Shown one piece after another: positions 1-54,679 of a stretch of 54,679 bases of DNA (positions within the stretch are counted from its first letter, which is position 1; every line of letters begins with the position of its first letter). The DNA comes from Anaerolineae bacterium (GTDB taxonomy: Bacteria; Chloroflexota; Anaerolineae; Aggregatilineales; J027), in contig JAIOHL010000257.1 in assembly GCA_019913005.1 (NCBI GenBank), positions 1-54,679 on the forward strand, read 5' to 3'. A model generated the notes under the pieces. The model was given only the letters and a program-made list of their open reading frames with translations, was not told where the DNA came from and did not search any database. The position numbers and the translations under genes are program-made.

Positions 1-414
1 CCATCTGGCTGCCCCACCCCGTCGCTGGTCACGACCTTTCAGGAACAGACCTTTGAACGTGGACGCATTGTCTATCTACCAACACTGGGTGTGAATTATC
101 TGCTGATTGACGGCCAACCTGCCATTAAAATCGGTGATAGCTATTTGCCGGGGATGCCCCTCAAAGATGTTGGGCTAGATGCCGCCGTCCCACCGGGGGT
201 GCACCAACCCAGCGGCTCATTTTATTATGCGTGGCGTGTCAATGAAGAGGTACGGAATGCCCTCGGTTGGGCCACCTCCGATGTCGTACAGTATACCGGG
301 ATTCTGCAGCGGGCCATTGATACCAGCGGCGAACGGGTCTATTTCACCGCAGGCTCCGGCGGGATTTATCGCACGGGCGGCGGTCAGGCATGGAGTCTGA
401 TGTTTTTGCAGTAA
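1..414 (+). CDS. C-terminal part of a probable secreted/envelope protein (5' end outside window)
   Basis: The frame is open from base 1 to the stop at 412-414, so only the last 137 residues are visible. The segment contains a TFERGRIVYLP stretch, which resembles the short FERG-x-hydrophobic repeats found C-terminally in secreted Chloroflexota proteins that otherwise carry SH3b or peptidase domains. It ends in a Gly/Tyr-rich tail with no transmembrane helix. The catalytic or binding part, if any, lies upstream of the window, so no function is assigned. A GTG at 91 is an internal codon rather than a likely start, because coding signal continues upstream of it. Confidence 0.6.
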   Translation, partial: PSGCPTPSLVTTFQEQTFERGRIVYLPTLGVNYLLIDGQPAIKIGDSYLPGMPLKDVGLDAAVPPGVHQPSGSFYYAWRVNEEVRNALGWATSDVVQYTGILQRAIDTSGERVYFTAGSGGIYRTGGGQAWSLMFLQ

Positions 415-564
415 TTCACGTAGTAGTGGCATCAAAAAAGTTTTGATAGTTAAAATTCGCCAAAAGCCCAGAAGAAGATGGCAATGACGAAGAAATACAT
501 AGTCGATTTGGACAGGACTGAAAAGGTTCAACAACGCGCAGCGATCCGTCAGATCCACGCATTG

Positions 565-1911
565 TTAGCCTGCTTTTACATACACAATCGCCGTTTTTGT
601 TGTATTCCCATCATCATAACAAAGATGAAAAACATATTCCTTTTCTTCTACAACTGCAAAGTCTCCAACACTACCAGACAAGTCAAATTTGCAAATGTTA
701 TTAACAGTCTTTCCATCTAACCCTATGGATTTCAGTGATACGCCATTTTCCAAAAAATAGATTTGGCCGTTGAAATATGAAACCGAAGCACCATTAAGAA
801 CATCAACCGACCAAATTCGTCTCATATCTTTATAATATATTAACCCCGATGAACCAATCACGGCGCAACTACCATCTTCTGTAAAACAGGCATCCACGCA
901 GCAGCTAATGGGATAGTCAAGCACCGTTTCCCTTTGGATACCTGCTATATCTTCTACTACCCTCGCTGATTGTTTGGGAGACGAAAAATCATTTCCATTT
1001 GAAATTAAGTGTATTACACCATTACTCTTGAAAATTCTGACGTGCCCCGGATACCTTTTACCAATGGAGATAGGTATACCTTTGCTGTCCATAGCCATAA
1101 CGCTATTATTTATTACAAAAAACATCATTTTCTTGTTGCTATCAAAAACACACCTATTTTGTGGGTTGTCAATATTGTAATGTTTTATGAAACTTTCTTT
1201 GTCAAGTTTATATAATCCGTCGCTCAACGTGACGAAGACTGCTTTATCGGAGACACTTATTCCATTTTGACCAAACGGCAGGTTAGTCTTGACGACTCTA
1301 AATTCACTCACATTTCCTTTGGGTGCTAAGAGCGGAGCAGCTTCTTTATCTGATTCTGTTTCAATATCAGAGCTGACTTCGACATGCACATTTTTTACAG
1401 GCATGTATTTAAAAAGGTCCGATAACGTTACATGCACCTTGCCTTCAAACGCCGCAACATCGACACAAGCATCGAATAAGACTTCTGCGTCAATGTTGGC
1501 ATGTAATAATACATTGAATATGTCCTGTTCCAATAATAGGATGGAAGGGCGACCAACCTGATCCATCTGCCGAAGGACATCCTTAGTATAGCCACTCGCT
1601 GAAATTATTACCCCAAAGGTATAAGGTATCCTTTGATTGATTCTTAAGCCTAATTTTGCGATAGGATCAATGCCGATAGGGGTTTTTTCCCATTTAGCTT
1701 CAAGTATAAATCTCTTGTCTTTGACCCTAAAACAGACGTCTATTTCGCCCTTGTTCCTTTGGTCTGAGATTGCATCAATCTGATGAGCATTCAGAATCTT
1801 AGCAATCAACGCATTAAATTTCTGCCCCCTTCGTTGTTCAGTTAACCCCTCGAGCCTCTTTAGTATCTCAAATTCTTCAATACATTCATTCAACAGTTGC
1901 TCATTTATCAT
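565..1911 (-). CDS. Mrr-type restriction endonuclease-like protein with a propeller-like C-terminal region
   Basis: This 448-residue protein starts with a helix carrying RRGQKFNALIAKIL, followed by a PD-(D/E)xK core: GEID (Asp58) and, after the next strand, LEAKW (Glu71, Lys73). That is the layout of Mrr_cat nucleases, which cut methylated or foreign DNA. Residues about 200-448 form repeated short beta-rich units (for example AVFVTLSDGLYKLD, CAVIGSSGLIYYKD) resembling WD40 or PQQ-like propeller blades. No methyltransferase or specificity subunit is nearby, so a solitary type IV-like role is an inference. The gene is visibly more AT-rich than its neighbours, which suggests recent acquisition. 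The nuclease fold is fairly certain; the target and the role of the propeller are not known. Confidence 0.72.
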   Translation of the reverse strand: MINEQLLNECIEEFEILKRLEGLTEQRRGQKFNALIAKILNAHQIDAISDQRNKGEIDVCFRVKDKRFILEAKWEKTPIGIDPIAKLGLRINQRIPYTFGVIISASGYTKDVLRQMDQVGRPSILLLEQDIFNVLLHANIDAEVLFDACVDVAAFEGKVHVTLSDLFKYMPVKNVHVEVSSDIETESDKEAAPLLAPKGNVSEFRVVKTNLPFGQNGISVSDKAVFVTLSDGLYKLDKESFIKHYNIDNPQNRCVFDSNKKMMFFVINNSVMAMDSKGIPISIGKRYPGHVRIFKSNGVIHLISNGNDFSSPKQSARVVEDIAGIQRETVLDYPISCCVDACFTEDGSCAVIGSSGLIYYKDMRRIWSVDVLNGASVSYFNGQIYFLENGVSLKSIGLDGKTVNNICKFDLSGSVGDFAVVEEKEYVFHLCYDDGNTTKTAIVYVKAG

Positions 1912-1974
1912 ATGAATTTCCTAGCATTGTGTTCCCTTCTATTGTACGATAATTTTTTATCCTATTCGGCATCT

Positions 1975-2910
1975 TTACGCCGCACTTGCCACCAAAACAG
2001 ATCGCTCCTCCTTCTCAAATCGCATCACGATGACCCCCAGTACGATGAGCACACTGCCGATAACCTGTATCATCGTCATGCGTTCACCCAAGAGCAGATA
2101 GGCTTCTACCGACGTCATCAAGGGTTCAATCGTGGCAAGCAGGCTGGCAACACTCGCGGGCAAATAGTGCATAGACGTATTGTAGAGGCCATAACCGAGC
2201 AGCGTCGGAATAAACGATAGAATAATGAGGACGAGCCACCCATCTATCGGCAATGTCGGCGGAATGGCAGCAAGTGACCCTGCCGCACCGGGCAATGGCA
2301 GCAGATTAAAGATCAGAATAAAAACCGCCCCAAACGCAAACGAATACAACAAGGATGTCCAAGCACTAATGCCGCGCTTGGTGGCCTCTTTCGCCATCAT
2401 GTTGTAACTGGCAAACAACACCCCCGATAACAACCCTGTCGTGACCCCCAACAATTTGAGATTCCACATCTCCGGGTCATAGGCATTGGCGACCAGCACA
2501 CACCCCGTCAAGCTCAGACTAATCGCCGTGATTTTAAAAGCCCCCAATCGCTCTTTAAAAATCCACCACGCGAAAATAGCCGTAAATCCCGCCGAGCTAT
2601 ACCCCAGCACCGTCGCCACCCCCGCCCCATTTTCTTGTACCGAGAGCGTCCAGATGGAATTAAACAGGGCCAGCACCACCCCATAGAACACAAAAAACCG
2701 GATGTGTGCCCGTTCAATGCGCAGCAGCGAACGCCGGATGATGGCTAAGGGAGGTACAAGCGCCACGCACACCAACACATTCCGCCAAAAGGAGAGCAGC
2801 AGCGCGGGCATGTCATAATGGGAAATCAAATAATCAATCAGAATACCCGTCGTAGACCAAATGGTGATGGCCGTAAGCGCAATGAGATAACCCTTCGTTA
2901 ACCGCGACAT
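1975..2910 (-). CDS. EamA/DMT-family permease
   Basis: This 311-residue integral membrane protein has about ten hydrophobic helices arranged as two EamA repeats, the usual length and topology of drug/metabolite transporters (RhaT/YdcZ-like exporters). The N-terminus MSRLTKGYLIALTAITIWST is typical of the family. A longer reading frame upstream is rejected because its first 51 residues come from a G-rich intergenic repeat and overlap the next gene; the start at 2910 leaves a 58-base gap. It lies downstream of, and on the same strand as, the gene ending at 2969, so co-transcription is possible. The substrate cannot be read from the sequence. Confidence 0.88.
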   Translation of the reverse strand: MSRLTKGYLIALTAITIWSTTGILIDYLISHYDMPALLLSFWRNVLVCVALVPPLAIIRRSLLRIERAHIRFFVFYGVVLALFNSIWTLSVQENGAGVATVLGYSSAGFTAIFAWWIFKERLGAFKITAISLSLTGCVLVANAYDPEMWNLKLLGVTTGLLSGVLFASYNMMAKEATKRGISAWTSLLYSFAFGAVFILIFNLLPLPGAAGSLAAIPPTLPIDGWLVLIILSFIPTLLGYGLYNTSMHYLPASVASLLATIEPLMTSVEAYLLLGERMTMIQVIGSVLIVLGVIVMRFEKEERSVLVASAA

Positions 2911-2927
2911 AATAACAAATGAGCTTT

Positions 2928-2968
2928 CTGCCCTCCCTATGTTTGGGGAGGGGCTGGGGGAGGGGTCT
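2928..2968. repeat. G-rich palindromic intergenic repeat, copy 1
   Basis: CCCTCCC, a short loop, GGGGAGGGG, then a G-rich tail ending in GGGGAGGGGTC. This is one member of a family seen at least seven times in the window. It fills almost the whole gap between the two flanking minus-strand genes. Confidence 0.6.
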
Positions 2969-3346
2969 CTAAAAAATAAACGAGGTATCGTCTTTGGAAT
3001 AGGCCCGATTATACGACCACACCCCCGCCTGCTCCTGTGCAATGCCCTCCGCACGCAGACCATTTAGGATTATTTCAATTTCGGCTTCCGTATAGACCGC
3101 ATGATTCAAATAATCCACGTACCCGATGATGGCCGAAATGCTGCTGGCTCCATTATGCAGCGCCACAATCACCATTTCGCGTAAGGTCCCGATCAGATAA
3201 GTATAATTCGCCGCTTTTTTCCACTGCTTCACCCGATAGCGCGTTAAATTCCACTTCTGACACAACTCGGCTTCTGTATAGAAATACCGCACTTCCAACA
3301 GAATCCGCCGCTTTTCTTCGTCTGTATAATCCACGTTGCTTGTCAT
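2969..3346 (-). CDS. Small protein of unknown function with helix-turn-helix-like N-terminus
   Basis: This 125-residue soluble protein has residues about 8-45 (DEEKRRILLEVRYFYTEAEL, then KWNLTRYRVKQWKK) that look like a helix-turn-helix of the transposase/Homeodomain-like kind. It is followed by a second helical region containing YTEAEIEIILNGLRAEGIA. I do not recognise the family. It precedes the permease gene on the same strand with only a repeat between them, so it could regulate that transporter, but this is only inference from position. There are no catalytic motifs, signal peptide or membrane segments. Confidence 0.55.
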   Translation of the reverse strand: MTSNVDYTDEEKRRILLEVRYFYTEAELCQKWNLTRYRVKQWKKAANYTYLIGTLREMVIVALHNGASSISAIIGYVDYLNHAVYTEAEIEIILNGLRAEGIAQEQAGVWSYNRAYSKDDTSFIF

Positions 3347-3735
3347 GATTCACCTAGCCCCCCTACAAGTGCTTATTCGGACGAAAGTCCTGTCTTGAAG
3401 CTCTTCCCTGTTGCGACGGGGAAGGGTTTGGGATGGGGACAACTTTTGCTCACATTTGGCGTCAATAGCATAACAGTCTCTATCATATTTTCCGCCCCTT
3501 TACGGCCAAATATAACCCACCCCCATATCAAGTGACACCACTTGACAAGTGCATCCCGTTTCGCACCGCCCACTCACACCCCTGTCTATTACCCACTATG
3601 AAACCTACTAACCCTTCCTGAACCCTCATCACACCCAAACACAACCACCGCCACCACAAAAAATACCCCTCCCAACAACCATCGCCGAGAGGGGTATTCA
3701 ATTCTTCAATGTGTTGGAAACGGCGGTTTGACGCG
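3347..3735. other. Non-coding gap with repeat and small palindromes
   Basis: No convincing gene. It holds a second copy of the G-rich repeat (about 3398-3440: CTTCCCTGTTGCGACGGGGA and its tail), a perfect palindrome CACTTG-A-CAAGTG at 3539-3551, and the terminator of the SH3b gene near its right end. Confidence 0.5.
3657..3697 (-). terminator. Rho-independent terminator of the SH3b gene
   Basis: Read on the minus strand, ATACCCCTC (3689-3697) pairs with GAGGGGTAT (3663-3671) and is followed by a run of T residues (3657-3662). It lies 39 bases after the stop codon of the SH3b gene. Confidence 0.75.
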
Positions 3736-4833
3736 CTATTCGCCTTCACTCGTGGAGAAGCAATACTCCCACGAGATATTAAAACTCCCGCCGCCACGAT
3801 TGGGGCCAATCATCTGGAACGCCCCTGTAGACAGCCGGAACAGCGAAAATCCCGATTCCGCCCGGATCAAAACCGGGTTGCCAGAGGGAATCCCCGCCGC
3901 ATTAATCTGCGCTTCTGTGGCATAAAAGACCACACCTGTCACCGCGCCTTGATACAGATACACCATAATCCCCCCGCCCTGATACGTCCGGGAGGTGGTA
4001 TGCCCATTAAAGTCGCGGCAGTAGATAATGGCATCCGTATTATAGGTATAGGGATTGATGCGCCCATCATCGCCTGTCCAGCCGGGAGCGCCCCCTACCC
4101 CAAACGGATAGGTCGCAACTCCTGTGCTGGTCGTACCCGTTGAGGGAGTTGTCCCTGTCGAGGTCGTGCCAGTAGTGCTCGTTGTCGTGGATGTCGCACC
4201 CGACAGAACGGGCAGGCTGCTCAAAACAGTCGAGTTAAACCGCACCAGTGACTTAAACATCCAGCCTTCTTGCCCATTGGCAATGACCTTCAGCCAGCGA
4301 TTGTTGCCGCTGCGCCCCACAATTTCGACATTGGTGTTGGGGTCAATGACGGCAATCACCGCCGAGGTTGAGGCCGCGTTGTTCCGCAAATTGACAAACG
4401 TGGTCGTGACCCCCGTCACCGATCCCGTAATAGGGGTGGTCGTTGTGGTTGTTGTGGTAGTAGTCGTGCCTGTCCCGGTATTGGTGGTCGGCGGTGGTGT
4501 GGTTTCACCGCTGGTCACAGGCAGGGCTGCAATCGAGCCAGAGGTGAGGCTAACATATGAGCGGAACAGCCAGCCATTCTGCCCATCTACCGTGACTTGC
4601 AGCCAATTCCCTTCAGCGTTGCGCCCGATAATATCGACTGAGCGTTCGGGTGGGATAATCACAAGAGTCGGGAAACTGAGACCCGGCCCACTGCGGAGAT
4701 TGACAAAATCACGGGTAATGCCGCGTGCAGTCGAGGTCTGGGCGCTGACGTTCTGGCCTTTAATCGCCAACCCAGTCACGGTCACGGCCAATATCAACAG
4801 CATGACCAAAAAATGGTATTGATGTTTTCGCAT
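3736..4833 (-). CDS. Secreted tandem SH3b-domain protein (paralogue 1)
   Basis: This 365-residue protein has a signal peptide (hydrophobic core FLVMLLILAVTVTGLAI, likely cut near VSAQ), two bacterial SH3 (SH3_3) domains at about 34-95 and 140-200, each with NLRSGP/NLRNNA and GWL/GWM-F motifs, and Thr-rich linkers including an uninterrupted poly-Thr stretch. SH3b domains usually bind cell-wall peptides. The last 120 residues form a separate conserved domain (DGRI, DAIIYC, VTGVVFYATEA, then GPN) shared with the protein at 34838-35932. The start was set at 4833 because the upstream extension lacks a signal peptide and would push the hydrophobic segment inside the protein. It is monocistronic with its own terminator. 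I do not recognise the C-terminal domain. Confidence 0.85.
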   Translation of the reverse strand: MRKHQYHFLVMLLILAVTVTGLAIKGQNVSAQTSTARGITRDFVNLRSGPGLSFPTLVIIPPERSVDIIGRNAEGNWLQVTVDGQNGWLFRSYVSLTSGSIAALPVTSGETTPPPTTNTGTGTTTTTTTTTTTPITGSVTGVTTTFVNLRNNAASTSAVIAVIDPNTNVEIVGRSGNNRWLKVIANGQEGWMFKSLVRFNSTVLSSLPVLSGATSTTTSTTGTTSTGTTPSTGTTSTGVATYPFGVGGAPGWTGDDGRINPYTYNTDAIIYCRDFNGHTTSRTYQGGGIMVYLYQGAVTGVVFYATEAQINAAGIPSGNPVLIRAESGFSLFRLSTGAFQMIGPNRGGGSFNISWEYCFSTSEGE

Positions 4834-5017
4834 GGTTCGAGGCTCCAAAATTTGTAAATCTAGTCGAAGGGATAGTAACACAACCCGCGCCGCATCGCTA
4901 TAGACATCCCGCCAGCTTGCCCTACCCTTTCCGTACTTTTGGATTATTGTCGCAATCTCCAAACGCTTAGAGTATCATTCACGCCGCTACTAGAGATTTA
5001 GGAGAATAAACATACCC

Positions 5018-6148
5018 ATGAAAAAATCTTTTTCAGCCTTGATGCTTGCCTTTGCATTACTCGTTTCCGCGTTGGGGACACAGCCCCCGTCTATCAAAGC
5101 CCAAGATGGCAGCCTACCAACCCTTGATCAACTGAATGCCGGATGGAATACCCTGTTTCCCGGCGGGGATACCAAGTGCGCACACGGCACGGAATATTCC
5201 TTCCACGTCCGCAAAACCGAAAGCAGTCACTTGCTCATTTTCTTTAATGGGGGTGGGGCGTGCTGGTTTGGGCGGATATGCAACGAGGGGTCATCCACCT
5301 ATAACCCCGCCGCCGACAATGACTCCAATAATCCTACTGCCCTGCCGGGTGGGATTTTTGACCTCGAAAACCCCGAAAATCCTTTTGCCGATTACAACAT
5401 GGTCTTTGTGCCCTACTGCACCGGCGACGTGCATATTGGCAACCGCGAGGCCATCTATGAGGTCGAGGCGTCGGGTGGCTCTGGCGCTCAGGAAATTACC
5501 ATTTATCACTATGGTTATAAAAACGCCATGAGTGTCCTCAATTGGACATTTGAAAATTTCACCGCGCCGGATACGATTTTTGTGGCAGGCAGCAGCGCGG
5601 GTTCAATCGCCTCACCGTTTTATGCCGGATTGGTCGCTGAACAGTATCCCGACGTGCGAATTACCCAACTGGGGGATGGTTCCGGTGGCTACCGTGCGCC
5701 CGAGGGGGCTGCATTGGTGAATGAAGCGTGGGGGGTCGCCAGCACTTGGCCGGATTGGAAACAATATGCTAATGCCACGCCTGAAACGATGGTCTTTGAA
5801 TCGTACTATCTGGCTACAGCAGACCGCTTCCCCGACATGACAATGGCGACCTATAACACGGCGAATGATTCCACCCAAAATCTGTTCCTCGCGGTCTTGG
5901 GCGCAGGCAGTATGCCCCTGTTGGAACGCATTCAACTCAACAACGCCGACATCGCCGCCGCCGTGCCCAATTTCGATAGCTATATTGCTGGGGGCACACT
6001 ACACACCATTTTGCGGATGCCCGAATTCTATACGTATGAAGTGGAAGGCGTGCGTGTGGTGGATTGGGTAATGAGCCTTGCCAATGGTGAACCCGTTGAT
6101 AGTGTCTCCTGTACCGACTGCTCCAAAGCACCAGACGCCTCCGAATAA
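5018..6148 (+). CDS. Secreted pectinacetylesterase/Notum-family esterase
   Basis: This 376-residue protein has a signal peptide (MKKSFSALMLAFALLVSALG) and the signatures of the pectinacetylesterase family: FFNGGGACW (about 75-83), VPYCTGDVHIGN (131-142) and the nucleophile motif GSSAGS (Ser193), with a C-terminal GTLHTI that could supply the His. The family hydrolyses acetyl or acyl esters from polysaccharides or proteins; the substrate here is unknown. The start at 5018 has a GGAG element about 14 bases upstream and gives a clean signal peptide. It is divergent from the SH3b gene across 184 bases and closed by a strong terminator, so it is probably monocistronic. Confidence 0.88.
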   Translation: MKKSFSALMLAFALLVSALGTQPPSIKAQDGSLPTLDQLNAGWNTLFPGGDTKCAHGTEYSFHVRKTESSHLLIFFNGGGACWFGRICNEGSSTYNPAADNDSNNPTALPGGIFDLENPENPFADYNMVFVPYCTGDVHIGNREAIYEVEASGGSGAQEITIYHYGYKNAMSVLNWTFENFTAPDTIFVAGSSAGSIASPFYAGLVAEQYPDVRITQLGDGSGGYRAPEGAALVNEAWGVASTWPDWKQYANATPETMVFESYYLATADRFPDMTMATYNTANDSTQNLFLAVLGAGSMPLLERIQLNNADIAAAVPNFDSYIAGGTLHTILRMPEFYTYEVEGVRVVDWVMSLANGEPVDSVSCTDCSKAPDASE

Positions 6149-6161
6149 TCCTCATCTATCT

Positions 6162-6197
6162 ATAGGGGAGCAACCTACCAACGCTCCCCTATTTTTT
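6162..6197 (+). terminator. Rho-independent terminator after the esterase
   Basis: The arms ATAGGGGAGC (6162-6171) and GCTCCCCTAT (6183-6192) pair perfectly and are followed by T5. It also lies just after the end of the convergent gene at 6217 and could serve both. Confidence 0.88.
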
Positions 6198-6216
6198 AGA
6201 TTCAGTCAAATCCGGG

Positions 6217-7071
6217 CTACTTTCTAAGTGCGAACTTCAATCCTGCCTGAAAACCCGGCGCGGCCACTTCACAATGGTTCTGATCTGGAAAAACGTGCTT
6301 GACCAATGAAAGTCCCTCATAGTTTCGGCCCTGCAAGATGACAGCCAAACGCAGAGTATCGGTGACGGTCTGATCATTGAGACTTTCTTCAAGTTCGCCC
6401 ACGAAAAGATACACTTTGGCTGGAAGTTTCCGGTGTCCCTTTGCAAAGGCTTCCTCCTGTTGAAATATAAAGCGGTTGCCATAAGAGAGGGTCGGGCTGC
6501 CGATCACCAAAGTCTCAAATAGGTCAGGCGTCTCGAATAATCCAAATAGCGCGAATAGGCCGCCATACGAATGCCCCACGAGAATCCGTTTGGCAGGGTC
6601 GGCCCGATAGTCTCTCTCAATGAAGGGGATTAGCTCGTCTCGGATGAATTTGTGAAAGTTTCCAGCATCCCCATTCGGCGACGGACGCTTATGGGCTTGT
6701 TCCATTGATTTTTCAACTTCTGCGTCCCGAAGAGGCGTCAGATCATGGTCGCGGCGGGTGAAAGACTCACGGAACGCTTCCATCGGGTTTTCGCTTTCCG
6801 CATAGCCGATCCCGACTACAATGGCGTCGGTTGTACTGCCACACCACGCCATCGGACGAATGACGTCTGTGACCATCCCGAAGTACCAATTGCCATCAAG
6901 CACATAAACCACCGGCCATTTTGCAGGCATATCATGAAACGGCCAATCGGTACCAAGCGGGGCGTAATAGCCCAGCGGCAGGGCGATAGTGATTCGATAT
7001 GTCCTGCCAGTATGCTGGGAGTCCATCATGTGTATTTCGCTATTAAGTACGGTTGCTGGTTTTGTGGTCAT
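6217..7071 (-). CDS. Alpha/beta hydrolase of the esterase D / IroE-Fes type
   Basis: This 284-residue soluble protein has a YVLDGNWYFG strand-turn (57-65), the nucleophile elbow VGHSYGG (Ser168) and, near the end, FPDQNHCEV supplying the likely catalytic His. The layout and length match the COG2819 hydrolases, which include ferric-siderophore esterases and S-formylglutathione-hydrolase-like enzymes. No siderophore genes are nearby, so the substrate is open. There is no signal peptide. It is convergent with the pectinacetylesterase-like gene, and its promoter must lie in the 7072-7230 gap shared with the divergent DUF1003 gene. Confidence 0.85.
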   Translation of the reverse strand: MTTKPATVLNSEIHMMDSQHTGRTYRITIALPLGYYAPLGTDWPFHDMPAKWPVVYVLDGNWYFGMVTDVIRPMAWCGSTTDAIVVGIGYAESENPMEAFRESFTRRDHDLTPLRDAEVEKSMEQAHKRPSPNGDAGNFHKFIRDELIPFIERDYRADPAKRILVGHSYGGLFALFGLFETPDLFETLVIGSPTLSYGNRFIFQQEEAFAKGHRKLPAKVYLFVGELEESLNDQTVTDTLRLAVILQGRNYEGLSLVKHVFPDQNHCEVAAPGFQAGLKFALRK

Positions 7072-7231
7072 CCCCCTGCTCCTGTGTAATGAGCCGATTT
7101 TCCATGTTGGTGGTGCTTTCTTTTACATAGAACATATTATCTACTATTTGACAAAAAAGTTCGATCAAAATGGGGTGAAAACTTCGTGCAAAATTCACAT
7201 CTTTAGTGGGTGCAAATTTCTAAAACGGATG

Positions 7232-7591
7232 TATAATGACCGATGTGATAGGGAGATTTTTTGCCCCATTACATCTGTCCGATCAAGTAAGAAGGAATGA
7301 AATGTCAGAGGGTAGTAGTCCCATAACCGAAAGCGTGCCGCCCTTATCTGGTGGCAGCAGCGCCCTCGACTGATCCCCCTAGTTTTGCCGGAGGGTCAGC
7401 ATGAGAAGCCTGCTGCCCGCCCCACCGCCAAGGCGCAAGTCTAAGCGCGAGTGAGGCAAACCCGGCCACTTTCGATCAAGGAAAACCCACAACTCTATAC
7501 GTTTTCAAATTCAGGACGACATGCCCTGCCGTATGTGGCGGCTATGAGGGTGATACGCGGCCTGAGCCTTGAGCCGAAAGGAATAACCAGC
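7232..7591 (+). promoter_or_regulatory. Promoter and long structured 5' leader of the DUF1003 gene
   Basis: A perfect TATAAT (7232-7237, followed by G) is the likely -10; the -35 is poor. About 350 untranslated bases follow. Within them GGCAGCAG (near 7354) pairs with CTGCTGCC (near 7410), enclosing a second stem CTGATCCCCC / GGAGGGTCAG, and an upstream hairpin pairs GATGTGAT with ATTACATC. The region contains no good reading frame with a ribosome-binding site. I could not match it to a known riboswitch class by eye. Confidence 0.5.
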
Positions 7592-8266
7592 ATGTACAAC
7601 GATCTCTTGATTGACCGTCTCACTGTGCCTGTAGACGACGATGATGATGCGCGTATTCAGGTATTGATTGACGAAATTGAGGAACTGGAAAGCCTCCTCT
7701 CACCCGCCGCGCAGGACCTGATCCGTGATCTACGTCCCCGCCCCGTTACCGATGACGTGTATGAAGAAATTGATGAAACCGCGACCTTTGGCGAACGGGT
7801 CGCCGACAAGATGGCCCTGTTTGCCGGGAGTTGGACGTTTATTTTGTCGTTCGGCTTCCTGATGGCGGTCTGGATTGGCATTAACGGCCTAATGGGTGGC
7901 AAAGCATTTGACCCCTTTCCGTTTATCCTGCTAAACCTGACCCTCAGCACATTGGCAGCCCTGCAAGCCCCGGTCATTTTGATGGCCCAAAATCGGCAGG
8001 GCGAAAAAGACCGCGCCGTCGCCAAAAACGATTATCAAGTCAATTTGAAAAACGAATTGGAAATCGCCGACATGCACCGCAAAGTGGACGCAATGATTGA
8101 GGGCATGGCGATGCAGACCCGTCTGGTGAACGCCCTCGTCGCGGCCCGTCGGCAGGAATTAAGCGCCACCGTCCGCCTGATTGAAACGCAGCGCAGCAAT
8201 GGACACAACCGCGTGATGGATCAAACCGTTGCTACCGTGCAAGCAATGGATGGGGTGGTGCAATGA
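7592..8266 (+). CDS. DUF1003 membrane protein
   Basis: This 224-residue protein has the DUF1003 core at about 70-180: FGERVADKMALFAGSW, two transmembrane helices (TFILSFGFLMAVWIGIN and FILLNLTLSTLAALQAPVIL), then MAQNRQGEKDRAVAKNDYQVN, an almost canonical family signature. An acidic N-terminal tail (VDDDDDAR) and a helical C-terminus flank it. Family function is unknown. The start at 7592 is preceded by GAAAGGAAT at proper spacing; an earlier ATG-like start at 7451 would read through the structured leader and lacks a ribosome-binding site. It is a single gene with its own promoter, leader and terminator. Confidence 0.88.
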   Translation: MYNDLLIDRLTVPVDDDDDARIQVLIDEIEELESLLSPAAQDLIRDLRPRPVTDDVYEEIDETATFGERVADKMALFAGSWTFILSFGFLMAVWIGINGLMGGKAFDPFPFILLNLTLSTLAALQAPVILMAQNRQGEKDRAVAKNDYQVNLKNELEIADMHRKVDAMIEGMAMQTRLVNALVAARRQELSATVRLIETQRSNGHNRVMDQTVATVQAMDGVVQ

Positions 8267-8278
8267 ACCGATTATCAA

Positions 8279-8314
8279 AGGGATTGGGAGCTTTTAGATG
8301 TCCCAATCTCTTTT
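8279..8314. terminator. Bidirectional terminator between convergent genes
   Basis: GGGATTGGGA (8280-8289) pairs with TCCCAATCTC (8301-8310). T4 follows on the plus strand, and TTT follows on the minus strand. It separates the convergent DUF1003 and TetR genes. Confidence 0.82.
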
Positions 8315-8317
8315 GCA

Positions 8318-8956
8318 TTATCGCTTAGGCAGGGACGGCATAATCGTCAGGCCGACGCTGGTGGTGCTGAGTTGGCTCATCCACATGGCAAGTTGTTCAG
8401 CAGTACACGGTTGATTATTTTCCAACCACCACAAAATCACCCCAATACCCGCACACGACACATAACTTAGGCGGAGTTCCAGCGGCGACGCATTGGGATC
8501 ATTGCTGCCGACGTATTCCAACAAATAGCGGAAACGGTTTTCACTGTTTTGACGAAACCGATGAATGAAGGTTGGGTCGCCGTGTGGCCCCAACATCACC
8601 CGATAAAAATCGGCGAATTGCTGGATATGTTTCAGCAGGTTGACAAGACCTTGCGGGGCAAATTCCTTGTGCCGCGCTACTTTCTCCTCGACAAATTCTT
8701 CGCGGGAAATCAAGTCATTTACTTCATCCATATACTGGTCGAGCAAGTCAAATTTATCCAAAAAGTGGCGATAGAAGGTCGAACGATTGACCATTGCCCG
8801 CTCGGTAATGTCGCTGACGGTGACGGCGGCATAGCCCTTTTCAACGGTGAGCGCGATCAAGGCTTCTATCAGCATTTTGCGGGTACGGCGCACCCGTAAG
8901 TCCTCGCCTGCCCTATCCGATTTTTGCGTCACTTTTTTGCTTTCTGTTGCATACAC
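8318..8956 (-). CDS. TetR/AcrR-family transcriptional regulator
   Basis: This 212-residue protein has a TetR_N helix-turn-helix at about 27-73: RTRKMLIEALIALTVEKGYA, then VSDITERAMVNRSTFYRHF. The C-terminal ligand domain is of the short TetR_C type with WMSQL near the end. It is divergently arranged with the FAD-dependent oxidoreductase gene across a 103-base gap, the classic layout for a repressor controlling the neighbouring enzyme and itself. The ligand is unknown. Confidence 0.9.
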   Translation of the reverse strand: MYATESKKVTQKSDRAGEDLRVRRTRKMLIEALIALTVEKGYAAVTVSDITERAMVNRSTFYRHFLDKFDLLDQYMDEVNDLISREEFVEEKVARHKEFAPQGLVNLLKHIQQFADFYRVMLGPHGDPTFIHRFRQNSENRFRYLLEYVGSNDPNASPLELRLSYVSCAGIGVILWWLENNQPCTAEQLAMWMSQLSTTSVGLTIMPSLPKR

Positions 8957-9059
8957 AACAACTCGCCAACCTTTGCTGGTTGACCCCTATTGTATCCAAC
9001 AGTATGTTATTTATGCAACACACTGATGCTTATCTTTGACACCACAGGGAGGGTGTAAC
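8946..9059. promoter_or_regulatory. Divergent TetR/oxidoreductase control region
   Basis: It contains a small dyad GTTG-N6-CAAC just at the TetR start (8946-8959) and TGTT-N7-AACA further right (about 9005-9020). Either could be an operator half-site, but both are short, so this is only a candidate. Confidence 0.3.
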
Positions 9060-10445
9060 ATGGTCGTACATGCAACCAGTGCCAGCCTTTTGCAGCAGCA
9101 AATCAAGGGACAGGTCATTATTCCAGACGATGCCAATTATGAACAAAAGCGGCGCGGCTGGAACTTGACCATCAATCAATATCCGGCGGTTATCATTGTG
9201 GCTGAGGACGTGGAGGATGTCGTGGCTGCGGTACGTTATGCCCGCGAAACAGGTCTCAGCGTCGCGGTGCAATCCACCGGACATGGCCTACAACTGCCCG
9301 CCAATGACAGCTTACTCATCGTCACCTCACACCTGAAAGGGGTCGAAATTGACCCCGAAGCCCGTACCGCCCGTATGCAAGCCGGGACAGTCTGGGGTGA
9401 AGTCGTCGAAAAAGCCGTACCGCATGGCCTCGCGCCGCTGCTGGGGTCATCCCCGCATGTGGGTGTGGTTGGCTATACCCTCGGCGGTGGCATTGGCTGG
9501 CTGGCTCGCAAATATGGTCTCGCGGCGGACAGCGTGCGTTCGATTGATCTCGTAACCCCCGATGGTGTCCTGCGCCATACCAGCCCAGCCGAAAACAGCG
9601 AGTTATTTTGGGGGCTACGCGGCGGCGGTGGTAATTTCGGCGTCGTGACGGCACTTGAGGTCAATCTGTTTCCGGTGGCGTCGCTGTACGGTGGTCATCT
9701 GATGTATGCAGGCGATTTGGCAGCATCGGCCCTGCGCTTTTACCGTGATTGGATAGAGGCCGTGCCGAACGAACTGACTTCTTCCATCACAGTAGTGAAA
9801 TTCCCCAACTTCCCGCAAGTACCAGATGCGATGCGCGGCAAGGTTTTTGTCATGATGCGAGCCGCCTATATCGGCGAGGCTGTACACGGCGAACGGTACA
9901 TCCAAGCATGGTTGGACTGGAATCCGCCGATTGCCAGTACATTCCACACCTTGCCCTTTGCGGAAATCGCCACTATTAGCAACGACCCGGTTGATCCGGT
10001 TGCGTCAGCATATTCCAATGAACTGCTCGACAGCCTAAGCGATGCCGCGATTGACATCATCGTGCAGACGATGACCAGTCCCGTTTCACCTTTGATGGCA
10101 ACTGAACTGCGTCACGCCGGAGGTGCAATTAACCGCGTACCGGCTCACCCCAGCGCGATTGGCAATCGAGACGCACTGTTGTACATGCAAATGGTCGGTC
10201 TCGCCCCCACCCCGGAAACACAATCAGCCGTCGAAGCAGCGATTCAGCAGTATAAGCAGGATATGAAGCCCCATCTGCGCGGCAACGTTTATCTGAACTT
10301 CATTAAGGGGCATGAAGCCAGTACCCGCGCCAAAGACGCCTATTCACCAGAGACATATCAGCGGCTCGTAGCCCTGAAAAATCAGTATGACCCCGAATTG
10401 ATGTTCCGCTTTGGGTATCAATTGGTGAACACGGCAAAACGCTAG
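9060..10445 (+). CDS. FAD-binding oxidoreductase (berberine-bridge-enzyme-like)
   Basis: This 461-residue protein has an N-terminal FAD_binding_4 domain: VVAAVRYARETGL, QSTGHG (the His matches the 8-alpha-histidyl-FAD residue of the family), GYTLGGGIGWLARKYGL and WGLRGGGGNFGVVT. A C-terminal BBE motif follows (VYLNF, YSPETYQRLVALKNQYDP). The second covalent-FAD Cys seen in plant enzymes is replaced (AADS), as in many bacterial members. The enzymes oxidise alcohols, sugars or alkaloids with O2. The start at 9060 sits 8 bases after GGGAGGG. The adjacent divergent TetR gene is its probable regulator. Confidence 0.9.
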   Translation: MVVHATSASLLQQQIKGQVIIPDDANYEQKRRGWNLTINQYPAVIIVAEDVEDVVAAVRYARETGLSVAVQSTGHGLQLPANDSLLIVTSHLKGVEIDPEARTARMQAGTVWGEVVEKAVPHGLAPLLGSSPHVGVVGYTLGGGIGWLARKYGLAADSVRSIDLVTPDGVLRHTSPAENSELFWGLRGGGGNFGVVTALEVNLFPVASLYGGHLMYAGDLAASALRFYRDWIEAVPNELTSSITVVKFPNFPQVPDAMRGKVFVMMRAAYIGEAVHGERYIQAWLDWNPPIASTFHTLPFAEIATISNDPVDPVASAYSNELLDSLSDAAIDIIVQTMTSPVSPLMATELRHAGGAINRVPAHPSAIGNRDALLYMQMVGLAPTPETQSAVEAAIQQYKQDMKPHLRGNVYLNFIKGHEASTRAKDAYSPETYQRLVALKNQYDPELMFRFGYQLVNTAKR

Positions 10446-10475
10446 ACCCTCATTTGTAAATCCAAAGCTAACCAA

Positions 10476-10500
10476 AGGGCGGGTGATCGTTTTCCGCCCT
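10476..10500 (+). terminator. Probable terminator after the oxidoreductase
   Basis: AGGGCGG (10476-10482) pairs with CCGCCCT (10494-10500). The following sequence is pyrimidine-rich but lacks a clean T run, so the call is moderate. Confidence 0.5.
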
Positions 10501-10715
10501 CCCCTTCAATTTCCTCTTTTCCTCTAACAGCCTATCTTCAACCAGTATGCAGACAAAACCGAAGTAGGGTAAAGTGGAAGAAATCACTTGGCATTACTGG
10601 AATTTCGTATGAAATTAGAAATTCAAAAATTCATTTTTGGGTATGATATTTATATAAATATAACGGGTTGGGGTGGTCAGGCAGTCAATCGACATCAGTT
10701 TCAAAGGTCATGCTT

Positions 10716-13700
10716 ATGCTGAAACTGTTTCGAGAAAATATGCGCGTCCGCTTGTGGGTGGCCTTTATTGTTGTGCTTATTGTGCCCACCATCCTGCTGA
10801 CCTTCAATCATAGTCGTGAATTTTCGGCTGCCCTTCGGGAAGAAGTGCGGCTGAAGCAATCACGGATTTTGGAGGCGGAAGCGGCTGAGATCGAGACGAC
10901 CCTTAATGAAGCCAACGCCGATGTATTGTTTTTAAGCCAAAGTGTCGAAATCCGGCGCTATGCCAATGCCCTCCCCGAAAATCGGCTCGACTCCCTTCCC
11001 GACGCCAAAATCCTGTTTCGATTGTTTCTCCTGCAATACGGTGGGCGTTATAAAAGTGCGTGCCTAATTGACGCCATTGGGCATGAAACCTTGTGTGTCA
11101 ATAACGAAGATCAGTACATTTATAGCGTTCCAGTCGAAGAACTGCTTGATCGCAGTGACAGCAGCTATTTTTATGGCACGACCATGCACGGGGGTATTTC
11201 GACAGGTCAGCCGCTGGTCTTTGTTTCCGAGGCGGAGTGGCATGTCCATTCCGGTAGTGTTTCCATTGAACTCGTCTCCCATTACGCGACCCGCCTGCTG
11301 TCCGACAGTGGCCGATTGGTAGGCGTGCTGGTACTTGACCTTCGACTGACCCCCTTGTTTCAGCAAGCAGTCACACACGATGACAGTGAGACGATCTATG
11401 TATTGGATGCCGAGGGGAATTATCTGTATCATTCCAACCCGGATTATGGAGAAGTTAACCTATCGGAGGCCAATCCAGAACAAGCCGATTTACGAGTGAC
11501 AGGCACAAGTGGGGTGTTGTTTGGTGCCCCTCCCGCGCCCGACGATCTATTTTCGTTTCATAAGGTAAAAGGGCTAGGGCAACAGGAGGCTTGGACGCTC
11601 ATTCATCGTCAGCCTTTGGATGTCGTCATGCGCCCCATCAACAAGGCATGGCAGACCAGTGTGGCACTCTCGGCAGTGCTGATGGTGTTGGCGTCGCTGT
11701 TTGCATTGTGGGTGACATCGCGTGTGACGCGCCCGATCTACCACCTCACACGGAGTGTCACGGCTCTACAGTCCGATGTATGGACGGTGGATATTGCGCC
11801 ACCGCGTAATTTGGATGAGGTAGGTCATCTGACACTCGCCTTTATCCAGATGCGTCACAAAATCCAAGAGTTGATTGCCAGTCTTGAAGATCGGATTCAA
11901 CATCTTGAGGCAACGGAATCCGCCCTTGCAACCAGTGAGCAAAAATATCGCAGTTTTGTTGAACAAGCCTTTGAAGGGATTCGCTTGGTAGATCAAAATG
12001 GTATTATCCAAGAATGGAACCCCAGCAGCGAACGCATTACTGGCATTTCAGCGGACGACGCCATTGGCAAGCCTCTCGTTGAGATTCAAAAACGGCTGAT
12101 ACCCGGGGCGACCCATTCACCCGAAGTCTTTGCCCAGATGGAACGAGACCTGAGCGAATATTTCCCCGCAAAAGAGCCGAAACCACCTCGCTATATCTCA
12201 TCGCGCCGTATTCAACGACCAGACGGCACCATTCGGTATATAGATAATGTCATCTTCTCGATTGTGGCTGGCAAGCAAATTTATTATGGCGGCATTGTGC
12301 GGGACATCACCGCGCAAAAAGAAGACCAAGACCGCCTCGAACAACATGTCCGCAAACTGGAGGCTATGCAGCGCATCGCCGTAGCTGTTGGTGGGTCAAT
12401 TAAATTGGACGAGGTGCTCGATCTCTTACTCGACCAACTGGCAAACCTGATCCCTTACAATCGGGCCAGCATCATGTTGATGGAAGCGGGTCGGTTGAAA
12501 TTCACTAAATGGCGCGGCCTGCCAGACGATGGCTCGTGGCAAGCAATCGAGACGCTGATTTCACCACAGGAGTACCTGATAAATCAAGGTCGGCCCGTCA
12601 TCGTCCATGATACGAAGGCAACCGAGGATTGGAAAATCCACATCCCCGGCGATGAACTTATCCACAGTTGGCTTGGGATTCCGCTGATATATCGGGATGT
12701 GTTGCTGGGAGTGCTAAATTTGGATCATCGGGATGTCGGCTTTTTTACGGAGGATTACGCCCAACTCGCCTATGCGGTGGCTCAACAAGCGGGTATTGCC
12801 ATCGCCAACGCCCAGCTTTTCGAAAATTTGGAGGAGTTGGTACGCACCCGCACCCAAGAATTAGCCGTCGAACAAGAACGCTCCGACATCATGCTGCGTT
12901 ATATCGCCGACGCCATTGTCTTCACTGACGATAAGGGTTATATCCTGTACGTCAACCCGGCGTGGGAAAAACTAAACGGCTATACCTTAGACGAAGTACA
13001 GGGACGCCGATCAAACCTGATCCAAAGTGGCGAGACACCTTTGGCCGTCTATCAAGCCATGTGGAATACCATCACCAGTGGCAAAACGTGGAAAGGCGAT
13101 TTGAAGAATCGGCGCAAAGACGGCAGTTTGTATGTTGCAGAACTGGTAATTGTTCCGGTGCATTCCGCCGAGGGCAACATCCAACATTATGTCGGGGTAC
13201 AGCGTGATGTGACGACCCTGCGCGAATTGGATGCGCTAAAGGAACGCTTTGTAGCCGATGCCGCGCATGATCTAGGGAATCCAGTAGCGGTACTTAACAC
13301 CAGCCTATATATGCTGCGCCACGCGCCTGCCCAGCTTGAACAACGCCTGCCCATCCTAGAATATCAAGTCAAGCGGTTGGATGCGCTGGTTAAAGATTTG
13401 CTGACCATCTCGCAGCTTGACCGTGAAGTTGAGTTGGTAGATGCTTCCTACGTTCCGTTTGTTCAACTGGTGGCTCAAATTGTGCAGGGGCAGCAGTTGT
13501 TGGCCTCACAAAAGCAAATTCATCTGACGGCGGATTTACCAGACGACACCCCGCCCCTCATAGGAGACGTGCAGGCAATTGAGCGGGTCATTGTCAATTT
13601 GGTCGCCAATGCACTGACCTATACGCCCGACGGTGGACAAGTGCATGTGCAGGTAAGTCGGCAGCAAAGTGAAATCCTTTTTTCTGTCAAAGATACAGGG

Positions 13701-13907
13701 ATTGGCATCTCACCCATCGAATTAACCCGCATATTTGACCGCTTCTATCGCACGCCATCGGCCCGCCGCAAAACCGCTGGCACAGGCTTAGGTCTGCCGA
13801 TTGTCAAAAAAATCGTGGAACTGCACGGCGGCAGAATTGAGGTCGAAAGCGAAGAAGGCAAGGGATCGGAATTCAGAGTGTACTTTCCAATCAAGGCTAA
13901 AGGATAA
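10716..13907 (+). CDS. Membrane multi-sensor histidine kinase (dCache-HAMP-PAS-GAF-PAS-HisKA-HATPase)
   Basis: This protein of about 1063 residues has, in order: a transmembrane helix (VRLWVAFIVVLIVPTILLTF), an extracytoplasmic dCache-like sensor (about 35-300), a second transmembrane helix (SVALSAVLMVLASLFALWV), HAMP, a PAS domain (YRSFVEQAFEGIRLVDQNG), a GAF domain (AVGGSIKLDEVLDLLLDQL), a second PAS (IVFTDDKGYILYVNPAWEKL), HisKA with the H-box FVADAAHDLGNPVAVL, and HATPase_c with N-box NLVANAL, DTGIGI and GTGLGLPIVKKI. All kinase motifs are intact. No response regulator is adjacent, so it is an orphan kinase. The start at 10716 is preferred because AAAGG lies 8 bases upstream; an ATG six bases earlier would be too close. 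Confidence 0.92.
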   Translation: MLKLFRENMRVRLWVAFIVVLIVPTILLTFNHSREFSAALREEVRLKQSRILEAEAAEIETTLNEANADVLFLSQSVEIRRYANALPENRLDSLPDAKILFRLFLLQYGGRYKSACLIDAIGHETLCVNNEDQYIYSVPVEELLDRSDSSYFYGTTMHGGISTGQPLVFVSEAEWHVHSGSVSIELVSHYATRLLSDSGRLVGVLVLDLRLTPLFQQAVTHDDSETIYVLDAEGNYLYHSNPDYGEVNLSEANPEQADLRVTGTSGVLFGAPPAPDDLFSFHKVKGLGQQEAWTLIHRQPLDVVMRPINKAWQTSVALSAVLMVLASLFALWVTSRVTRPIYHLTRSVTALQSDVWTVDIAPPRNLDEVGHLTLAFIQMRHKIQELIASLEDRIQHLEATESALATSEQKYRSFVEQAFEGIRLVDQNGIIQEWNPSSERITGISADDAIGKPLVEIQKRLIPGATHSPEVFAQMERDLSEYFPAKEPKPPRYISSRRIQRPDGTIRYIDNVIFSIVAGKQIYYGGIVRDITAQKEDQDRLEQHVRKLEAMQRIAVAVGGSIKLDEVLDLLLDQLANLIPYNRASIMLMEAGRLKFTKWRGLPDDGSWQAIETLISPQEYLINQGRPVIVHDTKATEDWKIHIPGDELIHSWLGIPLIYRDVLLGVLNLDHRDVGFFTEDYAQLAYAVAQQAGIAIANAQLFENLEELVRTRTQELAVEQERSDIMLRYIADAIVFTDDKGYILYVNPAWEKLNGYTLDEVQGRRSNLIQSGETPLAVYQAMWNTITSGKTWKGDLKNRRKDGSLYVAELVIVPVHSAEGNIQHYVGVQRDVTTLRELDALKERFVADAAHDLGNPVAVLNTSLYMLRHAPAQLEQRLPILEYQVKRLDALVKDLLTISQLDREVELVDASYVPFVQLVAQIVQGQQLLASQKQIHLTADLPDDTPPLIGDVQAIERVIVNLVANALTYTPDGGQVHVQVSRQQSEILFSVKDTGIGISPIELTRIFDRFYRTPSARRKTAGTGLGLPIVKKIVELHGGRIEVESEEGKGSEFRVYFPIKAKG

Positions 13908-13916
13908 ACACCCCAT

Positions 13917-14732
13917 ATGGATGCTCTAATTATTGTATTGATGGTAGGCGTGGTCATCGGGATCACACTGTTTGTTGTATTTTGGGTATTGGGTCGCGTT
14001 ACCCGAAAACGTGCCGCCCTCATCGCCGAGCGATTTCCAAATACCAAATTGATTGTGCCGATGGCGAATTTTTTCGGGCAAGAATCTAAAGGCGTGACCC
14101 AACTGCGCGGCAATGGAATCATGGTCATTACTAGCAGTGAGGTCTATTTTCAGCAGTTGGTCACCAATAAGGAATGGCACATCGCGTTCGGCAGTATCCA
14201 AGAGGTGGAGACGGCCAAATCGCATCTGGGCAAATCCATCGGCAGGCCCTTGCTCAAAATTCGGTATATCAATCCCGAAGGCCGCATAGATACGGTCGCA
14301 TGGTGGGTGCGGGATGTTGCAGAGGTGATACGGACGATTGAGAGCCTCCGTCAGCCTTCCACCCCACCCGCCAGTATAAGCCACCAAAGCGAGGCCACCG
14401 CCCGTACACGTTTTCCCGATGCCAAAACGATTATCACCGATGCTAATCTATTCGGGCAGGAATCCAAAGGGGTGGGTCAAATCGGTGGGACGGGCATGTT
14501 GGTGGTGACGGACAGCGAAGTTTATTTTGAACGTTATCTGCCCAAAGCCGAATTTCACATCCCAATGAGCAGCATCCAGTCCATTGAAACCCCCGACAAA
14601 TATATGGGTAAATCCATCGGCAGCCCACTGATTAAACTCAATTTCACCAATGAGCAGGGTCAAGCCGATTCGATTGGCTGGTGGGTCGCGGATGTGGAAT
14701 CCCTCAAAACCTTGATAGAATCTATGCGATAA
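13917..14732 (+). CDS. Membrane-anchored protein with two repeats of a PH-like domain
   Basis: This 271-residue protein has one N-terminal transmembrane helix (IIVLMVGVVIGITLFVVFWVL) and then two copies of a domain of about 105 residues. Both contain FPxxK-x-I, NxFGQESKGV, a GxGxxVxTxSEVYF strand, an MGKSIGxPLxK motif (HLGKSIGRPLLK in the first copy) and a WWVxDV segment. The fold looks like a bacterial PH/GRAM-type beta-barrel, but I do not recognise a named family. It starts nine bases after the histidine kinase stop, so the two are very probably co-transcribed. Confidence 0.7.
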   Translation: MDALIIVLMVGVVIGITLFVVFWVLGRVTRKRAALIAERFPNTKLIVPMANFFGQESKGVTQLRGNGIMVITSSEVYFQQLVTNKEWHIAFGSIQEVETAKSHLGKSIGRPLLKIRYINPEGRIDTVAWWVRDVAEVIRTIESLRQPSTPPASISHQSEATARTRFPDAKTIITDANLFGQESKGVGQIGGTGMLVVTDSEVYFERYLPKAEFHIPMSSIQSIETPDKYMGKSIGSPLIKLNFTNEQGQADSIGWWVADVESLKTLIESMR

Positions 14733-14760
14733 ATTTGATTCAGATCAAAAGGGAGCCACC

Positions 14761-15255
14761 ATGCAAACATCAACCGAATCATCGAAGCAATGGCATGTCG
14801 CCAATTGGGGTCTATTGGGCTGGCTGGAAACGGCAGTCAAAGGAATCGGTATCCTCTTGGGGTTCGTCGCCTTTTTGGACAGCCTCAGTGCTGATCAATT
14901 CATCATCGGGGATAATCCCCATCTCGCCGCCGTCATCCTCTTGGGATTGTTGACACTTGGCATGGTCGCCCCGCTTGGCTTGCGGTATATCCAAAAAGAG
15001 GTCGTTTCGATGGCCTATGCTGTCTTTAATTTTCTAGGGCACGCGGCCCTGCTGATTGGCTTATTGCGCCAGCCCGACCAAGAAATCTATGTGATATTGT
15101 TCGGCGCGGCGTATATCATCGGGGAGATCATCAAACAGCGGTTTTTGACGACCACAGGTTACACCGAAGCGGGTCAAAGCACCAAAGGAATGCTCAATTT
15201 TTCGCGCGGGGTCATCGTAGCCTATGCCCTGTTGATTATCTTGGTACTGATTTGA
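14761..15255 (+). CDS. Integral membrane protein of unknown function
   Basis: This 164-residue protein has four to five predicted helices (ETAVKGIGILLGFVAFLDSL, AAVILLGLLTLGMVAPLGL, AVFNFLGHAALLIGLL, EIYVILFGAAYIIGEI, VIVAYALLIILVLI). A good GGGAG box precedes the ATG. It is 28 bases after the two-repeat protein and probably part of the same operon. No family is recognised and there are no catalytic residues to point to. Confidence 0.6.
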   Translation: MQTSTESSKQWHVANWGLLGWLETAVKGIGILLGFVAFLDSLSADQFIIGDNPHLAAVILLGLLTLGMVAPLGLRYIQKEVVSMAYAVFNFLGHAALLIGLLRQPDQEIYVILFGAAYIIGEIIKQRFLTTTGYTEAGQSTKGMLNFSRGVIVAYALLIILVLI

Positions 15256-15285
15256 CCGATCCCCGCCGTCTAAAGAGAATTAACC

Positions 15286-15813
15286 ATGTCTAGGTTTCGA
15301 AAACTCCGACTATACATCCTCGCGTCAACGTTAGTTGGAATTTGCGTTTACAGTATTTCGCATCACATTTTTGTCGCGCTGGCTGTTCACTTCTATAGAG
15401 GATACGTGGGTAAGCATGTTTTCTATCACTGGTACCTATTCCACAGCGATATGCTAGACATGCTCTGGACTCTGTTGCCCATCGTGGCACTTCTAGTGGG
15501 GGTGATTACCCCCGAAAATATAATGGTCAAGATTGTATTGATGTTTTTGGTAGGTGCTATCATCTTTTGGGATATGATTCTAGGAGCAGGGGCTTCATCA
15601 GACGGTATTTTAAGAATGCACCATCGCGGTAGCACACGTTATGAGGGTCACATCTACTATCTTGCCGATTTTGAAATGCCAGATTGGTGGGGGGGCTGGC
15701 ATCGTGATAGTGCACGAGTATTATATCAATGTGATTCACTCGGCCTCATTTGTAGTAGTGAATTTTCCATTACCGACGATGACCGCAAAGAAATCTTAGA
15801 CCGGATACAATAG
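15286..15813 (+). CDS. Small membrane protein of unknown function
   Basis: This 175-residue protein has three helices in the first 110 residues (LYILASTLVGICVYSISHH, LDMLWTLLPIVALLVGVI, MVKIVLMFLVGAIIFWDMIL) and a C-terminal soluble domain of about 65 residues rich in His, Trp and Asp. The family is not recognised. It is 30 bases downstream of the previous membrane protein and 38 upstream of the patatin, so it sits within the same co-directional run. Confidence 0.55.
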   Translation: MSRFRKLRLYILASTLVGICVYSISHHIFVALAVHFYRGYVGKHVFYHWYLFHSDMLDMLWTLLPIVALLVGVITPENIMVKIVLMFLVGAIIFWDMILGAGASSDGILRMHHRGSTRYEGHIYYLADFEMPDWWGGWHRDSARVLYQCDSLGLICSSEFSITDDDRKEILDRIQ

Positions 15814-15851
15814 AACTACTTTAACCGCATTATGTAAGGGAGTTCGGGGGT

Positions 15852-17036
15852 ATGACCAACAATTCGTTTGCACCTGTCCGCGAAAATATCGGCATTGCGG
15901 TAGACGGCGGTGGCGTCAAAGGGGCGATTGTGGCGCACGGACTGATTGAACTCGAAGATCAATTGGGAACACGCCCACTCATTGATGACCCGCGTGTGAA
16001 GGTCATCGCCGGAACCAGCACCGGGGCCGTCATCGCGGCGTCATTGGCGATTGGCATGACCGGGCAAGAGATTTTGGATTTATATGAGCAGTTGGGCCAG
16101 CATGTTTTTTCCAAAGGCGGGCGGTTTCGTCCCTTTGGCGCGACCATCCCTCTGCTGAGTCGGCTGCATCTGCCGATTGGCTTAGTGCGCTTTTTGGATA
16201 AGCTGCCCCTCGATATTGGCGAATTTTTCCTCTACATGCTCCTGCCTGCCCGTTATTCATTTGACCCCCTGCGTGAAGTGATGTTGAAACAGCTTGCCAA
16301 GCACCCTGCCCCCAACACCCACCCGACCCTGCGCGAATTGGGGCAATATCTGAATGGCAAACCCCATCAGCCGCGTATTGTGATGACGGCAGTGGAAGTG
16401 GCGGAACGGCAGACCCGGTTCATCAAGTCTACCAGCACCGACGAATTTGCCGATATGAAATTGGTCGAGGCGGTCTTGGCCTCCTCGTGTATTCCAACTT
16501 TTTGGGATCCCATCCCGGTGCCAACGGGCGATGGCAAACGCTTTTTGGTAGATGGCGGGGTCGGTAATTTTGGCAATCCGGCGGAGGTCGTGGCGCGGGA
16601 ATTGATGCACCCCTACGCCGACCAACACGTTGATCCGAACAACGTAACCCTGTTTTCGTTCGGCACGGGCTATCTGCCAGCCGACGCCTATCGCAAAGCC
16701 GCCAATCCGGTTACGAAATGGTGGGCACTCGATTGGGCCATCCGTGCGCCGGATTTATTTATCAATGACGCGCTACGGGATGCCTCAAAGGATGTGGTCG
16801 CCCAATACCCCGGCCTCGATTTTCGCCGCTTCCAAACCACCCTCGAAAAACAGGTGTCGGCGGATAACTTCAATGAAATCGAGGGGATACTCAAAACGCT
16901 GGGCTTGCAACTGCGCGAGTGTATCCGACTGAATCAACATGCCCTGTCTGGCCCACCCGGTAATCCCTTCGACCCAGAAGGCATTCAAGATGTCAATACG
17001 TGGGCGACGGTACGGGCCAGCGGGGTCGCACAGTGA
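15852..17036 (+). CDS. Patatin-like phospholipase
   Basis: This 394-residue protein has the full patatin signature: the oxyanion loop DGGGVKGAI (18-26), the nucleophile elbow AGTSTGAV (Ser56) and the dyad Asp in VDGGVGNFGNP (about 235). These enzymes hydrolyse acyl esters of membrane phospholipids with a Ser-Asp dyad. The length matches the CapV/FabD-like patatins, but no cyclic-nucleotide synthase is adjacent, so I do not call it a CBASS effector. The last base of its stop is the first base of the SDR start, so the two are translationally coupled. Confidence 0.9.
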   Translation: MTNNSFAPVRENIGIAVDGGGVKGAIVAHGLIELEDQLGTRPLIDDPRVKVIAGTSTGAVIAASLAIGMTGQEILDLYEQLGQHVFSKGGRFRPFGATIPLLSRLHLPIGLVRFLDKLPLDIGEFFLYMLLPARYSFDPLREVMLKQLAKHPAPNTHPTLRELGQYLNGKPHQPRIVMTAVEVAERQTRFIKSTSTDEFADMKLVEAVLASSCIPTFWDPIPVPTGDGKRFLVDGGVGNFGNPAEVVARELMHPYADQHVDPNNVTLFSFGTGYLPADAYRKAANPVTKWWALDWAIRAPDLFINDALRDASKDVVAQYPGLDFRRFQTTLEKQVSADNFNEIEGILKTLGLQLRECIRLNQHALSGPPGNPFDPEGIQDVNTWATVRASGVAQ

Positions 17037-17794
17037 TGTTAACCGGACGGGTCGCCATTGTGACGGGGGTCAGCCGTCGCATCGGGATTGGCTATGCCAT
17101 CGCCAAACGCCTGCTCGAAATGGGCGCGGATGTTTTTGTGCAATCGCTCACCCGCTATGATGCCCAAATGACATGGGGCGCGGATAACATCGAAACCGTG
17201 TTGGCGGAACTCCGCACAATTGGCCCGCGTGTCGAACATTTGGAGGCCGATTTTCGTGACCCCAACGCGGCGGAACAGGTCGTGTCGGCGGCGGTGCAAG
17301 CCTTCGGGCATGTGGAGTTGCTAATCGCCAACCACGCCTACAGCTTGATGGGCAAATTGGAGGATTTGACCGCCGAACATATTGACGCCCATCTTCAGGC
17401 CAATGTACGCGGCACACTGTTATTGGTCAAGGCGTTCGCGGCGCAGTTTCAGAAAGATTCGGGCGGGCGGGTGATTATGATGACCTCCGGCCAGCACTTG
17501 GGGCCGATGTCGGGTGAATTGGCTTATATCGCGTCGAAAGGGGCGATTCATCAATTGACCCTCAGCCTGTCCGACTATCTGGTGCGGCGTGGGATTACCG
17601 TCAACACGGTCAACCCCGGCGCGACGGATACGGGTTATGCCGATGCCGCCCTCTATGAATTGGTCAAGGAACACTCACCGCAGGGTCGTTGGGGTGAACC
17701 GGATGACGCCGCCCGCATGATCGCATGGCTGTGTACTGATGATGCACGCTGGATCACCGGACAGGTGATTAACTCAACTGGGGGCGGGTGGTGA
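17036..17794 (+). CDS. Short-chain dehydrogenase/reductase
   Basis: This 252-residue Rossmann enzyme has the cofactor motif TGVSRRIGIGYAIA (TGxxxxxGIG, 9-18), the NNAG-equivalent ANHAYS, the catalytic Tyr-Lys in YIASKGA and the C-terminal RWGEPDDAARMIAWLCTD of classical SDRs. The substrate is unknown. The ATG overlaps the patatin stop by one base. The longer frame starting at 17000 is rejected because it would overlap the patatin gene by 37 bases without a ribosome-binding site. Joint expression with a lipase could indicate lipid modification, but this is inference. Confidence 0.9.
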   Translation: MLTGRVAIVTGVSRRIGIGYAIAKRLLEMGADVFVQSLTRYDAQMTWGADNIETVLAELRTIGPRVEHLEADFRDPNAAEQVVSAAVQAFGHVELLIANHAYSLMGKLEDLTAEHIDAHLQANVRGTLLLVKAFAAQFQKDSGGRVIMMTSGQHLGPMSGELAYIASKGAIHQLTLSLSDYLVRRGITVNTVNPGATDTGYADAALYELVKEHSPQGRWGEPDDAARMIAWLCTDDARWITGQVINSTGGGW

Positions 17795-17951
17795 TTTAGT
17801 CACGCAAAAATATTACGGCTGATGGGCGATTCTGCATCGCCCGCCCTACCTATTTTACGAAAACCCACCGCCCCTCTCGGCAATTCAGCTATCTCTGTTT
17901 ACAATCCACCTTTGACTACACACTTTTTGCATCTTCCAAGAGAGGCATTTT
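17795..17951. other. Short gap with a hairpin
   Basis: GGGCGAT (near 17824) pairs with ATCGCCC across a five-base loop, followed by CGCCCTACC and no T run. A similar GGGCGA/TCGCC hairpin occurs at 18976-18995 after the next gene, so it may be a small dispersed repeat. Confidence 0.4.
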
Positions 17952-18962
17952 ATGGCACCCCAAAAAACGGCCCTTGTGACAGGCATCACTGGGCAGGACG
18001 GCTCCTATCTGGCGGACTTGCTGCTGGAAAAAGGCTACCGTGTGATTGGCTTGGCGCGGCGTTCGACCAACTACCGCTATCCCAATATTGACCACCTGAT
18101 CGGCAAAATTACCCTCGAATATGGCGATTTGATGGATGGGGATCGGCTGTGTTCGCTCGTCCAAAAATATCAACCCGACGAGGTGTACAATATCGCGGCC
18201 CAATCCGTCCCCGCCGATAGCTGGACGCAGCCGATTGTGACCGCCGAGATTACCGCCGTTGCCGTCGTGCGCATGTTGGAGGCCGTGCTGCGCCACAAAC
18301 CGGATGCGCGATTTTATCAAGCCACCAGCCGCGAAATTTTTGGCGGTGTGCCCTATGAGGTCTGCGATGAAGATACCCCCTTCTCCGCCAACAACCCCTA
18401 TGGCATCGCCAAACAATATGCCCACCTGATGACCATAAACTACCGCGAATCGTATGGCCTGTTCGCATGTGGCGGGATTTTGTTCAACCACGAGAGCGAA
18501 CGTCGCAGCCTGCATTTTGTGACGCGCAAGGTAACGATGGCGGCGGCCTGCATCAAACTCGGCATCAAAAACCCCCCACTCAATGAATTGGGCGAACCGC
18601 TGGTGCAAAATGGTAAGTTGAAGATCGGCAATCTGGACGCCGTGCGCGATTGGGGTTATGCCAAAGAATATGTCGAGGCCATGTGGCTGATGCTTCAAAA
18701 TGACCAACCGCGTGATTATGTCATCGGCACGAATACCATCTACACCGTGCGGGATTTGTGTCGTGTGGCCTTTGAGCAGGTCGGCCTGAATTGGGAAGAA
18801 CATGTCGAGTGCGATCAGCGGTTTATGCGCCCCACCGAAATCGCCGCCTCGCGGGGGGATTACAGTCGCGCCAAACGCGAATTGGGCTGGGAGCCGCGCA
18901 CCAACTTTGATGAACTCATTCGGCTTATGGTCAACTCGGATTTGGCGTTGCTAACGACATAA
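17952..18962 (+). CDS. gmd: GDP-mannose 4,6-dehydratase family protein
   Basis: This 336-residue extended SDR has TGITGQDGSYLADLLLEKGY at the NADP-binding loop, the GDP-mannose dehydratase hallmark YQPDEVYNIAAQS, the active-site segment ATSREIFG with YGIAK (the Tyr and Lys of the YxxxK motif) and GILFNHES for nucleotide-sugar binding. The enzyme makes GDP-4-keto-6-deoxymannose, a precursor of deoxysugars on the envelope. In the typical enzyme the active-site stretch is STSEMFG, so the change to TSREIFG is a small divergence. No fucose synthase or glycosyltransferase is adjacent, and the gene stands alone. Confidence 0.85.
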   Translation: MAPQKTALVTGITGQDGSYLADLLLEKGYRVIGLARRSTNYRYPNIDHLIGKITLEYGDLMDGDRLCSLVQKYQPDEVYNIAAQSVPADSWTQPIVTAEITAVAVVRMLEAVLRHKPDARFYQATSREIFGGVPYEVCDEDTPFSANNPYGIAKQYAHLMTINYRESYGLFACGGILFNHESERRSLHFVTRKVTMAAACIKLGIKNPPLNELGEPLVQNGKLKIGNLDAVRDWGYAKEYVEAMWLMLQNDQPRDYVIGTNTIYTVRDLCRVAFEQVGLNWEEHVECDQRFMRPTEIAASRGDYSRAKRELGWEPRTNFDELIRLMVNSDLALLTT

Positions 18963-19069
18963 ATAGCTGACGGGTGGGCGACGAAAAATCGCCGTTGGCT
19001 CACCCCGCCAAACCTTTTTGCCGAAAATACGTAGAGATATTAGAAGACCACAGCCAAGAGGATTTTGAG

Positions 19070-19174
19070 ATGATTCAAAGTCGTCATTTGACCAACCGAT
19101 ATAAACTGGCTTTCACGCTGGCCCTGCTGATATTGGCGCTGCTGTTCACCCAAATTCTGCTGCTGCGGGCCTAG
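19070..19174 (+). CDS. Possible single-helix membrane microprotein
   Basis: Thirty-four codons from an ATG with GAGG about nine bases upstream encode a basic N-terminus followed by one hydrophobic helix (LAFTLALLILALLFTQILLL). It lies between the gmd-like gene and the MerR gene. The composition is typical of real membrane microproteins, but the frame is short and chance cannot be excluded. Confidence 0.35.
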   Translation: MIQSRHLTNRYKLAFTLALLILALLFTQILLLRA

Positions 19175-19178
19175 CCGA

Positions 19179-19574
19179 TTATGGCTGCGTGATAGGGTGG
19201 CGCTGGGCGGTCAGCACAATACATTCGGCAAGGCTGGCATCATCACAATCCATGATGTCCTCCAACAGCCGTTTCATATTCTGGATATTGTGCAGCAGGG
19301 CGTCCATTTCTTTGAGTTTACGATTCACCAAGTCATGCCACCCCGCCGCGCCATCAAGGACATTATTGAGCAGTACCCCTACCTCTGCCAGCGAGAAACC
19401 CGCCTGCTGTCCGGTCTGAATCAGCGCCAAGCGTTGCAGCACCGTTTCATCATACTGCCGCCGTCCCCCCACACGCCGAGTCGGGTGGATCAGCCCAATT
19501 TCTTCGTAATAGCGCAGAGTGGATGGGGGAAGGCCCGTCTGCCGTGTGACCTCACTGATGCTGATTTCCGCCAT
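19179..19574 (-). CDS. MerR-family regulator
   Basis: This 131-residue protein has the MerR winged helix ISEVTRQTGLPPSTLRYYEEIGL, then GRRQYDETVLQRLALI, followed by the dimerisation helix. The C-terminus holds two Cys (DCDDASLAEC) that could sense oxidant or metal. The start at 19574 is the family-typical one; an upstream start would extend into the operator. The gene is divergent from the thioredoxin gene across a promoter with a 19-base spacer and SoxR-like dyad, so redox control of thioredoxin is a well-supported inference. Confidence 0.88.
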   Translation of the reverse strand: MAEISISEVTRQTGLPPSTLRYYEEIGLIHPTRRVGGRRQYDETVLQRLALIQTGQQAGFSLAEVGVLLNNVLDGAAGWHDLVNRKLKEMDALLHNIQNMKRLLEDIMDCDDASLAECIVLTAQRHPITQP

Positions 19575-19588
19575 TGAAAATTGACCCC

Positions 19589-19619
19589 TTGACTTCAAGT
19601 GGACTTGAGTTGCTACCCT
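19589..19619 (+). promoter_or_regulatory. MerR-type promoter with SoxR-like operator
   Basis: TTGACT (19589-19594) and TACCCT (19614-19619) are separated by exactly 19 bases, the abnormal spacing used by MerR activators. The spacer holds the dyad CAAGT-GG-ACTTG. Its context closely resembles the SoxR box (CCTCAAGT/ACTTGAGG). It drives the thioredoxin gene and lies directly upstream of the MerR start. Confidence 0.75.
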
Positions 19620-19671
19620 AATAGATGGTTCCAAATCGCAAAATCATTCGTTGTCGAAAGGAATAGGAATC

Positions 19672-20007
19672 ATGGGCCACCTCACATTTGAAGCCACCGA
19701 GCATAATTTTGGGCCGCAGGTATTAGAATCCAGCCTGCCTGTGCTGATTGAATTTACGGCGGATTGGTGTCCACCCTGTAAGATGCTGGCCCCCATCGTG
19801 CATGAAATCGCTCATAAATACGAAGGCAAACTGCGCGTCGGTCTGTTGGATAGCGATGCCAACCAGACGATTGTGCAGCAGTACGGGGTAATGGGTCTGC
19901 CTACCCTGATTCTGTTTGAAAATGGCGCACCTGTTGAGCGCATTGTCGGGTTTGTGCCCCGCGAACGGATTGAGGCCAAAGTCCTGCCGCATCTGGAAAA
20001 CGCCTGA
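19672..20007 (+). CDS. Thioredoxin-like protein with WCPPC active site
   Basis: This 111-residue single-domain thioredoxin has active site DWCPPCKMLAP (Cys33, Cys36) and the cis-Pro loop YGVMGLPTLILFENG. It reduces protein disulphides in the cytoplasm. The canonical dipeptide is GP; PP occurs in several atypical thioredoxins and alters the redox potential. The start at 19672 follows GAAAGGAATAGGAATC at suitable spacing. Paired with the MerR gene, it is probably induced by oxidative or electrophile stress. Confidence 0.9.
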   Translation: MGHLTFEATEHNFGPQVLESSLPVLIEFTADWCPPCKMLAPIVHEIAHKYEGKLRVGLLDSDANQTIVQQYGVMGLPTLILFENGAPVERIVGFVPRERIEAKVLPHLENA

Positions 20008-20101
20008 CATTTTTCATCGGGGATACAGCGGGTGTTGTATCCACATGCGCGGTACAATCGGGGTATCACTAATTAGATAATCGGCGTGATGTGCTGGTGT
20101 G

Positions 20102-20179
20102 GCTGCCACGTTAGCGATGATGGGGTTTTGTGCCCATCGTTTGATGCTCTATTTTTCATCGGCTTGATTTTTGGGGATG
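20102..20179 (+). repeat. Imperfect direct repeat, left copy
   Basis: About 78 bases running from GCTGCCACGTTAGCGAT to TTTTTGGGGATGG. A second copy at 20572-20650 is close to 90% identical by eye. The two bracket a small membrane-protein frame and a remnant of a HEAT-repeat gene. Confidence 0.75.
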
Positions 20180-20188
20180 GTTGCTTCC

Positions 20189-20386
20189 TTATTTTCTTTT
20201 GGAGAGGTTACGATCTCTAAGGATTACAACAATCATGCCGACTAAAACAACAAGCAATACTACAAAAATTTTTAGTATAAATCTGATCCAATCTTCGACA
20301 TCAAAGTAAATTATTATTATCGTCAACCATATAAGGAGAATAATTCCACCTAAAATGTTACTAATTTTGAATCTCATTAGGCGCAC
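20189..20386 (-). CDS. Small two-helix membrane protein
   Basis: This 65-residue protein has two helices (ILGGIILLIWLTIIIIYF and FILKIFVVLLVVLVGMIVVI) and a basic C-terminus (RDRNLSKRK). The DNA is markedly AT-rich compared with the flanks. A second ATG three codons in (MRFKIS) is an equally possible start. Function is unknown. It sits between two direct repeats, which suggests insertion of foreign DNA. Confidence 0.45.
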   Translation of the reverse strand: MRLMRFKISNILGGIILLIWLTIIIIYFDVEDWIRFILKIFVVLLVVLVGMIVVILRDRNLSKRK

Positions 20387-20500
20387 TCGGTAGCCCTCCC
20401 GAAAGTCGAGTCAAAGGGAACTAGAGGAAAACTTGCACAAAACTCAATTTTACCTCATGGCGACGGCGTGGCGACCTGTTACGGACTGGGTGTGCGATTC

Positions 20501-20544
20501 AACCCACCGCAATATCGCCCCAAACTCACCCCGATACTCACCAG
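20501..20544 (-). pseudogene. Remnant of the 3' end of a HEAT-repeat gene
   Basis: These 44 bases closely resemble 21456-21497, the last codons of the intact HEAT-repeat gene. Both encode VSIGVSLG, and the DNA then matches through to the stop region with a frame-shifting change. No upstream coding sequence of the copy survives on this strand. Confidence 0.55.
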
Positions 20545-20571
20545 ACGCCTGCCGGATGCGCTACGGTTTTT

Positions 20572-20650
20572 GCTGCCACGTTAGCGATACTGGGGGATTT
20601 TGTGTCCATCGCTTGATGCTCTATTTTTCATCGTTCGATTTTTGGGGATG
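20572..20650 (+). repeat. Imperfect direct repeat, right copy
   Basis: Second copy of the 78-79-base repeat at 20102-20179. It starts GCTGCCACGTTAGCGATACT and ends TTTTTGGGGATGC. Confidence 0.75.
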
Positions 20651-20671
20651 CCTACCATTTAGCTTCCACAT

Positions 20672-21415
20672 TTATGCTTCTATCAATCTAATATCAAGTT
20701 GATAATAATGAATTTTGACATAAAATTTATCCCAAATTATTATTTCACCATGTGTGCTATTCCGAATATTGGAAAAATAGAGAAACACTAGATGGTCATC
20801 ATCATGTCGATATGGATTATCAGTCTCCCATTCTATTCGCCAGCATTTTAAGTAAATGGTAATCTTGGTGTTCTGAAGATTCTCGGGTTTAATATCAAAG
20901 GTCAATTCATCAGCATCAAGACTGTGCATGGGTACCTGTACAATGCTCATTGGACTGGGTTCCAATTGCAATAGGTCGAAAATTTCCGAGGTTCGTTTTA
21001 TCCACCACTGATAAGCCGTTCCCAATACGTAATAGGCATTTTCAAAATAAATAATCAAAAAATCAGCTGTACGGTTTGTTAAGTAAAATGATTCCATTTC
21101 ACTGATACAGAAGTTTATTGCAGCATGTGGTATAACATTTGAAATCAGCGCCTCGGGATAGTGATAAAAAAACATGATGGTTTCCTGGCCGCTTAGAAAA
21201 TCTATAAAGCATGTCCAAGATTTCCTGTGGTATATGGTGAAATTATCTTCTGTAAGATATTCTTGAAGAAAGATTTTAGCGCCATTTGCGTATTTATCAC
21301 CCATTCGTTTCCGGATCTCTTTTGCTTCTTCTACAGACAGCAAGCGTGAGTCCTCACGGATTCGAAGGGAATTAAGCAACCGATCTATAAACGGATTTTC
21401 TGTCCAGTTTGACAT
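20672..21415 (-). CDS. Orphan protein of unknown function in AT-rich DNA
   Basis: This 247-residue soluble protein is rich in aromatic and acidic residues (FLQEYLTEDNFTIYHRKSW, YQWWIKRTSEIF). There is no signal peptide or membrane segment, and no motif I recognise. The AT-rich codon use differs from the Hsp70-HEAT operon beside it, and the stretch is bordered by direct repeats and a gene remnant. An immunity-type or accessory function would fit such a setting, but nothing in the sequence proves it. The ATG is preceded by GGAG in AAATAGGAGACAGAA. Confidence 0.5.
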   Translation of the reverse strand: MSNWTENPFIDRLLNSLRIREDSRLLSVEEAKEIRKRMGDKYANGAKIFLQEYLTEDNFTIYHRKSWTCFIDFLSGQETIMFFYHYPEALISNVIPHAAINFCISEMESFYLTNRTADFLIIYFENAYYVLGTAYQWWIKRTSEIFDLLQLEPSPMSIVQVPMHSLDADELTFDIKPENLQNTKITIYLKCWRIEWETDNPYRHDDDHLVFLYFSNIRNSTHGEIIIWDKFYVKIHYYQLDIRLIEA

Positions 21416-21450
21416 TTCTGTCTCCTATTTAATCTTCGTGTGGCCCCGGC

Positions 21451-22452
21451 CTAGCAACCCACCGCAATCGCCCCCAAACTTACCCCAATACTCATCATCT
21501 GCGCCCTTAAGACCTCATCAGCTTCGGCGGCGACGGCCTGCTCCAAAATATCGGTGGCGCGGGGGTGTTTAATCCACGCCAGCAGATACGTCGTTTGCAA
21601 ACGTACCCTCTCCGATTCATCATGGCTGCAATCGGCAAGGGCCTCCAAGATTTTTTCGCAATGTGGGCTGGTTTCGATACTGACGCCAACATAATTGCAG
21701 GCATGGAACAAGCCGCGTAATCGGGCATGGCGATAGAGGCCGCTGCTGCCATCAATCAAATCGGGCACTTCCCTCAATACGCCGTCCGCCAATAATTCTA
21801 CCAAACTCTGCATGGCATCATATTGCACATCGGGGTCGGGGTCGTTTAATAAGGCCTTCCGCACGACTGCCGCCGCCTCATGGGTCTGGTTCGCCCCCAA
21901 CGACTCCAATGCCCGTCCGCGCACCATCGGGTCAATCGCGTTGAGCGTCAATTCCAAAACGGGCACAGCATCGGGCGTGGTGCGTTTGCGGAGACCAATC
22001 GCCGCCGCTTGCAACACATCATCTTCCTCATCCACCAGCACCTCGGTCAGCAGTTGCAGGGCCGGGGCGCTACCGATATTACACAGGGTATAGACCGCCC
22101 CTTCACGCACACGGGCATCGGCATCCTGCAAGGCTTTTCGCAGCATCGGCTCGGCGACAAACCACGAAAAACCATCCAGATGACGGGCCACGCTGGTTCG
22201 GACAGGCGCATCCCTGTGATGTAGGGCCTGCTCCATAATCAACCGCGCTTCCCGATCCCCCCGCTGACTGAGCATGGTCGCGGCATGATAGCGCAGATTG
22301 AAATTTTCGTGCTGCAACATTTCCGCCGCCGCCTCCAACGAAATCGCGCCGGGGGGCAGATTGGTCAATAGGGTCGCCAGCCGTCGCGGAGAAAGTCGCC
22401 ACGCCCGTCCCCGGTCACGCCGCATCAACATGGGTTCAGAACCTGTCGTCAT
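21451..22452 (-). CDS. HEAT-repeat (PBS lyase-type) protein
   Basis: This 333-residue all-helical protein has about eight HEAT units, clear in RYHAATMLSQRGDREARLIM, VREGAVYTLCNIGSAPALQ and VRGRALESLGANQTHEAAAV. Such scaffolds mediate protein-protein contacts. It follows the Hsp70-like gene on the same strand after 65 bases that hold one G-rich repeat copy, so the two are likely co-transcribed. A partner role for the chaperone is inferred from position. Confidence 0.88.
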   Translation of the reverse strand: MTTGSEPMLMRRDRGRAWRLSPRRLATLLTNLPPGAISLEAAAEMLQHENFNLRYHAATMLSQRGDREARLIMEQALHHRDAPVRTSVARHLDGFSWFVAEPMLRKALQDADARVREGAVYTLCNIGSAPALQLLTEVLVDEEDDVLQAAAIGLRKRTTPDAVPVLELTLNAIDPMVRGRALESLGANQTHEAAAVVRKALLNDPDPDVQYDAMQSLVELLADGVLREVPDLIDGSSGLYRHARLRGLFHACNYVGVSIETSPHCEKILEALADCSHDESERVRLQTTYLLAWIKHPRATDILEQAVAAEADEVLRAQMMSIGVSLGAIAVGC

Positions 22453-22471
22453 TTCTGCACGCTCCTTTCTG

Positions 22472-22516
22472 TTTTAAGCCCTTCCCTTTGTTAGGGGAAG
22501 GGTTGGGGATGGGGTT
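22472..22516. repeat. G-rich palindromic repeat, 45-base copy
   Basis: CCCTTCCC, a TTTGTTA loop, GGGGAAGGG, then the tail TTGGGGATGGGGTT. It is identical over 45 bases to 26365-26409 and lies in the gap between the Hsp70-like and HEAT-repeat genes. Confidence 0.85.
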
Positions 22517-22517
22517 A

Positions 22518-24068
22518 TCAACGCACCAAACCCAACACCTGATCTTTAATTACCACCTTGCGCCGCTGCATATCCGTTACGGTGACATGCAACCGCCGTT
22601 CCGCATCCACCGAAAATGCCGCTTTGATGCGCTCCTCGCCCATCTGCCCAACGGGTTTAAGCGGGATGGTCACAGGATGGTCCAGCGGCACCACCGCCAA
22701 TTCCTCCACCCGCGCCACCAATTCGCCGTCTTGCACATCAATGGTCACGCCGGAGGATTGTTCGGGGTCAATTTCGCCAATGACCAACTCAAGCTGTTTT
22801 TGTTCGGGATGAGCCGCTCCTAAAATCAACTCAATCGGGCGGGTAGTCGGAATTTTCCATCCGGCGGGCAAAATTTCGTCGTAACGATGTTGGCCGTTTT
22901 CCAGATGACGCAGGCCATAGCTGTGAATCAGCGTGTCATCAATGCCCGACCCCACCGCGATTTGCAGCGCCCCTTCAACAATCGCCGTAAATACCTTGCC
23001 TGTATGCAGGCTGGCAGTGGGAAAATAACGACGCAAAATGGCTTGGACGGCAGGCATCAGCGACATACCCCCCACCATCAACACATCCTTGAGGTGTTCG
23101 GCGAAAATTTCCTGCTGACGAGCCGCATACAAAGTACGTTCCATAACCCGGCTAACGGCAGCATCCAAGCCATTTTCGAGCAGCACGGTTTCCAAATCGC
23201 GCCGTGTCAGGGTGCGTTGATGTTCGACCCCCGCCAACGTAAATTCCATCAAGGCCGATTCGCTGTCAGACAGGGCAATCTTGGCGCTTTCGCAGGCGGT
23301 CAGCAGGCTTTGATACTCTTCGGCGGTTTCATCCAAGCCCAATTCGCGCAAAACACTCGCGGCAATCCAGCGGTCAACATCGCTACCACCGAGCGCCCCA
23401 CCCGCTTTGGCGATGAGTTTGGCCTCCCCGCCGCGTCGTAATCGGCTCAACCATCCACCTGTGCTGGCCTTGTCTTTGGGCAATTGCACCAGTGAGACAT
23501 CTAACGTGCCGCCGCCAAAATCAAATACCAGCACCAGCGCGTCCGGTTCGGTCACGGCATATCCAAGCGCCGCCGCGGTGGATTCATCTACGACGCGGAT
23601 TTTTTCGAGGGGCAGTCCATTGACCCCCTCTTTCACCGTCTGCCGCAGCCAATCCAAGTATTCCTGAAAGGCGATAACGGGCACAGTCAGCACGATTTCA
23701 TCAATCTCATGTTTAGGGAAAGGCACATTCCCTAAAATGCGCTGGATAAACGCGCTGCCGATGGTCTTGTCTGACCAGAGTTGATTATCCAGATAGCGCG
23801 GTTCGGGCGCGGGCCGGACGACAATGCCCCGTTTGAAATTGCGGAACAGGCGGTGATCGGGCCGCTGATTTAATCCCGCCGCGACGACCTGTCCCCCCAT
23901 CGGCGTGCTATCCAATGCCGCCCCCTGCCCCATGTAAACCAATGACGGCACGATGGCATCCGGCGCAAGGCTCAAATCAGGCAGATGCACCAAGTCGGGG
24001 TGATCGGTGTCCCAATGGGCGATGAGGCTGTTGGTCGTGCCGAAATCGAAGGCGAGTTTGTGTCCCAT
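22518..24068 (-). CDS. Hsp70/DnaK-like ATPase lacking the C-terminal lid
   Basis: This 516-residue protein has the actin-like ATPase motifs FDFGTTNS (phosphate 1), VVDESTAAALGYA (connect 1), VFDFGGGTLDVS (phosphate 2), GGALGGSDVDRWI and VLMVGGMSLMPAVQAIL (adenosine). A beta-rich substrate-binding region follows (VEELAVVPLDHPVTIPL), but the protein ends about 100 residues short of DnaK, without the helical lid. It is therefore a divergent Hsp70 rather than the housekeeping DnaK, and no GrpE or DnaJ is nearby. It forms an operon with the downstream HEAT gene and is divergent from PadR. Confidence 0.88.
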   Translation of the reverse strand: MGHKLAFDFGTTNSLIAHWDTDHPDLVHLPDLSLAPDAIVPSLVYMGQGAALDSTPMGGQVVAAGLNQRPDHRLFRNFKRGIVVRPAPEPRYLDNQLWSDKTIGSAFIQRILGNVPFPKHEIDEIVLTVPVIAFQEYLDWLRQTVKEGVNGLPLEKIRVVDESTAAALGYAVTEPDALVLVFDFGGGTLDVSLVQLPKDKASTGGWLSRLRRGGEAKLIAKAGGALGGSDVDRWIAASVLRELGLDETAEEYQSLLTACESAKIALSDSESALMEFTLAGVEHQRTLTRRDLETVLLENGLDAAVSRVMERTLYAARQQEIFAEHLKDVLMVGGMSLMPAVQAILRRYFPTASLHTGKVFTAIVEGALQIAVGSGIDDTLIHSYGLRHLENGQHRYDEILPAGWKIPTTRPIELILGAAHPEQKQLELVIGEIDPEQSSGVTIDVQDGELVARVEELAVVPLDHPVTIPLKPVGQMGEERIKAAFSVDAERRLHVTVTDMQRRKVVIKDQVLGLVR

Positions 24069-24086
24069 AGCTCACTCATGCTATAC

Positions 24087-24166
24087 TACGTCACGATATA
24101 ATACGTTACGTTATACATCGCTGACGATATATTACGTTTCGTAATCTCAGTATAGTACGATTCGTA
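24087..24166. promoter_or_regulatory. Array of four TACG-N3-CGTA palindromes (candidate PadR operators)
   Basis: Four related dyads lie in the gap between the divergent Hsp70-like and PadR genes: TACGTCACGAT (24087), TACGTTACGTT (24102), TACGTTTCGTA (24133; ATTACGTTTCGTAAT is palindromic around its centre) and TACGATTCGTA (24156). Start-to-start spacings are 15, 31 and 23 bases. They overlap AT-rich promoter-like sequence. Confidence 0.65.
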
Positions 24167-24205
24167 AGAAGATGCGTAGTACGTTGGTACTGTTTGGGCG
24201 GGGAT

Positions 24206-24763
24206 ATGACCAAAATTCAATTGGAGCGGGAACTCACCACGCTGGAATACGTGGTGCTGGGGTTCATTTCAGTCGAGCCGCAGTCGGGCTACAGCATTAT
24301 CAGCACGTTGGAGACAGGTGTGCATCGGTGGAGTGCCAGCCCCGGCGCAATCTACCCGATTCTCAAACGTTTGGAGCAGTTGGGCTTGATTGAGGGTGAA
24401 CTGGAAATCCCCAATGAGGCACGGGCGCGAAAAATGTATCAGTTATCCCAACAGGGCACGGCGATGTTGGATGAATGGCTGCTGGCCCCATTAACCAACC
24501 GCGAACTCTTGGAAGAGCGCGACATCACCCTCTTAAAATTCCTCTTTGCCGAAAATCGCCTATCGAAACAACAGATTGCGGTGTGGTTAAAGGCCTATCA
24601 GGAAGGCACAGCCAAATATAAAGCCGCCCGCGAAGCCTTTTTTGATGTCACCATTGCCCAAGCCACCCCGCATCAACGGCTGATCTGGGAGGCGACCTTG
24701 ATGGATATCCAGATGCAAGAACGCTGGATCGAAAAGGCGCTGGCCCAGTTTGAGGAAGATTAG
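24206..24763 (+). CDS. PadR-family transcriptional regulator
   Basis: This 185-residue protein has the PadR winged helix LTTLEYVVLGFISVEPQSGY, SIISTLE, SPGAIYPILKRLEQLGLI and a beta-wing (LEIPNEARARKMYQLSQQG), then the long C-terminal PadR_C helical dimerisation region. The start at 24206 was chosen over a TTG four codons earlier. The four-site palindromic array upstream indicates control of itself and the divergent Hsp70-HEAT operon. It overlaps the end of the convergent antiporter gene by four bases. Confidence 0.9.
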   Translation: MTKIQLERELTTLEYVVLGFISVEPQSGYSIISTLETGVHRWSASPGAIYPILKRLEQLGLIEGELEIPNEARARKMYQLSQQGTAMLDEWLLAPLTNRELLEERDITLLKFLFAENRLSKQQIAVWLKAYQEGTAKYKAAREAFFDVTIAQATPHQRLIWEATLMDIQMQERWIEKALAQFEED

Positions 24764-26082
24764 CGCCGTCGTTCTGCCAACGACTTCAGGCTGTCTTCGG
24801 GCAGCACCTCCAATTGAAACGTCTTCGGGGCGCTGATGCGTTGGGTCACATAAATCCCGCGATGCCCTGACGCGAGATAGGCCACCACGCAACCGAGCAT
24901 CAAATAAAGGGGTGCGCCTCCGAATAATTCAATCGCCATCAGGGTGCAGGCAATCGGTGTATTGCTTGACCCGGCGAACACCGCCACAAACCCAATCGAG
25001 GCCATAAATATCGGGTCAACGCCGAGCAATCGCCCCAACGTATAACCAAGCGTCGAGCCAATTACAAACAGCGGTGTGACCTCCCCACCCAAAAATCCCG
25101 ACCCCAACGTAATCGCCGTGAAAATCAGTTTCAGCAAAAACGCGAATGTGACAACCCCTTCCCCATTTAGACTATTTTGAATCAGGGGCAAGCTCAACCC
25201 CAGATAATCGCGGGTGTCCAGCAGGAGGGCCAAACCGACGACCACCGCCCCACCGAAAAAGGGCCGTAGGGGTGGATAGCTGACGTTGCGAAAATGCAGC
25301 GCCTTGACGGCGTGGGTCAATTCGACAAATAGCATACTCGTCAGACCGAACAGTACCCCCGCAATCAGGACTTTAATCAGCAGCAAGGGGTCAATTTCGA
25401 CATTGGGCAGGTGCGGATAATGCGAATGTTCGACGCCGAGCGCACGGGTGGTCAGATCACCCACCACCGCCGCCGCCAAACACGGCACAAGGCCATCGTA
25501 GCGAATCCGGCCCATACTCTGGACTTCCATGCCAAAGACAAATCCGGCAACGGGTGTGCCAAACACCGACCCAAAGCCCCCGCTAATCCCCGCCATAATC
25601 ATCAGCCGTCGGTCATCCCCATTGATTTTCAGCATCCGCCGCAAACCATCCGCCAGACTCGCCCCCATCTGAATCGCTGTGCCTTCGCGTCCCGCCGACC
25701 CACCAAACAAATGCGTGATGACCGTGCCGATTAAAATCATGGGGGCCATGCGACGGGGGATGCGAGTAGCATTAGCATTGACTTCCTCGATCACCAGATT
25801 GTTGCCCTGTGATGCCGTGCTGCCAAAATGGTGATAAATCCACCCCACCGCGAATCCGGCAACAGGCAGCAAATAAATAATCGGCGTATGGGCGATACGA
25901 AACTCAGTGGCCCATTTGAGGCTAATCAAAAAGACTGCCGATGCGATGCCTGCCATAATGCCGATCACCCCACCCAACAGCGACCATTTGCCAAGTAGCT
26001 GCAAAAAATCCCGAAAATCTTGGGGATGGAGGTGAAATAGTTCCTCAAAAAAACCGATGAGCCGAGTTCGATAAATGGACAT
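24760..26082 (-). CDS. CLC-family anion transporter, probable CLC-F fluoride/proton antiporter type
   Basis: This 440-residue polytopic protein has the CLC selectivity segments in altered form: NNLVIEEV in place of GSGIP, GSAGREGTAIQMG in place of GK/REGP, LGGEVTPLFVIGS for the GxFxP segment, and FAGSSNTPIACT. Those are features I associate with the CLC-F clade, which exports fluoride, rather than with chloride/proton exchangers. The gating Glu in GREGT is present. I could not find a fluoride riboswitch upstream. The neighbouring regulator genes do not hint at a trigger. Subfamily assignment is inference from these motifs. Confidence 0.82.
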   Translation of the reverse strand: MSIYRTRLIGFFEELFHLHPQDFRDFLQLLGKWSLLGGVIGIMAGIASAVFLISLKWATEFRIAHTPIIYLLPVAGFAVGWIYHHFGSTASQGNNLVIEEVNANATRIPRRMAPMILIGTVITHLFGGSAGREGTAIQMGASLADGLRRMLKINGDDRRLMIMAGISGGFGSVFGTPVAGFVFGMEVQSMGRIRYDGLVPCLAAAVVGDLTTRALGVEHSHYPHLPNVEIDPLLLIKVLIAGVLFGLTSMLFVELTHAVKALHFRNVSYPPLRPFFGGAVVVGLALLLDTRDYLGLSLPLIQNSLNGEGVVTFAFLLKLIFTAITLGSGFLGGEVTPLFVIGSTLGYTLGRLLGVDPIFMASIGFVAVFAGSSNTPIACTLMAIELFGGAPLYLMLGCVVAYLASGHRGIYVTQRISAPKTFQLEVLPEDSLKSLAERRR

Positions 26083-26124
26083 AGACCCTCAATTAAGATG
26101 ATTCGTATGTTGACTTATGGGATA

Positions 26125-26161
26125 TCCAGCTAAATTCAGCACGGCGGCTTTAGCCCCGTGT
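26125..26161 (+). repeat. Dispersed repeat B, partial copy
   Basis: Core TCCAGCTAAATTCAGCACGG followed by CGGCTTTAGCCCCGTGT. The same core recurs at 31056-31140 and 34740-34823. CACGG pairs with CCGTG inside it. Confidence 0.75.
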
Positions 26162-26166
26162 CATAA

Positions 26167-26200
26167 ACAAAAAAAGCCTCTACCAATGTTCGGTAGAAGC
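26167..26200 (-). terminator. Rho-independent terminator after the DinB gene
   Basis: On the minus strand GGCTTCTACC, a short loop, GGTAGAGGC is followed by T7. It lies about 220 bases downstream of the DinB stop, before the antiporter gene. Confidence 0.82.
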
Positions 26201-26323
26201 CATTAACCTCACGGTGTTACGCGAGCTTCATCGCGGGATTGTATTCAATCCATCTCCTAGTCTAGCCTATTCGCAAAAGGGTCGTCAAGATTGGGTCTGA
26301 ATGGGATAATGCTTAACCCCACC

Positions 26324-26409
26324 GCCGGTCCTCCCCAAAGCACAGGGAGGGGAGAAATCCTTGTTTTTAAGCCCTTCCCTTTGTTAGGGGAAGGGTTGGG
26401 GATGGGGTT
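26324..26409. repeat. G-rich palindromic repeat, double copy
   Basis: A short unit (CCTCCCC, loop, GGGAGGGG at 26326-26352) is followed by a full 45-base unit (26365-26409) identical to 22472-22516. Confidence 0.8.
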
Positions 26410-26417
26410 CTTTTTAG

Positions 26418-26918
26418 CTATAGCGAATCGAAGAACCACCCCTGCATATTGCGGATGCTGATAAGTTCGCAGGTGTGATAGCTGTTGTGGGCAATCATAC
26501 TCTGGATAACATGCTGCCGCGTGTTCCAACTATCGCTGTCTTTGATTTTTTCATTCAAATCGGCATCACTCAAGGGTGCAACATAAGCCGCCAATTTCGC
26601 ATTGGCCTCAATGACGCGCGTTTTGGCCGCTTGCCATGCCGCCTCGGATGGGTCAATCACTTTGGGCCAGCCATCGGGCGCACCGAGGGCCTCAAAGTCC
26701 ACCGGACGCTTTTGCAGTTCCAATAGGGCCACTTCTTGCCAAAAACGCACATGATTGACCACGCCCCACACACTGTTAAATTTTTCGGCGGGCACGCTAG
26801 CAGCTTGTTTGGCGGTCAAGCCATCCATCGCCGATACGAAGGAACTAAACCACCCATGTGCGCTGGTCGTGAATAAGCCCTCAAGTGCTTCCGCCAAGTG
26901 TTTTGCCTCAGACGACAT
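26418..26918 (-). CDS. DinB/DfsB-family protein
   Basis: This 166-residue four-helix-bundle protein has the family's metal ligands: His in NHVRFWQEV and the HNSYH pair in MIAHNSYHTCEL near the C-terminus. DinB-like proteins bind a divalent metal and include thiol-dependent transferases (BstA/YfiT-like). The start at 26918 follows AGGGAATTGCAG; a longer frame to 27116 would span the divergent promoter of the WYL gene and is rejected. The divergent WYL regulator may control it, by position. Confidence 0.82.
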   Translation of the reverse strand: MSSEAKHLAEALEGLFTTSAHGWFSSFVSAMDGLTAKQAASVPAEKFNSVWGVVNHVRFWQEVALLELQKRPVDFEALGAPDGWPKVIDPSEAAWQAAKTRVIEANAKLAAYVAPLSDADLNEKIKDSDSWNTRQHVIQSMIAHNSYHTCELISIRNMQGWFFDSL

Positions 26919-27155
26919 CTGCAATTCCCTTTCCTCAGTAGAATATAAACATCTACTCATTAGGATATGGGTCAATGTTGCCACCAGTATGTCAGCATTT
27001 ATTTGAGACATCATAGATTTGATGGCATCCAAAACGAACGATTTTTTGACGATTAAATATGGATGTTTTCGTAGGGGATGACCCTGTGTCATCCCAAAAA
27101 CGGGCGGGCACGGCAACCTATCGCATATTCGAAAACATCATTTAGGAAGATAACC
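26919..27155. other. Divergent gap with a perfect hairpin
   Basis: GGGATGAC (27075-27082) and GTCATCCC (27088-27095) form a perfect stem with a five-base loop in the leader of the WYL gene. It could be an operator or an RNA hairpin. Confidence 0.45.
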
Positions 27156-28166
27156 ATGAATCGTTTTGATCGGGCAATGGCGATTTTATTGCTACTGCGA
27201 AACAGCAAGCTGCCCCTTTCGGCAGCGGAACTGGCACGGCGCTTGGAGGTCTCCAAACGCACCATTTACCGCGATGTCGAGGCGCTGGCTGAGGTCGGTG
27301 TGCCAGTGTATGCCGAACCGGGACGCGACGGCGGCTTTAAATTGATGGAGGGCTATTTCATCTCGCCAATTGCCTTTTCAGTCGGTGAGGCGACCTCGTT
27401 GCTCATCGGGCTGGCTCTCTTAGATCGTCTCCGTGCCAAACCCTTTGCCAATGAATTAGAGATGGCCCGTCAGAAATTGTTGGCGGTTGTGCCTGATCAT
27501 CTGCACGATATTCTACGACAGGCCGAGCAATTGATTGGCTTTGAAGACCTGCCCCACGACGTTTTTCACCCCGAACCCTCTGAAATCAGCCTATCTGAAT
27601 TGAGCGAGGCGCAGGTGATTACGGTGTTTTTGCAGGGGATTTTGGAACGGCACGCGGTAGAAATTGCCTATTTTTCGCCCTACAGCAAGACCCGGCGCAA
27701 TTACGTGCTATCTCCAAATGGCATCCTCTGGGATCGTAATCATTGGTATCTGGTCGGGCAACGACAGAGTACATCGCCGTCGCTTTGGCGGGCCGATCGG
27801 GTGATGGGCATCACGCGCCATTCCCACCCAATTCGAGACACCACTCCATTTTATGTGGTGGATTGGCTAGGGCGGAAATGGCTAGATGACGCGATCAGCA
27901 ATTGGGCTGAAATGTCGCCTGTGGTCATCCGTATGACCCCCGCCCAAGCCGAACGATTGCAGCGCGATTGGTATTATGGTCACGCCCAATTTGAAAACAT
28001 CGCCCCCGACGCGGTATTGATGCGATTTGGCGAGGGCAATCAGGCGTGGGTATTTGAATTGGTGCGCTGGTTGGGGCATGGGGCTGAACTCATCGAACCC
28101 CATACGTGGCGCGAGGCGTTTGTCGCCGAAATGCAAGCGATTGTGGCGACCTATCATGCTGATTGA
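27156..28166 (+). CDS. WYL-domain transcriptional regulator (YafY type)
   Basis: This 336-residue protein has an N-terminal HTH_11 (DRAMAILLLLRNSKLPLSAA, LARRLEVSKRTIYRDVEALA, GVPVYAEPGRDGGF), the WYL domain (AVEIAYFSPYSKTRRNYVLSP is cut here to show the Tyr-rich strand; then NHWYLVGQR) and a C-terminal WCX region. WYL domains bind nucleotides or nucleic acids. The ATG at 27156 has TAGGAAG upstream. It is divergent from the DinB gene and its 3' end overlaps the convergent MFS gene by 13 bases. Confidence 0.9.
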   Translation: MNRFDRAMAILLLLRNSKLPLSAAELARRLEVSKRTIYRDVEALAEVGVPVYAEPGRDGGFKLMEGYFISPIAFSVGEATSLLIGLALLDRLRAKPFANELEMARQKLLAVVPDHLHDILRQAEQLIGFEDLPHDVFHPEPSEISLSELSEAQVITVFLQGILERHAVEIAYFSPYSKTRRNYVLSPNGILWDRNHWYLVGQRQSTSPSLWRADRVMGITRHSHPIRDTTPFYVVDWLGRKWLDDAISNWAEMSPVVIRMTPAQAERLQRDWYYGHAQFENIAPDAVLMRFGEGNQAWVFELVRWLGHGAELIEPHTWREAFVAEMQAIVATYHAD

Positions 28167-29380
28167 ATCGGCTCGGCTGGTTTGACCGGATTATGCCATG
28201 CCAACAACCCCACCGCGACCATCGCCAATGCTGCCCCGGTGATAAAGGGCGCACGCGGGCCAAACCCATCCCATCCCCCGATACCTTGCCACAACACCCC
28301 TGCAAGTAGGCTTGCCGGAAACGCCATGAGGCCAATCGTGGCGTTGTAGATGCCATACGCCGTGCCGTGTTGGATTTTCGGCACTAAATCCGCCACCAAC
28401 GCCTTTGCTGTGCCCTCCACCGAGGCATAATACAGGCCATAAAAGGCATAGACCAGCCACACCTGCCACCCCGTCGCCGTCAGGGCAAACAGCAAATAGA
28501 TGAGACTGTAGATGCTCCACCCACCGAGAATCAATTTACGCCGCCCTACCCGATCCGACAATGCCCCCAATGGGCCGGAAAACAGGGTATAGACCAGATT
28601 GAACGTCATCAACATGCCCAAAATCTCAGCGACATGCAGGCCGCGCCGTTGGGCCAACAGCACCAAAAAGCCATCCGATGAGTTGCCAAGTGTAAAAATG
28701 GCAACCACCACCAAGAAAAACTTAAAATCACGGCTGAGGGGCATTTTTTCGACGGCGGCCTGACCCGCTTTTGGCTTGGATGCCACCTCCCGCGCTCCAA
28801 TCGCCAACACCAGTACGGCCAACAATCCGGGGATGATGCCAATCAAAACTAGGGTGCGAAAGGTGTCACGGCTTAAATCCAGCGCATCCGATTGGCTGGC
28901 AAGCACGACCCCCAATGCGATGGTTAGGCCGAGCAACGCGCCTGCCGTATCACCTGCCCGATGCAACCCGAAGGCCAAGCCGCGATGCTGTTCATCAATG
29001 CTGCCTGCGATGAGAGCGTCACGCGGGGCCGTGCGAATCCCCTTGCCGACTCGATCAGCAAAACGTACCGCCAGAACACCCCCCCACCCCGTCACGATAT
29101 AGAGGAACGGTTTGGCAATCGCGGAGAGGCTATACCCCGCGACGGCTAACCATTTGCGCCCCTGAATTTTATCCGACCACCACCCTGATACCGCTTTTAA
29201 TATACTGGAGGTTGTTTCAGCGACCCCCTCAATTAACCCGATGACCGCCGTTGAGACTCCTAAAACATTCGAGAGGAACAGCGGCACGAGATTCAAAATC
29301 ATCTCACTGGACACATCGGTCAGAAAACTGGTCAACGTCGTAACCCACACATTACGCGGCAGTTGTCGCCATTGATTCAT
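28154..29380 (-). CDS. MFS transporter
   Basis: This 408-residue, twelve-helix permease begins NVWVTTLTSFLTDVSSEMI and has the MFS loop motif in GWWSDKIQGRKWLAV and a second copy in LGALSDRVGRRKLI. The RFADRVGKGIRTAPRDALIA segment is typical of a large family of uncharacterised multidrug-type transporters. The substrate is unknown. It overlaps the WYL gene tail to tail, so the pair may compete transcriptionally. Confidence 0.9.
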   Translation of the reverse strand: MNQWRQLPRNVWVTTLTSFLTDVSSEMILNLVPLFLSNVLGVSTAVIGLIEGVAETTSSILKAVSGWWSDKIQGRKWLAVAGYSLSAIAKPFLYIVTGWGGVLAVRFADRVGKGIRTAPRDALIAGSIDEQHRGLAFGLHRAGDTAGALLGLTIALGVVLASQSDALDLSRDTFRTLVLIGIIPGLLAVLVLAIGAREVASKPKAGQAAVEKMPLSRDFKFFLVVVAIFTLGNSSDGFLVLLAQRRGLHVAEILGMLMTFNLVYTLFSGPLGALSDRVGRRKLILGGWSIYSLIYLLFALTATGWQVWLVYAFYGLYYASVEGTAKALVADLVPKIQHGTAYGIYNATIGLMAFPASLLAGVLWQGIGGWDGFGPRAPFITGAALAMVAVGLLAWHNPVKPAEPIQSA

Positions 29381-29412
29381 GCGGCTGGCCCTCTTTTACA
29401 AAGAATGTAAAA

Positions 29413-29443
29413 GGCTTCTGCCCATCCGAAAATGAGAGAAGCC
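29413..29443 (-). terminator. Probable terminator after the TPR gene
   Basis: On the minus strand GGCTTCT and AGAAGCC form a stem with a 17-base loop, followed by CTTTTAC. It separates the TPR gene from the downstream MFS gene. Confidence 0.5.
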
Positions 29444-29505
29444 GTATAACCTTGTTGAAACGTAATTAGACTATAGCGCGGTGAGTGGACACCAGCAAAA
29501 GTCGT

Positions 29506-30966
29506 TCACTGCAAGAGCGTCTCCAAAATCCAGCCTTCGCCACCATCACATTGCAGATAGATATAAGTCAGGCCATCGTTGGGGTTTTGGGCGGTGCGAA
29601 CCACAGTAGATTCTGTGGCGGGGGAACAGACGACCATGCCAGACGGGTTGCCGGGCACATTTTCGAGCATCAGGGGGCGTATCCCAAGTGTGTAGATTGA
29701 CCCAGCCGGATAAAGCGGGCTACTGACATCTACCATCTCTGGCCCGGCGGTTTCGATACAGCGTTGGGCATAGGTAGCTTCAAAATCCTTAAATTCTTGC
29801 ACAGCCCGCACACGTTCCGACCCATAGATAAACAACACATCATCGAGATAAGCGGCAGACTGCTCGCAGTCCCGATACTGCTGCGACAAGGTGTGCAGTC
29901 CCGCCAAATTCAACAAGGCAGGCGGAAAATCGGGGCTGATTTCGAGCGCGTGCTGGTGGTCAGCGAGGGCCAGCGTAAAATCAATATCGAGCGTCACCAC
30001 CATGAACCCCTGCCGCACCCAATACAGCGTACTGAATGGGGCCAATTCAACCGCCCGTGCCATTGCCGCAAGGCCGCGTTCATTGCTGCCGCGTTCCAAT
30101 GGCCGCCCAAAAATCATTGCAGTGATGGCATAGGCCATGCGATAGTGCATCGCCGCGTCATTGGGATAAAGCTGCGTGCCCCGCTCATATTCATCAATCG
30201 CCGCCGGAAAATCGCCGTGCATATCCAACAGGAAGCCCTGTGCATAGATTCCCCATCGGCTGTCGGGTGCAAGCTCGACCACGCGGGTAAGGTCGTCCGA
30301 TACCTCAGGGGTCAGGGTGCGGTCAGAAGAAATCGCACGGGCAATCTTGAGATAGGCAAAGGCCCGATAATAATACCCACGCGGGTCATCGGGATAGAGG
30401 TCAATGGCTATGGAATATTGACTGATGGCACTTTCATAATCCTCGTTGATGCCATAAAAATCCCCATAGGCCAAGATAACCTCTATATTATTGGGGTCAA
30501 GGCCAACGGCTTGGTCAAGGTCATTGATCGCCGAAAGATAGTCGTCGCCATACCCCGTATAGCCAAGATAAAGATTGAGGAATGGCCCCCCCAAAGTATC
30601 TACTGCATTCGGCCCAGCATAGACCCGCCCCCGCAGCGCCAAGACCGTCGCATTTTGGGGGTCAAGTTGATAGGCCGCATCCAAATCGGCCAGCGCGAGG
30701 TCGTAGGCGTCCGTTTCCATGTACAGCCGGGCACGTCCCACATACGCCTCCACCAAACTCGCATCCAGTTCAATGGCCGCGCTGAAGTCCGCCAACGCAC
30801 AGGGGGTATCATGGTCATACTGCTGACCGCGTGCCAAATAGTCTTGAGCGTTTTCCCCATCGAGTGAGACGGAACAGGCGCTGTCTTGGGCCTGCAAAGT
30901 TGATGGTGATGCCACAAACAGCAGCACCATCCCGACAGTTATCACCATCATTTTGCGCAGTAACAT
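29506..30966 (-). CDS. Secreted TPR-repeat protein with SH3b-like C-terminus
   Basis: This 486-residue protein has a signal peptide (MMVITVGMVLLFVASPS, cleavage near LQAQ) and about nine TPR units from residue 40 to 400, with recurring ALADFSAAIELDASLVEAYV and SAISQYSIAIDLYPDDPRGY patterns. The last 60 residues (VVRTAQNPND, then GGEGWILETLL) look like a single SH3b domain. It is probably an extracellular scaffold linked to the wall. It belongs to the same style of secreted protein as the SH3b paralogues in this window, and appears to be monocistronic. Confidence 0.86.
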   Translation of the reverse strand: MLLRKMMVITVGMVLLFVASPSTLQAQDSACSVSLDGENAQDYLARGQQYDHDTPCALADFSAAIELDASLVEAYVGRARLYMETDAYDLALADLDAAYQLDPQNATVLALRGRVYAGPNAVDTLGGPFLNLYLGYTGYGDDYLSAINDLDQAVGLDPNNIEVILAYGDFYGINEDYESAISQYSIAIDLYPDDPRGYYYRAFAYLKIARAISSDRTLTPEVSDDLTRVVELAPDSRWGIYAQGFLLDMHGDFPAAIDEYERGTQLYPNDAAMHYRMAYAITAMIFGRPLERGSNERGLAAMARAVELAPFSTLYWVRQGFMVVTLDIDFTLALADHQHALEISPDFPPALLNLAGLHTLSQQYRDCEQSAAYLDDVLFIYGSERVRAVQEFKDFEATYAQRCIETAGPEMVDVSSPLYPAGSIYTLGIRPLMLENVPGNPSGMVVCSPATESTVVRTAQNPNDGLTYIYLQCDGGEGWILETLLQ

Positions 30967-31055
30967 CGGGAACTATCCCCCATATTCGAACTCACTTGGA
31001 TTTGGTGGTAGTACGCTGGAGGAGGGACGGGGGTTGCAATTTCTACAGCGGCTCT

Positions 31056-31140
31056 AATGTTGAGCGATCCGCATTTCCAGCTAGATTCAGTACAGCGGCT
31101 TTAGTCCCGTATTCTAATGGGTCAACATTACTTGGAAATC
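31056..31140 (+). repeat. Dispersed repeat B, full copy 1
   Basis: An 85-base unit from ATGTTGAGCGATCCGCATTT to TACTTGGAAATCG. Inverted ends GCATTTCCAG and CTTGGAAATCGC give it a MITE-like layout. It is about 83% identical by eye to 34740-34823. Confidence 0.75.
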
Positions 31141-31288
31141 GCCATAATCTTGAGGAACGACCCGTAACTTTTTAGTCACAGGGGCGGTATTTTGGATACA
31201 AGAAACTAGCTAAACCTCATGCAGACTCTTTATTCTCCCTAGTATGGAGTTTGCATCTTGTTAGTTCCTCCTCCCTTCCATAACAGGA

Positions 31289-31314
31289 AGGACGGCCACG
31301 AAGCCGTCCTTTTT
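31289..31314. terminator. Terminator-like hairpin
   Basis: AGGACGGC (31289-31296) and GCCGTCCT (31303-31310) pair perfectly with a T4 run on the plus strand. It lies just past the stop of the minus-strand gene at 31342. Confidence 0.6.
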
Positions 31315-31341
31315 GTTTCCCGTGACAATGCAGGACAACCA

Positions 31342-32691
31342 TCAATCGTTTTTGTTGTTACCCTGATTGCCTTGACCGTTATTTCCATTATTCCCGCTGT
31401 TGCTCTGATTCCCCTGCCCGTTGTTCCCGTTATTGCCCTGATTCCCCTGCCCATTGTTGCCATTGTTTCCGTTACCGTTATTGCCCTGACCATTATTCGA
31501 AGGCTGCTTGGTGGGACGGTGGGTTTGGCCGGGGGCATTGCCGCTGTTGCCGGGATGGATTGGGGTCGAGTCGTTTTCACGGATACTTTGGCCTTTGCCG
31601 TTACCCAGATTGACGCCATTATTTAACGGGCTGGCATCGGCAGGCATCAAATCACGCCAACTGGCGCCAGCAGTGCGTTGGGCAATCAGTGACGCGACAT
31701 CCCCCGCCCCTGCTTGGGCCAAGAGGTAAATCCGGGCAATTTCGCCGTTGCCGAGTTGGGTCGTGCTGAGGGCCTCCAATTCCGTATACGCGATACCGAG
31801 GGCGTCGCCTAATACCAACAGCACCGGGTCGCATTTGGGTGTCTCAATCGGGCACTGCGGTGCGTTGGCCTGTTCATCGGGGGTCGCAAACCGGGCTGTT
31901 TCCACCAAAATTTGACCCTCATCCAACAACAAACCGCTGACCGTGACGACATCCCCGCTGGCAAACCCAAAATCACCAGCGTTCTCTTCCACAATTGGTA
32001 CGCCAGCAACCGTCACCTGTTCACCCTGCGCGACTGACCCGGTGATGTCCATATAAACCGCTAATTCAGTCGCATCCCCGACCTCAACCGGTGTCTCACT
32101 CGCTTGGGGTGGCACAGTTACAGTATCGGTTACGATGGGCGGCGGTGTCTCACTTGGGAGCGTGGTAGAGGATGCCGTAGCCGATGGGACAGGAGAAACT
32201 GTTTCTGATGGACGTAGGGTCGCCGTTGCCAATGGCTGGTCGGTAGCGGTCTGCGTCGGTGCAATGGCGACAATCGTCGGGACGGGTGATGTCACAATTT
32301 CAGTGGCAGCATCCGTTGCTGTCGAGATCGCGGCCTCACCGTGCTGGTCAGGGTCATCCTGCCCGCCAGCCAATACCACGTAGCCGCTCAAAATCAACAT
32401 CATGCCCGCTGCCATTAATCCCATACGGACAACCATACGGCTTGGGAAACGGGTAATTTTTGATTGGGCTGCTACGCCGTTTAGGACTCTGGTCTGCATC
32501 CGTGCAATTTGGTCAGGGGTAGGCAGCGATGAGGCCGGGGCAGCCGCCGACAATTCCACTGCCGCCCGCAAGAGTGGTTCAAGAGCGGCCCGATTGTGCG
32601 GATAGGCTGCGAGGCATTCTTCAAGGGTGGCCCCTTTTGCAAGTCGCCGTAGACACGCCTCCAACTGGATTTCCAAATTTACTGGGTTCAT
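31342..32691 (-). CDS. Membrane anti-sigma-like partner with Asn/Gly-rich tail
   Basis: This 449-residue protein has an N-terminal segment (LEACLRRLAKGATLEECLAA) like the DUF5667/ECF-associated domain, one transmembrane helix (VRMGLMAAGMMLILSGYVVL, about 86-106), a Thr/Pro/Ser linker, a DUF5666-like beta domain (VYMDITGSVAQGEQVTVAG), a Cys-containing region (CPIETPKCDPVLL) and a C-terminal low-complexity Asn-Gly-Gln tail of about 60 residues. Its start overlaps the sigma stop by four bases, so it is translated with the sigma factor and probably holds it at the membrane. The anti-sigma role is inferred from this arrangement. Confidence 0.75.
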   Translation of the reverse strand: MNPVNLEIQLEACLRRLAKGATLEECLAAYPHNRAALEPLLRAAVELSAAAPASSLPTPDQIARMQTRVLNGVAAQSKITRFPSRMVVRMGLMAAGMMLILSGYVVLAGGQDDPDQHGEAAISTATDAATEIVTSPVPTIVAIAPTQTATDQPLATATLRPSETVSPVPSATASSTTLPSETPPPIVTDTVTVPPQASETPVEVGDATELAVYMDITGSVAQGEQVTVAGVPIVEENAGDFGFASGDVVTVSGLLLDEGQILVETARFATPDEQANAPQCPIETPKCDPVLLVLGDALGIAYTELEALSTTQLGNGEIARIYLLAQAGAGDVASLIAQRTAGASWRDLMPADASPLNNGVNLGNGKGQSIRENDSTPIHPGNSGNAPGQTHRPTKQPSNNGQGNNGNGNNGNNGQGNQGNNGNNGQGNQSNSGNNGNNGQGNQGNNKND

Positions 32692-33257
32692 GCTGATTCA
32701 TCCGAATCCCTGTTTAAAAATCGGGCGAGTCGCCTCAGCGCCCGAAACTGTAGGGCCTTGATTGCACCCTCTTGTTTGCCCATCAATGCGGCTGTCTCAT
32801 CCAGATTATGTCCCTGTATAAACCGCAGCATCAAGACCTGCTGTTGTTCCTCGGTCAAGTGCTCCAACGCCTGCAAAATGGTACTTTTTTCAATGTCTGC
32901 CATCACCGCTTCTTCCGTTGAATCACCTGCTGCGTGCAGGGTCAACTGGTCAAATGAGGTGGTGGGACCGCGTCGTTTTTCTCGTCGGTAGTGGTCAATA
33001 ATCAGACCACGCGCAATATGATAAAGCCACCCCAAAAATGGGACACCACGTTCCTCATATTTGGGCAGCGTTTCAATTGCTCGAATAAACACTTCACTGG
33101 TCAAGTCCTCAGCGAGGGCCGTATTCGACACCCGCAGATAGACGTAACGATAGACCTGACCGACATGGCGCTGGTAGAGCGTCGAAATTGCCTGCTGATC
33201 ACCTTGTTGAGCAGCCCGAACTAGTTCTGCATCCTCAGGGAGATGGGGATTCGCCAC
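32688..33257 (-). CDS. ECF RNA polymerase sigma factor
   Basis: This 189-residue protein has sigma region 2 (YRYVYLRVSNTALAEDLTSE, VFIRAI, FLGWLYHIARGLIIDHYRRE) and region 4 (LTEEQQQVLMLRFIQGHNLD, ETAALMGKQEGAIKALQFRA). It has no N- or C-terminal extension. It is translationally coupled to the downstream membrane partner. The target regulon is unknown; its own promoter in 33258-33478 would be the place to look for an autoregulatory ECF motif. Confidence 0.93.
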   Translation of the reverse strand: MANPHLPEDAELVRAAQQGDQQAISTLYQRHVGQVYRYVYLRVSNTALAEDLTSEVFIRAIETLPKYEERGVPFLGWLYHIARGLIIDHYRREKRRGPTTSFDQLTLHAAGDSTEEAVMADIEKSTILQALEHLTEEQQQVLMLRFIQGHNLDETAALMGKQEGAIKALQFRALRRLARFLNRDSDESA

Positions 33258-33478
33258 GCTGTCCTTAATCCTGTTACCGTTCGGCTCGAAAAAAAGTTGC
33301 CGATTGCAATGTCAGGGTATTGTAATAACTGTTGGAGGGGATGTTTTGTAAAGAATTTTTCACAAAAGGATGCCACCGGGAACAATCCTCTGGCGACTGG
33401 CGTCTTGGAGCATGGAAAGTCCCCCACTTGTTAGAGGTGGGTGCAAACTCACCTCTATACCCATTCGAGGTATTCCGT

Positions 33479-34015
33479 ATGGCCCAAAGATTGCCTCTGC
33501 AATTGATAATTCTCATGATCCCACTGCTGGCCTGCAATTATTTTTACGCCGTGCCCGATGGCAGTCCTGCTGGAACCCCGACAACGGCTTTACCCACCGT
33601 TTTTGTCGTGACAGGGGAGGATTTTGAAGCGATGGTCTTCAACACCGACAGGGCGCAAGACGTAGGGCATTATAGCATTTTTCCAAACCCAACCAGCTAT
33701 TGGACGCCCAGTGAATCAGATATTCTAACGCTTGAGGCGCATATCGAGGATTTTTTGACCGAACACATCGAGGATTTTTACCAGCATCAGCCACCCGTTG
33801 AGGCATGGCTACCCGCTTACGCCCGTCAATATTTTGGCTTTGAGCGCGACGGGGAACGCTATATCTACGGCAATTTCTTGTGTGATCGTGACCTTTTGCA
33901 GGATTATCCTAACCAATTGGTCATGGTAGACGATGGCGGCGATTGCTTTTTCCAGTTCCATTACAACCCCGCCACGCAGGAATTTTCGAATTTGATGGTG
34001 AATGGCTTCGCATAG
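33479..34015 (+). CDS. Lipoprotein of unknown function
   Basis: This 178-residue protein has a short signal sequence ending in the lipobox LLAC (QLIILMIPLLACNYF). The mature part has helix and beta character with VFNTDRAQDV and CFFQFHYNPATQEF. No family is recognised. The start at 33479 has GAGG at 33467-33470; the longer frame upstream is non-coding in appearance. It is divergent from the ECF sigma gene. Confidence 0.65.
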   Translation: MAQRLPLQLIILMIPLLACNYFYAVPDGSPAGTPTTALPTVFVVTGEDFEAMVFNTDRAQDVGHYSIFPNPTSYWTPSESDILTLEAHIEDFLTEHIEDFYQHQPPVEAWLPAYARQYFGFERDGERYIYGNFLCDRDLLQDYPNQLVMVDDGGDCFFQFHYNPATQEFSNLMVNGFA

Positions 34016-34044
34016 CTGACTGCCGCCTCTCATCATTCAATCAG

Positions 34045-34077
34045 GGGGAATCTTTCGATTCCCCTAGTAGCCCTTTT
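34045..34077 (+). terminator. Terminator after the lipoprotein gene
   Basis: GGGGAATC (34045-34052) and GATTCCCC (34057-34064) form a tight stem; T5 follows eight bases later. Confidence 0.6.
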
Positions 34078-34084
34078 TCGGATT

Positions 34085-34345
34085 TTACTTGCGACCCATC
34101 AGCGCACGCCCCACTGCGATGAGGATGACCGCGCCGAGCGTCCCCACAATGATGCGGCCCAGCAGCCCGTTATCATCGGTCAAGCTGTCACCGCTTGCCA
34201 GTGCGACGACCCAGCCGCCGACCACTGACCCCAACAAACCCAAGATGATGTCCACAATCGGGCCTTGTTTGCTTGCGCCCATAATCCGACCTGCCAGCCA
34301 ACCGCAAAAAGCGCCGATAAGCAAGGTAATCAGTAAACTAATCAT
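34085..34345 (-). CDS. GlsB/YeaQ/YmgE-family stress membrane protein
   Basis: This 86-residue protein has three small hydrophobic helices and the family pattern GAFCGWLAGRIMG, VDIILGLLGSVVGGWV, LGRIIVGTLGAVILI. Members are induced under general stress in many bacteria; their biochemical role is unclear. It is a single gene, with GAAGGGA upstream of the ATG. Confidence 0.92.
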   Translation of the reverse strand: MISLLITLLIGAFCGWLAGRIMGASKQGPIVDIILGLLGSVVGGWVVALASGDSLTDDNGLLGRIIVGTLGAVILIAVGRALMGRK

Positions 34346-34503
34346 CGTGATTTTTCCCTTCGCTGTTTGCTCAATCTATACACGCATGAGTGTACGTCGT
34401 TCTTCAAGATTACGAAAGATGTCTGATGTAACGAATACTACCTAACACACTTTTGCCCCTCTAGCGGACACTCTCGACCTCTCCAATATGACCATCACTC
34501 ATA

Positions 34504-34527
34504 AATCCGTAACCATGGTTACGGATT
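34504..34527. repeat. 24-base perfect palindrome
   Basis: AATCCGTAACCA is followed by its exact reverse complement TGGTTACGGATT, with no loop. It lies upstream of the GlsB gene, in a gap of 490 bases, next to an AT-rich stretch TTTATATAAATATA. Confidence 0.85.
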
Positions 34528-34588
34528 CCCTTGTGGTTTATATAAATATAGCTCATAAGTTCTAAATCTACTCCGTTGAGATGTTATA

Positions 34589-34680
34589 ATACCAATTTCG
34601 GATGATCTATCGTTTTTCAGAACAATGGGTTTAAACCCATTGTTGGCGAGATACCGCTTCTGTTCACCCGAATCTGGTAT
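34589..34680. repeat. 92-base MITE-like element
   Basis: Terminal inverted repeats ATACCAATTTCGG and CCGAATCTGGTAT (11 of 13 bases match) enclose a perfect 24-base palindrome at 34621-34644 (arms AACAATGGGTTT / AAACCCATTGTT). There is no coding capacity. Confidence 0.65.
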
Positions 34681-34689
34681 AAAATGAAA

Positions 34690-34711
34690 AGGACGACCCT
34701 TAAGCCGTCCT
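34690..34711 (-). terminator. Probable terminator of the second SH3b gene
   Basis: AGGACG and CGTCCT pair on the minus strand and are followed by TTTTCATTTT. A copy of repeat B lies between it and the gene's stop. Confidence 0.5.
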
Positions 34712-34739
34712 CTTGAATATCAAATCATCAGTGGTTCTC

Positions 34740-34823
34740 ATGTTGAGTGACCCGCATTTCCAGCTAAATTCAGCACGGCGGCTTTAGCCCCGTGTTCCAA
34801 TGGGTCAACCTACTTGGAAATCG
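34740..34823 (+). repeat. Dispersed repeat B, full copy 2
   Basis: 84 bases from ATGTTGAGTGACCCGCATTT to TACTTGGAAATCG, matching 31056-31140 and containing the core also seen at 26125-26161. Confidence 0.78.
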
Positions 34824-34837
34824 CTAATGGTCTCCGC

Positions 34838-35932
34838 TTACTGCGTTTGATAACTGGCGTTGCACCCACTCCAGCGTAGATTAAACGTACTGCCATCCCG
34901 GTTGGGGCCGTTCATCTGGAAATCACCCCCCGGCAGTCGGTATAAGGCGAAACCAGATTCTGACCGGATCAGCGCGGGCTGCGCGGCAGGGATTCCAGTA
35001 GCGTTAATCATGGCTTCGGTAGCATAAAACACCACCCCGGTGACTGGCCCCTGCCAGAGATAGACGATAATCCCACCACCAGCATAGGTGCGGGTATCCG
35101 TCCAGCCATTCCAATCGCGGCAATAGATAATCGCATCGGTGGTAAAGAGAAATTGGCTGATACGCCCATCGGTGTCGTTATCGCCATTTTCATTATTCGC
35201 GCCCGATCCCCCCACCCCGAACGGATAGACCGTCATGCCGTTTTGGGTGTTGGTACCACTGGGACGGGTATTGTTAGTGGGTGCATTGGGCGTCGTGGAG
35301 GTTGTCCCGGCGGTGGAGACCGTTCCGCTGGCAATCGGCAAACCAGCTAAGACAGCGGCATCCACCCGCACCAATGTACGGAAAACCCACCCTTCTTGGC
35401 CTTTAGCAATCACCTTTAACCACACACTGTTGGCGGTACGACCTGTGATGGACAGAGGGGTATTCCGGCTCAGTACGGCAACACGTGGAAACGTTACATC
35501 CGGCCCGGAGCGTAAATTGGCCCACGAAACGGTGATGCCATTGGTATTGCTGCTATTCGTCGTGACGGTTGGCGGGGTGGCAGTAGCGGTGGCGGATGTT
35601 GTATTGTTTTGCGGGATTGTGGTAGCGTCTACTATCGGTAGCCCGGTGGGTGTGCCACTCAAGAGTGCTACATAGGTGCGTGCCATCCATCCCGATTGGC
35701 CGTTGGTGGTCACTTGATACCATGCGGCATCGGCACTGCGCCCAAAAACATCCACGACCACATCCGGGTCAATAACCGCGATAGTTTCAAAGGTGACACC
35801 CGGCCCGGAACGCAAATTCACAAAATCGAGCGTAATTCCTTGTGCAACGGGGGTGCTTTGGGCGGCGGCGTGGCTGGGCAGCAGACCACCGATCAGCACC
35901 ACAAGGGTTATCAAGATAAAAATCAGTCGCAT
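34838..35932 (-). CDS. Secreted tandem SH3b-domain protein (paralogue 2)
   Basis: This 364-residue protein has the same layout as that at 3736-4833: signal peptide (LIFILITLVVLIGGLL, cleavage near HAAAQ), two SH3b domains with NLRSGPGVTF and NLRSGPDVTF, Thr/Ser/Asn-rich linkers, and the shared C-terminal domain (TDGRI, DAIIYCRDW, GGGIIVYLW, VTGVVFYATEA, MNGPNRDG). Domain order and spacing match along the whole length, so the two arose by duplication. The linkers diverged far more than the domains. It is probably wall-associated; the ligand is unknown. Confidence 0.86.
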   Translation of the reverse strand: MRLIFILITLVVLIGGLLPSHAAAQSTPVAQGITLDFVNLRSGPGVTFETIAVIDPDVVVDVFGRSADAAWYQVTTNGQSGWMARTYVALLSGTPTGLPIVDATTIPQNNTTSATATATPPTVTTNSSNTNGITVSWANLRSGPDVTFPRVAVLSRNTPLSITGRTANSVWLKVIAKGQEGWVFRTLVRVDAAVLAGLPIASGTVSTAGTTSTTPNAPTNNTRPSGTNTQNGMTVYPFGVGGSGANNENGDNDTDGRISQFLFTTDAIIYCRDWNGWTDTRTYAGGGIIVYLWQGPVTGVVFYATEAMINATGIPAAQPALIRSESGFALYRLPGGDFQMNGPNRDGSTFNLRWSGCNASYQTQ

Positions 35933-36106
35933 GATGAATATTCCCTGAGTTTTAGAAAGAACCTTTCCTGCTGGCGTGTCATCTTAGCATACTCTTGGGC
36001 CTAATCCACCCCACGTTTGCCCATCTCTCATGCGCCGCTGTGGGTACACAAGATGGGCGTTTGCGCGGGGAAAAATATTGATGATACGATTGTGGGTAAC
36101 GTAGGG

Positions 36107-36265
36107 TCAGGTTCAGAGGGTGTCTAAAAAGCAGAAATTTGACCTCACCCCAAACCCCTCTCCATTTAGAGAGGGGCTTCAATCCGCCAGATTCGCCTCC
36201 CCCTCGCCAGATGGAGAGGGGGCCGGGGGGTGAGGTTGGACTTTTGCGACACCTTCTGAGCCTGA
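36107..36265. repeat. 159-base MITE with nested G-rich repeats
   Basis: Terminal inverted repeats TCAGGTTCAGAGGGTGTC (36107-36124) and GACACCTTCTGAGCCTGA (36248-36265) match at 16 of 18 positions. The similarity continues inwards (AAAAAG against CTTTT, then ACCTCACCCC against GGGGTGAGGT). The interior is two G-rich repeat units in opposite orientation. It lies 93 bases upstream of the cyclase start. Confidence 0.75.
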
Positions 36266-36358
36266 TCTCTACCAAACGCACGATTACGCCATTTTGTAGG
36301 GACGTGGTCTCAGACCCGCCCTTGATCCAAATCCGAATCATATCTAGCTGGGTGAAAT

Positions 36359-38230
36359 ATGGGCAAAGTTTATTATTACGACTGGCACTGGAAGCTGCAA
36401 TCTTCTCCGGAGGCCTTGTGGCCGTATGTTTCCGACACCCAAAATTTTAATCGCGTGACCGGACTGCCAAGCCTGACTTTTGAAGAAGTCGCCGGACAGG
36501 ACAATGAAGTCCATCGGCGGTTTCGCGGCAAGTTATACGGCTTTTTCCCAATGTATGGCGAAGAATCGGCCTTTGAGTGGATCAAGCCGCAGCGCTTCGG
36601 TGTCTTCAGGCGCTACGATTACCCCCTGTTCCCAATGAAAACCATGCGCGTCTTGACCCATCTACCCCCAACCAGAGAAGGCGGCACGGATTTACGCTAT
36701 GAGGTGTGGGCCGAGGCCAATGGTCTATTCGGTCTGCTGAGTGTGCCGTTCGGGGTCGGCGTGCAAAGTCGCGTCCTGTTTGGCCGGGCTTTTAAGCGTA
36801 TGGATGCCTACGTGCAGGGTCATCAAGAACGTCCCTATGTCGCGCCGATGGTCAAAATCAGCGGGGATGCTCGCCAGCGATTTGACCGCATGATGAAGGA
36901 ACTCCGTGCCGCCAAACACGACCCGGCCCTCTTGGTGCATTTTGAGTATCACCTCCTGAATTCGCCGGAATCGCAGTTGGCCCGGATGCGCCCCTATGCC
37001 TTGGCCGATAAATGGACAACTGACCGCGAAGCCACCCTAAAAGTATTCCTGCACGCCGCCCAAATTGGCCTCATTGATTTGAGTTGGGATGTGTTATGCC
37101 CCGAATGTCGTGGTGCAAAAGCCCAAGTCCGCCGCTTGTACGATTTACCGGAAACTGTCCATTGCCCCTCGTGCAACATTGACTACACCGCCGATTTTGA
37201 ACGCTCGGTGGAGGCGACCTTTACTTTAGGGCAGGCGATTGCGGAGATTGAACACCATGATTATTGCATCGGCGGGCCACACGCCACCCCGCATATCTTG
37301 ATGCAGCAGCAGTTGGAGGCCAATGAATCACGCACCACCACCCTGCGCCTAGACCCCGGCATCTATCGGCTACGTGCCCCCCGTCTTGCCAATCGGGAAA
37401 TGGTCGTTCCGGCGGCCCTGCTGACCCCCCTGCCCAACCAGCCGTGGTTGACTGCCAGTGCCGGACAAGCGCCTGAACTCACCGTCGAAATGACTCCGGC
37501 GAACTTGCAGGCCGCCCCAGATCAGGTCGGGGTTGGGCAAGTCACGGTAGCGATGCGCAACACCACCGGACGTGAGCAGTTGTTGGTTTTGGAGGATGGA
37601 CGATGGAGCAATCAGGCCGCCACCGCCGCCGACATTACTGCGCTGCAAACCTTCCGTGATTTATTCTCATCCGAAGCGCTGCGCCCCGGCTATTCGATCA
37701 AAATTGAGAACTTGACCATTTTGTTTACCGACCTGAAAGGCTCAACCTTTTTGTATCGGCAACTGGGAGACGCGACCGCCTTCGCCCATGTGATTGACCA
37801 TTTTGAACTGCTGCATGAGGTCGTGGACGTGCATCGTGGGGCCGTTGTGAAAACGATTGGCGACGCAGTGATGGCGGTTTTTCGCAATCCGGCGGATGCT
37901 ATTCGGGCGGCACTCGATATGCAGAACAGTGTCGCCGCCTATACTGAGGTCTACCCAACGCGACCCCTAGTGTTGAAAATCGGCCTCCATTCCGGCCCGT
38001 GTATCGCCGTCAATCTAAATGACCGCCTTGACTATTTTGGCAGCACAGTCAACATTGCGGCGCGGGTACAGGGTCAAAGCACGGGCGGAGATGTCGTCAT
38101 CACGGGGGATTATTTGAATGACAGCGAGGTGCAAAAAGTGCTGACCGAGCGCCAGATTCAGCCCCAAGCCTTCCGCACGGCCTTGCGTGGCTTTGAGGGC
38201 GATCATCAGTTATACCGAATTACCGTCTAG
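36359..38230 (+). CDS. Class III adenylate/guanylate cyclase with DUF5939 zinc-ribbon region
   Basis: This 623-residue cytoplasmic protein has an N-terminal SRPBCC-like domain (about 10-160), a DUF5939 region with a zinc ribbon (Cys247, Cys250, Cys269, Cys272 in CPEC and CPSC) and a C-terminal class III cyclase domain (450-620). The metal-binding Asp458 (ILFTDLKGST) and Asp502 (GDAVMAVF), Lys498 and the transition-state residues Asn565 and Arg569 (TVNIAAR) are all present, so the enzyme should be active, most likely making cAMP. The SRPBCC pocket may bind a hydrophobic ligand. A MITE sits between it and the upstream gene, close to its promoter. Confidence 0.9.
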   Translation: MGKVYYYDWHWKLQSSPEALWPYVSDTQNFNRVTGLPSLTFEEVAGQDNEVHRRFRGKLYGFFPMYGEESAFEWIKPQRFGVFRRYDYPLFPMKTMRVLTHLPPTREGGTDLRYEVWAEANGLFGLLSVPFGVGVQSRVLFGRAFKRMDAYVQGHQERPYVAPMVKISGDARQRFDRMMKELRAAKHDPALLVHFEYHLLNSPESQLARMRPYALADKWTTDREATLKVFLHAAQIGLIDLSWDVLCPECRGAKAQVRRLYDLPETVHCPSCNIDYTADFERSVEATFTLGQAIAEIEHHDYCIGGPHATPHILMQQQLEANESRTTTLRLDPGIYRLRAPRLANREMVVPAALLTPLPNQPWLTASAGQAPELTVEMTPANLQAAPDQVGVGQVTVAMRNTTGREQLLVLEDGRWSNQAATAADITALQTFRDLFSSEALRPGYSIKIENLTILFTDLKGSTFLYRQLGDATAFAHVIDHFELLHEVVDVHRGAVVKTIGDAVMAVFRNPADAIRAALDMQNSVAAYTEVYPTRPLVLKIGLHSGPCIAVNLNDRLDYFGSTVNIAARVQGQSTGGDVVITGDYLNDSEVQKVLTERQIQPQAFRTALRGFEGDHQLYRITV

Positions 38231-38293
38231 GTATCCTCCAGTTATTTCCAGTACAATGGATGGGTATTGGATCAACATAATTGGAGGCTAAAA

Positions 38294-39652
38294 TTGCGCA
38301 AGAAATCGTTGGTTTTCATTTTCCTTGCAGTGACGCTTTCCATCACGACCAGCGGCTGTATTGACCTGTTTCATGTACCGGGGGTCGCGGTCTCGCCCGA
38401 CGGATCGCGGATTTATTTCCTCGAAGGAGATACGGAGTCCGGTTCTTCTGGCAAGCTCGTAAGTGCCCCGTTGGGTGGAACAGTAGACCAGACCCTGTTT
38501 GAAGGCACGGACGATAATGCCGCCAGCGCCTATGCCGTTAGTCCGGCAACAGGCGAAGTGGCTTTTATACGATCCGGGGCAGAGGCAGGCGGTACGCTGA
38601 TCGAGATTTTCAACCCGGCGGACGGCAGCACGCGCACCTTGATCGGCCCGGAAGCGTTTGGCCTCGTCGGAATTGGCACGATGATGCAATATTCGCCCGA
38701 CGGCAGCCATCTCGCCCTGACCTTGCTGGCATTGCCGCCAGACGTTACACCCGAATCGCTAAACGCTGAAGAGAGCGAACTGACCGATGAGCAAATCGCC
38801 GCCATTACGTATCGGGCCTATGTGGTGGACGTGGCGGGCGCATCGCTGACCGAAATTGTGCCAGGTGCGCCAACCGCCTTTAATACCCTGAGTTGGAATG
38901 CCTCCGGTACGCAGGTCGCCCTAAATGGCTGGACGGACAGCAACGCCGATGGCAAGATTGTCATTTTCCCAACGACTGACACCGAAGAAGGGGTGGTGGG
39001 TGACGGCACCAACGTGTTCGTCTATGATGTGGCGGGCAATAGCCTATCCCAAGTTTCAAGCGGCGGCTTTGACTATGCCCCAACCTTTGTTGGCGACGTT
39101 CTGTATTGGGTCGGCGCGGATATGGCTACCGAGCAAATTGGCATCATGAGCACCGAGGGCATCCCATACTCTACCACGAACACCATCACAGGGATCGCCC
39201 CCTCCCCCGATGGTACAAAAGTGGTATGGGCCGAGACCCAAGATAACGATGGCGGTGAAGAGCAACTCCCCGGCTTGGTGTATATCGCGGACGGCAATTT
39301 TGGCAATGTGACCCTGCTGGCCGAACTACCGCTGAACGCCCTGCCGGATGTCCCGGTGTGGATGCCCGATGGTCAATCCATTCTGGTCACATCCACCAGC
39401 GTGATCTCACAGATGATCACCGGCTTCACCGCGTCGTTTAGCTTCTCGACGGATACGGAAAGCACCCCGGAAGCTAGTGTAGAGGGCAATGTCGTTCCGC
39501 CATCGGTGGTGCAGGTCAACATTGCGACAGGCGAAGTGACCCCCGTGTATACCGGAGCAATTGCCAACAGTAGCGTCTATGCTGGGTTAATCGGCTTGGT
39601 TGCCAGCGGCGCATTGGATGAGATGATGGGTGGCATGGGCACATCAGAATAA
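38294..39652 (+). CDS. TolB/WD40-like propeller lipoprotein
   Basis: This 452-residue protein begins at a TTG six bases after GGAGG, giving a clean lipoprotein signal (LVFIFLAVTLSITTSGC, lipobox TSGC). Repeated blades follow (VSPDGSRIYFLEGD, YSPDGSHLALTLL, SPDGTKVVWAETQ, WMPDGQSILVTST), typical of PD40/TolB propellers. It is probably an outer-face scaffold. An upstream TTG at 38267 is less likely because it would add nine residues before the signal and has no ribosome-binding site. It follows the cyclase by 63 bases. Confidence 0.85.
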   Translation: MRKKSLVFIFLAVTLSITTSGCIDLFHVPGVAVSPDGSRIYFLEGDTESGSSGKLVSAPLGGTVDQTLFEGTDDNAASAYAVSPATGEVAFIRSGAEAGGTLIEIFNPADGSTRTLIGPEAFGLVGIGTMMQYSPDGSHLALTLLALPPDVTPESLNAEESELTDEQIAAITYRAYVVDVAGASLTEIVPGAPTAFNTLSWNASGTQVALNGWTDSNADGKIVIFPTTDTEEGVVGDGTNVFVYDVAGNSLSQVSSGGFDYAPTFVGDVLYWVGADMATEQIGIMSTEGIPYSTTNTITGIAPSPDGTKVVWAETQDNDGGEEQLPGLVYIADGNFGNVTLLAELPLNALPDVPVWMPDGQSILVTSTSVISQMITGFTASFSFSTDTESTPEASVEGNVVPPSVVQVNIATGEVTPVYTGAIANSSVYAGLIGLVASGALDEMMGGMGTSE

Positions 39653-39693
39653 AAAACACCCCATTCCGACAATCTGAATGAGGTGTCTCCACG

Positions 39694-39724
39694 AGGACAG
39701 GTGCTAGATGGGCCTGTCCTTTTT
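39694..39724 (+). terminator. Terminator after the propeller lipoprotein
   Basis: AGGACAGG (39694-39701) and CCTGTCCT (39713-39720) are followed by T4. A second stem (ACACCCCATTC / GAATGAGGTGT) lies just upstream. The T run touches the stop codon of the convergent subtilase gene. Confidence 0.85.
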
Positions 39725-42700
39725 AGGACAATCTTCGGACGACCCGCCGACTCAACATCAATACCACGACGCCAACCGCAATGATCCCCAGAGGCAGTCC
39801 CCAGTCCCTCGGTTGTTCGGTTTTCGCTGGCGGATAACCCGTCGCGGGGAGGCCCGTCGCAGCCAGCACTTCGGCATGGGCGGTGCGGGTAATGCCATTG
39901 GCGGTCACAATGGCATCATTGACAAACACGCCACTCGCCGGACTGGTGGCAACCGTCGTCACGATTTGCATTTGAATCGTCTGGCCCGGTGCAAGGCTTG
40001 GAATGGTGAAGGTCACGGTTTGCCCGCTTACCGCAGCCGTACCGGAGGCCGTCGTCGCATTGACCACCCGCAAATCCGGGCTGATGGTGTCGGTGACGGT
40101 CAGATTGTTAAATGTTTGGGTGGTGACATTGGTCAGCGTAATGACCCATGTCAGCGATTCACCCGGCAAGCCCAACCCGCCTGCTTCCAACGCGCCGACT
40201 TTGCTAATCACCAGATCATTTGTCTGCGGCGTTGTACCCGTGCGTGACACACATACCCGTTCGGGACGGAAACCGCGTGCATTGTGATGGTGAATCAACA
40301 GGATACAGGGCAGCGGATCGGTGAGGCCCGTCACATCAAAATCCACCGGAACAATCTGCCCCGGCAAATCTTCATAGGTCAAGGAATTGGCAAACGGCCC
40401 ACTGGCAATCGCGTTGGCATCGGTGAAGCTGTAGACCGGGTCGGCGACATTATAGGGGGCGAAACCCGTCGCAGGGGCGAAATCAATATACCCGGCGGGT
40501 TCATTGACACGACCTGTCGGCACACTGTAACCCGCCACCCGATAGCGCACGACGGCATTAGCATCACTCAGGCCCAGATCCACCGCATCTACAGGCAAGA
40601 TGAGGACATTGGTATTAAAGGGATAGGTGGCGCGATTGCTGGCTGGCAGGACATTGACCGCGCCCTCATTGATGCCGTTAATCGCCCCCGTATTGAGGTT
40701 GACCAGCACGGCAATAAACACATCGCTGTTGGGGTCGGTTGTGCCATTGACCGTGCGTTGAAAATCGCCCAAGTCCCATGTTATCAGGGCGTAATCGGAT
40801 ACATTGTCGTTATTGGTATCAAACTGCACCTCAAACGACACATCCCCCGGCGTGCCCTGAAAACGGAAAGGATTGCCAGCGGGGGTGTTGTTCGGAAATA
40901 CCCCATTGAGATATGACCCGCCGCCGAGTGTACTCCATTCGGCCCATGTCGAGATGGCGAAATAGAGGGTTGACCCGTTGACCGACCCCACCGTCTGGTA
41001 ATCGCTGGTGATGCCGATGTATTGAATATCGGCGTGGTTTTCATAGGCTTGGGCATCGGGTTCGTCGCCGCTTTCCTGCACCAATTCAAAGGGGGCAACC
41101 AGCGAAATCACATCAGTGGGATACGTCGCGCCCGTATTGACACCCGCACCCGTCAATTGTAGCGGCATCGTGCCCGTGTTGAGATTACCAATCACCAGCG
41201 GATTATTGGCGACCAGCATCCCCGACACCGGACGGGGCGCGGAATAGACCGGAACACGCAAGGATGGGCCGGGGACTTGAATCGGCACCAATTCGACATA
41301 ACCCGATTCCTCCGCCACAAAACTGCGCGTCTGGCCGACTTGGGTGGTTGCTAGGGTGGGATGGGGCGTATTGGTTTGGGTCATGGCGGCGGCGTTGGCG
41401 CTCAGGGTCACGGTGACGGAAGCCGTCCCACCCGCAGGCACGGTAACACTCGCCGGGGATACCGTAATCGTCGCGCCGTTCAAATCCGCGAGGGTATCAA
41501 AACTGACGGCATAGGAGCGATCATTATTCGACAGATTTTGCAGGGTGATCGTGCGGGAGACCGCCGTCGCGCCAACGACCTCGACCACGCCGAATGAGAC
41601 ACTGACCTGTTCAGGGTTGAGGGCATTAAATGCAATCACTTCATTATTGAAAGCCGCAACCACATTCAACAAATCCACCCGCCCTGCCCCGACACGACTG
41701 GGAGGATAACGATTGCCCGTCCCGCCAAAACCCGTGAAGATGTCGTTGGTGGCGGTGTTCATGACGAGCGCCTTCAATTGGGCCACACTTAACCCCGGAT
41801 AGCGCTGACGTAGCAGGGCAATTACCCCGGTGACGTGTGGTGTGGACATGGACGAACCACTCAAGGTCAGGGATTGATTAGCCCCTGTCCCATAGGCTCG
41901 ACTGGATACTACCCCCACCCCCGGCGCAACCAGATCGGGTTTCAGCAGAATCGCCCCATTGATGCCTATGGCTGGCCCGCGTGAGGTGTTAGCAAAAATC
42001 GTTTCGCCGCCGCTGGTGCCGCGCAGGGTGACGGTGGCGACACCGGATTGAGCAGCAAGTGTCTGTCCATCGGCGTTGGAGACCATCACCGACGGAATAG
42101 TCACGGTGGTGGTGGTGCCCGTCATACGCCCCAGAACGCCTGTCATGCTGTTGGCAACAATCACACCAACCGCCCCCGCCGTCTGTGCGTTTTGGACTTT
42201 CTGAACGAAATTGCACGTCCCCCCACGATCAATCAGCGCGATCCAAGGAGTGGCAACGGGGGTAATGACCCCACAGCCAAAGGCAGGCGTGGCAACATAA
42301 ATCAGCGTTGCAGTAATCGGGCCAGTATTGTTGAGATGTGGCCCAAAAGTGGCGGGCAGTGCCCCAAAGCTGGCGGTGGTCGTTGGCGTGACCATATCCA
42401 CACCTTCAACTTCGCGGCTACCCCCAACGCTAATGGCCCGCGAGGAGACCCCCGGTGAGTCATGGATGTAAAAGGTGTCGCCAGAATTGCCCGCCGCTGC
42501 AACGACGACCACCCCGCCGACGGAGGCCGCGTCCGCCGCCATTGAGGTCATATCCGCCGCCGCACCATAAGAAGCCCCTAGCGACAAATTGACCACATGC
42601 AGCCCGTTTGTGACGGCCCATTCCAACGCTTGGGTGGTGGCGATATTGGAAACAAAAGCATCACACCAGCCGACTTTGAGCGCATAGAGGGAGGCGTTTG

Positions 42701-43613
42701 GTGCCACCCCCGGCCCAATGCGAAAGGTGTTGCCAGAGATGGAGGTGTTATATGGCCCGGCATAGGTCGCCCCAGCGGTGGTGACTCCGAATCCGGCGGC
42801 TGTTCCAGCGACGTGTGTCCCATGCCCACTACCACCGACACATTCCATCGGGTCGGGGTCGGGCACGAGGTTGGGGAAAACATCGCCAGCGAAATCCGTC
42901 CCACCGACGACTTTAGCGCTTGGAAAACCCCCGTCGGCTAAGGTAGTCGTATCCGTGCCAGCATAATTCGCAATTCCGCCGAAATTGGGATGGCGATAAT
43001 CAATACCTGTGTCAATAATGCCAATGCGAATGCCCTGCCCCGTCTGTCCGCCTGTGTTTTGCCAAAATTGGGCGCTACCGATGTACTGCACAGTGGTTAC
43101 ATTGTCGGTTGGGGAAACAACGTCGGGAAAAACGGCCCGCACGTTTGGCAGGGCGCGGATGGCCTCGATTTGACTAACATCGGCTTCAATGACCATGCCG
43201 TTAAAGACCAGTTGGGTTGTACCGAGGATTGTCACTCCCATCGCCTGCAAGGTATTAGACAAATCGGCCTGCATCTGAAGATTGGCGATTTGCTGGTTTA
43301 GGCGTGTGATGAGGTCGGCTGCAACATAAGTCCTATCCGTGTCTAATCCAGCCAGTAGCGCCGGATTGCCCTCCAATTCCACCATTAAATTGACCCGTCC
43401 AGCGGGATGCTCGCTCAAAAATGCCGCTAATTCCTCATCGGCCTCTTGCGGATTGATGATCGAAGCGACAGGATTGGCAATTACCCGCTGTGATGTTGCA
43501 GATTGTGAATAGGGGGTGTTGGCAAATCCGGTTTCCCTAAAATTTAGGGAAAGTAAGGTCATCAAAAAACCGACCAACACAAACCTTGACCAGCGTCGGA
43601 GGGAATAATTCAT
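39723..43613 (-). CDS. Large secreted subtilase (S8) with PA and DUF11 domains and an LPATG sorting tail
   Basis: This 1296-residue protein has a signal peptide (1-31), an inhibitor-like propeptide (about 65-165), and the S8 catalytic domain with Asp201 (IIDTGID), His264 (GSGHGTHVAG), Asn376 (AAAGNSGD) and Ser588 (SGSSMSTPH). A PA domain is inserted at about 415-530. A long beta region follows, then DUF11 (about 1130-1240) and a C-terminal GLPATG (LPATG 1255-1259), hydrophobic helix (PLGIIAVGVVVLML) and basic tail RRVVRRLS. That tail is the classic sortase signal, so the protease should be covalently fixed to the cell wall. No sortase is encoded in this window. Confidence 0.92.
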   Translation of the reverse strand: MNYSLRRWSRFVLVGFLMTLLSLNFRETGFANTPYSQSATSQRVIANPVASIINPQEADEELAAFLSEHPAGRVNLMVELEGNPALLAGLDTDRTYVAADLITRLNQQIANLQMQADLSNTLQAMGVTILGTTQLVFNGMVIEADVSQIEAIRALPNVRAVFPDVVSPTDNVTTVQYIGSAQFWQNTGGQTGQGIRIGIIDTGIDYRHPNFGGIANYAGTDTTTLADGGFPSAKVVGGTDFAGDVFPNLVPDPDPMECVGGSGHGTHVAGTAAGFGVTTAGATYAGPYNTSISGNTFRIGPGVAPNASLYALKVGWCDAFVSNIATTQALEWAVTNGLHVVNLSLGASYGAAADMTSMAADAASVGGVVVVAAAGNSGDTFYIHDSPGVSSRAISVGGSREVEGVDMVTPTTTASFGALPATFGPHLNNTGPITATLIYVATPAFGCGVITPVATPWIALIDRGGTCNFVQKVQNAQTAGAVGVIVANSMTGVLGRMTGTTTTVTIPSVMVSNADGQTLAAQSGVATVTLRGTSGGETIFANTSRGPAIGINGAILLKPDLVAPGVGVVSSRAYGTGANQSLTLSGSSMSTPHVTGVIALLRQRYPGLSVAQLKALVMNTATNDIFTGFGGTGNRYPPSRVGAGRVDLLNVVAAFNNEVIAFNALNPEQVSVSFGVVEVVGATAVSRTITLQNLSNNDRSYAVSFDTLADLNGATITVSPASVTVPAGGTASVTVTLSANAAAMTQTNTPHPTLATTQVGQTRSFVAEESGYVELVPIQVPGPSLRVPVYSAPRPVSGMLVANNPLVIGNLNTGTMPLQLTGAGVNTGATYPTDVISLVAPFELVQESGDEPDAQAYENHADIQYIGITSDYQTVGSVNGSTLYFAISTWAEWSTLGGGSYLNGVFPNNTPAGNPFRFQGTPGDVSFEVQFDTNNDNVSDYALITWDLGDFQRTVNGTTDPNSDVFIAVLVNLNTGAINGINEGAVNVLPASNRATYPFNTNVLILPVDAVDLGLSDANAVVRYRVAGYSVPTGRVNEPAGYIDFAPATGFAPYNVADPVYSFTDANAIASGPFANSLTYEDLPGQIVPVDFDVTGLTDPLPCILLIHHHNARGFRPERVCVSRTGTTPQTNDLVISKVGALEAGGLGLPGESLTWVITLTNVTTQTFNNLTVTDTISPDLRVVNATTASGTAAVSGQTVTFTIPSLAPGQTIQMQIVTTVATSPASGVFVNDAIVTANGITRTAHAEVLAATGLPATGYPPAKTEQPRDWGLPLGIIAVGVVVLMLSRRVVRRLS

Positions 43614-43688
43614 GGGTGTATCCTAAAGAAAATAGTCTATAAACTGCGATTAATGATAGCCCCTATCAAGTGAGCCAGCAAATACTTA

Positions 43689-44327
43689 TCAATCCCGATC
43701 ATCAAGGCGTTCATTGGCCCTATCACGCAATTCTCGCAGCGTATTGATTTCAAATTTCTCAACATCTTCCATCAAGTAGGGGTCATCTTCGATAAACACC
43801 GCTTCAATGCCCACTAGCCTATTGCTTTCGTCAACATATGGGAACACCTCATAGATGCCACTGCCCCAACCCGCCTTTGTATAGACCATTGGTAGCCCGG
43901 CCACCCGTACTACGCCGTAATCGCCCCAGAGATGACTGATGTAATGGGCCTGCTTCTCATCTTGGCAGGTAAAGGTCGTCTCAAAGGCCTCGCTAAAGGC
44001 TGGATAATCGCACACCCCGACCCCGGCGACATCTACTGGGAATTCACCGATGGGGTCAGACTGGCGGGTGACATTTTGATTTTTCAGTAGTGCTCGAAGT
44101 CGGGCAATGCGGCGCTCCACCCCATAATCACGCACGATGGCCTGTATGTGATAAACTCCGTTTGGCACATTGACCTGTACCTGATCGTGGGGAAAAACCA
44201 TCGTATCGCCTATCGCCAGTGTCCCGGTGGTGACCTCAATCTCTGCCACTTCCAGCCAATCGGTTTGTGTGCCGCGCCGATTGATGATCCCGCTCAAGGG
44301 CTGCTGCCAATATTCAGCCAGATTCAT
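43689..44327 (-). CDS. DUF4241-like protein
   Basis: This 212-residue soluble protein has VPNGVYHIQAIVRDYGVERR (DUF4241-like strand pair) and KAGWGSGIYEVFPYVDESNR, which matches the family's SGWGDGxY region. The family function is unknown, and the match is partial, so the name is tentative. Its start overlaps the kinase stop by four bases, so the two are coupled; their functional link is not obvious. Confidence 0.6.
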   Translation of the reverse strand: MNLAEYWQQPLSGIINRRGTQTDWLEVAEIEVTTGTLAIGDTMVFPHDQVQVNVPNGVYHIQAIVRDYGVERRIARLRALLKNQNVTRQSDPIGEFPVDVAGVGVCDYPAFSEAFETTFTCQDEKQAHYISHLWGDYGVVRVAGLPMVYTKAGWGSGIYEVFPYVDESNRLVGIEAVFIEDDPYLMEDVEKFEINTLRELRDRANERLDDRD

Positions 44328-45781
44328 GCGGATGTTCCTTTCAGATAGTGATACAGGGCCACCTGTCGTTCACGGGCAGCGTGCAGACGTGGGACGGCTT
44401 CGGGTTGGGGCAGCAGGGTATGGGTGATGGTCGGCGGAAAGTCCTCTAGCGTACCGATGCCTAGTGCGGCACGTGCCAAAATCGCCATGCCGCGTGCTGT
44501 GACTTCTTTTTCGGCGGTTAGATGTAGAGACCGATTCAGCGCGTTGCAAATCATCTGTGTCCATGTCGGGGATGCCACCAGCGCCCCACCCCCACCGATG
44601 ACCTCTGCATCAGGGTCAAGCAAAGGTTTCAGTTGGTCGGCAATCAAGCTGAGGCGAATCGCAACCCCTTCCAACGCAGCCTGCACGATGTCGAGAGGGG
44701 TAGTCGAAAGATGCAGCCCGATGACCCCACCCGTCGCATTGGCCCACCAACCCGGACTACGTTCCCCGTTGAGCAGAGGCAGAAAGGTGAGGCCATGTGC
44801 ATCGGCTTCGCGGCCCCTCAAATCGGTTTCGAGCATGGCGGGGTCGAGCTTTAGGGTGTCGCGTGCCCACTGGAAAATATTGCCACCCTCACTGGTAGCG
44901 CCACCGATGAGGTGATGGGGTGAATTGACTCGATAGCTCCAAAGGCCCGACGGCACAGGGGGGATTTGCTCTATCTGGTTAATGACTATACGCAAGGCTG
45001 CGGTTGTGCCAATAGTGAGGGCTAACCGATTTTGCCCAATCGCCCCGACGCCAATGTTGGCCGCCGCGCCATCCCCAACGGTTAGGGTAAAAGGGATATT
45101 CCGTAGGGAGGGCCAGCGTGCCGCATAATAGGGCGTTAAGCCGACCCGCAGACGATCATAATCAGCCAATTCCGGCAGGTGGGCGCGATTCAATTCCAAG
45201 ATTTCCAGCCACGCATCATCCCATGTCAGTTTGGCCCGATTGAGTACCCCATTCCACGCCGCCGCCGAATAACTGCTGATGGCCTGACCAAACCAATGCC
45301 GCATCAGATACGCGCCGAAATCCAGCCAAGTCGCCGCCTGTTGATAGACGGTGGGCTGGGTGCGCTCAATCCATGCGATGCGACCCGGCCAATAGGCGGT
45401 GTGATGCACCACCCCGGTGCGATGGTGGGTTTCGGCGGGGTCAATCAAGCGGCGCAAATAGTCCACATCGTCGGCACTGCGTGTATCGGCATAGGTGTAA
45501 ATCGGCGTGAGCGCCCGGCCCTGAGCGTCCATGCCTAACAGGTTGCCGCCAAAACTAGTGAGACCGACCACCTCAATATTTTCAGCGGCGGGGTGACGTA
45601 AAATCTCATCTATGCAGCGCTCGGTCATCTGGCGCAGGAACTCAGCATCTATTTCCGATGCACCATGCGGGGTGGTCGAAAATTGATACGCGGCGCTTGT
45701 TTCAGCTAAGACAGTTAGCTGGTCATCAAATAGCAAGGCCCGTGCCGATGAACTGCCAATATCCAAAACCAATGTGTTCAT
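44324..45781 (-). CDS. FGGY-family carbohydrate kinase (gluconokinase/xylulokinase type)
   Basis: This 485-residue kinase has the N-terminal phosphate-binding segment LVLDIGSSSARALLFD and the second FGGY motif with GEVIGGGGALVASPTW-like residues (DPDAEVIGGGGALVASP) followed by EVTARGMAILARAALG, both diagnostic. A gluconate or pentulose substrate is likely, but the sequence alone does not decide. The start at 45781 gives the standard N-terminus; a nine-residue longer form is possible. It forms an overlapping pair with the DUF4241-like gene. Confidence 0.88.
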   Translation of the reverse strand: MNTLVLDIGSSSARALLFDDQLTVLAETSAAYQFSTTPHGASEIDAEFLRQMTERCIDEILRHPAAENIEVVGLTSFGGNLLGMDAQGRALTPIYTYADTRSADDVDYLRRLIDPAETHHRTGVVHHTAYWPGRIAWIERTQPTVYQQAATWLDFGAYLMRHWFGQAISSYSAAAWNGVLNRAKLTWDDAWLEILELNRAHLPELADYDRLRVGLTPYYAARWPSLRNIPFTLTVGDGAAANIGVGAIGQNRLALTIGTTAALRIVINQIEQIPPVPSGLWSYRVNSPHHLIGGATSEGGNIFQWARDTLKLDPAMLETDLRGREADAHGLTFLPLLNGERSPGWWANATGGVIGLHLSTTPLDIVQAALEGVAIRLSLIADQLKPLLDPDAEVIGGGGALVASPTWTQMICNALNRSLHLTAEKEVTARGMAILARAALGIGTLEDFPPTITHTLLPQPEAVPRLHAARERQVALYHYLKGTSA

Positions 45782-45864
45782 AGGTTGAATAGTCCCATTT
45801 TCGAACATGGCAAAAGCCGCGAGTCAGTCAGATCGCCATCTTTATTGTCCCCCAAAATTCCTGC

Positions 45865-45909
45865 TTGACAACCGAAGCCATCCCTTATAATATTAGTTTT
45901 GAAAACTAA
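45865..45909 (+). promoter_or_regulatory. Strong promoter with palindromic operator
   Basis: TTGACA (45865-45870), a 17-base spacer and TAATAT (45888-45893) form a near-consensus promoter. A perfect dyad, TTAGTTTT (45893-45900), G, AAAACTAA (45902-45909), starts at the end of the -10 and covers the start-site region, as expected for a repressor site. Confidence 0.8.
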
Positions 45910-45935
45910 CACTAGTAGTCATCAGGAGTAATTCC

Positions 45936-46331
45936 ATGTCCAACCAAACTGCCTCCATCGTCAACACCGCTCCTTCACTCTCGCAACCTCGTCTACTGCT
46001 GCATTTGGAAGGTCTCGCCATTTTCATCGGGGCAGTCGCATTGTATTGGACAGAGGGATTTAGCGGGTGGTTATTTGCGCTGCTATTGTTTGCGCCCGAC
46101 CTCTCGATGGTGGGGTATCTGAAAAATCCACAGATCGGCGCGACGGCCTACAATGCCATCCACACCTTCGTGACGGCGGGCATTTTGCTTGGCTTGGGGT
46201 GGAGCTTGGAATATGACCTGCTACTACAATTGGGGTTAATTTTGGCGGCACACATCGGCATAGACCGGACACTCGGCTACGGTCTCAAATATGCCACCGC
46301 CTTTAAAGAGACGCATTTGCAACGGGTGTAA
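45936..46331 (+). CDS. DUF4260 membrane protein
   Basis: This 131-residue protein has the full DUF4260 pattern: LLLHLEGLAIFIGAVALYW, FALLLFAPDLSMVGYL, IGATAYNAIHTFV and AHIGIDRTLGYGLKY with the terminal ETHL. Four helices are predicted. Function is unknown. It is driven by the strong promoter with the TTAGTTTT palindrome, so tight repression and strong induction are likely; no regulator gene is adjacent. Confidence 0.93.
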   Translation: MSNQTASIVNTAPSLSQPRLLLHLEGLAIFIGAVALYWTEGFSGWLFALLLFAPDLSMVGYLKNPQIGATAYNAIHTFVTAGILLGLGWSLEYDLLLQLGLILAAHIGIDRTLGYGLKYATAFKETHLQRV

Positions 46332-46336
46332 AAGCA

Positions 46337-46370
46337 ACCCCCTCACCCACGTAGATTTGAATGAGGGGGT
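46337..46370. terminator. Hairpin between convergent genes
   Basis: ACCCCCTCA (46337-46345) pairs with TGAGGGGGT (46362-46370). A T-rich tail occurs on the minus side (GCTTTTAC), and none on the plus side, so it probably ends the minus-strand gene. Confidence 0.55.
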
Positions 46371-46377
46371 GTAGAAA

Positions 46378-49008
46378 TTATTCGCGTTCCTCCGTGCCGA
46401 AGAAATGAATGAGTAGATCATCCAGCAGGTTGCGCCAGTTGTTCCACGACCGCCCCTCGTTGGCTTGTGCGGTCGTAAATTGATAGCCATGTTGCTCCAT
46501 CACAGTTCGGAGCGGGGATAAATCAATATCCCATTCCGGTATGCCCGAACTCAACCAGATATTGAGCGGACGGATAGGCTCTTGGCTATACAAATCCAGA
46601 AGGGTCTCGTCGAAAGACGGTGACTGCGCTCCAACCAAACCAAATTGAACGGAGTCGGGTAGATTTTGGACCGCTGTAAAAAGTGCAGCCTGTCCACCTA
46701 ATCCTCCCCCCAAAATCAAGCGCCTTTCAGGACGGGCATCTGTAGAGTAGTGCTGATCTATGTATGGGACTAATTCAAAGGATAGGAAGTCCGCAAACGC
46801 CTCATTATTTGAATACTCCTCAATAGCTCGGTTATCCGTTTGATCGTAGGGGTTGACGGTACCTACACTAACCAATATTACTGGTTCAATTTCGCCAGCC
46901 GCAACTAGATTATCTAAGGTGGTCTCAAAATCCAAAGCACTATAACCTTGTCCCGCTAATACTACCACTATGGGCAATTTATTCAGTTCTGCATAGTTTG
47001 CCGGAGTACTGACGGAACATGGAACAGAATAGCCCAAGTTCACAGAATCGATCCTGAGCACGTCTCGTTGCCCTGTTTCGGTAACTCCTCGGTACCATGT
47101 CCAGTCCGATAAATCAAAGTCGGGCATTCTCAGTTCAGAGGCAGGTAAATCTTCACGGTACATAATATTGCGTTCTCGGTTAGCAGGGTCAAAAATCCAC
47201 GAATCTGTATGGTTCAGATAAATTCTATAACCAAAACGAAAATCGGTTGGGAAGTGGGCAACCGCAATCCACAAATCCGTACCTAGCAGAAGTTGGCCTT
47301 GAATTGCAGCATCCTCCGACCAACCATTAAATTCAGTACGCCATTCTACGTATGATCCCTCTCCCCGGTACAAAAATACCACTGTGTCACCCTGTATATA
47401 AGGAATTTGATCGGCAGCCTGCCATTCTGCCCATAGATTGTCCAATTGAGCCTGACGTTCATAGAAGTCAGCAATTGTCATGAGTGTGTTTAGCTGATCG
47501 GCTAAGGTAGTGGGTATATCTGCGGGAGCAACTTCAATTGGGATAGGTGGAAGGCCACTTGTGGTGTCATCTCTAGGGGTATATTCCCATGGAACTATGG
47601 GCATATCCACATAATGGATAATCCCATTGGAGGCAATCACATCGCCTTTGGTGACTTTCGCCCGATTATTGACAACTAGTTCATGCGGGTCAGCATCATT
47701 CCAACGGGCGTTGATGGTATTGACGAATTCGTGCCCCTCTGCCCCCCACAAACTACGAACAACCTCATGCTTGGCTAACTGCTCCTGCGGCCACAATCCG
47801 TTCAAAAGGTGAGCCAACACAAAATTTACAGCCGCTTCATGGGCCTCTGGAAGAAATGAATCCAAGTCTCCGATTATAGCACCCATAGAGGCATCACTAG
47901 GAACAAACAGGGTAAATGTTCCCATGTTCTCACAAATGGTATACTGAATCCACGCCCCTGCTTTGCCTTCAAGACTGTCCACCACCCGCTTGAAGTAACT
48001 CGCATCAGGGTTCTCCGCCAGCAAATCACATCCTGTTGGAAGCGTTTCGATACTGTCTATGCCCTGATAGGCCGTTAGGAATGATCTGGCCGTCACCAGC
48101 GGGGCATCCAAAATATGCACGTACCCGTTGGCGGCTTCAATGCTTTCCGTGATATGTGCCAGTCCATTGAGCAATAACGCACCGTTGGCATCATAGCCCA
48201 GTTGGAGTTTGCTGCCATAGCTGTAGCCGCCGCGTTCAAAATAGCCGCGTACATTCGGGGGCAGGGCCGCCAATTGGTCACGCGACCACGCATCATTCAC
48301 GACATAGCTGAATAGATAGCCCTCCCAATCCGACGACCCGTCCGCAATGATCGGCGTGATCTCAGCTTGAATCGGCTCAAAAATACGATTCGGGAGGACA
48401 AAAATCGTGATGGGTTCGCTTTGGGTAACGTTGGTTAGCCACCCGCTGGCGGCAATCGCGGCGGCAAATTGACTGAGATCAGGATCGTTTTGCAACACGT
48501 CATAGGCTGTCGGCAAAGTGGGACGCGGCGTCCCGGTCTGGCCGAGCAGAGTCGCCTGCCCAGTATGATAAACGATTGGGTCAGAATCATCGGTTGGGAG
48601 CAGCCCATCAATGCCCTGCCCCAAAACGAATGCGCCAAACAGCACCAAAATTAGGGCGGCCACCAACGCCAATGAGCCACGTAGATAGCGGATTTTCAGC
48701 AAGGACGGATAAGCATGATTTAACATGGATGGGTTCTCCGGTTCTGGTAGGGTCTTGGTAGAAGTAAGGGGAGCAATCGGCACAATCCGGCGGCTGGTGG
48801 ATGGCGCAGGCAGTTTTAGGGGCGGCAGCGTGGCGGCAGAATCTTCGGCGGCGGCTTGCACGGCCTGTGCAATAGCTTGCCATTCTTTCAGATCGGCTTG
48901 GCAGGCAGGGCAAATAGCCAAATGCGCCACGATCACGGTCTGCTCGGCTTCAGTCAACGTGCCATTAATGTAAAACGGCAGCAGGTCACGTGGGTGATTA
49001 TTCAGCAT
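46378..49008 (-). CDS. Anti-sigma factor fused to two fasciclin domains and a degenerate esterase domain
   Basis: This 876-residue protein has an N-terminal zinc-binding anti-sigma domain (NNHPRDLL, then HLAICPAC), a transmembrane helix (LRGSLALVAALILVLFGAFV, about 109-129), fasciclin-like domains at about 165-305 and 315-475, and a C-terminal Fes/IroE-type esterase domain (about 545-876) with a CBM48-like lead-in (GEGSYVEWRTEFNGW). In the esterase part the nucleophile elbow reads GGGLGG, with Gly at the Ser position (769), and the His motif reads EGRSWNNWR, with Arg in place of His. It is thus probably non-catalytic. The start at 49008 is set by AGGAG nine bases upstream; the gene overlaps the sigma gene by eleven bases. 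It is likely a surface sensor that binds a ligand and releases the sigma factor. Confidence 0.85.
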   Translation of the reverse strand: MLNNHPRDLLPFYINGTLTEAEQTVIVAHLAICPACQADLKEWQAIAQAVQAAAEDSAATLPPLKLPAPSTSRRIVPIAPLTSTKTLPEPENPSMLNHAYPSLLKIRYLRGSLALVAALILVLFGAFVLGQGIDGLLPTDDSDPIVYHTGQATLLGQTGTPRPTLPTAYDVLQNDPDLSQFAAAIAASGWLTNVTQSEPITIFVLPNRIFEPIQAEITPIIADGSSDWEGYLFSYVVNDAWSRDQLAALPPNVRGYFERGGYSYGSKLQLGYDANGALLLNGLAHITESIEAANGYVHILDAPLVTARSFLTAYQGIDSIETLPTGCDLLAENPDASYFKRVVDSLEGKAGAWIQYTICENMGTFTLFVPSDASMGAIIGDLDSFLPEAHEAAVNFVLAHLLNGLWPQEQLAKHEVVRSLWGAEGHEFVNTINARWNDADPHELVVNNRAKVTKGDVIASNGIIHYVDMPIVPWEYTPRDDTTSGLPPIPIEVAPADIPTTLADQLNTLMTIADFYERQAQLDNLWAEWQAADQIPYIQGDTVVFLYRGEGSYVEWRTEFNGWSEDAAIQGQLLLGTDLWIAVAHFPTDFRFGYRIYLNHTDSWIFDPANRERNIMYREDLPASELRMPDFDLSDWTWYRGVTETGQRDVLRIDSVNLGYSVPCSVSTPANYAELNKLPIVVVLAGQGYSALDFETTLDNLVAAGEIEPVILVSVGTVNPYDQTDNRAIEEYSNNEAFADFLSFELVPYIDQHYSTDARPERRLILGGGLGGQAALFTAVQNLPDSVQFGLVGAQSPSFDETLLDLYSQEPIRPLNIWLSSGIPEWDIDLSPLRTVMEQHGYQFTTAQANEGRSWNNWRNLLDDLLIHFFGTEERE

Positions 49009-49561
49009 GGGGTACATCTCCTAACAGTTGGCGGAGGCTTTGGCGGGCACGATGCAGGCGGCTTTTCAGGGTGTTCAGCGGCACCCCCAATTGACTGGCG
49101 GCGTCTGGCCCGGACATCCCGCGAAAAAAGACCAATTCGAGGGCCTCCTGTTGTTCGAGGGGCAGTTGGCGAATGGCCTGTTGCAGTGCATCCTGTTCGG
49201 CGGCTTGGTCAAAGACGGCAGCCGGATTCGATTGGTCGGCGGGATCAGGGCGGTCATCATCAAGCGGGGCATGGTCGGGAGGACGACGGCGTTCACGGGC
49301 TTTGTTGGCTTGGCGTTTGGCAATGGCGATTAACCAAGTCCGGACTTGGCTTTCACCCCGAAATCGCCCGGCTGATCGCCATGCCGCCAACATCACATCT
49401 TGCAGCACTTCTTCGGCCAGATGTCGTTCGCCTACTTCATGGATGAGCACATTGAGCAGGGCCATGCCGTGCCGCGCATACAACTCATGCAAAGCCGCCA
49501 CGTCCCCGTGTGCCATCGCCGCGATCAGTCCTTGATCTGGGTCGGTGGATCGGTTTTGCAT
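48998..49561 (-). CDS. ECF RNA polymerase sigma factor
   Basis: This 187-residue protein has sigma region 2 (HELYARHGMALLNVLIHEVG, VLQDVMLAAW, TWLIAIAKRQANKARERR) and region 4 (RQLPLEQQEALELVFFRGMS, GVPLNTLKSRLHRARQSLRQ). The start at 49561 has AGAGGTGG upstream; a longer form adds 14 residues. It overlaps the anti-sigma gene by eleven bases, the usual arrangement of an ECF sigma with its membrane antagonist. Confidence 0.93.
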   Translation of the reverse strand: MQNRSTDPDQGLIAAMAHGDVAALHELYARHGMALLNVLIHEVGERHLAEEVLQDVMLAAWRSAGRFRGESQVRTWLIAIAKRQANKARERRRPPDHAPLDDDRPDPADQSNPAAVFDQAAEQDALQQAIRQLPLEQQEALELVFFRGMSGPDAASQLGVPLNTLKSRLHRARQSLRQLLGDVPHAE

Positions 49562-49771
49562 GAACCACCTCTCTTGGTGTGATTGGTTGGCCGAATGTGC
49601 CATGCCGGATGTCTGTTCCTTTCGCTCATATCTGCATTAGTACCGGATTTGCAGCGAAAGGTTGCATCTTCTCCAAAACTACCTCGTTCGGAGATTTTAG
49701 TATTTTTTACGTACCGATTATAATTAGTAATATCGTTTCAAAAAACAAACAAGTGGGCTTTGGAGGGAACC

Positions 49772-50323
49772 ATGTCCAAATTTCAATCGTTTAGTCCGGA
49801 TTGTGAATCCATCGGTCAGGGCATGATGATGTTTATGAGTGCCATCACGTTGGATGAGTTTGAAGGCATTATGGCAAAACATGGCTTAAAACAGGTAGAA
49901 CTAGAAAAATGGTATCCCCAGCAGAACTGGCTGGATGTGCTCAATGATATTGCCGCCAGCGAAGCCGGGAATGCGTCGCAGATGTTTATTTCCATCGGCA
50001 TGAAGGTCATCGAAACCGCCAAATTCCCTGCTGAAATCAGCAATATGGATATTCATACCCTGCTTTCCATTTGGAATAACGTCTATCAAACCAACCATCG
50101 TGGCACCGACATTGGCGGCATGGAATATAGCAAAGTCAGTGACAAGCATATCCAGATGAAAATCCGTATCCCCTTCCCCGATGATTTGGAATACGGAGTC
50201 TATTGGGGCATCGCACGACGGTTTTTACCCCCCGGCACCAATTTCGCAGTGACGTATGATGAAAACACCCCACGTCGGGAACACGGGGGCACGCATACCG
50301 TTATTCACATCAAGTGGGAGTAA
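49772..50323 (+). CDS. Conserved-looking cytoplasmic protein of unknown function
   Basis: This 183-residue soluble protein has one Cys near the N-terminus and a His-rich C-terminus (REHGGTHTVIHIKWE). There is no signal peptide, membrane helix or recognised fold. GGAGG lies seven bases before the ATG. A good bidirectional terminator closes it. It is divergent from the sigma gene, so it could belong to that regulon; this is only position-based inference. Confidence 0.6.
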   Translation: MSKFQSFSPDCESIGQGMMMFMSAITLDEFEGIMAKHGLKQVELEKWYPQQNWLDVLNDIAASEAGNASQMFISIGMKVIETAKFPAEISNMDIHTLLSIWNNVYQTNHRGTDIGGMEYSKVSDKHIQMKIRIPFPDDLEYGVYWGIARRFLPPGTNFAVTYDENTPRREHGGTHTVIHIKWE

Positions 50324-50375
50324 AGGGCTAGTTCCCCACCCCAGCTACGGTGTTCGATTCGCTGATTCTTAAAGA

Positions 50376-50404
50376 AATCTCCCCTACCAGTCGGGAGATT
50401 TTTT
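50376..50404. terminator. Bidirectional terminator
   Basis: AATCTCCC (50376-50383) pairs with GGGAGATT (50393-50400), followed by T4 on the plus strand. It serves the convergent genes on both sides. Confidence 0.88.
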
Positions 50405-50852
50405 AGTCTTGTATGCAGAGAGGGAGTGATAATAGTGCCGTCGCCCGCTGCCACTCATGAGCGCCATTTGGCATCTTGCCCAATATCTCCAAAATGGCGG
50501 GGAGACTTGTTTCGATCATTTCCGGCGAGAGTGGGCGGTGAATATCCACGATTTTGAACAACAGATGAGGTTGATTAAGAAAGCCGATTAACCAATTGCC
50601 CAATGTATAGGCGGTCATGGGTCTACCCAGATAGCCGTGCTGGTCACGCAGGTGGCTGGCGAGACCGGGGAGGTGCTGTTCATAGACCCGGCGCACATCG
50701 TTGAGCGATTCGACCAATAGGTCGTAATCCAGTGATTTTACCAATTCATAGTAGTCCGGGCTGGCGTAGATTTGGGCGTGAGGCATTTGTAGGAAGGCTT
50801 CGACTCGTTCAACAGGGATGCCAATGTGCTTTGCCAGCAGTTGTGCGACCAT
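50403..50852 (-). CDS. Small helical protein of unknown function
   Basis: This 149-residue protein is predicted mainly helical, with MVAQLLAKHIGIPVERVEAF at the start and GNWLIGFLNQPHLLFKIVDI in the middle. No motif recognised. It ends next to the terminator shared with the convergent gene. Confidence 0.5.
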   Translation of the reverse strand: MVAQLLAKHIGIPVERVEAFLQMPHAQIYASPDYYELVKSLDYDLLVESLNDVRRVYEQHLPGLASHLRDQHGYLGRPMTAYTLGNWLIGFLNQPHLLFKIVDIHRPLSPEMIETSLPAILEILGKMPNGAHEWQRATALLSLPLCIQD

Positions 50853-51275
50853 GTTTTATTTCCCCATCACTTGTACGGCCAGATTAATCTAATTATTAAG
50901 GCAAGGCTTGCATAAGATATAGTACCAGAGTCCACGAACTTGTGTGACAGGTGTCATGTTCAAACCAAAATGGGCAGGTCGCGCGTCTGATAGGCAACCA
51001 CAATCGAAACAAAATTTAGGGAAACTCGGTGCCATCAAAACGGTCTTACTTTCCCTAAACAGGCCGTTCCCACAAAATTCCCACTAGCGCATTGGGCCTT
51101 CGTCCGGTAAAACTATATGAGTTGCGTATAAGCAGCAGCACTAACCTGCTGTGAAGGCTATTGCTTTGCCTATTACCTGCCTTCACCGATGAGCCATAGT
51201 GATCTTTGACTCAGGTAATTGACAAGTTAGGTAGAAGTTTGTATACTGAAGCATGTCACGAGGAGATAGGTTTCG
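50853..51275. other. Non-coding region with inverted repeats ahead of the XRE gene
   Basis: It holds TGACA-GG-TGTCA (50945-50956), an inverted pair TTTAGGGAAA / TTTCCCTAAA (about 51017-51058), and ATTACCTG / CAGGTAAT (51172-51219), the last beside the -35 of the XRE promoter. No gene is visible. Confidence 0.5.
51219..51247 (+). promoter_or_regulatory. Near-consensus promoter of the XRE gene
   Basis: TTGACA (51219-51224), 17-base spacer, TATACT (51242-51247). The ATTACCTG/CAGGTAAT inverted repeat ends at the -35, so it could be an autoregulatory operator. The ribosome-binding site AGGAGATAGG follows at 51261. Confidence 0.85.
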
Positions 51276-51569
51276 ATGATCCTTAAAAATCGTCTGGCGG
51301 AACTGATGGCTGAATATGGTCGTAAAACAGGGAACCGCCTGACTCAGGACGATTTGTCGCAAGAAACCAAAGTCGCCCAAAGCACCATATCCGCATACGT
51401 GACAAATAAAGTGCGGCGGTATGATGCGCGCATAGTCGAAACCTTTCTAGAGTTTTTTGGGTGCAGTGTGACCGAATTCTTTGTGCTGGATGAAGGCATT
51501 GCCGAAGACCGGCTGGACGAGGAAAACGGGCACAGGCCCCAAAGAGTATCTCAAGGTCAGAACGCCTGA
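51276..51569 (+). CDS. XRE-family helix-turn-helix regulator
   Basis: This 97-residue protein has a Cro/CI-type HTH (RLTQDDLSQETKVAQSTISA) and a short charged C-terminus (FFVLDEGIAEDRLDEENG). It has a strong promoter, ideal ribosome-binding site and inverted repeat, consistent with a phage- or plasmid-type autorepressor. It lies upstream of the replication-initiator-like gene, supporting a mobile-element origin. Confidence 0.85.
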   Translation: MILKNRLAELMAEYGRKTGNRLTQDDLSQETKVAQSTISAYVTNKVRRYDARIVETFLEFFGCSVTEFFVLDEGIAEDRLDEENGHRPQRVSQGQNA

Positions 51570-52205
51570 GCCACCTTGGGGGCCTGCGGTTTGCGCTACT
51601 CAGGTTGATTTTGAGGAGCCTGTAGCGCCGCACCGTTACGTGCGTCGTGGTGAAAGTGCAGGGGATCACCAAAAACGCTATAAACGATTGTATCACACCT
51701 GAGAAAATAGACAAGTCTCCCAAACAATCGTCATTTTCTCCCCTGCTCCGAGAGATACATGCACCCCAAACCAAGTGGTGTATCCTGAAGTGGGACTTCG
51801 CTTACTTCAATCAGGAACTTGATAACAAGGACAATTTATAGAAAGTAGCCAACTTGAAGATCATGTTTTTGAGAAGTATCATCCACAGAAGTCTCTAGTT
51901 TAGGACAAATGTTCTAAATTTTAGAGACAGGAAAACCCCGACTTGGGAAGGGGTGGGGTGAAGTCCTGTTTGAGATTCAAATGAGTCTACTGCATGGGTA
52001 GATGATGTGGTTATCATATACTCATAACTTGGATTATCGCTCTATAGAGCCAAAAAGTCAAGTGTTTTTTGGCAAATTTAAGCCAAATTTAAAAATTGAC
52101 TAGTTTGGCTGTAAGCGTCAGAGCTTATCCGGTTCTTTAAGACTCACTATCATGTTCTGTTAGTTATTTACAAGCTAAGTGAGAATAATTTGCAGGGATA
52201 ATCTC
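51570..52205. other. Long AT-rich non-coding region before the replication-initiator-like gene
   Basis: Contains a 38-base imperfect palindrome (51891-51928), a half copy of the G-rich repeat (51935-51968) and, at about 52070-52112, direct CAAATTTAA units inside GCCAAA / TTTGGC arms. TTATCCGGT (52128) is only weakly like a DnaA box. The layout could be an origin or control region of a mobile element; no gene is seen. Confidence 0.45.
51891..51928. repeat. 38-base imperfect palindrome
   Basis: GTCTCTA and TAGAGAC form the outer arms; inside them TTTAG and CTAAA pair again around GACAAATGTT. It is a nested dyad in the gap between the XRE gene and the replication-initiator-like gene. Confidence 0.65.
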
Positions 52206-53465
52206 ATGAATAAGCCAGCTTCTTTTGAAAATGAACCCAACAAACCCGATATTCCAGTGGTATTTTCCAAAGCCCTTGCCAATGTTTTTGGCCCGGAAGC
52301 CGCGCTGGTCTTGCAGCAGACCCATTACATGACCGGGGTGTTTGCCAGCAAAGAAAACAACCGCATCAATGGTCATTTTTGGTATCGCCACGCCTATGCC
52401 GATTGGCACGCCGACTATCCCTTTTGGAGTGCCGCCACGTTTAAGCTGGCAATCTCCAAACTTGAAAAGGCCGGAATTTTGGTCGGGGCACAGCTTTCGA
52501 ACAATAAATTCGACAAGGGCAAGTGGTATCGCATTGATTATGCCCGCCTGAATGAATTTATCCCCTCGGCGGATAGCAAATTGTTTTTCGATGGCAATTT
52601 ACCCACCAACCGATTGGATGAAAATCGCCAATCGAGTGATCCAAAATCCCCCTATCGAGTGGAGACCCCTCCCCCATCGTCGGTGAATCCAGACCCATCG
52701 GTTGGTACGACATTACCTGTCGAGCGGTTGGCATCTACCCGATCTAAGAAGAAGAATTTACAGATTGAAAATCACTTACCAGACTCACCGAATGAGACTC
52801 ACCCAATAAACTCTAAAAAAATGGATGGAACTTCATCACCCACCCCCCACCCTACTGAAATTTCCTCGGTGGCAACCGAAGGTACTTCGAGCCGCAGTGA
52901 GGGGCAATCTGAAATTCAATCTTCTTCTGAAATTTCACATGACGAAGCCAAAGAAATGGCCCGCGAGATTTACAATTATGGCCCGCTGCGTGGATTGGTG
53001 AATTTCTGTTTGATGCCAGAGCTATCCGGGGTCAAACCGGGGCCACGTGAATGGAAACGGTTGCGCAAAGTTTTGAACGAGATCGAAGCCATGACCCCCG
53101 CCGACGTGCCGATTAGCAGCGAATTGTTCGAGGTAGATTTCCGCCTGTGGTGGTTTATGTATGGCCCGGGACAAGACGGGGAGCCGATTCGCGTTGCCGA
53201 ATATCTGCCGACGGTGTGGCCGCGCTTTTTGGCCCATCACCGCCAAAATCGTAACTGGGTCATGGAATTTGGGGTGCGTCACGCGGGATGGTTGGCATTC
53301 TGCAAACAGGACCCGCAAGGTTTTGCTGAACTCTATGCTACCAAAAATCGGGATAAGCGAAACCGCCCATCTTTTGGCCCTTCTCAACTTGCCGAATTGA
53401 GCCAAGCCAATCGGGTAGATGAGGATGCGATTTTGGAGGCGATGATCTGTGAGGCGAGTGTTTGA
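52206..53465 (+). CDS. Phage/plasmid-type replication initiator-like protein
   Basis: This 419-residue protein has an N-terminal winged-helix region (VFSKALANVFGPEAALVLQQ, HYMTG, GHFWYRHAYADWHADYPFWS, FKLAISKLEKAGIL) typical of replisome organisers from phages and plasmids. A disordered Ser/Thr/Pro-rich linker spans about 120-250, and a C-terminal helical domain rich in Trp and Phe follows. The start at 52206 is family-typical. Upstream is an XRE gene and an AT-rich control region; downstream is an IS element. The setting suggests a decayed mobile element. Confidence 0.65.
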   Translation: MNKPASFENEPNKPDIPVVFSKALANVFGPEAALVLQQTHYMTGVFASKENNRINGHFWYRHAYADWHADYPFWSAATFKLAISKLEKAGILVGAQLSNNKFDKGKWYRIDYARLNEFIPSADSKLFFDGNLPTNRLDENRQSSDPKSPYRVETPPPSSVNPDPSVGTTLPVERLASTRSKKKNLQIENHLPDSPNETHPINSKKMDGTSSPTPHPTEISSVATEGTSSRSEGQSEIQSSSEISHDEAKEMAREIYNYGPLRGLVNFCLMPELSGVKPGPREWKRLRKVLNEIEAMTPADVPISSELFEVDFRLWWFMYGPGQDGEPIRVAEYLPTVWPRFLAHHRQNRNWVMEFGVRHAGWLAFCKQDPQGFAELYATKNRDKRNRPSFGPSQLAELSQANRVDEDAILEAMICEASV

Positions 53466-53522
53466 TGGTGTATCCCGACCAACAAGGGGTTTATGCTTTT
53501 TTATAATTATATCGGGCGAACT

Positions 53523-53553
53523 ATCCCCACCCCAAACCCCTCACCATTTACGG
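53523..53553. repeat. G-rich repeat half, interrupted by the IS element
   Basis: CCCCACCCCAAACCCC and TCACCATTTACG match the left part of the repeat at 36142-36169 and stop exactly where the IS inverted repeat begins. Confidence 0.7.
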
Positions 53554-54679
53554 GCTGAGGGGGCGACACTAGGGAGTAAGGAAGGCTTGGCGGCCTTCGC
53601 GGAACAGGCTGATGGAACGAACGCGCGAGCCATCCTTGTGCCGTTTGCGGGGTTGAGTCCGGCCTAGTTGTTCGAGGTGAATGCCGATGAGCAACATCCA
53701 AGCATAGGCGACCACCAGCAGGATCCAGAGGCGTTCGACGCGCTGAGGTTGGTCAAGGGCGGCGTCTTCACAGTCCCAGCCATGCGATTTGAGATCACGA
53801 AAAGCCTCCTCAATCCACATGCGTTGGGCATACTCCCAGCCGGAGCGCGTCGGGTCATTGGTGACGAGTGCCCATGGGCTTTGGGCGTTTTCCAGCCAGA
53901 CGACGCGCACATGGCCGGGAATGTGGCCGCGTTTTTTGAAGACCGTGCCACTGGCGGCATAGGTTTGACCGGGCGCGTGGACTTGCTCATAGAAGGTCAG
54001 ATCGCTGCCATCGGCTAGGACGAGTTTGCTTTGTTTGGTGACCCGGAACAGAAACGTCCAGCCTAAGCCCATCACCACCCGCATCAAGGGCGGAGAACAG
54101 CCGATGCCCCGATCGGCCAAGACCCGCACGGGACAGCCCGCTGGCAAACCAGCCCGAATGGCGAGCAATAACTGCTCAAGCATGCCGACTTGACCTTCGC
54201 GCGGATACGCCGCCGCATCGTTGGCGACATAACACCGCCACGCCAGTGGAATACAGCGTTGGGCCACCACGATACCCACCACCATCACCCCGATCCGATC
54301 CAACAACTTGGTCTCATCTACCACCAAGACCACCCTTGACTGGCCGAGCGCTCGCACCACACTCCCACTCCATGCTTGGAAAAAGGCCGTGTTTGGCCCC
54401 CCTTTGCGCACAAAGCGCTGCAACCGCCGCCGTTGACTATTGGCTTGCCCACCCACATGCCCGGCGATCCGCCGCAGATGACTGCTCTCGGCTCGCACCA
54501 CCCCCCGACTGAATACCTCGATATTGGCTACCTCATGCCGCGTCAGCCCGCTCCATTGTTTGGCCTCTTTGTTAATCCACTGGTATAGTTGCCTTAGGTG
54601 CATCGGTCATCCTCCTTGGTTTTGTTCACCTCCGAGTTTGACCGATGCCACCTCTTTTTGCTACTGTCGCCCCCTCAGC
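53554..54679 (-). mobile_element. IS4-type insertion sequence, apparently complete
   Basis: Terminal inverted repeats GCTGAGGGGGCGACACTAG (53554-53572) and GCTGAGGGGGCGACAGTAG (54661-54679, on the minus strand) match at 18 of 19 positions. The element is about 1126 bases and encodes one transposase. The right end coincides with the last base of the window, so the target duplication cannot be confirmed. Confidence 0.88.
53569..54603 (-). CDS. IS4-family DDE transposase
   Basis: This 344-residue protein has an N-terminal DNA-binding region and the DDE triad: Asp in VVLVVDETKLL, Asp in VRVLADRGIG and Glu in RMWIEEAFRDLKSHGW (the IS4 Y-R-E-like signature). The frame is uninterrupted and its TAG stop lies inside the left inverted repeat, so the element is probably active or recently active. 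Confidence 0.9.
   Translation of the reverse strand: MHLRQLYQWINKEAKQWSGLTRHEVANIEVFSRGVVRAESSHLRRIAGHVGGQANSQRRRLQRFVRKGGPNTAFFQAWSGSVVRALGQSRVVLVVDETKLLDRIGVMVVGIVVAQRCIPLAWRCYVANDAAAYPREGQVGMLEQLLLAIRAGLPAGCPVRVLADRGIGCSPPLMRVVMGLGWTFLFRVTKQSKLVLADGSDLTFYEQVHAPGQTYAASGTVFKKRGHIPGHVRVVWLENAQSPWALVTNDPTRSGWEYAQRMWIEEAFRDLKSHGWDCEDAALDQPQRVERLWILLVVAYAWMLLIGIHLEQLGRTQPRKRHKDGSRVRSISLFREGRQAFLTP

Follow-up and report, generated by a model that had tools for sequence, protein, structure and literature searches.

The window analysed here, i.e. the whole stretch of 54,679 nucleotides, encodes on its minus strand an ECF sigma factor and an overlapping anti-sigma factor with a giant predicted outer part. 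The features of the locus are as follows:

49636..49665, minus strand: predicted ECF-type operon promoter, GCAACC-N17-TACTAAT (conservation and genome scan)
48998..49561, minus strand: gene for the ECF sigma factor (187 aa), containing regions 2 and 4 (Pfam profiles and orthologs)
46378..49017, minus strand: gene for the 879-aa anti-sigma factor and its giant outer part
48898..48990, minus strand: zf-HC2 anti-sigma domain, residues 10-40, H32-x3-C36-x2-C39 (Pfam and motif positions)
48616..48678, minus strand: the one predicted membrane helix, at residues 114-134 or thereabouts (hydropathy)
48094..48483, minus strand: FAS1 domain 1 (Fasciclin 35.8 bits, cut-off 22)
47590..47937, minus strand: FAS1 domain 2 (Fasciclin 57.6 bits, cut-off 22)
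47059..47382, minus strand: stretch before the esterase, residues 546-653, weak Enterochelin_N match only (14.7 bits; cut-off 27.1)
46381..47040, minus strand: esterase-fold domain, residues 660-879 (Esterase profile; PDB ferulic acid esterases)
46702..46704, minus strand: residue 772, Gly where orthologs and solved esterases have the nucleophile Ser (alignments)
46450..46452, minus strand: residue 856, Arg where orthologs and solved esterases have the catalytic His (alignments)
~46430..48050, minus strand: outer-part segment resembling a divergent-allele replacement, spanning FAS1 domain 2 and almost reaching the C terminus (identity, synonymous sites, GC3)

The sigma protein matches the Sigma70_r2 (44.2 bits, 1.7e-11) and Sigma70_r4_2 (55.6 bits, 4.1e-15) profiles with no region 3 match among those listed, the domain content of an ECF factor. 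Its gene shares a 20 nt overlap with the anti-sigma gene, which places the two in one operon, and the anti-sigma protein has the layout of a class I zinc anti-sigma factor: an N-terminal H-x3-C-x2-C motif within a zf-HC2 domain (32.6 bits, cut-off 22.2) lies ahead of a membrane helix that stands out in hydropathy (best 19-residue mean 2.69; at most 1.41 elsewhere in the protein). The remaining outer part of ~745 residues consists of two FAS1 domains and an esterase-fold domain. The Fasciclin profile gives 84.8 bits for the entire protein in two stretches (cut-off 22), and each FAS1 domain also clears the cut-off when scored singly in a profile scan of the own genome; Esterase PF00756, the CE1 fold, matches residues 660-818 with 67.0 bits (cut-off 22). 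These outer domains are assigned by sequence profiles; whole-protein structure prediction from 4 sequences gave a mean pLDDT of 35.2, and no solved structure related to the protein in its entirety was found. The initial annotation is borne out in its description of an ECF factor coupled to an N-terminal zinc-finger anti-sigma domain, with one helix and ~740 residues of outer modules that include two fasciclin domains. Its concern that a sequencing error might lie behind two unrelated genes can be set aside, since the frame is unbroken, with zero internal stops across 879 aa, and recurs at full length in sister genomes.

Sigma orthologs with 96, 90 and 90% identity are found in three of the four other genomes of the genus, and none was found in the fourth (G002) at E<=1e-27. 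The full-length anti-sigma gene is likewise a single open frame in three of the four, at 69-71% identity, and the pair is retained as a unit in all four genus genomes having the sigma gene (genus n=5). The genomes are drafts, apparently MAGs. A search for the same architecture in other Chloroflexota, as proposed at the outset, was positive in these three genus genomes and negative farther out: the full outer part was matched in no further genome among 154 searched in the order (4 genomes in all so far have the FAS1-plus-esterase form), and a 400-genome sample of the phylum, with at most five first-look candidates scored per genome, gave no zinc domain joined to FAS1 outside the own genome. The large FAS1 frames of 20 regions in the order (up to three longest frames each, several of them ending at contig edges) contain no H-x3-C-x2-C in their first 120 residues, and in 18 further ECF regions of the own genome the zinc motif is missing from the first 80 residues of every frame of at least 100 aa.

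The proposal that the C-terminal domain is Fes/IroE-like was not upheld. The NCBIfam enterochelin esterase model PRK10439 scores far under its cut-off (50.4 vs 222 bits), and Enterochelin_N likewise stays below its own (14.7 vs 27.1); on these family-model cut-offs, together with the active-site residues, a Fes/IroE enzyme was rejected. Solved esterases recovered from the PDB by sequence are annotated ferulic acid esterases and other CE1-type proteins, and by such matches the domain is distantly CE1/feruloyl-esterase-like. An active serine esterase carries its nucleophile in G-x-S-x-G together with a catalytic His; the window copy has Gly772 and Arg856 instead, and both Ser and His are retained in all three orthologs, the loss being confined to the window copy. 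The esterase domain of the window copy is therefore probably dead, judging from the alignments, and that of the three sister strains may still be active. The contrast between an esterase lacking Ser and His and orthologs that have both allows sensing and catalysis to be tested against each other directly. All five genus genomes also encode stand-alone proteins homologous to the C-terminal part (41-45% identity), each with a signal-peptide-like N terminus.

The outer part of the window gene looks like a recombinant, divergent allele. Nucleotide identity to the orthologs is ~0.9 ahead of the segment, drops to ~0.55 (0.45-0.87) inside the segment from ~48050 to ~46430, and returns to 0.85-0.92 thereafter; synonymous sites within the segment are saturated, and GC3 falls from 0.60 to 0.45 on entering it. 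The flanks of the locus are syntenic, with long BLAST segments at 85-89% identity. In G004 the ortholog carries a separate patch within the esterase core, and within the genus distal-part alleles seem to have been replaced by recombination. The replaced segment could instead be a strain switch in metagenome assembly and no natural recombinant, for a mixed population can yield allele switches at conserved k-mers and the genomes are apparently draft metagenome assemblies (by the records of three; that of the window is in 365 contigs). This we consider improbable: both edges lie in frame within one gene, GC3 of the inserted stretch differs, a second ortholog, that of G004, is patched as well, and even after a strain switch the allele would truly exist in a neighbour strain. 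The confinement of the Ser and His loss to the window copy also suits an outer part that has simply lost catalysis and is drifting, with substrate hydrolysis outside as the normal function according to the orthologs; the window copy may be such a decaying allele and not a selected pseudoenzyme. However, the segment is open across 563 codons and its changes are mainly synonymous, dN/dS, where dS has a finite value, being 0.10-0.15 in FAS1-2 and the esterase (a rough ratio owing to synonymous saturation), which argues for constraint during most of its history and makes decay an unlikely account.

Both boxes of the predicted promoter are identical in all four orthologous loci, with a spacer of varying sequence; a second block farther upstream of the operon is conserved about equally well. 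The exact pattern, which was derived from the operon itself and its kin, occurs once per genome, at the operon, in the four genomes with the system, compared with 2, 5, 4, 2 and 2 exact matches of a reversed control pattern in five genomes. The genome scan suggested by the initial annotation thus located the exact element at its own operon and, with one mismatch allowed, did not find a wider regulon: its relaxed matches are outnumbered by those of the reversed control in all four genomes (23, 19, 15, 17 vs 74, 52, 47, 47), and therefore no statement is possible on weaker targets.

The sigma factor is a member of a group whose 34 genes are spread over 32 of the 154 order genomes. The commonest upstream dyad of the group, an ECF-type -35/-10 pair, is found in 11 of 32 regions, near-copies included, against at most 4 in five two-base-block shuffles, and at least 10 of 12 consensus positions are matched upstream of 29 of the 34 sigma genes. 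A first candidate, TGAAAC...CGGT, tested by regular expression and matched in 7 of 32 upstream regions at scattered positions, was replaced by these counted dyads. Of eight genomes with loci of the 17-nt promoter type, five contain an exact match, and five of the six matches are at the sigma promoter. Such confinement, like that to the operon in the four genomes with the system, would be expected if the outer part were output as much as sensor, i.e. if any envelope signal that frees sigma raised production of the FAS1/esterase surface protein itself, which would act as adhesin or as matrix enzyme on an anti-sigma anchor, with no wider regulon. FAS1 domains are adhesion modules, and another ECF gene of the own genome has a secreted FAS1 gene directly upstream. 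However, the strict motif was derived from the operon and its kin and fails to match the own sigma promoter in three of the eight genomes, 9 of 15 exact matches lie away from the group's sigma promoters in ten genomes of the 15-nt type, and a window esterase without catalytic residues would be odd for an enzymatic output. A self-amplifying surface effector is a rather doubtful explanation.

The downstream region was fetched for all 34 sigma genes, and at least five kinds of outer part are seen on the anti-sigma partners of the group: FAS1 plus esterase, C39-like, propeller, SnoaL and SH3. The C39-type outer part appears to be without its Cys, as judged from the sequences and the C39 motif; a PDB search with a C39-type protein was swamped by TPR matches. 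From this diversity the switch looks like a modular surface sensor with a swappable outer part. The opposite case, of outer domains that ride on a membrane anchor as passengers while the zinc domain answers a cytoplasmic redox or metal cue, draws on the ability of zinc anti-sigma domains of the RsrA/ChrR type to sense such cues and on the listing of ChrR, weakly (E 0.037), as a solved anti-sigma relative by whole-protein search. We give it little credence, since, within one sigma group, unlike outer folds are found repeatedly at the same position and since the zinc motif is absent from the 7 propeller-type proteins, which an outside sensor fits better than a zinc-site sensor. A broader reading of the group as a platform for receptor innovation is put forward tentatively. 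According to it, the sigma factor, the cytoplasmic anti-sigma domain and an autoregulatory promoter would stay constant, and the outer part would be swapped wholesale between genera (FAS1 plus esterase, C39 without Cys, propellers, SnoaL, SH3), with single alleles being exchanged inside a genus; enzyme folds would repeatedly become dead sensors, and the switches of the FAS1 and C39 branches would control little or nothing beyond themselves, their output being the surface protein. The group is in any event a natural collection that combines one intracellular switch with many outer parts, and it can help both in learning how outer ligands open ECF switches and in building new sensors.

The initial annotation knew of no described regulator with such an architecture. 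This holds for the particular fusion, in that searches of open-licence PMC papers found no FAS1 or esterase anti-sigma fusion; the principle of a large exchangeable outer sensor, enzyme folds included, has however been described for the RsgI proteins of Clostridium (Acetivibrio) thermocellum, membrane anti-sigma factors which have an N-terminal sigma-binding domain, one helix and large outer sensors (CBM, PA14, GH10, peptidase-like, NTF2-like), the GH10 domain of RsgI6 having very low activity and being interpreted as a sensor, and whose SigI factors autoregulate (PMC12203970, PMC4711584). SigI, however, lies outside the ECF family, and RsgI differs in its sigma-binding domain and in having a periplasmic domain for autocleavage; in the window the partner is an ECF factor, the RsgI N-terminal domain is absent from the Pfam and NCBIfam matches, and zf-HC2 is combined with FAS1 and esterase modules. 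A principle known from cellulosome regulation would in this way extend to ECF/zinc anti-sigma pairs in Chloroflexota, which are filamentous bacteria in wastewater and anammox sludge. Among ECF systems, RsiV of B. subtilis has an outer part much smaller than that of the window protein. RsiV is an ECF anti-sigma factor of SigV that acts as a lysozyme receptor and is subject to regulated intramembrane proteolysis (PMC4183432, PMC5014341). The receptor role would be shared in outline; RsiV, however, is not known to carry adhesion or esterase modules. MPT70 and MPT83 of Mycobacterium are FAS1 proteins. Their genes, mpt70 and mpt83, are members of the SigK regulon encoding secreted antigens, which links them to the SigK/RskA ECF/anti-sigma pair (PMC7509140). 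There the FAS1 proteins are separate regulon products, whereas in the window FAS1 is fused to the anti-sigma factor. Streptomyces coelicolor ECF52 SCO4117 resembles the window system in having a zinc-finger domain, a membrane helix and a periplasmic carbohydrate-binding domain (PMC8999054), but sigma and anti-sigma are there in one polypeptide and the modules are others.

On balance it is likely that the locus is a surface receptor-switch working like clostridial RsgI and built on an ECF/zinc anti-sigma pair. The cytoplasmic zinc domain would hold the ECF sigma factor, and the helix would connect this domain to the sensor, two FAS1 domains plus a serine-esterase fold, presumably located outside the membrane. 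The sensor would bind a ligand at the surface or outside the cell, the likeliest candidates being a polysaccharide or a matrix component with ester groups. Ligand binding would make the anti-sigma factor accessible to regulated intramembrane proteolysis and so free sigma, which would transcribe its own operon from GCAACC-N17-TACTAAT and thereby increase the amounts of both sigma factor and receptor. The esterase of the window strain would serve as a catalytically dead binding module. The trans-membrane sensor first suggested for this gene is consistent with the anatomy, the conservation as a unit (4/5 genus genomes), the ECF-type promoter and the exchangeable outer parts; that first picture needs amending in that the esterase of this copy is without active-site Ser and His and the outer part looks recombinant. 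Homologs of the site-2 protease (Peptidase_M50) are encoded in the own genome, the best at 5.3e-50, and are present also in 14 of 14 control genomes.

The sigma/anti-sigma pair lies on the minus strand of the window as follows:
48998-49561, minus strand: ECF sigma factor gene, 187 aa, with regions 2 and 4 recognized by profile score
46378-49017, minus strand: anti-sigma gene, 879 aa, a single open frame by translation
The anti-sigma frame opens before the sigma gene ends, giving a 20-nt overlap. The anti-sigma protein carries a zf-HC2 domain at residues 10-40 with the zinc-type motif H32-x3-C36-x2-C39, one hydrophobic helix near residues 114-134, a pair of fasciclin (FAS1) domains, and an esterase domain spanning residues 660-818, each domain scoring above its Pfam cut-off. 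This bears out the initial annotation, which had proposed an ECF sigma factor coupled to a zinc-finger anti-sigma factor with two fasciclin domains and an esterase fold, and had named the N-terminal zinc-finger domain and the intactness of the gene as its critical points. Three of the four remaining genus genomes (G001, G003 and G004) carry a full-length ortholog of 888 aa, in each case a single open frame and 69-71% identical; together with the domain scores these orthologs establish that the architecture is real and exclude a split or fusion by sequencing error. G002, the fourth, yielded no full-length anti-sigma gene and, at E<=1e-27, no sigma gene either.

The search of other genomes that had also been proposed recovered the full architecture in those three and only partial matches elsewhere. 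Residues 317-879 are matched in 12 of 154 genomes of the order (E<=1e-30), over their whole length only in the 4 genus genomes and otherwise from about residue 499 onward, in a search scoring up to 9 first-look candidates per genome that a distant case may escape. The zinc motif was found near the start of large FAS1 frames in none of 20 such regions of the order. Among 400 sampled genomes of the phylum the N-terminal 332 residues are matched in 12, own included (E<=1e-6), and outside the own genome no zinc domain joined to FAS1 was found, the listed matches stopping by residue 132, short of FAS1; with up to 5 first-look candidates scored per genome, a distant case may again escape. Loci of this type occur in three named records titled as Chloroflexi or Anaerolineae MAGs: CFX5 (QMIT01000005.1), CFX10 (JABFGB010000033.1) and DTUCFX7 (JAJTXY010000007.1). 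In CFX5 the anti-sigma gene adjoins the stretch corresponding to the window's DUF4260 gene; in CFX10 ~0.7 kb of extra sequence separates them, and in DTUCFX7 ~4 kb (locus L060, between about 10709 and 14833).

The esterase domain was compared with orthologs, stand-alone homologs and solved esterases, and its active-site positions were placed by alignment with 1jjf/1jt2 and ferulic acid esterases. The nucleophile position is Gly in the window copy (GGGLGG, versus GNSLGG, GNSLAG and GTSLGG in the orthologs) and the catalytic His position is Arg (EGRSW versus EGHSW), the codons being GGA and CGG. Stand-alone homologs, 41-45% identical, occur in all five genomes of the genus and retain Ser and His; their signal-peptide-like N termini fit an outer place of work. 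Of the "Fes/IroE-like" label given initially, the esterase fold stands, above cut-off; enterochelin esterase models fail and that identity is rejected, the sequence placing the domain distantly among CE1/feruloyl-esterase-like proteins.

Part of the outer region is divergent at the nucleotide level. In 60-nt steps, identity of the window to G001 is 0.82-1.00 from the sigma gene down to about 48060, then 0.45-0.87 (mostly <0.7) to ~46420, and the last step of the gene returns to 0.85-0.92 against all three orthologs. At the same point synonymous differences per site between the window and all three rise from 0.10-0.33 to 0.70-0.83, versus 0.26-0.57 among the orthologs in that segment, and GC3 drops from 0.60 to 0.45 in the window copy only (orthologs: 0.59 to 0.58, 0.59 to 0.55 and 0.59 to 0.58). 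Long BLAST segments flanking the locus are syntenic at 85-89% identity. This looks like the pattern expected of replacement by a divergent allele. An assembly mosaic would be another source of such a segment and is judged improbable. G004 has a divergent patch of its own, in the esterase core. The divergent segment looks constrained, since dN/dS is 0.10-0.15 in the FAS1-2 and esterase parts where dS is finite, a rough value with synonymous sites saturated.

The best reading of the pair by analogy is a receptor-switch working like RsgI of C. thermocellum, in which sigma release would occur by intramembrane proteolysis, as assumed from RsiV, RseA and RsgI. The outer sensors described for C. thermocellum RsgI include binding modules, a very-low-activity GH10, and peptidase-like and NTF2-like domains (PMC12203970, PMC4711584). 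The likeness is in the mode of working, with outer sensor domains on an anti-sigma factor; membership in RsgI is rejected, given an ECF sigma factor and a zf-HC2 inner domain. Peptidase_M50 homologs are present in the own genome and equally in 14 of 14 control genomes. No described fusion of an anti-sigma factor to fasciclin/FAS1 or esterase, Chloroflexi/Chloroflexota included, was found in searches of the open-licence PMC literature, which suggests that this outer-part fusion is new, the principle of a modular anti-sigma sensor being already known from RsgI.

With the window sigma factor as query, 34 genes of its group were found in 32 of the 154 genomes (E<=1e-27). The downstream region of all 34 was retrieved and outer parts were typed by Pfam.

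Outer parts downstream of the 34 sigma genes
FAS1x2 + esterase: 4 loci (window copy and G001 by scan, G003 and G004 by alignment)
Peptidase_C39_2 + TPR repeats: 6 loci, over cut-off
WD40-type propeller: 7 loci, L119 and L126 barely above a cut-off
SnoaL: 2 loci, by Pfam
SH3_3: 7 loci over cut-off and 3 below (L041, L043, L136)
Sigma factor fused directly to helix and PD40 propeller: 1 locus (L132)
Not found or cut by contig end: 4 loci (L123, L128, L133, L134)

Active C39 peptidases have Cys before GPA; the six C39-type proteins (L035-L040) have S, S, D, A, Q and S. The zinc motif was not found in any of the 7 propeller-type proteins, nor in several others of the group; a published survey describes class I anti-sigma groups as mixed for this motif (PMC7406223). 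In a tree of the 34 sigma factors plus outgroup, with L131, L132 and the outgroup as long branches, the FAS1+esterase loci group together as a single clade (99/95), with a SnoaL-type locus as its neighbour (99/96). Outer-part labels change 10 times (at least 7 unavoidable) versus 22.2 in shuffles, a count treating unassigned loci and outgroup as labels. Within the phylum the group is not sharply bounded: 13 other genomes of the 400 sampled have sigma matches at E<=1e-27, 36-45% identical. L132 (G080:C27) joins an ECF factor of the group, a membrane helix and a PD40 propeller in one open frame with no anti-sigma domain, possibly a membrane-tethered sigma factor.

Upstream of the group, GGAAC paired with ACTA or TGTC occurs in 11 of 32 regions each, versus at most 4 in five two-base-block shuffles, near-copies among the regions favouring high counts. 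GGAACC with GACTAA or GTGTCT, scored without shuffles, reaches at least 10 of 12 positions in 29 of 34 loci, by a rough estimate a level met by chance in about one locus in ten; L121 and L125 score 9, and no site was found at L120, L122 or L132. Loci of the C39 and FAS1 types have a 17-nt spacer, as do 6 of the 7 propeller loci and three others; in 12 loci, most of them SH3, it measures 15 nt. The FAS1-type loci, scoring 10/12, carry a predicted ECF-type promoter that, as this score is attainable by chance, rests on conservation: both boxes are identical and the spacer variable in all four orthologous loci. A second conserved stretch lies ~70 nt further upstream, and conservation is therefore not limited to the boxes. 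The genome scan for the motif, likewise proposed initially, gave one exact match to GSAACC-N18-ACTAAT in each of the four genomes with the system, always at the operon promoter, and 3 in G002, a genome without the system; with the reversed control the counts were 2, 5, 4, 2 and 2 in G000 (the window's own genome) to G004. An exact GGAACC-form match occurs in 5 of 8 genomes of the 17-nt type, 5 of 6 matches being the sigma promoter (controls 0), and in the remaining three the own sigma promoter deviates from the pattern. The 15-nt type gave 15 matches in 10 genomes, 6 of them being the group's sigma promoters (controls 4). With one mismatch allowed, matches are not in excess of the reversed control.

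The window has a second ECF-like sigma gene (32715-33239, minus strand), 28% identical to the one studied. Elsewhere in the own genome, at L099 (G000:C164, 1467-3870), a FAS1 gene whose N terminus resembles a signal sequence lies directly upstream of an ECF gene distinct from the one studied; G003 (L101) has a gene of equal length and N terminus at the corresponding place, and G002 (L100) another gene. Three other ECF genes of the own genome are followed by long proteins of 771, 528 and 500 aa (L118, 3030-5345; L117, 166-1752; L108, 3057-4559). For each of these a single membrane helix is predicted and the zinc motif is missing from the N-terminal part; they may be further large anti-sigma-like proteins.
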